The notes under the pieces were generated by a model. That model had not been told where the DNA came from and searched no databases. It saw nothing but the letters and a program-made list of their open reading frames with translations. A stretch of DNA of 29,685 nt, taken from IMG/VR virus record IMGVR_UViG_3300046747_000663, positions 1-29,685 of that record, one strand, 5' to 3'. Both the position numbers and the translations under genes were made by a program. Positions within the stretch are counted from its first letter, which is position 1, and each line of letters starts with the position of its first letter. Below are positions 1 through 29,685 of this stretch, in pieces. This DNA comes from a virus.

Positions 1-99
1 ATCCCTGATTCTGTTTCTCTCCTCCCTCACTCGGAATGAGAATCGGTTGTTCTTCGGAGACTCAGCGTTTCACCGCGAGGGATCAGGATACGCCGTGCC

Positions 100-124
100 C
101 GGGGTTCGACTCCCCGGCGCTCCA
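100..124 (+). ncRNA. tRNA- or tmRNA-like 3' end (T-arm plus acceptor strand), 5' part not found
   Basis: A perfect five-pair T-stem (100-104 with 112-116) encloses the loop TTCGACT, followed by a 7-nt acceptor strand GCGCTCC and discriminator A at 124. No 5' acceptor partner (GGAGCGC-like), D-arm or anticodon arm that fits could be found in the 99 bases upstream; the best candidate at 56-62 pairs in only four or five positions. Either this is the remnant of a decayed tRNA, or it is the 3' end of a longer RNA such as a tmRNA whose 5' end lies left of the window. The T at acceptor position 70 and the GGTTCGACTCC signature would suit a tmRNA, but are also seen in tRNAs. A terminator-like hairpin follows directly at 127. 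Confidence 0.35.
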
Positions 125-126
125 CT

Positions 127-196
127 GGGTGGCATGCTTGGCGGGGGTACTTCTCTTGAAAAGACCAACCTCGCCGCTCGTTTGGCCACCCTTTTT
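127..196 (+). terminator. extended hairpin with T-run, terminator-like
   Basis: GGGTGGC at 127-133 pairs exactly with GCCACCC at 185-191. An inner helix GGCGGGG (140-146) pairs with CCTCGCC (169-175), and a small terminal hairpin TCTT/AAGA (154-164) caps it. The outer stem is followed by five T residues (192-196). The long rod is larger than a typical intrinsic terminator, so it could instead be a processing structure in front of tRNA-Tyr, which begins at 197. It lies directly after the tRNA-like 3' end at 124, as expected if it ends that transcript. Confidence 0.45.
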
Positions 197-282
197 GCCG
201 ATGTAGTCCCGTAGTAGGGCGGGGCCTGACTGTAAATCAGCTGTCCTTCGGGGCCCCCCAGGTGCAACTCCTGGCAGCGGCA
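197..282 (+). tRNA. tRNA-Tyr (anticodon GTA), atypical
   Basis: An 86-nt class II tRNA reading tyrosine codons TAC and TAT. The acceptor GCCGATG pairs with CAGCGGC except for one A·G mismatch (201/279). The anticodon loop CTGTAAA (230-236) places GTA at 232-234 with T33 and A37. The long variable arm is a GTCC/GGGC hairpin capped by a TTCG tetraloop (243-254), which fits bacterial Tyr tRNA. The T-stem CCAGG/CCTGG is perfect, but the T-loop reads TGCAACT, with G where T55 (normally pseudouridine) is expected. The 27-43 pair is C·C. CCA is not encoded. These defects leave open whether it is fully functional. Confidence 0.85.
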
Positions 283-403
283 CTCCGGCGCATGACGAAA
301 GAGATACTGCGCTGCCACCGGGGCTCCGGGCGCCCGCAAAGTCGCCCGGTTCCTCTAGCGTCCCGCAAGGGATACCTCTTTCACCTTTGGCGCCGGTTAC
401 TTT
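283..403 (+). other. spacer between tRNA-Tyr and tRNA-Glu with small hairpins
   Basis: No gene is apparent. Two small inverted repeats are visible: GCGCA/TGCGC (288-292 with 308-312) and TCCC-GCAA-GGGA (361-372), the latter a GNRA-capped hairpin. They may be tRNA processing structures. No T-arm signature was found on either strand, so a further tRNA is unlikely. Confidence 0.3.
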
Positions 404-477
404 GCCCCCGTCTTCTAGAGGCCAAGGATGCCGGACTTTCAATCCGGTCACGGTGGGTTCGAATCCCCCTGGGGGCG
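404..477 (+). tRNA. tRNA-Glu (anticodon TTC)
   Basis: A 74-nt cloverleaf. The acceptor GCCCCCG pairs with TGGGGGC (470-476) and is followed by discriminator G, as is usual for Glu. The anticodon stem CCGGA/TCCGG encloses CTTTCAA (436-442), giving anticodon TTC at 438-440 for GAA/GAG codons. The T-loop is TTCGAAT; the T-stem has one T·C mismatch. CCA is not encoded. The gene lies in the same orientation as the other tRNAs, so the cluster is probably co-transcribed. Confidence 0.95.
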
Positions 478-498
478 CCGCCATCGTAGAGTGATCGC

Positions 499-648
499 AT
501 GCACCTCGCCCATTCGAGCAGCGCCGCGTTTGCCCTTCTTTGCCTCGCTGTGGCGTTCCTCGCCGTTGGGCAGGCCCCACGTTCGTGGTCGAGCATCGTT
601 GCGCTTGTGCTCGCCGTGCTCGTGCTCGTGCTCGTCTTCCTTCTCTGA
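499..648 (+). CDS. 49-residue membrane protein between tRNA genes
   Basis: An ATG at 499 opens a 49-codon frame that stops with TGA exactly one base before tRNA-Gln at 649. The predicted product is almost entirely hydrophobic. A first segment spans about residues 9-24 (AAFALLCLAVAFLAVG), a short polar turn with Arg follows at 25-30, and a second segment runs to the C-terminus (VALVLAVLVLVLVFLL). This is a two-helix hairpin topology like some small holins, antiholins or stress-type phage membrane peptides, but no family is recognised. The second helix is encoded by a short GTGCTC-type tandem repeat. The Shine-Dalgarno is weak (TAGAG, about 9 nt upstream). It could be non-coding spacer with chance hydrophobicity. 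Confidence 0.4.
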   Translation: MHLAHSSSAAFALLCLAVAFLAVGQAPRSWSSIVALVLAVLVLVLVFLL

Positions 649-719
649 TCTCGGGTCGTCTAGCGGTAGGACATCCGGCTTTGATCCGGCGAAGTGGGGT
701 TCGAGTCCCTGCCCGAGAA
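649..719 (+). tRNA. tRNA-Gln (anticodon TTG)
   Basis: A 71-nt cloverleaf. The acceptor TCTCGGG pairs perfectly with CCCGAGA (712-718), with discriminator A. The anticodon loop CTTTGAT (679-685) gives TTG at 681-683, reading CAA (and possibly CAG by wobble). The T-loop is TTCGAGT with a G·T-containing stem. The top pair of the anticodon stem is a T·C mismatch. CCA is not encoded. It starts right after the stop codon of the small membrane ORF and lies 4 nt before the second Gln tRNA. Confidence 0.95.
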
Positions 720-723
720 CTGA

Positions 724-795
724 TCCGGGATCGTCTAGTTGGCAGGACGACAGATTCTGAATCTGTGAACGAGGGTTCGAATCCTTCTCCCGGAA
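724..795 (+). tRNA. tRNA-Gln (anticodon CTG)
   Basis: A 72-nt cloverleaf. The acceptor TCCGGGA pairs perfectly with TCCCGGA (788-794), with discriminator A. The anticodon stem ACAGA/TCTGT is perfect and the loop TTCTGAA gives CTG at 757-759 for CAG codons. The T-loop is TTCGAAT. With the neighbouring TTG tRNA it forms a Gln isoacceptor pair covering both Gln codons. It is the last gene of the RNA block and is followed at once by a terminator. Confidence 0.95.
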
Positions 796-797
796 CT

Positions 798-825
798 GGC
801 CCGAGGCTCACGCCCCGGGCCTTTT
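798..825 (+). terminator. rho-independent terminator of the tRNA block
   Basis: GGCCCG (798-803) pairs with CGGGCC (816-821) and is followed by TTTT (822-825), three bases after the last tRNA. The T-run exists only in the plus direction, so it should end tRNA transcription and not the converging lysin transcript. Confidence 0.75.
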
Positions 826-831
826 CGCGTT

Positions 832-1383
832 TCAGATCGGAAGTACGCGGCCGGTCCACTCCTCCCAGGGCCGCAGCTTGGCCCAGCGCTCTGCGCGGTG
901 GACGCGGCTCCTTGAACGCCACCAGTCGCCCTCACAACGGCCGTCGGTGTACCAGCTGACCCGGTCGTCGAAGGGGAACTTGGCGCACGCCTGGAAGCTC
1001 GTTCTGAGCATCCCCAAGGCATGCCGCGTGGCTTGCTCCCACGAGTCGCAAACGCGCTCCCGAGCCTTCGGGTGCTCGTGCTGATAGGGGCCTAAGGCGC
1101 CCCCCATCCCCGGCTTCTCGCAATTCATGATCTCCGCCCGGAACACGCTCTCGAAGGAGGCGACCGAGGCGAGCAACACGGCAGTGAATGTCCTGTTTAC
1201 GATGGGTTCCTCGTCAGGATCGAGGGCCACGGAGGCGATCACGTGTGCAAACTCGGCGTAGCGCTCTTCTGTCACGGCCGTGGGATCTCTCCAGTGATCC
1301 GCGGGCGGAACGGCCCACACCATGAAGGCGAAGACGTAGCTCTTGAGGGAGTAGATCATGAATCCGCGAGTACCGTGATCCAT
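832..1383 (-). CDS. lysozyme/lytic transglycosylase-like endolysin
   Basis: A 183-residue protein probably cleaving peptidoglycan glycan strands at lysis. A lysozyme-like (SLT/goose-type) core is suggested by the catalytic-type segment SFESVFR with Glu78, then GGALGPYQ at about 94-101, which resembles the family G-x-x-GPfQ motif, and a late WYTDGRC...SRSR-x-x-RAERW stretch resembling the terminal Y-x-G-x-C...S-x-x-R-x-x-A motif. Residues 9-30 (from the second Met) contain a hydrophobic stretch, SYVFAFMVWAV, that could be a signal or anchor. The start at 1383 has a weak AAGAG nearby; Met9 at 1359 is an alternative. The gene is divergent from the winged-helix gene at 1450 and separated from the holin candidate by about 1 kb. 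The fold assignment is inferred from motifs only. Confidence 0.75.
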   Translation of the reverse strand: MDHGTRGFMIYSLKSYVFAFMVWAVPPADHWRDPTAVTEERYAEFAHVIASVALDPDEEPIVNRTFTAVLLASVASFESVFRAEIMNCEKPGMGGALGPYQHEHPKARERVCDSWEQATRHALGMLRTSFQACAKFPFDDRVSWYTDGRCEGDWWRSRSRVHRAERWAKLRPWEEWTGRVLPI

Positions 1384-1388
1384 GGCTC

Positions 1389-1421
1389 TTGCAAAGCTGA
1401 CGATCGATCCATACAGATGGA
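1389..1421 (+). promoter_or_regulatory. candidate promoter with overlapping inverted repeat
   Basis: The 66-bp gap between divergent genes holds TTGCAA (1389-1394), a 17-nt spacer and TACAGA (1412-1417), a fair sigma-70-type match directed at the gene starting at 1450. An inverted repeat TCCAT-ACAG-ATGGA (1408-1421) covers the proposed -10 hexamer and would suit an operator. No equally good promoter for the leftward lysin gene was seen. This is prediction by eye. Confidence 0.35.
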
Positions 1422-1449
1422 CATCGGGTCATCAGAAAGTTGTTACGCC

Positions 1450-1842
1450 ATGGAAGCCACTGTTTCGCTCCCCCAGAATCTCATCTCCGCCGCCGTTCGC
1501 ACGGAGGTCACCAAGGTTCTCGCTGACCTCGTGAAGGGCCTGAAGGCGTGTGACGCTCCTGCGCCGGCTCCTGTCCCCGTGGCGGCTCGCCGCAATGGGG
1601 CCAAGAAGCTGGGTCGCAAGAAGACCCCGACTGCCGCGCCCGTCGTCACGGCGGACGAGTCTGCGGACCTTCCGATCCGGGAGCGCGTCTACCTCGCCAT
1701 GAAGGCGTCGCCGAACGCTTCGGCGGACGACGTTTCCGCCAAGCTCGGCCTTGCGAAAACGCAGGTGAACGCGGCCATCGCCCAGCTCTTGAAGGGTGAT
1801 CGCCTGGCCCGTGTTAGCCGCGGCCAATACAAGGCAAACTGA
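1450..1842 (+). CDS. winged-helix DNA-binding protein (putative regulator)
   Basis: A 130-residue protein. Residues 1-33 are helical, 35-72 are a basic, Ala/Pro/Lys-rich linker, and 75-130 look like a winged helix: a helix IRERVYLAMKA, a turn, SADDVSAKLGL, a recognition-type helix at about 102-117, and a wing-like RLARVSRGQYKAN end. Such domains bind DNA, so a transcriptional or nucleoid role is likely but the target is unknown. The ATG at 1450 is preferred because an upstream in-frame extension would run through the divergent lysin gene and the intergenic promoter. It forms a two-gene plus-strand unit with the next gene, 5 nt downstream. Family membership is inferred from pattern only. Confidence 0.75.
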   Translation: MEATVSLPQNLISAAVRTEVTKVLADLVKGLKACDAPAPAPVPVAARRNGAKKLGRKKTPTAAPVVTADESADLPIRERVYLAMKASPNASADDVSAKLGLAKTQVNAAIAQLLKGDRLARVSRGQYKAN

Positions 1843-1847
1843 GGGGC

Positions 1848-2246
1848 ATGACGAAGAAGAAAGTCGAAGACTTGCTGTCGGAGCGTGCGGACAACACCGA
1901 TCCTCCGCTTGGAGGAGATGGCTCGCCGGACCCGCCTTTCGGGGAGGAGCTGCCTCCCCCGACCGTCACCGATCCCGACGACGGAACCGCTCTCATCCTC
2001 GTCGACAGCGTCCAGCGAAAGCAGGTCGCCTACGGCACGATCGTCCAGCTTTACCCGAAGCTGTTCCGGGTGTGCGAAGTTGTCGGAAACAGCGTTTCCC
2101 TCACGAAGGAGCCGCCTGTCGACGACAAGAAGCCGGTGCCGTTCACGTATCACGAGCTTCGGTACGAACTCGGGTTGCGCGACGGTGTGGCGTTTCCTCC
2201 CCTGAGGATCGTTCCGCCGCCGCCTATCCCCGACGAACCTGCGTGA
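1848..2246 (+). CDS. hypothetical protein, acidic proline-rich
   Basis: A 132-residue protein of no recognised family. The N-terminal 45 residues are acidic and rich in Pro and Gly, so probably disordered. A folded beta-rich centre (about 48-100; TALILVDSVQRKQVAYGTI and following) may be a small barrel, and the C-terminus is Pro-rich (IVPPPPIPDEPA). The start is well supported by GAGG five bases before the ATG, overlapping the end of the preceding gene's stop region, so the two are probably translated from one message. It ends just before a hairpin and converges on the minus-strand lipoprotein gene. Confidence 0.75.
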   Translation: MTKKKVEDLLSERADNTDPPLGGDGSPDPPFGEELPPPTVTDPDDGTALILVDSVQRKQVAYGTIVQLYPKLFRVCEVVGNSVSLTKEPPVDDKKPVPFTYHELRYELGLRDGVAFPPLRIVPPPPIPDEPA

Positions 2247-2247
2247 A

Positions 2248-2269
2248 CCCCCACGAGAGGCCGTGGGGG
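2248..2269. terminator. GC-rich hairpin between convergent genes
   Basis: CCCCCAC (2248-2254) pairs with GTGGGGG (2263-2269) around an 8-nt loop. It sits two bases after the stop of the plus-strand gene and 8 bases from the stop of the minus-strand lipoprotein gene. There is no T-run on either side, so it may act as a weak bidirectional terminator or as an RNA 3'-end stabiliser. Confidence 0.45.
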
Positions 2270-2276
2270 GCCCGCC

Positions 2277-2501
2277 TCACGGCTTCTTGTACCTGTCTTT
2301 CACGTCTTCGATGCAGTCCCGAACCTGCAGCGCGCCGGAGTGCTTGAAGCAGGCGGCCATCTCCGCCCTGTAGCCCACGGGGCGCTCAGGATCACGGTTT
2401 CCGTGACAGCCTGCCAATGTCACGCAGGGTAGGCAGATCATTGCTGCCGCGCATGTCACTCGGACGGATTGAGCCGGAATCACGCTCTTCACGTTCTTCA
2501 T
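2277..2501 (-). CDS. small lipoprotein, candidate outer-membrane spanin
   Basis: A 74-residue product with a short basic N-terminus, a hydrophobic core and a lipobox VTLAGC, so Cys32 would be lipidated and a 43-residue mature lipoprotein exported. Rz1-type o-spanins are short lipoproteins overlapping or lying next to other lysis genes, and this one overlaps the 3' end of the holin candidate out of frame (2392-2501). The start is fixed by a strong AAGGAG about 8 nt before the ATG at 2501; longer readings of this frame upstream have no such support. The mature part lacks the strong Pro-richness of classical Rz1 and no i-spanin is obvious, so the spanin role is inferred from context. Confidence 0.65.
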   Translation of the reverse strand: MKNVKSVIPAQSVRVTCAAAMICLPCVTLAGCHGNRDPERPVGYRAEMAACFKHSGALQVRDCIEDVKDRYKKP

Positions 2502-2937
2502 CTTCTCGCTCCTTCTTGGTGACCCGGTGCTCCCGGTAACTGAAGACCGCCACGACCGCGAGGAGAGCCGCGACGGTCGGGGCGACGAATGCGGCGTCGA
2601 GCACCTTGGCCGCGATGAGGCCACCCACGAGCACGATAACGGAGATCCCCACGCCCCAAGCGGCAAGGTGGCCGTTGCCGCGCTGGTTGACGCGAAGGAT
2701 GCGCCGTAGCTCACGCTTCCGATTCTGCCGTTCGAGTTCGAAGAGGGCTCGGTTTTCCTGCCGCAGGTCCACGACCGTGGCGAAGATCAGATCCCTCGTT
2801 TCTGAGTACTCATCACTAACACGTGAGTTCTTGGTCCCGAGTTCGCGCACCTGAGCTTGCAGCTCGATCACACGGTTCCCGAGGGAGCGCATTGCGCCCT
2901 CGAGAGCCATGATGCGGCGAATCGTTTCCTCGTCCAT
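2392..2937 (-). CDS. two-TM membrane protein with coiled coil, candidate holin
   Basis: A 181-residue protein. Residues 1-80 are charged and helical with heptad-like spacing (coiled coil). Two transmembrane helices follow at about 91-111 (LAAWGVGISVIVLVGGLIAA) and 116-133 (AFVAPTVAALLAVVAVFSY), then a highly charged tail (KKEREDEEREERD and on). Two helices with a charged C-terminus suit a class II-type holin with both ends in the cytoplasm, but the long N-terminal coiled coil is unusual; an i-spanin-like partner for the overlapping lipoprotein is a weaker alternative. The ATG overlaps the TAA of the fibre gene (TAATG), implying translational coupling at the end of the virion operon. Confidence 0.7.
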   Translation of the reverse strand: MDEETIRRIMALEGAMRSLGNRVIELQAQVRELGTKNSRVSDEYSETRDLIFATVVDLRQENRALFELERQNRKRELRRILRVNQRGNGHLAAWGVGISVIVLVGGLIAAKVLDAAFVAPTVAALLAVVAVFSYREHRVTKKEREDEEREERDSGSIRPSDMRGSNDLPTLRDIGRLSRKP

Positions 2938-5900
2938 TACGGCGTTCCGTACCGCGAGCGACAGTAGTTTTTCCAGCAGATGAGGTCTTGAGCGCTCCAC
3001 GAGAGATAGCTCGTGACCACCTCGGCGATCTGGCCGTCGAGCAGGAACGGCGATACGAGCGTATTCATCCCGCCGAGGGAGAAGATCTGAGCACCAAAGA
3101 TCGTGGACACATACGCCGCGGGCGTCCCCGCAACGCCGTTGATCGAGAGCCCGACGCTGAGCCCAGCGATCGAGATCACACACTGCGACGTTTGCCCAGG
3201 TGCGATATTCGTATTTGTGGCGGTTCGATAGCTGCCGTCGTTCACGAAGGCCTGCGCCTGGGGCGTATTGCGCAAGCTGAAACCAACGTTCGAACCGCCG
3301 CCGCCCATCACCACCTGATTTTGCGTCGGCGTCGCGCTCGACCCGGTAATCGTGTCAGGCCTGAAAACAACAGCGAGCTGGCACTGGATCGGGGAGACCG
3401 TTGAGTCAAAAAGAATATTGTTGAGCTGAGGCCCCGACATCGCATCATCGGCGCCGTCGAAATTGAGCGACGGTTTCCCGTTGAAGTTCGGATCGCTCGC
3501 GATGAGCAGCGGCTGCTTCGAAGCCGTTGCCTGGAGCACGTTCTGTCCGCGACCGGTTCTGTCGTTCATCTGCTGGACGCCAGAACCCGTTCCCATCACC
3601 ACGTCATCGGCGCGGAGCCACATGCTGATGCCTGCAATCGACGCGGGGGACCACGGGGTGAGCGTGAGTTCCAAGCCGTTCGAAACGAACGCGCCGTCGT
3701 GCACCGTGATCACGGGACCGGGAAGAACGTCCAGCGCCTGGACCGGGATCACGGCCTCGATGTACCCGGCATCGTGGAAGATGGTCGTGCAGGGCGTGGA
3801 GTTCCAGTAGGCCACGCTCGACGCGGTAAAGCCGGTGCCATTGAGCTGCGCGGTGAGCTGGGCCCCGAACTGGTACGTAGTGATCGGCGTGATCGAATAC
3901 AGGTTCGGTCCAGGCACGTCGGTGTACGGCAGGATCGAAATCCCTCTCGGGCCCGAGATGCCACCAACGTCTGCGACCGTGATCGCTCGCCCGCCGACGA
4001 GCAGCGTCTGCGCCTGCGGCATGCGCGCCTGGAGGTGGCCCGCCGTGAGGTATGTCGTCGCGAGCGGCGTATCTACGACGTTGACAATCGAACCTGCCGT
4101 GAACGAATTGCCGGTGTCGTAAACGTCGAAGACGAACGGGAGATCGAGCTGCGTCACCGAGATCGGGGAGACGCTCGTGATCGTCGGCGCCGTTCCGGGG
4201 ACCGCGAACGGAAGCCCGTACTTGTAGCTCAACATATTGTCCAAGATCGCCTTGAACGTGTAGTTGAGGTCTGCGTTGCAGATAATGACCTCCGCAACGT
4301 CGCCCTTCATCGTGCCGCCCATGATGAACGCCACTGGCGCAAACGCGGCCGGCAGCCCGTGGGCTACGGAGAATTCCGTGTTTCGGTTCACACGGTTGTA
4401 GATGTTCGCCGTATCTTTCCTCGCTCGCAAAGCGAACGGGACACCACCCGACCAATTGTACGGAGCGCTAAGGATGTTCGCAGCGCCCGAATCGTCACGG
4501 ATGGTTAGGGATGGGCCCGACGACGCGAACCCTGCGGTATGGATGTATCCATTCGTTTCACCGAGAACGGTGGCGTTGTTGATGTTTCCAGAGGCAACGA
4601 CCCAGATATTGTATGCGAGCTTATTTATTACGCCCGCGGCGCCGATCGTGAGCCACGTGATCCCTCCAAGCGTATCGGCTCGGACGTTGTCGAAGCGGGC
4701 CACGGGCCGGCCGTTGAGCCCTGAGGCCACAATCAGCGGACGCTTCCCTGGCGTCGCTTGCGTCAGGTTCCGGCTGCCGCCGCTCATGTCAGTCCACGTA
4801 AGCGCACGGCCCGAACCATCGTCGACCAGGCTCGTCCCATCGAGCCAGAGACGCATCGCAGAACCGATCTTTGCCGGGGTCCATGGCGACACAACGAACG
4901 GGATCGCGTTTGTCGAGATGCCAGAGATGTTGTCGCGCACGCGTACCATCGTCGTCCCCGGGACCGCGCACGCGGCACTGGTGACGTGGGCGACCAGCGT
5001 CTGCGCGTCGATGAACGTGGTGGGCTGCGGAACGTCGTTGTACGTGACGGTGAAGTTGGCATCGACTTGATCGAGCTGCACCTTCACGTCAAAACCATCG
5101 AAGTATTGAACCACTTCGGTGATGTCGAGCGTGATGAGGACCGGCTGCAGGACGAACGAGAACGAGAGCGGACCGGAGAGCCCACCGCCGCCTCCGCCCG
5201 TCGGATTCCGAACACGGACCTCTTTCGTTCCGGGGACCGACGAGATCTCTTCCGGGAACGCAAACGTGATCGTAGAACCGGACGTCGTGTTCGAGGGGAC
5301 CGTGACCCCGTCCACTTCCACGGTGCTGGCGGCGTAGAACGTGGTGGGCGAGGCTTGCCCGTTGATCGTGATCGTCCCCGACGGGCGGCCGGCGTAGAGG
5401 TACGTCGGGTTGATCGTCGTGACGACCGGGGCGCGGTACCGGACTTGGAGAAGCCGCTGAACCGTCGTCCCGCCACCGGGGGGCGGGTTGGTGATCGTCA
5501 CCTGGTAGTCGCCAATGGTGCCCGATACCGAGGGCGGGATCGTCACGGTCCCAGACGTGGGCGACACGTATGCGAACCCGACGTTCACGCCGTTCATCGC
5601 AGCCGTGGTCTGCGGGGTGTAATACCCCGTGCCGGTGGCCGTGAGGGTCGCCGGAACCTGCCCGAAGAACGCCACCGTGACAGAGATCGTCGCGAGCGTC
5701 GGAAGCGGGAACTCCACGCCGAAGAAGACGACGTTCGAGAAGCGGAGAGCCGGCGCCGCGAGATCCTTCACCTGAATGGTGATAATCCCGGGCGTCGTGA
5801 GCATCGACGCGGGGATCGTTACGTCGATCCGCCCTGGGTTGACGAGCGTGTAGTTTCCAGCGGTGACGGCCACGCCGTTGAGGTACGGCTGGGTGTTGGC

Positions 5901-6077
5901 GTTGAACGCGTTGACGCCACCGGCAAGGATCTGGATAACAGTCAGCGGACTCCCGACGAAGACGCTGCTCGGGACAACATAAATAATGTTGTAGAAGTAA
6001 CCGCCCGCTCCACTGAGCGAGAGGTTGTGCCCAAAGACCGCCGTTTCGCGGCCCTTGGAAAGGCTTCTCATCCGCAT
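2937..6077 (-). CDS. tail fibre / receptor-binding protein with TIG-like and LamG-like domains
   Basis: A 1046-residue, almost all-beta protein likely to be the receptor-binding fibre. Residues ~35-395 hold about four Ig-like (IPT/TIG-type) repeats, each with a P-x-x-x-x-I-x-P-type start and ending in a VRVR(N/D)-like strand. At ~399-620 is a concanavalin-like (LamG/jellyroll) module that begins WTPAKIGSAMRLWLDG and ends near LSYKYGLP. Two more TIG-like repeats follow (~627-800). A second jellyroll at ~809-1046 begins WSPASIAGISMWLRADD and ends with SRYGTP. The repeated layout shows internal duplication. LamG-type domains commonly bind carbohydrate, so a surface glycan receptor is plausible. 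The SD AAGGAG lies about 10 nt before the ATG at 6077. Confidence 0.8.
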   Translation of the reverse strand: MRMRSLSKGRETAVFGHNLSLSGAGGYFYNIIYVVPSSVFVGSPLTVIQILAGGVNAFNANTQPYLNGVAVTAGNYTLVNPGRIDVTIPASMLTTPGIITIQVKDLAAPALRFSNVVFFGVEFPLPTLATISVTVAFFGQVPATLTATGTGYYTPQTTAAMNGVNVGFAYVSPTSGTVTIPPSVSGTIGDYQVTITNPPPGGGTTVQRLLQVRYRAPVVTTINPTYLYAGRPSGTITINGQASPTTFYAASTVEVDGVTVPSNTTSGSTITFAFPEEISSVPGTKEVRVRNPTGGGGGGLSGPLSFSFVLQPVLITLDITEVVQYFDGFDVKVQLDQVDANFTVTYNDVPQPTTFIDAQTLVAHVTSAACAVPGTTMVRVRDNISGISTNAIPFVVSPWTPAKIGSAMRLWLDGTSLVDDGSGRALTWTDMSGGSRNLTQATPGKRPLIVASGLNGRPVARFDNVRADTLGGITWLTIGAAGVINKLAYNIWVVASGNINNATVLGETNGYIHTAGFASSGPSLTIRDDSGAANILSAPYNWSGGVPFALRARKDTANIYNRVNRNTEFSVAHGLPAAFAPVAFIMGGTMKGDVAEVIICNADLNYTFKAILDNMLSYKYGLPFAVPGTAPTITSVSPISVTQLDLPFVFDVYDTGNSFTAGSIVNVVDTPLATTYLTAGHLQARMPQAQTLLVGGRAITVADVGGISGPRGISILPYTDVPGPNLYSITPITTYQFGAQLTAQLNGTGFTASSVAYWNSTPCTTIFHDAGYIEAVIPVQALDVLPGPVITVHDGAFVSNGLELTLTPWSPASIAGISMWLRADDVVMGTGSGVQQMNDRTGRGQNVLQATASKQPLLIASDPNFNGKPSLNFDGADDAMSGPQLNNILFDSTVSPIQCQLAVVFRPDTITGSSATPTQNQVVMGGGGSNVGFSLRNTPQAQAFVNDGSYRTATNTNIAPGQTSQCVISIAGLSVGLSINGVAGTPAAYVSTIFGAQIFSLGGMNTLVSPFLLDGQIAEVVTSYLSWSAQDLICWKNYCRSRYGTP

Positions 6078-6105
6078 AGTCGGTCCCTCTCCTTTGCCGG
6101 GGGGC

Positions 6106-6519
6106 TCAGTACTGGAAGAGCTTCTTCACGAGGTTCCAGAAAGAACCGTCGCTGTTCGCTTCGATCCTGATCGTCCCGTTCCCGGTGCCGGTGCGGTACG
6201 CTAGGAACTTCTCATTCGGGCCGAGGTAAAAGCGCTTGCTCTGATCCACCGGGATGCGCGCGCAGAGACCCGCGATCGGCGTACCGCCGACCGCCACGGC
6301 CGTTCCCACGGCGGCGGGGTTCGCTGTGATGGCGTTGGTCGGACCAACAGCGACGTAGAGGTCGGCACCCTCGGCGTGGATCTCGATCGCGACACCATCG
6401 TTCGCGTAGGCCGAGATGTCCTCCACCGCCGTGACCGCACCCGAAACACGGACCGTCATCCGGCCCGGGATCGGGGCACGAATGCGGAGCATATTGACGA
6501 TGCCAGAATCGTTGAACAT
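6106..6519 (-). CDS. small beta-rich virion protein
   Basis: A 137-residue protein of unknown family, predicted mostly beta (IRAPIPGRMTVRVSGAVTAV, GVAIEIHAEGADLYVAVG), ending in a helix FWNLVKKLFQY. It begins a few bases after the stop of the 1367-residue protein and precedes the fibre gene, so a structural role such as a fibre-attachment, minor head or decoration protein is likely. It has no signal peptide or membrane segment. Function is not assignable from sequence alone. Confidence 0.7.
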   Translation of the reverse strand: MFNDSGIVNMLRIRAPIPGRMTVRVSGAVTAVEDISAYANDGVAIEIHAEGADLYVAVGPTNAITANPAAVGTAVAVGGTPIAGLCARIPVDQSKRFYLGPNEKFLAYRTGTGNGTIRIEANSDGSFWNLVKKLFQY

Positions 6520-6522
6520 GGA

Positions 6523-9500
6523 TCAAAACCCCGCTGCGGTTCGTTGCGTGACGGTTGCGTTAGACTTCGCGAACGACGAGCCACCGATCTTCGAAGCCGC
6601 GCCCTGCCCGCCGGCCATGGCACCCTTGCCGCTACCGGTCGGGGCTCCACCAGCATCGGCTCCGCCGCCGAGCTGCATGTACATGGCTTGGTTGGCCTTG
6701 ATGTTCGACGGCTTGAGCGACGGGATGCCCGCGCCGCCGTTCAGCACCGAGAGGGCCGCCATCTTCATCGGCGAGAGGTGAAACTGCCCCTTCCGGCCGT
6801 GGTGTTGCGCAAGCTTCGCGTTGATCCGCTGCTGCATCCACTCGAGGAGATCGGGGTTCGCCTTCTTCAGCGCCTCCACGCTCGTGGGCGACAGCGTCCC
6901 GTCTTCGAGGTCGCGCGCGATGCTCGTGGGGTCCGTGATCGCGCGCATGGCAATCGCGAACCGCTTCACTTCGTAGGGGTCGTATTCCGGACCCGCCCCG
7001 CCGCCGAGCTGGGTGCGGTTGTATGCAGTCGGGAGGAAGCCCGCGAGGGCCTCCAGCGCCTTCTTGGTGCCGCCTTGCACGCTCTGCGCGATCTGCGGGC
7101 TAATCCCCGAGGCGTTCGCCGCCGCCTGCGCTCCGAAACCTGCAGCTTGCACGGGGTTCGAGAGCGCGCTCGTCAGGTTGTTCGCGGCCGTGGTGGCTTG
7201 CGCGGCGCTGGGGAGCTTCGTCGACGCCTTCGCGGCCTTCGAGAGATCGAGGTTCAGGAAGTTGTCGAACGACACCTCCAAGGCCTCCTGCATGGCGCGC
7301 TTCTCGGCGTCGATCGCAACACCGCCCGCGAGCTTCTCCATGCCCGCGAGAGCCCAGCGGCCCGCGTTCTCCCGAACATAGGCACCGAGCGACCGGGCAC
7401 CACCGGCGAACAGCGGCTGGAGCGCGTTGTTGGTGATGGCCTCGCCGAAGAAGGCGCCTTGCACGTAGTTGGCGATCTTGTCGACCGTCCCCTGCGCGCG
7501 GGCGTTACGGATGATCTCAGTCTCCGCCATCTCCGTGATCATGTTGGCGGCTTGCCACTGCTTTTTGATGAACTCGTACTTCTGACTGCCGCCCTTGCCG
7601 CCGAGGGCCGTCACGGCGTTGTCGATCTGGGTCGAGAGCGCGTCTTCCAGGATGCTGCGGACCTCCGCCGTGGCTGCGCGCGCGGGCTTCAGGCCCAGCT
7701 CCGGCACCAGCTCGTTCTGGAAGGCCAGCTTGCGGGCGAAGATGGAGAGATCCTTCAGCCGCCGGAGGTCGGTGGGGATGGCCGCCGCGTTGTGCGCGAA
7801 CTGGCCTGCCGAGTTGATGAGCTTTGCGTCCTTCGCCCAGAGAAACTGGAGCTGCCGAACGTGCTCGGCCATGAGCGGACCCCAACCGATCTCGCCCTCG
7901 TACTTCTGCGCGAGGTTACCAAGCGTGTTGTAGATCTGCGCCGCCGGGGTCATCGGAGCGTTGCCTTGCTTCACCGCCATGTTGGCGGTCTTCAGCATGT
8001 CGCCGATCGCGTCGTCGTAGCGGCCCCACACCTTCTCGATGCCTTCGGCCACCTCGCCCGGGGAGAGGTGCGCGAGGCTCTTCTTGCCCATCGCCTTCGG
8101 CACCTCGGTGAGGAGCTGCTCGCCGATGCTCTCCACGATGCCAAGCTTCCGCGCGCCGCGGAACGTGCGCTCCGTCGGACGGAGAAGCAGGAACGCGCGC
8201 TCGCGCATGGCTTGCTGGAGCTTCGACTGAAGGCCCTTGGTTCCACCGGCCGTGATCTGCGCGGCGCCGCCGCCCGCGGGGCCCGCCACACGCGCGAGCG
8301 CGCGCCCGGCCGCGCCTGCCAGGAGCACGCCGCCGACACCCGAAGCGACAGCCGCACCGATGTTGACGGGCTCGTCCTCCAGGAGGTCGTGCTCCACGCG
8401 CGAGCTGGCGCCTTGCAGGAAGGCCTGCGCCAGCTCTGGCTTGAACATGCCCGGCAGCACGCCCGAGGCCTTCGCGAGCCCCTGCGCCATCGCCTGCTGT
8501 TGCCCTTGGATCCGCATCGCCGCCTGCGCAGAGGGCGAGGCGTTGAAGACGCCCGGGTTTTGCGGCGTCCCCGTCTGCGGCATCATCTGAGTAAGGATGC
8601 TGCTCTGCGGCCCCGTTCCGCCTTGCGGAGGGAGCGCGCCAGCGGCTTGGGAGCCCGTTCCACCTTGCGGCGGAAGAGCCCCCGGCCCGGCCCTGCCAGC
8701 AGGGGAACCAGCAGGACCGGGAGGGAGTTCGCGAGCGCCGCCGGGGCCAGGGGGCAGCTCGCCCGCACCAGGGATCTCGGGCGGGAGTTGCGGAGGGCCT
8801 TTGCCACCACCGCCTGCACCCGAGGGGCCTTGCATGCCCCCCTTGCCGGCGAGTTGGATCTGCTCGCGCTCTTTGATCTGCGCGAGGATCTCTTCGATCT
8901 TCGCCTGCTCTTCAGCGGAGCCTTTCAGGCTGCGGCCGAGGTACGTACCCGGAAGATCCTTGGCCTCCTGCTCGAACTTGGGGCCAACGAACTTCTCGGC
9001 GTTGCGCGCTTGCTGCTCGGGGGTGAGCCGCGCGCCCGCTTGTTCCTTGAACCACTTCTTGGCTTCGGTTGCTCGCTCCGCAACCGTGAGCCCCTTGGAC
9101 TCCGCCTGCATGGCGAGCAGCGGCGAGTCGCCGACCTTCGCGAGCGCGCCACCCTTCCGCGGCGGAACGATCGCTTCTGCAAACGGAGATTCGACAGCAC
9201 GGGTGCCCTCGATGTCCGCGAGGGCTGCGCCTTTGCGCCCACCCCCCGGAACCAGGGTTCCGACCTGGTCTTGAACCTTCGCCGCCGCCGCGCGCTCCGC
9301 ATCGGAGGAGTTGCGGAACAACTCCTCCTTCTCGAACTTCTTCTGCAGCTCCCACTCGAGGACCTCTTTCACGCGCTTTTGATCGCGCGAGAGGTCCTTG
9401 CCGGCGTGCTCTAGCTCGAAGTCTTTCAGCTGCGAGCGAACCTCGGCCGCAGTCAGCTCCGGGGCTTCATTCGTGATCGCACGACGTGCTTCGCGGTCGT

Positions 9501-10626
9501 AGTTGAAGAACCCCAGATCGTTGGGGTCGCGCGGGATCTCGTCGACGGCGCGCGCGTCGGCGGCCATCTCTTCGAGGACGCTGCCCTTGCGGCCGGCGCC
9601 CGCGCTGACGCCCGCGCGCTCGTACGCGGCAGGCTTCACCCCCACGGGCGGCGTGAACGGGTTCTCGGGAGCGGCTCCAACCTCAATGGGTCGCGGTCGT
9701 TCGCCGACACCGAGTTCGATCGGGCCACGCTCGGGTCCAGGCCCAAGCTCTAGGGGACGCGGCTCTCCTGACGCGAGTTGCGTCCGGGCCAGCGGGTCGA
9801 CGTCCCTTCTACCAGGAAGAGCACGCTGCGCAACAGCTTCCCCTTCTGCCTCGGGGCCACGGAGCGGGATCCCCGGCCGCTCGGACAGGATCTCGCCCTC
9901 GATGGGCGCCTTGGCCAAGCCCGCTTCGCCGCGCCCCAACCGGGCCGCTCCCGGAACCACTTCCCCGGTAATCTCGGGGCCGGCCATGGCGCCTGCACGG
10001 CGGCCTACGCCCGAGAGGATCTCTCCTTCAAGCGGAGCGGCACTCGCGGCGCGGACGCCGCCGAGCACGTTGCGGGCGGGGGCGGCGAGCTGACCTGCGA
10101 TGGCTCCGCCGCTCCCGCCCGCCGGGGCGAGGGCAGGAGCGAGGTGGCTGGCGGCCGAGCCCGCGGCTCCCGCAGCCTTCCCGGCGCGCGCCAGAAGGGC
10201 CTCCATGCCCCAAGGCAGGAGCGTGGTCGCGACTTCACCCGCGAGGGCCGGGCCGGCTTGGGTTTCTTGGAGACCCTTGAGGTACTTGAGGGCCTTCTGC
10301 GATTGCTTGCCGCCGCCCTTCGACGCGGCCTCGAACGCGGCGGGGCCCACGCCGAACGTGGCGCCGCGCGCAGCACCGAGAGCCGCACCCGCGAGGCCTT
10401 CACCTTCGTAGAGCTTCTCGAGAGCGTCCTTGTCGACCTTGTCCCAGGTAGAGAGACCAAGGCGGCCATCCCGAACGGCCTTCGGCGCGCCGTACCCGAA
10501 ATCGATGGCCTCATCCAGGGACATGAACCCCGGCTTGCCATTCCACATGACGGGGACGTACTGGACGCCTTTGACTTCGCGGACGCCCGCGACATCACTC
10601 GCCTCAGCCTTCTTCTTCGAAGCCAT
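6523..10626 (-). CDS. giant internal-virion / ejection protein (1367 aa)
   Basis: The largest gene. The N-terminus (~1-70) is compact, then Gly/Ala-rich hydrophobic segments occur near 75-100, 150-200 and 755-775. Residues ~200-325 contain degenerate short repeats: two (A)P(L/I)EGEILS copies and three R-P-x-E-x-G copies, which look disordered. A Pro/Gly linker near 600-690 contains GALPPQGGTG twice. Roughly 820-1250 is a long helical domain. Large, Ala-rich helical proteins encoded after the nozzle in podoviruses are ejected into the host envelope (compare T7 gp15/gp16 in position, not sequence). No lytic transglycosylase motif is seen here, so an enzymatic role is not supported. It starts at an ATG overlapping the previous stop (TAATG). 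Confidence 0.7.
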   Translation of the reverse strand: MASKKKAEASDVAGVREVKGVQYVPVMWNGKPGFMSLDEAIDFGYGAPKAVRDGRLGLSTWDKVDKDALEKLYEGEGLAGAALGAARGATFGVGPAAFEAASKGGGKQSQKALKYLKGLQETQAGPALAGEVATTLLPWGMEALLARAGKAAGAAGSAASHLAPALAPAGGSGGAIAGQLAAPARNVLGGVRAASAAPLEGEILSGVGRRAGAMAGPEITGEVVPGAARLGRGEAGLAKAPIEGEILSERPGIPLRGPEAEGEAVAQRALPGRRDVDPLARTQLASGEPRPLELGPGPERGPIELGVGERPRPIEVGAAPENPFTPPVGVKPAAYERAGVSAGAGRKGSVLEEMAADARAVDEIPRDPNDLGFFNYDREARRAITNEAPELTAAEVRSQLKDFELEHAGKDLSRDQKRVKEVLEWELQKKFEKEELFRNSSDAERAAAAKVQDQVGTLVPGGGRKGAALADIEGTRAVESPFAEAIVPPRKGGALAKVGDSPLLAMQAESKGLTVAERATEAKKWFKEQAGARLTPEQQARNAEKFVGPKFEQEAKDLPGTYLGRSLKGSAEEQAKIEEILAQIKEREQIQLAGKGGMQGPSGAGGGGKGPPQLPPEIPGAGELPPGPGGARELPPGPAGSPAGRAGPGALPPQGGTGSQAAGALPPQGGTGPQSSILTQMMPQTGTPQNPGVFNASPSAQAAMRIQGQQQAMAQGLAKASGVLPGMFKPELAQAFLQGASSRVEHDLLEDEPVNIGAAVASGVGGVLLAGAAGRALARVAGPAGGGAAQITAGGTKGLQSKLQQAMRERAFLLLRPTERTFRGARKLGIVESIGEQLLTEVPKAMGKKSLAHLSPGEVAEGIEKVWGRYDDAIGDMLKTANMAVKQGNAPMTPAAQIYNTLGNLAQKYEGEIGWGPLMAEHVRQLQFLWAKDAKLINSAGQFAHNAAAIPTDLRRLKDLSIFARKLAFQNELVPELGLKPARAATAEVRSILEDALSTQIDNAVTALGGKGGSQKYEFIKKQWQAANMITEMAETEIIRNARAQGTVDKIANYVQGAFFGEAITNNALQPLFAGGARSLGAYVRENAGRWALAGMEKLAGGVAIDAEKRAMQEALEVSFDNFLNLDLSKAAKASTKLPSAAQATTAANNLTSALSNPVQAAGFGAQAAANASGISPQIAQSVQGGTKKALEALAGFLPTAYNRTQLGGGAGPEYDPYEVKRFAIAMRAITDPTSIARDLEDGTLSPTSVEALKKANPDLLEWMQQRINAKLAQHHGRKGQFHLSPMKMAALSVLNGGAGIPSLKPSNIKANQAMYMQLGGGADAGGAPTGSGKGAMAGGQGAASKIGGSSFAKSNATVTQRTAAGF

Positions 10627-12569
10627 TATTGGGCCTTCTTCTTCGGCGGAGGAGTCTTGTCCCCACGCGTGAACGTGGTGGGCTCACGGCCCCGAGGCCC
10701 AACAGACTGAATGGGAGCCGCGATCCAACCTGCGGCTCCGGCGGGACCGTATCCCTTGACGGGAATGCCCGTCACGAAGAGCGCAGGACGGCCACCTGTG
10801 ATCACGCGCGCGCGTTCGATCGATTGATCGTATTCGCTGTTTGCATAGTTCTGGATCAGCTGGACAGACCTGGCTGGGTTCGCGAGCCACCCTGCCGTAA
10901 CACCAGGAATATCAAAGCCACGGGCTTTACCAAACAGATCCACTCGCTGCTTGACCGTTCCTTCGTCGAGAGCACCCGAATCGCTTGCCTGACGGACCTT
11001 GTCGGCGAAGTCGGTGAACTTGCTCACAAGATCTTCGTTGTTGCCGCCTTCGGAGTAGGCTTGAGCGATGCCAGCTGCCAAGGATCGCAGACCCGACGCG
11101 TTCGCGATCTTCTCGTTGGTCTTCTTGGCGATCTCGGGGCTGTTCGCCATAAACGCGGGCCCATCACCGTCAGGCGTGAAGACCGCCAGGTTCTGCATGC
11201 TGTTATAGGCCTCGGGCGTGAACACCGACTCCCCGGCAGCCTTCAGCTGGGCCGCGAGAGCGGCGGCCTGGTTGCCCGCGTTCGCCGCGTTGATGGCCGA
11301 GATGGCGTTGCCGTACTGGATCAAATTCTCACCCCCAGCCTGCTGGGTGATGGCCATCGCGCTTTTGATCCGGTTTTGCGAGTCCTTGTCCTTGAAGTCA
11401 TAGAGAGACTTCTGGAGAGACTGGTTGAACATCTCCAGGGACGTCTGCTTCGCCGCGAGCTTGGCGGCGTCCACGTCCTTCAAGCGGCCGTACCAGTACT
11501 GGACGAGGTTCTGCTTCTCCGCGTTGACGGCGCGCTTGTTCTGGATGTTGGCGGCCTGCGCGTTGATGTCCCGGTTCAGCATCTTGTCCAATTCGGACAA
11601 GAACGGGTTGGCTCCGCCATTGACGCCTGCCGCGACGCCACCAGCAATGGCGCCAGCCAGGGCGGTCATGACAAAGGGGACCCCCCCATCGTGGTACATG
11701 CGGCTGGGGTCGATCTTCATCTTTGCGAGATCTTCGACGCCGGCTTGGTAATCCTGGAAGGCCTTATCGCGTGATCCTTCGACACCCTCACGCATGCCCT
11801 TGAAGCGCGTTTCGAGTTCGCTCTCCTCCTTCATGAGCTGGTCGTACATCGTGGCGTGCTTGCCGGCGTACTCGCCTTCGAGACGAGCGGAAGCCTCGTT
11901 GGCCGCGCCTTGATCCACGATGCCCTGCCCACGCATCTGGAACCCTTTGCGTGTTTCCGCAGGGAGCGAGAGTTGCGGAACGCCACCCACACCGCCGATA
12001 CCAGAGCCGCCTCCCTGCACCTCTTGGAAGCTGGGAGGTCGCTCGCGCGCTTGGGGCCGGTTCGCCTTGTCTCGCTCTGCCTTGGCTTCGAGGTCGGCTT
12101 CGCCTGCCGCCTCTTTGGCATCCATGCTCTCCAGCTTCTTGCCGAGGACCACGTTGGTGATGCCGCCGAGGGCTCTCGCACCCACACGATTGAGGGTGCC
12201 TTCGATCCCAGGTTGTTTGTATGCGTCCTCTTCGGCTCCTGCCGCTGAGGACCCTTTCATAAACCTGTTGTAGAGACTGGGGATCGCCTTGGTCGTTGCA
12301 TACTCCAACGGATCCGTCAGCGGCTTCATGGTGTTGGAAAGCTCACCAACGGCATTCGCAAACGACGTGACCGGGCCTTGGTGCGGCGCCGTCGTCGCGT
12401 CGGTCGCCGTCCCGGGCGGGGGTTCGTTCGCCGCGAGCGCATCCGCCCACGGGTTGCCGAAGTCGGTTTCGGAGAGCGCAGGCATGTACGGCGCCGCCTG
12501 ACCCTGCGGCTCTTGGCCAAGGCGCCACTTCTCGAGAGCTTGATCAAAGGGGAGGGGACCGTACGGCAT
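10626..12569 (-). CDS. internal virion / ejection protein (647 aa)
   Basis: A 647-residue helical protein. Charged coiled-coil stretches lie at about 150-175, 230-290 and 330-400. A Gly/Ala hydrophobic segment at about 295-325 (FVMTALAGAIAGGVAAGVNG followed by GANPFL) could insert into or cross a membrane. Residues 1-60 are Pro-rich, and the C-terminus is Lys/Pro-rich (TPPPKKKAQ). Position between nozzle and fibre genes, size and composition fit a DNA-ejection protein that is packed in the head and injected; this is inferred from context. The spacing is tight: it begins three bases after the 282-aa gene and overlaps the next start by one base. Confidence 0.65.
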   Translation of the reverse strand: MPYGPLPFDQALEKWRLGQEPQGQAAPYMPALSETDFGNPWADALAANEPPPGTATDATTAPHQGPVTSFANAVGELSNTMKPLTDPLEYATTKAIPSLYNRFMKGSSAAGAEEDAYKQPGIEGTLNRVGARALGGITNVVLGKKLESMDAKEAAGEADLEAKAERDKANRPQARERPPSFQEVQGGGSGIGGVGGVPQLSLPAETRKGFQMRGQGIVDQGAANEASARLEGEYAGKHATMYDQLMKEESELETRFKGMREGVEGSRDKAFQDYQAGVEDLAKMKIDPSRMYHDGGVPFVMTALAGAIAGGVAAGVNGGANPFLSELDKMLNRDINAQAANIQNKRAVNAEKQNLVQYWYGRLKDVDAAKLAAKQTSLEMFNQSLQKSLYDFKDKDSQNRIKSAMAITQQAGGENLIQYGNAISAINAANAGNQAAALAAQLKAAGESVFTPEAYNSMQNLAVFTPDGDGPAFMANSPEIAKKTNEKIANASGLRSLAAGIAQAYSEGGNNEDLVSKFTDFADKVRQASDSGALDEGTVKQRVDLFGKARGFDIPGVTAGWLANPARSVQLIQNYANSEYDQSIERARVITGGRPALFVTGIPVKGYGPAGAAGWIAAPIQSVGPRGREPTTFTRGDKTPPPKKKAQ

Positions 12570-12572
12570 GGA

Positions 12573-13421
12573 TCAGAGATCTCCGCGCATGCGAGAGAGA
12601 ACGTTGGCCTTGTACTGCGGAGTCTGCGGCGCCGGGCGCGGAGGTCCGGCCATCGGCGCGGGCGCCGGGCGCGGAGCCATGGCTTGGCCCATCGCGGCCG
12701 CGAAACCACCAGGGCCACCGCCCATCGGCTGTGGGGGCGGAGGACGGCCACCTGCGCCCATAGCCTGCTGAGCGAACCCAGCGATGCCTCCCATCGCTGG
12801 AGGCGCACCGCCTTGTTTTGCCGCGAGCTTCGCACGCATCGCGGCGACCTGAGCCGGATCGAACGGATTTGGGGCAGGAGCTGGCCCTGCGGCTGCAAAC
12901 GGGTTGCCTGCCGGAGGCGGACGACCAACGGCGGACTGCTGGTTGCCCATCATCGCTCCCGGACCTCCCATGAATTGCTGCATGCGTTGTTGCTGCATGG
13001 CAGCTTCCGGACCGGGAGGAGGCAGGCCTCCGCCTGGGGCACCCATGAAGTCTGCGTTGCGTTGTTGTTGCATGGTGTCCGCTCCGGGAGGCGCACCCGA
13101 AAACATCCCGCCGCCGCCGGATTGGTATGCCGGACCTTGGCCCACGCCGCCGCCACCAGGCGGGGCACTGCTAAAGCCGGCCATGCTGTTCCCGCCACCG
13201 CCTCCCATAGCCTGCTGGTCCATCCGAGATTGCATCCCCGGAGGCATGCCACCGCCCATCATGGCGTTGAGAGCGCCGCCGCCCCCCCTCGCTTGCGGAT
13301 TGAACGCCGAGCCTCCAAACGGGTTGGGGGCGGGACTCGGGCCGGGAGCCCTGGGTGGCGCGCCACCGCCTCCGCGCCAGTTGTTCAACGCGCCACTGAT
13401 TGCTTGTCTCGGAAGAGCCAT
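12573..13421 (-). CDS. low-complexity Gly/Pro/Met/Gln-rich virion protein (282 aa)
   Basis: Almost entirely disordered-looking: poly-Gly runs, PPPGP tracts and many Met and Gln. An imperfect internal duplication is visible, MQQQRNADFMGAPGGG and MQQQRMQQFMGGPGAM. Four NPF/NPF-like tripeptides occur. A short helical stretch (DPAQVAAMRAKLAAKQ) lies near two thirds, and the end LSRMRGDL matches the end of the neighbouring 163-aa protein. The start at 13421 has an ideal GGAGG seven bases upstream, so translation is likely despite the odd composition. It probably belongs to the head-interior or ejection set by context; no family is recognised. Confidence 0.65.
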   Translation of the reverse strand: MALPRQAISGALNNWRGGGGAPPRAPGPSPAPNPFGGSAFNPQARGGGGALNAMMGGGMPPGMQSRMDQQAMGGGGGNSMAGFSSAPPGGGGVGQGPAYQSGGGGMFSGAPPGADTMQQQRNADFMGAPGGGLPPPGPEAAMQQQRMQQFMGGPGAMMGNQQSAVGRPPPAGNPFAAAGPAPAPNPFDPAQVAAMRAKLAAKQGGAPPAMGGIAGFAQQAMGAGGRPPPPQPMGGGPGGFAAAMGQAMAPRPAPAPMAGPPRPAPQTPQYKANVLSRMRGDL

Positions 13422-13424
13422 TGA

Positions 13425-13916
13425 TCAACCTCCACGCATACGCAAGAGAGTGCCAAAACTGGGGCCGGTGTCGGGCCGGAACACGGGCGGCCGGTGCATG
13501 GGCGGCCCTTCCGCTCCGAGAGGAGGCGGCGGGGGAGGCGGCCTCCAGTAATCCGTGGGGGCCCCCAGCGGCGTTTGCGGGATCCCGCCACCGTTCTCCA
13601 GCTCCGGTGGTTCAGGATCAAACTGACTCGGCTCCGGTGGTTCAGGATCAAACTGACTCGGCTCCGGTGGTTCAGGATCAAACTGACTCAGCTCCGGATC
13701 GAACTTGATGGGGCTGCTGAGAGGCAGATGGGTGAACGGGTTGGGCCCGCTGGGGCCAGGACTCGGGATCGGGTCGACACCACCACCGTTGCCGAGCCCG
13801 AGATCGCCAGGCTGCGCAGTCTGATCGATATCTGGAGCGAGCGTCTGACCTGCCTGGAGCGGCAGCCCTCGCCAGACTTGCACTGCCGCGTGGAGTTCTT
13901 CCGGAGAAATTGCCAT
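13425..13916 (-). CDS. proline-rich protein with decapeptide repeats (163 aa)
   Basis: Residues 1-40 include a small helical start (SPEELHAAVQVWRGLPLQ). The centre carries three copies of a Pro/Glu/Phe decapeptide (PEPSQFDPEP register), produced by a 30-bp tandem repeat. The C-terminal part is poly-Pro (about 126-133) and ends FGTLLRMRGG. The gene overlaps the previous stop by one base (TGATG) and lies four bases before the next start. Function is unknown; a flexible linker or assembly adaptor in the virion is possible. The repeat can expand or contract by slippage, so length may vary among related phages. Confidence 0.6.
   Translation of the reverse strand: MAISPEELHAAVQVWRGLPLQAGQTLAPDIDQTAQPGDLGLGNGGGVDPIPSPGPSGPNPFTHLPLSSPIKFDPELSQFDPEPPEPSQFDPEPPEPSQFDPEPPELENGGGIPQTPLGAPTDYWRPPPPPPPLGAEGPPMHRPPVFRPDTGPSFGTLLRMRGG
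13601..13690 (-). repeat. 30-bp tandem repeat, three copies
   Basis: Three consecutive 30-bp units occupy 13601-13630, 13631-13660 and 13661-13690. They differ by a single base near the end of the third unit. A partial unit continues from 13691 (GCTCCGGATC). Being a multiple of three, the array keeps the reading frame and encodes a repeated decapeptide. Confidence 0.9.
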
Positions 13917-15241
13917 CAGAATGTCCCGCTGTCGAAGTTGTAGGAGGGCTGGCTTTGCATGGAGCCGCCGCCGCCGGTGAAGTTGCTCGCGCCGGAGGCA
14001 GCGACCGTTGCGGGAGCGGTAGCGCCCATTGCGGCACCAGCTGCCGCCGCGCCTGCCGGACCACCCAGCATGCCTGCACCGACCGTTGCGGCACCAGCTG
14101 CGACATTGCTCCCGATGCCCGCGATCAGCTTGGCGGTGAGCATGTCGCGATCGAACTTGTCCTTATCCATGCCTTGGCGGTACTGGCGCTGCATCCAGAT
14201 GTCCTGTTGACGAGCCCTGTCGCCGGCCTGCAGGTTCTGCGCGTTCTGCGCATACCCTTGCTGACGCATGCCTTCGTAACCCATGGCCTGGTTCCCATAG
14301 TATTGGGACATCAGGTCATTGCGGGCCTTCTGCGCATCCGTAAGGCGCGACTGCGCATCGGCCCACTGGGCACCTTGCGCCGAGCGGGTCTGATCCTGAG
14401 CGCGGATGTTGTAGCCCTGGCTCTGAAGCTGCCCCATCGCGGACTGCATCTCTTGCGCGCGAAGCGTGGCGGCCTGCGAGACGCCTTGCATACGCTGGAG
14501 AGCACCCTGCGCACCCGCCGACTGGCGCGCCGCGTTCTGCGCAAAGCCACCACCACGGGCGCTGTTCGCCATCGCCATCTGCGAGGCGATGCTTTGATCC
14601 AAGCCCGACTGAAACTGCGATTGCGCGGCGGACGGGCCTTTGCCAGCGACCCAGTCACGGAGGGTGCTCTCCGTGTCGGTCATCCCCGTGCGGGCTTGAA
14701 GCTCACGCGCACGGTCGGCGTCAAAGTCCGTGCGGTCCATCTGGACGCCTTCACGGTTTTGCGCCTCTTTCGCTTGGTTGCGAAAGTCCGTGGACATCCC
14801 CATCTGCCGATCCATCTCGGCTTGGAAGGGATCGGGGCCCATCCCGGCTTTCGCCGTGTCGACAGCGGCTTTCGCTTCATCGTAGGCCGGTTGGAGGCCT
14901 TGGATCTTCTTCTCGATCGCATTGACGTCGACAAGACCAAACCGGCTCGAATCCATCTCCTTCTCGGAGAGGCCGGCCTCCATCGCGATCTGCTTGAACT
15001 CGTCGTAGTGCTCGCCGATCCAGTTTTGGCCCTCACGGGTGGAATTAAGCTGCTTCAGATGCTGAAGCGCCTGCATCCGCCCTTCGAGCGGGGCATACGC
15101 GCTGTTTGCCGCGTTGTACGCGTCCGAGCCCTCAGGGGCTCCCCACATATGATAGACGTTCGGATCGTAGCCAGCGCTACCGCCGGTAGCGTAATACCCA
15201 GGCTCAAAGCCAATCGGCATCTCGTAGTATTTAACCGCCAT
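13916..15241 (-). CDS. Gln/Ala-rich helical virion protein (441 aa)
   Basis: The N-terminus (1-35) is Tyr/Gly-rich. Residues ~50-150 are charged helix. About 160-360 are a long Gln/Ala/Arg-rich helical region with many Q-A-Q spacings, predicted to be coiled. A Gly/Ala hydrophobic stretch of some 35 residues follows at about 370-410, and the tail is Gly/Ser-rich. This pattern matches proteins held inside podovirus heads or ejected through the nozzle, but the family is not recognised. GAGGT lies seven bases before the ATG at 15241, supporting the start. It lies directly after the nozzle gene. Confidence 0.65.
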   Translation of the reverse strand: MAVKYYEMPIGFEPGYYATGGSAGYDPNVYHMWGAPEGSDAYNAANSAYAPLEGRMQALQHLKQLNSTREGQNWIGEHYDEFKQIAMEAGLSEKEMDSSRFGLVDVNAIEKKIQGLQPAYDEAKAAVDTAKAGMGPDPFQAEMDRQMGMSTDFRNQAKEAQNREGVQMDRTDFDADRARELQARTGMTDTESTLRDWVAGKGPSAAQSQFQSGLDQSIASQMAMANSARGGGFAQNAARQSAGAQGALQRMQGVSQAATLRAQEMQSAMGQLQSQGYNIRAQDQTRSAQGAQWADAQSRLTDAQKARNDLMSQYYGNQAMGYEGMRQQGYAQNAQNLQAGDRARQQDIWMQRQYRQGMDKDKFDRDMLTAKLIAGIGSNVAAGAATVGAGMLGGPAGAAAAGAAMGATAPATVAASGASNFTGGGGSMQSQPSYNFDSGTF

Positions 15242-15250
15242 AGTGCTACC

Positions 15251-18200
15251 TCACTTCTGGCTGGCCGCCGGCCGCCGGACAACGCCCTTGTCGATCCCAA
15301 GCTCCAGAGAAAGGCCTTTGATACTGAGGCCTTCCCCGGTGCCGATGGTACCACCCGTCGACGGGGTGGCATCCGTGATCCGAACCTGAATACCGTTGAG
15401 GCGCTGGTACTTGCAGCGCACTTGAAGGCTTTCCCGGTCCAGCGCGATGACCTCCGAGCTGGTCCACGTCACGGTGGATCCGGCTGAGGTCGAGAAGTTG
15501 TAGAACTGCCGCAGCGTGAGGTCATGCGGGGTCTTCCGCTCCGCGAGGAGGGCGACCTTCCAGATGCGCATGAACCCATTGACGGACTGCGGTCGCCATT
15601 GCTCGAACGTGATGTCGGCCGTGACCCAGAGCGACGTGAGGCTCTCTGCGTTATCCAAAAACGACGTCGGATCGTCCCTGTAGACGTACCCGTTGGCCGT
15701 CACCCACGTAGGGAAGTTGTTGTGCATGCATTGCGCAACAACCTCGGACGCTCCCGTGGGCTGCGAGAACAAGTACGAGTACCAAACAGGCCGCTGACTC
15801 GTCCGAGACAGGTAGCGATCGGTGACCACGTGCGTGATCGCCGAGTTGGTTTGTGCGAGCCAGCGGACCTCTTCGAGTTCCGGAACGATGACGGGCCAGA
15901 GGGCCTTGCCGATCAGATGCGTGATCGTGTCGGTGCCGAGGGCCGGGCCGATGTCGGCGCCGTAGTCCACAACCTGCCCGCCACGCGAGAGGAGCTTCAG
16001 CCCCGCCTTGTTCTGGTAGGCCACGCCTTCATCGAGAGTGATCACGCTCCGCGGCGAGAAGCAGCCATCTTCCGAGGCGATGGGCTGGGGCGGGCTGAAC
16101 ACGCCGCCGCCGGAGGGCGCCAAGGCAGGCCCATCCCCCGAGATCCGGAAGAGTTCGTTCGACGACATCAGAATCGTGGACGTATCGAGCTGCGCAGCGG
16201 CCACGATCGGCGTGTTGGAGAGCACCGGGAACGAGAACGTTGCCGTGAAACGCGGCGCATCGCCATCCGTCACGTCCGAGGTGAAGTAGACGCGATCGTC
16301 ACCGGTGCCGACGCTCCAGATGCGACCGTTCGAGTAGGCCAGCGAATCGCACGCAGGGCCCGTGATCGCCTGATCCGACCCGTCCGTGTTGTAGAGGACT
16401 TCGCGCGTTGCGAGAATCGTGTCCGTGATCGGGTTTGCGGAGTTGTCGCTGTATACCGTGGTGCCTGACGGGACTGCGTCTACTTGGTTCAACAAGTAGA
16501 ACGTCGCGCCATTGCCTACGGTCCGGTAGATCTCGACGACCACTTTCTTGCTTCGCGCATTCCCCATGTAGGCGGCGGGAACGGTCAAAACAAACGCGTT
16601 GTTGGCGCCCACCAAAGCAATCGGCGGCGAGTATGTAATTGCTGAGCGGTATTTGCGCCCGATGGCATCGGTGTACGAGTAGATGAACGCGTACCCGTAG
16701 GTCATGAGCAGTTGCAGGACACCGCCAGTGCCTTGGGCCGCTGCAAACTTGGAGTAAAGCGGGGCTCCGAAAGGTGCAGACTCGACGATGTTGGCGCCGT
16801 CGAACACGGACGTCATGCCGCCGCTCATGAGGCCCGTGTAGGCGTCTAGTGTGGGCGGGAGCGAGTTGCGCGGGCGAACGATCCCGATATCTTCGCTGTA
16901 GCCGCCGAACGCAAAAACACCATTGTACCCTTGCGAATAAGCTCCGATGGCATCCGGAGTGGATGACTTGATGATGTTGAGCCCTACCACACCATCGATC
17001 TTGTAATAGGGATCTCCATCGTAGCTCCGCATAGCCTTGAAGTAGACCGCGGGAGACGCATCCATCTCCGGGAGGATCGGAACGGACGAAGGCCCTGGCT
17101 GCGCAATCCAGCCATTCGACCCGATCTCTTGGGTCGGGTATTGGGCAATCCCAGTCTGGTCATACATTCGCCAAACATGAAGGATCTGCCCCGACGGCTT
17201 CTTCACCAGCGCGCAAAAAAGCTGCGCGTCCTCGAACGTGTTGATCGTGGGGTGAATCCGATCGTAATACGTTCCAACCTGCAAGATCAGATCGCCAGGG
17301 GCGTTCCAGATCGGCTGCGGCGCGAATTGCTGAAGAGGGGTAACCGCACGCGTACGAAGAGCCCCAAACACCGTTCCAGCGCTTGCCTGGCTATCACCCC
17401 AGGTGAGTCCGATGTACTGCTGGATCTGCATCCCGACGTGCACACCGGTGGCCGAAGCGAAGTTCGCAAGGGCAGCGACCACGACCGAGTTGTTCCGTAC
17501 AAGCGTGATCGGATCAACGGTATCCAGGGTCATCTGCCCCGGCGAGATGCTGAAGTAGAAGATGCGCGTCATATTGACGGCATCGTCGTATTGGATGGCG
17601 TAATCCTCCGTGAGGAACCTTCCAACGATCGACGGAATGATGGCGGGCGCGTTGAGCGTCAACGTCTGGATGTTGAACGTCACAAAGAAGTTGTTCGAAG
17701 ACCCTTTCCCGTAGGTGATCACAATCCCCGCGGCGCCGTTCCAGGCGAGCCTCGGATTCAGAGGACCAGTGGGGAGCGTCCCTGAGTCCACGGTCCCTAC
17801 AAAAAGATTCGCGAGTCCTTCCGAGAAGAGCGCGAAGATGAGTTCGGACGTCGTGGAGCTACGGCGCACGTAGGCCAGGCCGTAATACGTGATCCCGGCC
17901 ACCACGACCTTCAGCGTTGTGGCGCCATTGAGCAAGAAGAACCCGTAATTGAGATCTTTCGTGACGACCGTGGGGTTACCGATCTGACGCGGGACGAAGT
18001 CGATCTTGTAGAGGTTCGTGGCGGCGCCCACCGGCTGCACAAGATCGAGTGCATGCCCGCGAACCATCGTGAGAGTCCCACGATGGCTGTAGATCGCCTC
18101 GGGCTCGCCAACCGCCGCGTAGACGTAGTTCGAGCGCTTCAGCTGGTTCGCATTCGTGAGGCCGATGGTCGTCGACCCACGGCGCTTCGTGAGCGCGCCC

Positions 18201-18316
18201 GTCCGCTGGTAGCGAACGTTCTGCATGGCCACGGGACGCGTGGACAGATACGGGTCGGACAGCTCGTCCATACCCGCATTGATCTTGAGATCGACGATCT
18301 GCTTTTCGAGCGGCAT
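15251..18316 (-). CDS. tail nozzle protein (T7 gp12 / P22 gp10-like)
   Basis: A 1021-residue beta-rich protein. The first ~60 residues contain a pattern shared by podovirus nozzle/tubular B and stabilisation proteins: a glycine-containing GMDELSDP segment, an aligned-Asn segment (AMQNVRYQ), then TGALTKRRG. The remainder is a long series of beta strands consistent with a propeller-like tube: repeated SYTDAIGRKYRS, DRVYFTSD and similar motifs are typical. It follows the adaptor and LamG genes as expected for neck assembly, and would form the distal tube of a short tail. The length exceeds T7 gp12 (about 790), so extra domains are likely. AGGAG lies 10 nt upstream of the ATG at 18316. Confidence 0.75.
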   Translation of the reverse strand: MPLEKQIVDLKINAGMDELSDPYLSTRPVAMQNVRYQRTGALTKRRGSTTIGLTNANQLKRSNYVYAAVGEPEAIYSHRGTLTMVRGHALDLVQPVGAATNLYKIDFVPRQIGNPTVVTKDLNYGFFLLNGATTLKVVVAGITYYGLAYVRRSSTTSELIFALFSEGLANLFVGTVDSGTLPTGPLNPRLAWNGAAGIVITYGKGSSNNFFVTFNIQTLTLNAPAIIPSIVGRFLTEDYAIQYDDAVNMTRIFYFSISPGQMTLDTVDPITLVRNNSVVVAALANFASATGVHVGMQIQQYIGLTWGDSQASAGTVFGALRTRAVTPLQQFAPQPIWNAPGDLILQVGTYYDRIHPTINTFEDAQLFCALVKKPSGQILHVWRMYDQTGIAQYPTQEIGSNGWIAQPGPSSVPILPEMDASPAVYFKAMRSYDGDPYYKIDGVVGLNIIKSSTPDAIGAYSQGYNGVFAFGGYSEDIGIVRPRNSLPPTLDAYTGLMSGGMTSVFDGANIVESAPFGAPLYSKFAAAQGTGGVLQLLMTYGYAFIYSYTDAIGRKYRSAITYSPPIALVGANNAFVLTVPAAYMGNARSKKVVVEIYRTVGNGATFYLLNQVDAVPSGTTVYSDNSANPITDTILATREVLYNTDGSDQAITGPACDSLAYSNGRIWSVGTGDDRVYFTSDVTDGDAPRFTATFSFPVLSNTPIVAAAQLDTSTILMSSNELFRISGDGPALAPSGGGVFSPPQPIASEDGCFSPRSVITLDEGVAYQNKAGLKLLSRGGQVVDYGADIGPALGTDTITHLIGKALWPVIVPELEEVRWLAQTNSAITHVVTDRYLSRTSQRPVWYSYLFSQPTGASEVVAQCMHNNFPTWVTANGYVYRDDPTSFLDNAESLTSLWVTADITFEQWRPQSVNGFMRIWKVALLAERKTPHDLTLRQFYNFSTSAGSTVTWTSSEVIALDRESLQVRCKYQRLNGIQVRITDATPSTGGTIGTGEGLSIKGLSLELGIDKGVVRRPAASQK

Positions 18317-18319
18317 CCC

Positions 18320-19228
18320 TTATCGTCTCCTGAAAAGGAACGTTCCCCGCCGCCAGGCTTGGTCGCACCAGTCCGTGTCGCGAACCGTGGAATGCATGCG
18401 GCAGTCCTGGATGAGCCCGTGCATGCTGTGGGGATCGCCGGTGAGCCCGAGGTGCCAGCTCGGCGTGAGGCCGATGGCCCAGACGATGTCGGCCTGCGCG
18501 AACGTCTGCGCGGCTTCGATCCCGTCCACAACAAGCCGAAGCGTCGTGCCGTTGTAGCTCACGCAGTAGTGGTGCCAGACACCATCGTCGACGTGCATGT
18601 CCGAGAAGCCCTGCAGCGTGCGGGCTCCAGCGGTCGTTTGCACGATGCCGAAAGGCAGCCCCGCCTGATCAATGGCGACGCTGATCGCGGGCGTCCCCGC
18701 CGTGTTCATGTACCCGAAGAGGATCGCGTTCCGGTTGCCGTTGCCGCCGCCCTTCTGCCCGAGCCGCGCCCAGCAGGTGATGCTGACGGAGCTGGGAGAG
18801 GAGCCCGTCATCCCCACGGCTCCCGCAGCGCCACGGGTGGCATTGGCGCCGTAGAGCCGGCGGCAGCGGCTCGCGACAAAGCCCCCGAGCGAGGATATGC
18901 ATGTGGCGCCGCCCACCAGGCTGTCGCCCGTGGCTTTGAAGTTCCCGATGTTGCGGGCAGTGACAGTCCCCGGGGCGTCGTTCAGCGGCCACCAGAGGTC
19001 TGTCAGCTGATCGAGCAGCATGAGCCGCGCTGTCACGACTTCGAAAAGCGGGCTCGTCGTGTCGAACGCAGCGGCTGAAGCCGTCAGCGCGGCCGCGGGC
19101 GGGATCGTCGCTTCGATGGCCTCGATCCGGTTGTAGATGTCGCCCTGCTGGAGGAGCGATTCCCGATTCCATTGATCGAGGATCCGATCTCCGGTTTGGA
19201 TCGGCTTGATGAGCACTCGGCTGCCCAT
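18320..19228 (-). CDS. LamG/concanavalin-like domain protein
   Basis: A 302-residue protein. Residues 1-70 are helical (RILDQWNRESLLQQGDIYNR) and could trimerise or attach the protein. From about 78 to 295 is a LamG-type jellyroll: the segments WWPLNDAPGTV, then VSITCWARL, then DDGVWHHYCVSYNGTTLRLV followed by VDGIEAA are characteristic of the family. Such domains often bind carbohydrates. Encoded between adaptor and nozzle, it may be a short fibre or neck appendage. Its start ATG overlaps the adaptor's TGA by one base (TGATG). Confidence 0.75.
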   Translation of the reverse strand: MGSRVLIKPIQTGDRILDQWNRESLLQQGDIYNRIEAIEATIPPAAALTASAAAFDTTSPLFEVVTARLMLLDQLTDLWWPLNDAPGTVTARNIGNFKATGDSLVGGATCISSLGGFVASRCRRLYGANATRGAAGAVGMTGSSPSSVSITCWARLGQKGGGNGNRNAILFGYMNTAGTPAISVAIDQAGLPFGIVQTTAGARTLQGFSDMHVDDGVWHHYCVSYNGTTLRLVVDGIEAAQTFAQADIVWAIGLTPSWHLGLTGDPHSMHGLIQDCRMHSTVRDTDWCDQAWRRGTFLFRRR

Positions 19229-20217
19229 CAGTACACCCGTCGATAATCGAGGATCCCTGCCGTGTTGACGGTCCGGTCGGAGACGCGCTCAGCCTGGGAG
19301 GCGTCGCGGTACTCGCCCACCGTCGTGATGGCTTCCTTTACGGCGCCTTGCTTGCCGATGAGGTTCGAGGCGTCGAGATCGTCCTTGTTCCGGCACTTGA
19401 TCGCCACATCGAGGATGAGCCATTCCTCATGGCCCGAGTCGAGCGGGATCGAGTCCGTGATCGTCCAGATGCGGACCTGTGGCGCGTAGTAAAGCTCGAT
19501 GGGGTACGATCCGCTGGGGATCGGGACGAACGAGATGTACTCGCCGCCGTCGCGCGACCTGTCGCCGCGGACGCGGTAGCACGGAAACGGCGTCAGAAGG
19601 CCGTACCAGTCCTTGATCGTGCGGAGGAACGCGCGCTCGTTCTTGTTGTAGCGGTTGAGGAAGACCCGCTCTGCGTTGACCGTCGTTTCAATGGCCGAGA
19701 CTTCCATGAAGTCCGGCGGGAGAGCCATGCTCTCCTGCCCTGCCACCGTCTTGGGTGGCTCCGGCGTGCTCGTCCACCCGTTGTCGCCAACGTACGTGCC
19801 CGTGTCCGGGAACGTGATGGTGACGGCTGTGCCGGGGACCGTGTAGACCCGCGGCGTTGTGGGGATCCCAGCGCCGAAGGTGAGGCCGTTGTCGACCGAG
19901 ACCTGGACGATGGCGGAGCCCACTGGGCCCGTGATGTTCCCACGGACCACCACCACCGCGCCGTCGTGTTCGGCGAAGCCTCCCACGATGATCTCGGGAG
20001 GTAGCGTGCCGATGGCCACGGTGGTGGTGTACACGAGGTACTTCTTCTCGAAGTAGTCCGCACCGCGGCACGCCACGAGGATCAGATGCAGGTTCGCCAG
20101 GCTGGCGTTGATCTCGTCGACCAACTCAGCATCGGCAAAGCGCTCTGTCTCGTTCTCGATGTCCGCTCTCCGGCGGATCCGAGAGATGAGCGTCGTGACG
20201 GCAACGGTGCGGCTCAT
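19228..20217 (-). CDS. head-to-tail adaptor (T7 gp11 / P22 gp4-like) with insertion
   Basis: A 329-residue protein likely to form the ring under the portal. The helical N-terminus (MSRTVAVTTLISRIRRRADI followed by ENETERFADAELVDEINASL) and the later segments LPPDFMEVSAIE and PIELYYAP are typical of podovirus adaptor (tail tubular A-like) proteins, and the C-terminal helices follow. Residues ~73-163 look like an inserted Ig-like beta domain between the strand VYTTTVAIGTLP and the LPPDF motif; usual members are some 190-220 residues without it. SD AAGGAG lies nine bases before the ATG. TGAATG at the boundary couples it to the 93-aa gene. Confidence 0.75.
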   Translation of the reverse strand: MSRTVAVTTLISRIRRRADIENETERFADAELVDEINASLANLHLILVACRGADYFEKKYLVYTTTVAIGTLPPEIIVGGFAEHDGAVVVVRGNITGPVGSAIVQVSVDNGLTFGAGIPTTPRVYTVPGTAVTITFPDTGTYVGDNGWTSTPEPPKTVAGQESMALPPDFMEVSAIETTVNAERVFLNRYNKNERAFLRTIKDWYGLLTPFPCYRVRGDRSRDGGEYISFVPIPSGSYPIELYYAPQVRIWTITDSIPLDSGHEEWLILDVAIKCRNKDDLDASNLIGKQGAVKEAITTVGEYRDASQAERVSDRTVNTAGILDYRRVY

Positions 20218-20499
20218 TCAGTAGCTCTCCTTGCAGGCGCGGACGATGGCCTCCATCGCATCAAACACGGCAACACCATCGCCGCTCTTCAGCGCCGAAT
20301 TGAGGTCATCGCCGAGACTGCCGCGCTCCTCCGGAGTGAGAGGCGAACCTCCCTCTTCCTCTTCGTCGTCCTCCATGTCGGCCGAGCTGCCCCGTTCCCG
20401 AGGAAGCATCGGCTCGTCATCGTCCTTCCGTGGGGGCTTCTTGGAGGACGACATGATGCCGACCAAGATCCCCCCCGGCTTTTTTGCGAAGTCCGGCAT
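20218..20499 (-). CDS. small acidic hypothetical protein (93 aa)
   Basis: The N-terminal half is highly charged and disordered (KKPPRKDDDEPMLPRERG, MEDDEEEEGG). A helical C-terminus (about 55-93, EERGSLGDDLNSALKSGDGV and following) looks like a small helical domain ending RACKESY. No family is recognised. GAGG lies about eight bases upstream of the ATG at 20499; Met16 is an alternative start. It sits between the small head-region protein and the adaptor, so a head-completion or capsid-associated role is possible. Confidence 0.6.
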   Translation of the reverse strand: MPDFAKKPGGILVGIMSSSKKPPRKDDDEPMLPRERGSSADMEDDEEEEGGSPLTPEERGSLGDDLNSALKSGDGVAVFDAMEAIVRACKESY

Positions 20500-20506
20500 G
20501 GGAACC

Positions 20507-20914
20507 TCAGGGGCTCGCGGTGTTGGAGAAAATGACCGTGAAGTGGAGGTACGCTCCGACCGTCACGTCCGCCAGAACACCTGCCGACGAGAGCGTCAGG
20601 ATGTCGAGCGTCGGAGTCTTCGGCGTGGTGGTGAGGTCAAACAGCCCAGGAACACACGAAACAGCGCCAGCCGGCGCCGCCTGGTTCTTGGTCGCCAGCT
20701 GCGTGTGGACGATCGGCATCGTCTTGTTCGACACGAACGGGAACGCCTGGTTGAACGTAACGCGGTAGCGCCCCGTTACGGCCTTCGCGGCGGTCCAGAT
20801 CCCGTTCGTGTTCAGCTGGAACACGATCGCGCCCGTGATGCTCAGATCGAGCGTCCCGCTCGTGATCACAAGATCACGCCCGTTGCTCTGTACGTTATAC
20901 CGAGTGATATTCAT
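20507..20914 (-). CDS. small beta-rich head protein, candidate decoration protein
   Basis: A 135-residue all-beta protein (MNITRYNVQSNGRDLVITSG, TVGAYLHFTVIFSNTASP). It has the strongest SD in the region, AAGGAGG about seven bases before its ATG, and follows the major capsid gene by 28 bases, so high expression is expected. A gene in this place commonly encodes a capsid-decoration or minor head protein; that is inferred from position and fold-like pattern, not from homology. Confidence 0.65.
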   Translation of the reverse strand: MNITRYNVQSNGRDLVITSGTLDLSITGAIVFQLNTNGIWTAAKAVTGRYRVTFNQAFPFVSNKTMPIVHTQLATKNQAAPAGAVSCVPGLFDLTTTPKTPTLDILTLSSAGVLADVTVGAYLHFTVIFSNTASP

Positions 20915-20941
20915 GACGTTGATCCTCCTTTTCTTGAAGGC

Positions 20942-22162
20942 TCAGAGCGTCACGACGGCGTTCCACCCCGGTGCGTCGCAAACGAGGTTGCCGTAGTAGC
21001 CCATGCGCCACGTGTAATCGTCCGAGAGCGTACCGCGGAGCATCCGAAGCCCGTCCTCGTCCAAGAATCCGACCGGCCCGAGCGTCCAGAGACACCACGT
21101 GTCCATCTGGAGGATGTAGGCAATACCCTTCGGGCAATTCGGGTCCGAAAGGACCTTCACCATGCCCTTGGGGCCTGCGATCACGACGGCATCGAAACTG
21201 ATGTCGGCGGTATCGCGCGCGTGAACCTTCTGGATCACGAGCTTCGACCCGAGCGACACGACGAGCTGCATCCAGTCCGTCGGGTTCAGGAAGATCGTGT
21301 CGGGCTCGCTCATGTTTCGGGCCATCTGCCCGAGAGCCTGCTGGAGAACGATCTCGATCGGGGCACCCGTGGTGACCGTGGGGCGCACGCCCGCGAGACG
21401 CTCCGCATCCTGCGTACGATCGACACCGAAGAACGGGGCCGTCGTCGGCGCCGCCTGCGGGATCCATGCGGCCAGACCGGCCATGCGGACGCCGAAGTCG
21501 CCGTCGTAGAAGATGTAGTCGGTCGACGCGGCGGTGCCGATGCCGGTCGAGAGGAGGCCCACCGTCGTGAACTGGCCGAGGTTGCGGTCGACCTTGGCGA
21601 TGACCGCAAGACCCGGCTTGACGGTACCCGTGGTGCCATCCGTCACCGCGAGCTGGATCGACATCCCCGCTTCGAAGTTCGAGATGTCCTCAGGAACGGT
21701 CAGCGAGAACGGACCCACCGTACCGACGGCGCCAACACCGTCGAGCTTGCCGATCGAGCCGCCCTGGTTGCGGAAGATCGAGATGGCCATCGAGCGGCGG
21801 AGCGCTTCGAGAGCGCCGCCGATTTCAATGTCGAGGGCTTCGACGATCGAGCCCTTCTTTCCGTCGGCCGACCGGATCGTTTCCGTGTCGATGCTCGCGA
21901 CGGCGTAATCCTTGATGCGCGTAACGTAAAAGCCCTCCAGCTTGGAGGGGTTGGAGTTCGTGATCGCGTTCTGCAGGATCGCGCTGCGGCCCGAAGGCGT
22001 CGCGTAGCGGAGGCCCACGACCTGTCGGCGACCGACGAAGTCCTGGCGCTTCTTGATCATGCCGAGAAGTGCCGACTTCTCGATCACGAGCTTGTTGATG
22101 TCGTCTTGCGGATAGAGGTCCTTCGCAATCTTGTCGATCGCGGACTGATTCATTCCAGGCAT
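20942..22162 (-). CDS. major capsid protein (HK97-fold, inferred)
   Basis: A 406-residue protein forming the icosahedral shell. It follows portal and scaffold, and shows a helical N-arm (AIDKIAKDLYPQDDINKLVI), an E-loop-like region (GRRQVVGLRYATPSGRSAIL), an AIGGALEALRRS-type spine region, and a P-domain-like end with the segment EPDTIFLNPTDWMQLVVSLG typical of HK97-fold coat proteins, plus a C-terminal GYYGNLVCDAPGWNAVVTL segment. GGAGG nine bases before the ATG at 22162 chooses this start over Met4; the SD is the 3' arm of a strong hairpin. Confidence 0.85.
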   Translation of the reverse strand: MPGMNQSAIDKIAKDLYPQDDINKLVIEKSALLGMIKKRQDFVGRRQVVGLRYATPSGRSAILQNAITNSNPSKLEGFYVTRIKDYAVASIDTETIRSADGKKGSIVEALDIEIGGALEALRRSMAISIFRNQGGSIGKLDGVGAVGTVGPFSLTVPEDISNFEAGMSIQLAVTDGTTGTVKPGLAVIAKVDRNLGQFTTVGLLSTGIGTAASTDYIFYDGDFGVRMAGLAAWIPQAAPTTAPFFGVDRTQDAERLAGVRPTVTTGAPIEIVLQQALGQMARNMSEPDTIFLNPTDWMQLVVSLGSKLVIQKVHARDTADISFDAVVIAGPKGMVKVLSDPNCPKGIAYILQMDTWCLWTLGPVGFLDEDGLRMLRGTLSDDYTWRMGYYGNLVCDAPGWNAVVTL

Positions 22163-22170
22163 GGGTCCAA

Positions 22171-22198
22171 GCCTCCGGGCCCCGAGGACCGCGGAGGC
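22171..22198 (-). promoter_or_regulatory. hairpin sequestering the capsid gene's Shine-Dalgarno
   Basis: GCCTCCG (22192-22198 on the minus strand) pairs with CGGAGGC (22171-22177), a seven-pair GC stem with a 14-nt loop. Read on the minus strand, the 3' arm contains GGAGG, nine bases before the capsid ATG. It could repress translation until melted, or mark a processed mRNA end. Confidence 0.6.
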
Positions 22199-22212
22199 TC
22201 AAAGCCCGCGGT

Positions 22213-23298
22213 TCACCCGAGGTGAGTGCGTCGCAGCCGATCCCGAAGCTCCGCGCGCGACTCTCGCGGCGCGGCAGCACCTCGTTCGGTTGCTACGCGA
22301 TTGGTGATCGTCGAAACTCGTTCGACCGGAATCGGGGCGGGGGTGGTCGGACCCAGGAACCTGTTTTTGCGGCGCTGCGCGATGGAGTGCTCGTACAGAC
22401 CTTCGTCTTCGGGCTCGTCTCCACGGGCAGAAACAGGAGCGGCAGAGGCAGAACGGGCGGCGGTCTTCCCGGAAGTAGCGGCGGCGGCCGGGGGCTTCGG
22501 AGCGGACCGCTTCGACCGAGCGTCGAGTCGTTCCTTTTCCTCTTGCGCGAGCTGATCTTCGACGATCTTGGCTACCACGTCAATGTGGGGGGCTCGGCCG
22601 GTCCGTTTTTCCATTTGCTCGGCCACGAACTCGATGCGGCCCGCGATTTCACCCGGCCGGCGCAGGCTGAGTTCCGGGTACTTCTCGTGATTCTGCGTCA
22701 CGTGGCTGGCGGCCCATTCGCGCGCTTGGCGGATCTGGTACGCGCTCGCCTGTTCCTGCTCTTGCTCTTCCCTGTTCTTCCGCCAGGTGCGTTCCTCCTC
22801 GAGTTGCTTCTCCAGCCGCTCGAGATGCGACAGAAACTTGGTCTCTGTCGACTTGACCATGTTCTCGGGCGAATTGTTGTTCGCCATACGACGAACAATG
22901 TCTTCGAAGTCGAGTCCGGCCTCGCGGAACGCAGCCACAACGTCCGGGTTGTCGTTCAGGCCGCGGTAGCGCCGCGCTTCTTGCTCGGCTTGCTGGCGGA
23001 ACTGCTCAACCTGGTGCCGTTCGTAGGCAATCCGTTGACGCTCTGCCTCAAACTGCGCTTGCTGCTCGCGGTAGTGACGCTCGCGCTCCACCACACGTGA
23101 TTCGCGCTGGGCGAGCTTCTTGAACGCGTCGGCGTACCGCTCCTTACCAGGATCGGGGGCAGGCTCGGCCGCAGGGGGGGTCGCAGCCGAACCTGCCGGC
23201 GGCGAAGATGCTTCCTCGGCTCCCTCGTCGCCAGTCTCCGTGTCGACTTCGTCTGCTTCGCCCTCGCTCCGGGCGTCTTCCATATCGAGAATTTGCAT
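22213..23298 (-). CDS. scaffolding protein
   Basis: A 361-residue, highly charged and helical protein that would direct procapsid assembly and then leave. An acidic, disordered N-terminus (1-50) is followed by long coiled-coil segments (about 55-110 and 150-185, rich in Glu, Arg and Gln). A central segment EAGLDFEDIVRRM resembles a helical hairpin. An Ala/Pro linker follows, and a basic helical C-terminus (SRAELRDRLRRTHLG) is like the coat-binding ends of known scaffolds. Located between portal and capsid, the classic order. Confidence 0.8.
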   Translation of the reverse strand: MQILDMEDARSEGEADEVDTETGDEGAEEASSPPAGSAATPPAAEPAPDPGKERYADAFKKLAQRESRVVERERHYREQQAQFEAERQRIAYERHQVEQFRQQAEQEARRYRGLNDNPDVVAAFREAGLDFEDIVRRMANNNSPENMVKSTETKFLSHLERLEKQLEEERTWRKNREEQEQEQASAYQIRQAREWAASHVTQNHEKYPELSLRRPGEIAGRIEFVAEQMEKRTGRAPHIDVVAKIVEDQLAQEEKERLDARSKRSAPKPPAAAATSGKTAARSASAAPVSARGDEPEDEGLYEHSIAQRRKNRFLGPTTPAPIPVERVSTITNRVATERGAAAPRESRAELRDRLRRTHLG

Positions 23299-23310
23299 CG
23301 TTTTTCCCCT

Positions 23311-25320
23311 TCAGGGGCCCGGCGGGGGGCCCATCATCTCCGGCGGCATCGGCGGCCCCCCCGGCGGCATTCCTTCGGGCGGCATGCCCTCCGGCGGCAT
23401 TCCTTCGGGGCCCATCGGCATCCCATCCGGACCCATCTCGCCCATCATCTCGGGCGGCAACATCCCCTCCGGTCCCATCGGGCCGGGCGGCTCTTGCTGG
23501 CCGGGGATCGTTCCGTCCGGCTGCTGGCCCATCGTCATGAGATGCGTGCACTGATCAATAAACCGCTGGAGCATATCCAGCGCGTCCTCGTCCCCGTCGT
23601 CGGCAAACGCATCCACCCAGGCAAGCTGCGCCATCTGGCGGCTTTGCTGGAGGTTCATCGCCGCGACCGGCGGAATGTACTTCTTGAAGACGAGGATCGA
23701 TTCGATGGCCTTCTCGGTCGCGCGGTACGAAGCCGACTCGGGCCCCACCACCGACTCGAGATCCGGGAAGTCGAGCAGCATCTTCGCTTGCTCGGGCGTG
23801 ATCCACTTCGCCGCCGCTAGGTCTTGCACCTGCTGCATGCGCGCAGAAGGCGTGCGAGCAAGCATGGCTGTCGGGAAGACTTGGATGACGTATTCGTCCT
23901 CCTCCACCTCCACGTCACGCCAACGGAGAATCTCAAGGTGGGTCTTTTTCTTGACCCGGAGGGCCCAGTCTTTGTTGTCGGCACCGATCTCACGGGCCCA
24001 GTGAACCATGTGGCGGCCGATCTCGACACAAAAGTCCTCGTAGGCGCGCCCGAACACAATGAATCGCTCGGTCTCGATGTCGTTGTACTCTTGGATCGCT
24101 TTGCCGGAGTTCAGACCCGCCGGTTTGGTGCTCTGCGCGGAGAGCTGCGACACGCCGCTCATCTCGAAGGCCTTCGGGATGAGGTTCATGAGGTGCTGGT
24201 AGCTCTGCGGGTGCACCGGGTTCGTCTGGATGGCTTGCGGCGGCATCTGGCCCTTGAACCGCACCACCGTGCCGATGCCGTTGTCGATGATGCTGCTCGG
24301 GATCCCAGCCGTTTCAGGCACCAGCCAGATGGACCCACCCATGAGATGATGGGACCGCTGGATCTTGGCGGCCATCACGTTGATCTCGTACTGGATCCCT
24401 TGGATCTCCTGCGCGATCCCGATCCCCCAGTAGCCCACGAGCGGCTGCTGGCGCCGAAGGGCGATGATCGGGAACACGTCGCGCTTGTATTCCTCGTCCA
24501 GGAGCGTCCCGTTCGAGCAGATGATCGAGTGCCGACCGTCACTTCCGCCCTTTTTCGACGGGAGCCGCCAGCATTCGATGAGGCAGATCTGATCCGACAC
24601 GTAATCCCGAATGCCGGTTCGGGCGTAGTAGATGGGCTCCGAGGAGCAATTGAGGATGATCTCCTCTTTCTCTTCCCCCGGAAACATGGCGAGAGCGACA
24701 GTGCGGTCGACCCAGCGCTCCCGGTAGAGCGACTGCGGCTGCCCGTACATGGCCTCGCCATCGTCGACGATGAGTTCCCACGGGTAGCAACGCTCCACGC
24801 ACACGTCCGTGCCGCTACGGAACACATGCACGAAACCCGTTCCAAACACGCACGCGTCGAGCAGGACCGCCGGGGTCACTTCGAAGACGCGGCTGGCGTC
24901 GAATTGCGCCTCGCAAAACTTGGTGAGCTGCTTGGCTTGCCGTTTGGCGGAGTAGTCACCGCCGGTGGTCAAAAACATCGGCAAAGGCTGGTTTTTTGCG
25001 ATCTTCGCAACCAGTGTGTCGATGGTGTTTTTGGTCACATTGAACGTGAGCCGGCCCGGCGTGAAACGGTACGGGGTATACGCTTGCCGTGTGAGGGCGG
25101 GGTAGTCCGTTTCGGAGTACATGCGCGCCCAGTGCAGGTTCGACACGCGCCGGTACTCTTGCCAATCGGCAATGCGCCGCACGACCTCGATCACGCGGTT
25201 GTAGCGCTCTTCCTCCGGGCCGAGCTGCCAGCGCAGATCAACGTCGTTTTCCTTCTTCCCGTCACGGACCAGCTTCTTCTCGGGGCCGAGACGGATGGCC
25301 CCCATGAATTCTTGGCTCAC
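23311..25320 (-). CDS. portal protein with Pro/Gly/Met tail
   Basis: A 669-residue portal subunit forming the DNA channel at one capsid vertex. The core (about 30-580) has the usual helical/beta pattern, including LTFNVTKNTIDTLVAKI, HLMGGSIWLVPETAG and, near 400-435, SGVSQLSAQSTK...NSGKAIQEYNDIETER, typical of podovirus portals. The last ~60 residues (from about 610) are a Gly/Pro/Glu/Met repeat tail (GMPPEGMPPEGMPPGG). Translation starts at GTG (25320) and overlaps the previous stop in GTGA, implying coupling. It ends 12 bases before the scaffold start. Confidence 0.85.
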   Translation of the reverse strand: MSQEFMGAIRLGPEKKLVRDGKKENDVDLRWQLGPEEERYNRVIEVVRRIADWQEYRRVSNLHWARMYSETDYPALTRQAYTPYRFTPGRLTFNVTKNTIDTLVAKIAKNQPLPMFLTTGGDYSAKRQAKQLTKFCEAQFDASRVFEVTPAVLLDACVFGTGFVHVFRSGTDVCVERCYPWELIVDDGEAMYGQPQSLYRERWVDRTVALAMFPGEEKEEIILNCSSEPIYYARTGIRDYVSDQICLIECWRLPSKKGGSDGRHSIICSNGTLLDEEYKRDVFPIIALRRQQPLVGYWGIGIAQEIQGIQYEINVMAAKIQRSHHLMGGSIWLVPETAGIPSSIIDNGIGTVVRFKGQMPPQAIQTNPVHPQSYQHLMNLIPKAFEMSGVSQLSAQSTKPAGLNSGKAIQEYNDIETERFIVFGRAYEDFCVEIGRHMVHWAREIGADNKDWALRVKKKTHLEILRWRDVEVEEDEYVIQVFPTAMLARTPSARMQQVQDLAAAKWITPEQAKMLLDFPDLESVVGPESASYRATEKAIESILVFKKYIPPVAAMNLQQSRQMAQLAWVDAFADDGDEDALDMLQRFIDQCTHLMTMGQQPDGTIPGQQEPPGPMGPEGMLPPEMMGEMGPDGMPMGPEGMPPEGMPPEGMPPGGPPMPPEMMGPPPGP
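23361..23410 (-). repeat. short repeat in the portal C-terminal tail
   Basis: Nineteen bases at 23361-23379 recur exactly at 23391-23409, with a 15-bp sub-repeat between them. They encode the repeated GMPPE-type units at the end of the portal. Confidence 0.7.
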
Positions 25321-25604
25321 AGGTGACCTCGCGCGATGGCGTGGGCTTCGACTTCGTCTTCGCCAGGCTCATGGCCCGTGTGCGCGTAGATCATGCGCAG
25401 CTCCTCACGGGAGGAATGGAGCGCATCCTCGCGCGAGCGCTCGTGGCCCTGCCGCGGGGTGGCGGCTCCCACGGCACCGGCCGGACGCGTGACCGATAGC
25501 GCCCCCCACGGCGTGGGGACGTGCGCGCTATCGACGCCGAGCCTGGCGATAGTGCTGCACGAGTCCTCCAGCAGCTGCTTCATCAACTCCGGACTCCAAT
25601 CCAT
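25317..25604 (-). CDS. hypothetical protein between TerL and portal (95 aa)
   Basis: A short helical protein starting MDWSPELMKQLLEDSCSTIA, with no recognised family. The ATG at 25604 is chosen over one at 25613 because GAGAGGG lies nine bases before it but abuts the earlier ATG. It overlaps the end of TerL by 77 bases in another frame and its TGA overlaps the portal GTG start (GTGA). The N-terminal helix and position suggest a small packaging- or portal-associated factor, but no function can be assigned. Confidence 0.6.
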   Translation of the reverse strand: MDWSPELMKQLLEDSCSTIARLGVDSAHVPTPWGALSVTRPAGAVGAATPRQGHERSREDALHSSREELRMIYAHTGHEPGEDEVEAHAIARGHL

Positions 25605-27315
25605 AATAGGCATCCCTCTCGGTCACGGGTTCGTAGACAGCGTTCTCGGCTCGTTCGAGGCGTTCTTCCCGCTCCCGCTGGAGACCGTCCTCGTCTTCGA
25701 TCCACTCCACGCTACCCTTTTTCAGGCCTTCCACGACAGGCCCCTCCAGGAAGGCGCGGGCCTCCCGCCAACCGTAGAGGAAGCCATCCACGCAGTGGTC
25801 CTCGAACCCTTCCTCGGGCAAAGACCGGTCTTCGTTCCACGGCAGCTCGTCCATCTCCTTCAAGAGATCGACGCACCGGTCGCGGACGATCTGCACGCGT
25901 ACGCGGCTGAGATCGCCGGCTAACAAGGCAAAGTAGCCTCGCTTGTTCTGTTTTTCGGCGGCTTTGATCGGGAGATCGAAGCGCTCTTTGGCCTCTTCCG
26001 CATACCCCTTTCCGAGGCCGCCGAAGTCGCCCACCATCGAATCGAAGTTGTACGTCTTGTCGAGGCTCTTGATGAACTCCGCCGCCTTGGAAGGCGTCAG
26101 GCCCAATTGTTTATAGACCTCCAGAACGTACACCCGAGGATCGTTAGGGCGCCAACCCAGAACAACAAACGCGCAAGCATCCGTAAACCCGAAGTCAACA
26201 GAGAGAATATGAAACGCGCACTTCGGCGCTTCGTTGATGACGACGGCCTTGTCGTTGTAAGGGAGGACGAGGCCGCCTTCGACGATCGTCCAATCCCCAT
26301 TACGTAACTGCGCCCGCGTGACCGGATCGAGTTGCGCGAGAGAGAGTTCATAACTCACCGTATCGACGTGGGGGTTGTCGTCGAGCCGGGCGGGGATGAA
26401 GCGTCGGTTCTTGTCCCGCTCGGCGAGGAAGCGCTTTCTCACCCAGCGGTGCCCGATGCCGCCGGGGTTCGAGGCGCCGCGCACGCGAAGCGGCACGTCG
26501 AGCCCTACCGGCTTACGAAGGCGGGAGAACATGAACCGGTACCAGCTCTCGGGGAACTGGGTCAGCTCATCAAAGCCGATGAACGCGAACTCAGCGGACG
26601 CGTAGCGGAACCGGTCCCGATCGTTGTCGATGAACCCGAAGGAGAGCGACGCGCCCGACGGGAACGTCCAGCGTTTCTCCTGCTTGTCCCAGATGGCTTC
26701 CGTCGCGGCTAGGAACTCGTGGCTCCTGTCCATCACGGCGCCCGGGAGCGCGAGATCCTTGTACGAGCGGCGCAGGATCAAGGCGTGGTAGCCGGGGACG
26801 TCCACGTACTGGAGGGCGGCCATGAGCATTGCAGAGGACTTCCCGCCGCCGGCCGCGCCGCCGTAGAGGACCTCCAGCTCGGTCGAGGCGAGGAAGTCTT
26901 TCTGTTTGCCGGTGGGCCGCTGCGGGCACCACTGGTGCTGGGCTTTCTTCCGCCGCTCCAGCTCCTTCTGGATGTCCCGAACGAGGTCCAGCTCGTCGGC
27001 GGTCAGCCGCACGCGCGAGCCTCCCGGCATCACCGGGTCCGGAATCGGCTCTAGTTCCGAGGGGATAGACGGGATCTGCGGCGACGTCGGGGGCTTCGCC
27101 GTGTTCTGTATCGTCCGGGACGGCGCGATGCCGGTCTTCCCGTTCAGCAGCCACCGCCACCAGAGCAGCTGGTACTCGACCAAGCCCTCCCGGGCCGCGT
27201 AGTCGGACGAGCTGAGGCCGGACGCAGCCCACCCCTCGACGCGCGTGCGCCAGAGCCCCACCTTCCCGGGCTCGAAGTAGCTTTGCGCGTGGGCGCCGCG
27301 GTGGATGTCGCTCAC
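25528..27315 (-). CDS. terL: large terminase subunit (TerL) with N-terminal HTH extension
   Basis: A 595-residue packaging motor ATPase and nuclease. Walker A is GGAAGGGKSS (152-161, Lys159), Walker B is IGFDE (Asp249, Glu250), and ASNPGG (281-286) fits the coupling motif. The nuclease domain has SVDFGFTD (Asp374), VGDFGG (Asp430) and DHCVDGF (Asp510), giving an RNase H-like acidic triad; QLRNGDW precedes it. Residues ~18-60 carry an extra segment, WRTRVEGWAASGLSSSDYAA...GL...WWRWLL, that matches the pattern of helix-turn-helix domains of IS66-type accessory and transposase proteins. The GTG start overlaps the previous stop as GTGA. Confidence 0.9.
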   Translation of the reverse strand: MSDIHRGAHAQSYFEPGKVGLWRTRVEGWAASGLSSSDYAAREGLVEYQLLWWRWLLNGKTGIAPSRTIQNTAKPPTSPQIPSIPSELEPIPDPVMPGGSRVRLTADELDLVRDIQKELERRKKAQHQWCPQRPTGKQKDFLASTELEVLYGGAAGGGKSSAMLMAALQYVDVPGYHALILRRSYKDLALPGAVMDRSHEFLAATEAIWDKQEKRWTFPSGASLSFGFIDNDRDRFRYASAEFAFIGFDELTQFPESWYRFMFSRLRKPVGLDVPLRVRGASNPGGIGHRWVRKRFLAERDKNRRFIPARLDDNPHVDTVSYELSLAQLDPVTRAQLRNGDWTIVEGGLVLPYNDKAVVINEAPKCAFHILSVDFGFTDACAFVVLGWRPNDPRVYVLEVYKQLGLTPSKAAEFIKSLDKTYNFDSMVGDFGGLGKGYAEEAKERFDLPIKAAEKQNKRGYFALLAGDLSRVRVQIVRDRCVDLLKEMDELPWNEDRSLPEEGFEDHCVDGFLYGWREARAFLEGPVVEGLKKGSVEWIEDEDGLQREREERLERAENAVYEPVTERDAYYGLESGVDEAAAGGLVQHYRQARRR

Positions 27316-27635
27316 GCGGCGGGCTTTTCAGCCTTCGCGACGGCCTCCGCGCGCGGGGTCGTGCGGCGCTTGAAGCTCTTCACGATGTGCCACGGAACCT
27401 CGGTCGGCACGCCGCCGCCGAACGGCTTCAGGACCACCAGCGGCCCGATGGGCGTCAGCTGGATGAAGATCCCGACGGTGTTGCTGGAGCCGGGGAGGAT
27501 GCCGTCCCCGAAGTACTGGCTCTCCGGGCCGTAGCCGATCTTCCGGGGCTCCCTAACCGGGACGGAGAAATGCACGCTTTCGAGTTCGATCTCTTGCATG
27601 CGGCAAAGATCGACCCGAAAACGCGCACTTGTCAA
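27312..27635 (-). CDS. hypothetical protein upstream of TerL (107 aa)
   Basis: A small beta-rich protein (VHFSVPVREPRKIGYG, GIFIQLTPIGPLVVLKPFGG) with a basic C-terminus. No family is recognised. The TTG at 27635 overlaps the stop of the GNAT-like gene (TTGA), while the ATG at 27599 gives a shorter 95-residue form; neither has a clear SD, so the start is uncertain. Its stop overlaps the TerL start, so it is likely translated in the same coupled series. Confidence 0.55.
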   Translation of the reverse strand: MTSARFRVDLCRMQEIELESVHFSVPVREPRKIGYGPESQYFGDGILPGSSNTVGIFIQLTPIGPLVVLKPFGGGVPTEVPWHIVKSFKRRTTPRAEAVAKAEKPAA

Positions 27636-28045
27636 TCGTTCAGCAGAAACGCGTATGCGTCATACACCCATTTTTTGGGATCAGGGTTCAGCTTCACGAA
27701 GGCCGCCGGCAGATGCGTGTGCCGGTACGGACCCTTCAACGGTAGAAGTGCCGAGATCAGCTTTTTAGCGATCCCGGTTCGCCGGTAGGCGTGTTTTACG
27801 AACACGTAGTCGAGGGTGCGATCCTCGGCCGAACCGACGGCCCAGCCAAGGATCAGATCCCGGGTGTCTTCCAGGTGAGCAATGATCGCCGTGGTGCTCT
27901 CCAGGCGTTTCCGGATCGCCACCTTCTGCCGCAGCTCGTAGAGCGAGGCATCCGCGAGCCGCTGCACGGTGCCGTTGGCTGCCGTCCAGCTGGTCACGAT
28001 GTAGTCGATATCCCCGGGCTCGGCCTCACGAAGAAGTAGCTGCAT
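27632..28045 (-). CDS. GNAT-like acetyltransferase
   Basis: A 137-residue protein with the layout of a GNAT fold: a first strand LLLREAEPGDIDYIVTSW, a long helical part, a strand RDLILGWAVGS, then strand and helix LDYVFVKHAYRRTGIAKKLI. The RRTGIA element (88-93) fits the acetyl-CoA-binding motif A (R/Q-x-x-G-x-A/G). The C-terminus is short. Such genes occur beside terminases in some phages; whether it acetylates a host protein, a virion component or a small molecule cannot be told. It overlaps the preceding gene by 20 bases. Confidence 0.7.
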   Translation of the reverse strand: MQLLLREAEPGDIDYIVTSWTAANGTVQRLADASLYELRQKVAIRKRLESTTAIIAHLEDTRDLILGWAVGSAEDRTLDYVFVKHAYRRTGIAKKLISALLPLKGPYRHTHLPAAFVKLNPDPKKWVYDAYAFLLND

Positions 28046-28343
28046 GGTCGATGTCTCTCTGGGTCAGGCGGATCCGAACATCGAGGGCTCCTTTGGCCGC
28101 CTCGAAGCACGCCAGATGCTTGTCCCTCCCGAACTTGCTCGCGAAGGTATGCACCACCCGGATGGGCTCCTGGCTATCGCCGAACTCGCGCATGTGGATA
28201 ATCACGTCGACGTGGAAGGGGATAAGCTCCCTCCCTTTCACGGATCGGTAGTGATCCTCGATCATCTTCGTGATGTTGTTTCGGATCTCCGCCGGCAGAT
28301 CAACGTCGTTGTAGCGCTCTTCAGGCGCTTCGCGCCCGTTCAC
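28026..28343 (-). CDS. hypothetical protein (105 aa)
   Basis: An alpha/beta protein of unknown family. A helical N-terminus (AEIRNNITKMIEDHYRSVKG) precedes strands (PFHVDVIIHMREFG, IRVVHTFASKF) and a helix. The GTG at 28343 overlaps the previous stop as GTGA, like TerL and portal. It overlaps the start of the GNAT-like gene. No domain could be assigned. Confidence 0.6.
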   Translation of the reverse strand: MNGREAPEERYNDVDLPAEIRNNITKMIEDHYRSVKGRELIPFHVDVIIHMREFGDSQEPIRVVHTFASKFGRDKHLACFEAAKGALDVRIRLTQRDIDHAATSS

Positions 28344-28693
28344 GACCGCGCCTTCTCTTCCCGCGCTTCGAGGTCCCGGAGATCTTCCTGGAGGCTCTGG
28401 ATCGCGATCTTGTAGAACGTCTTCTGCACCTCGAGTTGCGGCACGTCCGGCGGCTCAGGGAACAGGCAGAGCTTGATGATGCCGTGCGGGTGCTCTTCGG
28501 TGCCGCCGACCACAAACGAGAGATGGATGCTCCCCACCGTGGCGGCGTAGCCTCCCCGCGAAGCCTCTGCCACCTTCCCCATGGCCAGGTCGAGCTTCTG
28601 GGAATACTCCTTGGCCTCCGACGAGGCAGCGATACGGCCCATGTTCTCGACCTCGTATTCCGTGGGGTCGCGCAGTGTTTTCTCTTCTGCCAT
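28340..28693 (-). CDS. hypothetical protein (117 aa)
   Basis: A helical protein with a central beta part. Residues 1-45 are helical (MAEEKTLRDPTEYEVENMGR), the middle contains GSIHLSFVVGGTEEHPHGII, and a coiled-coil-like helix ends it (FYKIAIQSLQEDLRDLEARE). AAGGAG six bases before the ATG at 28693 fixes the start; a GTG one codon earlier is less likely. It follows the small terminase with the SD within the terminase's final codons. No family is recognised. Confidence 0.65.
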   Translation of the reverse strand: MAEEKTLRDPTEYEVENMGRIAASSEAKEYSQKLDLAMGKVAEASRGGYAATVGSIHLSFVVGGTEEHPHGIIKLCLFPEPPDVPQLEVQKTFYKIAIQSLQEDLRDLEAREEKARS

Positions 28694-28696
28694 CAC

Positions 28697-29254
28697 TCAC
28701 TCCTTCAGGAGTGGCTTCAGCCCGAACTTCTCGAGCATCGCCACCAGTTGTTCCGAGGTCATCTCGGCGACGTTGATGTTGAGTCGCTGGTTGATCGTGT
28801 TCTTCGTCGTGCCGGCGAACTGCGGCGGCTGGTACTTCCGCGGCCACCGGCGTTCCATGAACGTCATGACGGCCGAGGCGCTCCCGCTCGCGAGCAACGT
28901 CGCCACGATCTGCGTCTCGGCCTTGGCTTCCGCCTGCTCTAGCTGCACCGCGAACCGCCGAAGAAACAGCCACTGCGCGTCGCTCACCCCTTCCGGGGGG
29001 GCCGACTGCCGGGCGATGCGGAGGGCCGCGTAGAAGGCATCCGTCGTAATGCCGGCGGCTTGCACCGCCGTGTCGAGGAAGTTGCCCTTCGTGACGCTCT
29101 CCAGAATCGATTCACTGATCCCCTTCCGGTACGTCTCCTGGAGGAGCGAGCCGGCGAGGGTGACGTCATCCTGGTTTGCGCTTGAGAGCGTCGGGGGGTT
29201 CACCCACGGCTCCGGAGCCGTGGTCTTGTTGGGCTTGGCTTTGGGTCGCGACAT
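28697..29254 (-). CDS. terS: small terminase subunit candidate (TerS)
   Basis: A 185-residue protein proposed to recognise the packaging site and recruit TerL. A helix-turn-helix is visible at about 55-84 (GNFLDTAVQAAGITTDAFYA), followed by helices with the segment FMERRWPRKY (132-141), which resembles the W-x-L-E-R-R-x-P-x-x-Y element of many phage small terminases. A Gln/Lys-rich linker and a C-terminal amphipathic helix follow. The ATG at 29254 is preferred, although GTG at 29257 is possible; no strong SD is present. It overlaps the ribbon-helix-helix gene by 89 bases in a different frame. Confidence 0.7.
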   Translation of the reverse strand: MSRPKAKPNKTTAPEPWVNPPTLSSANQDDVTLAGSLLQETYRKGISESILESVTKGNFLDTAVQAAGITTDAFYAALRIARQSAPPEGVSDAQWLFLRRFAVQLEQAEAKAETQIVATLLASGSASAVMTFMERRWPRKYQPPQFAGTTKNTINQRLNINVAEMTSEQLVAMLEKFGLKPLLKE

Positions 29255-29417
29255 CACCGGGCAGCATAGAGGCAAGGGCGAGCTGCACGAAATCCGCGCG
29301 CTTCAACCCCAGCCGCTTCGCTTCTTGGTCCACGGCCAAGAACATCCCGATCGGAACGCGAACCCCCAGTTTGACGAGTCCGCGTTCCTTTGCGTACCGC
29401 TTCTCGTCCCACGCCAT
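29166..29417 (-). CDS. ribbon-helix-helix-like DNA-binding protein (83 aa)
   Basis: The core pattern at about 14-52 (LVKLGVRVPIGMFLAVDQEA followed by KRLGLKRADFVQLALASML) fits the strand-helix-helix arrangement of CopG/Arc-type regulators, with a charged N-terminus that could hold the DNA-contacting strand. The C-terminal 30 residues are Gly/Gln-rich and probably flexible. AAGGTGGG lies four bases before the ATG at 29417. It may regulate this transcription unit or act beside TerS at the packaging site. Confidence 0.65.
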   Translation of the reverse strand: MAWDEKRYAKERGLVKLGVRVPIGMFLAVDQEAKRLGLKRADFVQLALASMLPGDVATQSQAQQDHGSGAVGEPPDALKRKPG

Positions 29418-29427
29418 TCAACCCACC

Positions 29428-29685
29428 TTACGACGGAGGGTTGCCTTCGTCTGCATCGAGTTCGCTCGCGTCGATCTGCGTGTTCACAATCTCGACGTGG
29501 GCGATGCCCGCGAGAAGCCGCGCGAGACGTTCGGCGATCCAGCGCGGCGGCACCGGTAGCCGCTTCGAGATGGGCTCGAAGTAGTCGACCATCGCGGTCA
29601 CCATCTCGATCCCTGCCGCGCTGTTCTGCGGGAGCGTGAGGACGACCATGGTGGCGAGCGCCACGATGTCTTTGACCTCTTCCTC
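29428..29685 (-). CDS. hypothetical protein, possibly partial at window edge
   Basis: The frame is open to the right edge, so the true start may lie outside. Inside the window it could start at GTG 29664 or ATG 29649. The visible part is helical (GIEMVTAMVDYFEPISKRLP, PPRWIAERLARLLAGIAHVE) with an acidic end. It is 10 bases upstream of the ribbon-helix-helix gene in the same direction and probably in the same operon. No family is recognised. Confidence 0.5.
   Translation of the reverse strand, partial: EEEVKDIVALATMVVLTLPQNSAAGIEMVTAMVDYFEPISKRLPVPPRWIAERLARLLAGIAHVEIVNTQIDASELDADEGNPPS

Follow-up and report, generated by a model that had tools for sequence, protein, structure and literature searches.

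The window, which is the whole stretch of 29,685 nucleotides that was analysed, is an IMG/VR virus record. It carries a gene for the terminase large subunit (TerL) with a stretch of additional residues ahead of the motor core (Table 1). TerL residues 115-479 matched the terminase large subunit family phrog_979 in PHROGs (E = 2e-55), Terminase_6C was found above its Pfam cut-off, and Foldseek showed resemblance to the TerLs of phages D6E and Sf6. Alignment to 35 homologues placed Walker A (GGAAGGGKS) at residues 152-160 and FDE at 248-250. Apart from its N-terminus, the protein was an ordinary terminase with a Walker A/B ATPase and an RNase H-like nuclease, as a first sequence-only reading had described it. 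The nearby genes coded for a P22-like portal, an SU10 adaptor and an SU10 major capsid protein (MCP), which fit an SU10/P22-like head module. The separate candidate for the small subunit (TerS) named in that reading was also confirmed by its phrog_4102 match, and it resembled ORFs just upstream of TerL in three other loci (L206, L064 and L114). Between TerS and TerL lay a GNAT acetyltransferase-like gene. A similar gene was located upstream of TerL in L093, and a GNAT-looking ORF was located there in L165 (4775-5218).

Table 1. Features of the TerL locus in the window.
Feature	Position	Strand	Basis
TerL gene, 595 aa	25528..27315	minus	GTG start overlaps upstream stop; phrog_979, Terminase_6C, Foldseek
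TnpA-type helix-turn-helix, TerL residues 16-61	27133..27270	minus	NF047593, own TnpA profile, predicted helices
Pro-rich linker, TerL residues 62-105	27001..27132	minus	sequence; pLDDT
TerL ATPase-nuclease core, residues ~129-512	25780..26931	minus	alignment to 35 homologues
Small ORF upstream, overlapping TerL by 4 bases (GTGA)	27312..27635	minus	ORF list, codon-position GC
GNAT acetyltransferase-like gene	27632..28045	minus	Acetyltransf_1 above cut-off
Separate TerS candidate	28697..29275	minus	phrog_4102 terminase small subunit, E = 4.8e-10

The N-terminal extension was compared with the accessory protein TnpA of IS66-type elements. TerL codons 18-60 correspond exactly to 27264-27136 on the minus strand, where K18 is followed by VGLWRTRVEGWAASGLSSSDYAAREGLVEYQLLWWRWLLNGK. 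All elements of the motif from which a transposase-type helix-turn-helix (HTH) had been proposed were present, namely W22-x6-W29, SGLS, Y39-A, GL, x6 and WWRWLL. In a profile search of residues 1-100, residues 21-78 matched NF047593 (IS66_ISAeme5_TnpA, NCBIfam) with 34.6 bits (E = 2e-8). The whole TerL gave 31.6 bits, and both scores were above the curated cut-off of 28 bits, which identified an IS66 TnpA HTH at the domain level. No Pfam family matched the extension. An independent profile was then built from 48 distinct domains of TnpA-like proteins from bacterial genomes, with the window left out. The extension scored 31.4 bits on it, whereas none of 20,000 composition-preserving shuffles exceeded 9.5. 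A narrower first profile, dominated by the TnpAs of one genome, gave 15.5 bits, and the highest score among 5,000 shuffles was 10.3. A chance resemblance to TnpA was ruled out by these shuffles. The nearest TnpA members were 41-45% identical to the extension over 33-36 aa, and the signature positions W22, S32-G33, the aromatic residue at 39, G44, W53 and R54 were kept. A 40-aa TnpA consensus served only as a search probe.

When 26,483 ORFs of related TerL loci were ranked, the window TerL (with its own copy, L002) came first with 27.1 bits and was followed by TerS proteins at about 20 bits. The HTHs of related phages' TerS proteins weakly matched the TnpA profiles (up to 20.7-24.1 bits), as might be expected if the domain had arisen from the phage's own TerS by duplication and fusion and not from a transposon. 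However, the TnpA profile that gave 31.4 bits for the extension gave 2.3 for the phage's own TerS. None of the PHROG TerS families matched the extension, and its comparison with the phage's own TerS was not significant and out of HTH register. On the basis of the profile scores, this source was rejected as very improbable.

Structure prediction was performed on the full-length protein with an AlphaFold model built on 36 TerLs. Helices were predicted at residues 16-32, 36-43 and 47-61 with pLDDT of ~76-87. These three helices, with the second and third joined by a turn, had the fold of an HTH as far as a prediction can tell. A model of the isolated domain (80 residues, single sequence) was poor, with pLDDT 60 and the second and third helices merged. 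Residues 62-95 had pLDDT below 50 and were predicted to be disordered, the next helix began at 106, and the confident core followed. A Pro-rich linker of 75 residues had been described. It was indeed Pro-rich, but its unstructured part was only ~35-45 residues; 75 residues separate the HTH from the point at which the conserved ATPase begins. Similarity of the linker to SH3-like PDB entries was short and of low complexity and was set aside. By sequence and model, the TerL N-terminus is a predicted HTH of TnpA type, carried on a flexible tether. The curated profile above its cut-off, the independent profile with its shuffle control and the predicted tri-helical fold agreed with the IS66 accessory-type assignment. 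A captured HTH of the IS66-TnpA type at the TerL N-terminus was well supported.

Codon usage was examined to see where translation of TerL starts. GC3 was 0.97 in codons 1-60, no stop codon was found in the extension, and the frame with high GC3 was that of the upstream ORF as far as 27315 and that of TerL from there on. At this position the GTG start overlaps the stop of the upstream ORF (GTGA). Because of this codon-position GC, we took the extension to be translated in frame from GTG 27315. The further in-frame starts were at codon 19, which retains the HTH, and at codon 45, which lies inside it. The first one wholly downstream of the HTH was at codon 95/96. Around the position where TerL begins in near relatives, the only in-frame starts were at codons 95/96 and 102. 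The high GC3 and the TnpA profile match showed that the part upstream of codon 95/96 is coding, and this ruled out that codon as the sole start. An additional internal start besides GTG 27315 is possible.

The closest TerLs were those of L166 (69% and 51% identity, in two pieces), L165 (57%), L013 (49%), L089, L090, L091 and L009. Close relatives started ~20-35 residues ahead of the conserved ATPase start. L089, L091, L093, L165 and L009 have both portal and MCP genes in common with the window and are therefore its real kin. NF047593 matched only the window protein among the 36 aligned TerLs, and the TnpA-type HTH was found in 0 of 168 distinct related TerL ORFs. It was also absent from the matches listed among 653 phage records with a TerL match; in those listed matches, the alignment to the window TerL never began before about residue 100. 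No other TerL with the domain was found in ~160 viral or prophage loci, in samples of 379 and 294 bacterial genomes taken from the phyla to which L165 (Polyangiaceae) and L184 (Planctomycetes) belong, or in 50,697 phage records. Scans of viral contigs with single TnpA-type proteins found nothing. A DNA pattern scan of viral sequences for the GLSQAEYC type matched ORFs that were, by eye, XRE/Cro-type repressor-like or in a chance frame. The HTH-TerL fusion was thus known from one contig only. The sequence-only reading was to fall if family members had no such extension and translation began further downstream. An extension of this type was indeed lacking in all related TerLs surveyed, whereas codon statistics and the profile match over residues 21-55 spoke against the downstream start. 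The absence from all close relatives supported capture of the HTH.

Other extensions and insertions were seen in related proteins. N-terminal extensions of a different kind, 110-220 residues long, were present in the TerLs of L062, L065-L071, L082, L086, L087 and L007, from marine and other phages. Some of these contained AT-hook-like GRPKGS stretches or what may be an HTH (e.g. SLREAAEQLS...ISHVGLSKII in L086). The extensions of L082, L086 and L007 gave no convincing match in Pfam. The TerL at L166:398-2668, from a Verrucomicrobiota MAG, was most like that of the window over the ATPase part and carried an insertion of ~295 residues at Walker B. This insertion looked intein-like, with a Cys at its start, ARN at its end before a Cys, and weak sub-cut-off Hint matches.

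The TnpA family was frequent in candidate hosts: in the phylum to which the host of the nearest TerL belongs, 59 of 189 genomes had it. Fusion with a fragment of a host TnpA gene is the most likely way in which the lineage acquired the HTH. The HTH would have been retained, and the linker would stand in place of the downstream remainder of TnpA, which L247-L249 have. Such an in-frame fusion might be recent and merely tolerated, a neutral passenger with no role. The occurrence of the domain in one TerL and in none of the 168 related ones is consistent with this, as is the drift of some DNA-facing residues. However, the core signature and the fold were intact, the Pro-rich linker was fully in frame, and GC3 was as high as in the rest of the gene. 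This meant that the extension was not a decayed insertion, and we considered a passenger quite unlikely.

DNA recognition by TerL is usually thought to be left to TerS. The sequence-only reading had suggested that the captured domain gives the motor a recognition of its own, and the putative HTH may be inferred to bind DNA and recognize a sequence. The recognition helix is VEYQLLWWRWLL, in which basic residues usual in TnpA were lost. Its net charge was +1 against a TnpA mean of +2.4, and 7 of the 48 TnpAs were equal or lower. For residues 22-60, the net charge was +1 against a mean of +4.0. We judged it unlikely that TerL itself reads a site on the phage genome through a domesticated TnpA-type HTH and so shares or takes over the role of TerS. 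The main rival to an arm that holds DNA was docking, in which a domain of HTH ancestry contacts protein instead of DNA, either TerS, the portal or another TerL. The low charge of the recognition helix, a hydrophobic, Trp-rich face (WWRWLL) and the retention of TerS in the window favored docking. In P22, TerS is bound by the first 23 residues of TerL (PMC9611059). This binding and the less basic helix counted for such a role. In contrast, all TnpA signature positions were kept and the net charge was within the TnpA range, and docking remained doubtful. We preferred an auxiliary nucleic-acid-binding arm on a flexible linker, gained by fusion with a host TnpA fragment, and gave this reading a probability of about 0.55. 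The tethered HTH of each TerL subunit would help in locating the concatemer, or in keeping hold of it, close to where packaging starts, beside a conventional TerS.

Comparison with IS66 TnpA (NF047593, ISAeme5 type) showed a common HTH signature over TerL residues 21-55. However, the window domain was fused to a TerL of 595 aa whose gene lies amid phage head genes, outside an insertion sequence. The part of TnpA after the HTH was missing, since the match ended in the linker (at residue 78 at most) and Pro-rich disorder followed. The score of 32-35 bits was below that of typical IS66 TnpAs (54-63) and within the 28-60 range of the bacterial-genome collection. A whole IS66 element, with TnpA as a small protein beside TnpB and TnpC, was not found in the window. 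No transposase was detected among the window genes scanned with Pfam or PHROGs, and no further match to the TnpA family occurred in the window. An open frame of 470 residues in L325 contained a TnpA-type HTH, an IS66 transposase-like stretch and an apparent ribosomal protein L21, which may be an IS insertion beside rplU or an assembly effect. The HTHs of TerS proteins (phrog_4102 and related phages' TerS) are similar in general fold and act in the same pathway, but the window HTH sits on TerL, is nearer to TnpA in sequence and has a TerS beside it. Outside an IS, a TnpA-type HTH was found in just one free-standing phage protein, EVC30_101 of Rhizobium phage RHph_Y1_11 (L277:4962-5366, 40.3 bits). 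It differs in being a 134-aa stand-alone protein without fusion to TerL. Its annotation as a putative terminase small subunit is a weakly founded label.

The closest parallel in architecture was gpP of phage P2, which has a Terminase_5 (PF06056) HTH at residues 12-69 (2e-27), followed by the Terminase_6N ATPase and the Terminase_6C nuclease. HTH, spacer, ATPase and nuclease have the same order in both proteins. Since in gpP an N-terminal HTH precedes an ATPase and a nuclease of the families seen here, there is a precedent for a TerL with an HTH arm. What is new is where the HTH of the window comes from and that it occurs in this one TerL only. The window HTH was not Terminase_5, as that family gave no match at E ≤ 10, and the P2 HTH scored -1.2 bits on the TnpA profile. 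In hhalign the two HTHs aligned in register, but weakly (E 0.0077 in one comparison, probability 5). The P2 motor carries an unrelated domain at the corresponding position, so the window TerL is an unusual variant and not a new principle. The HTH of gpP presumably helps its motor in the way proposed for the window TerL. A second, different HTH of transposon type in the P2 position suggests that a DNA-binding arm was added to TerL more than once, and its small, separable domain offers a means of testing what such arms do.
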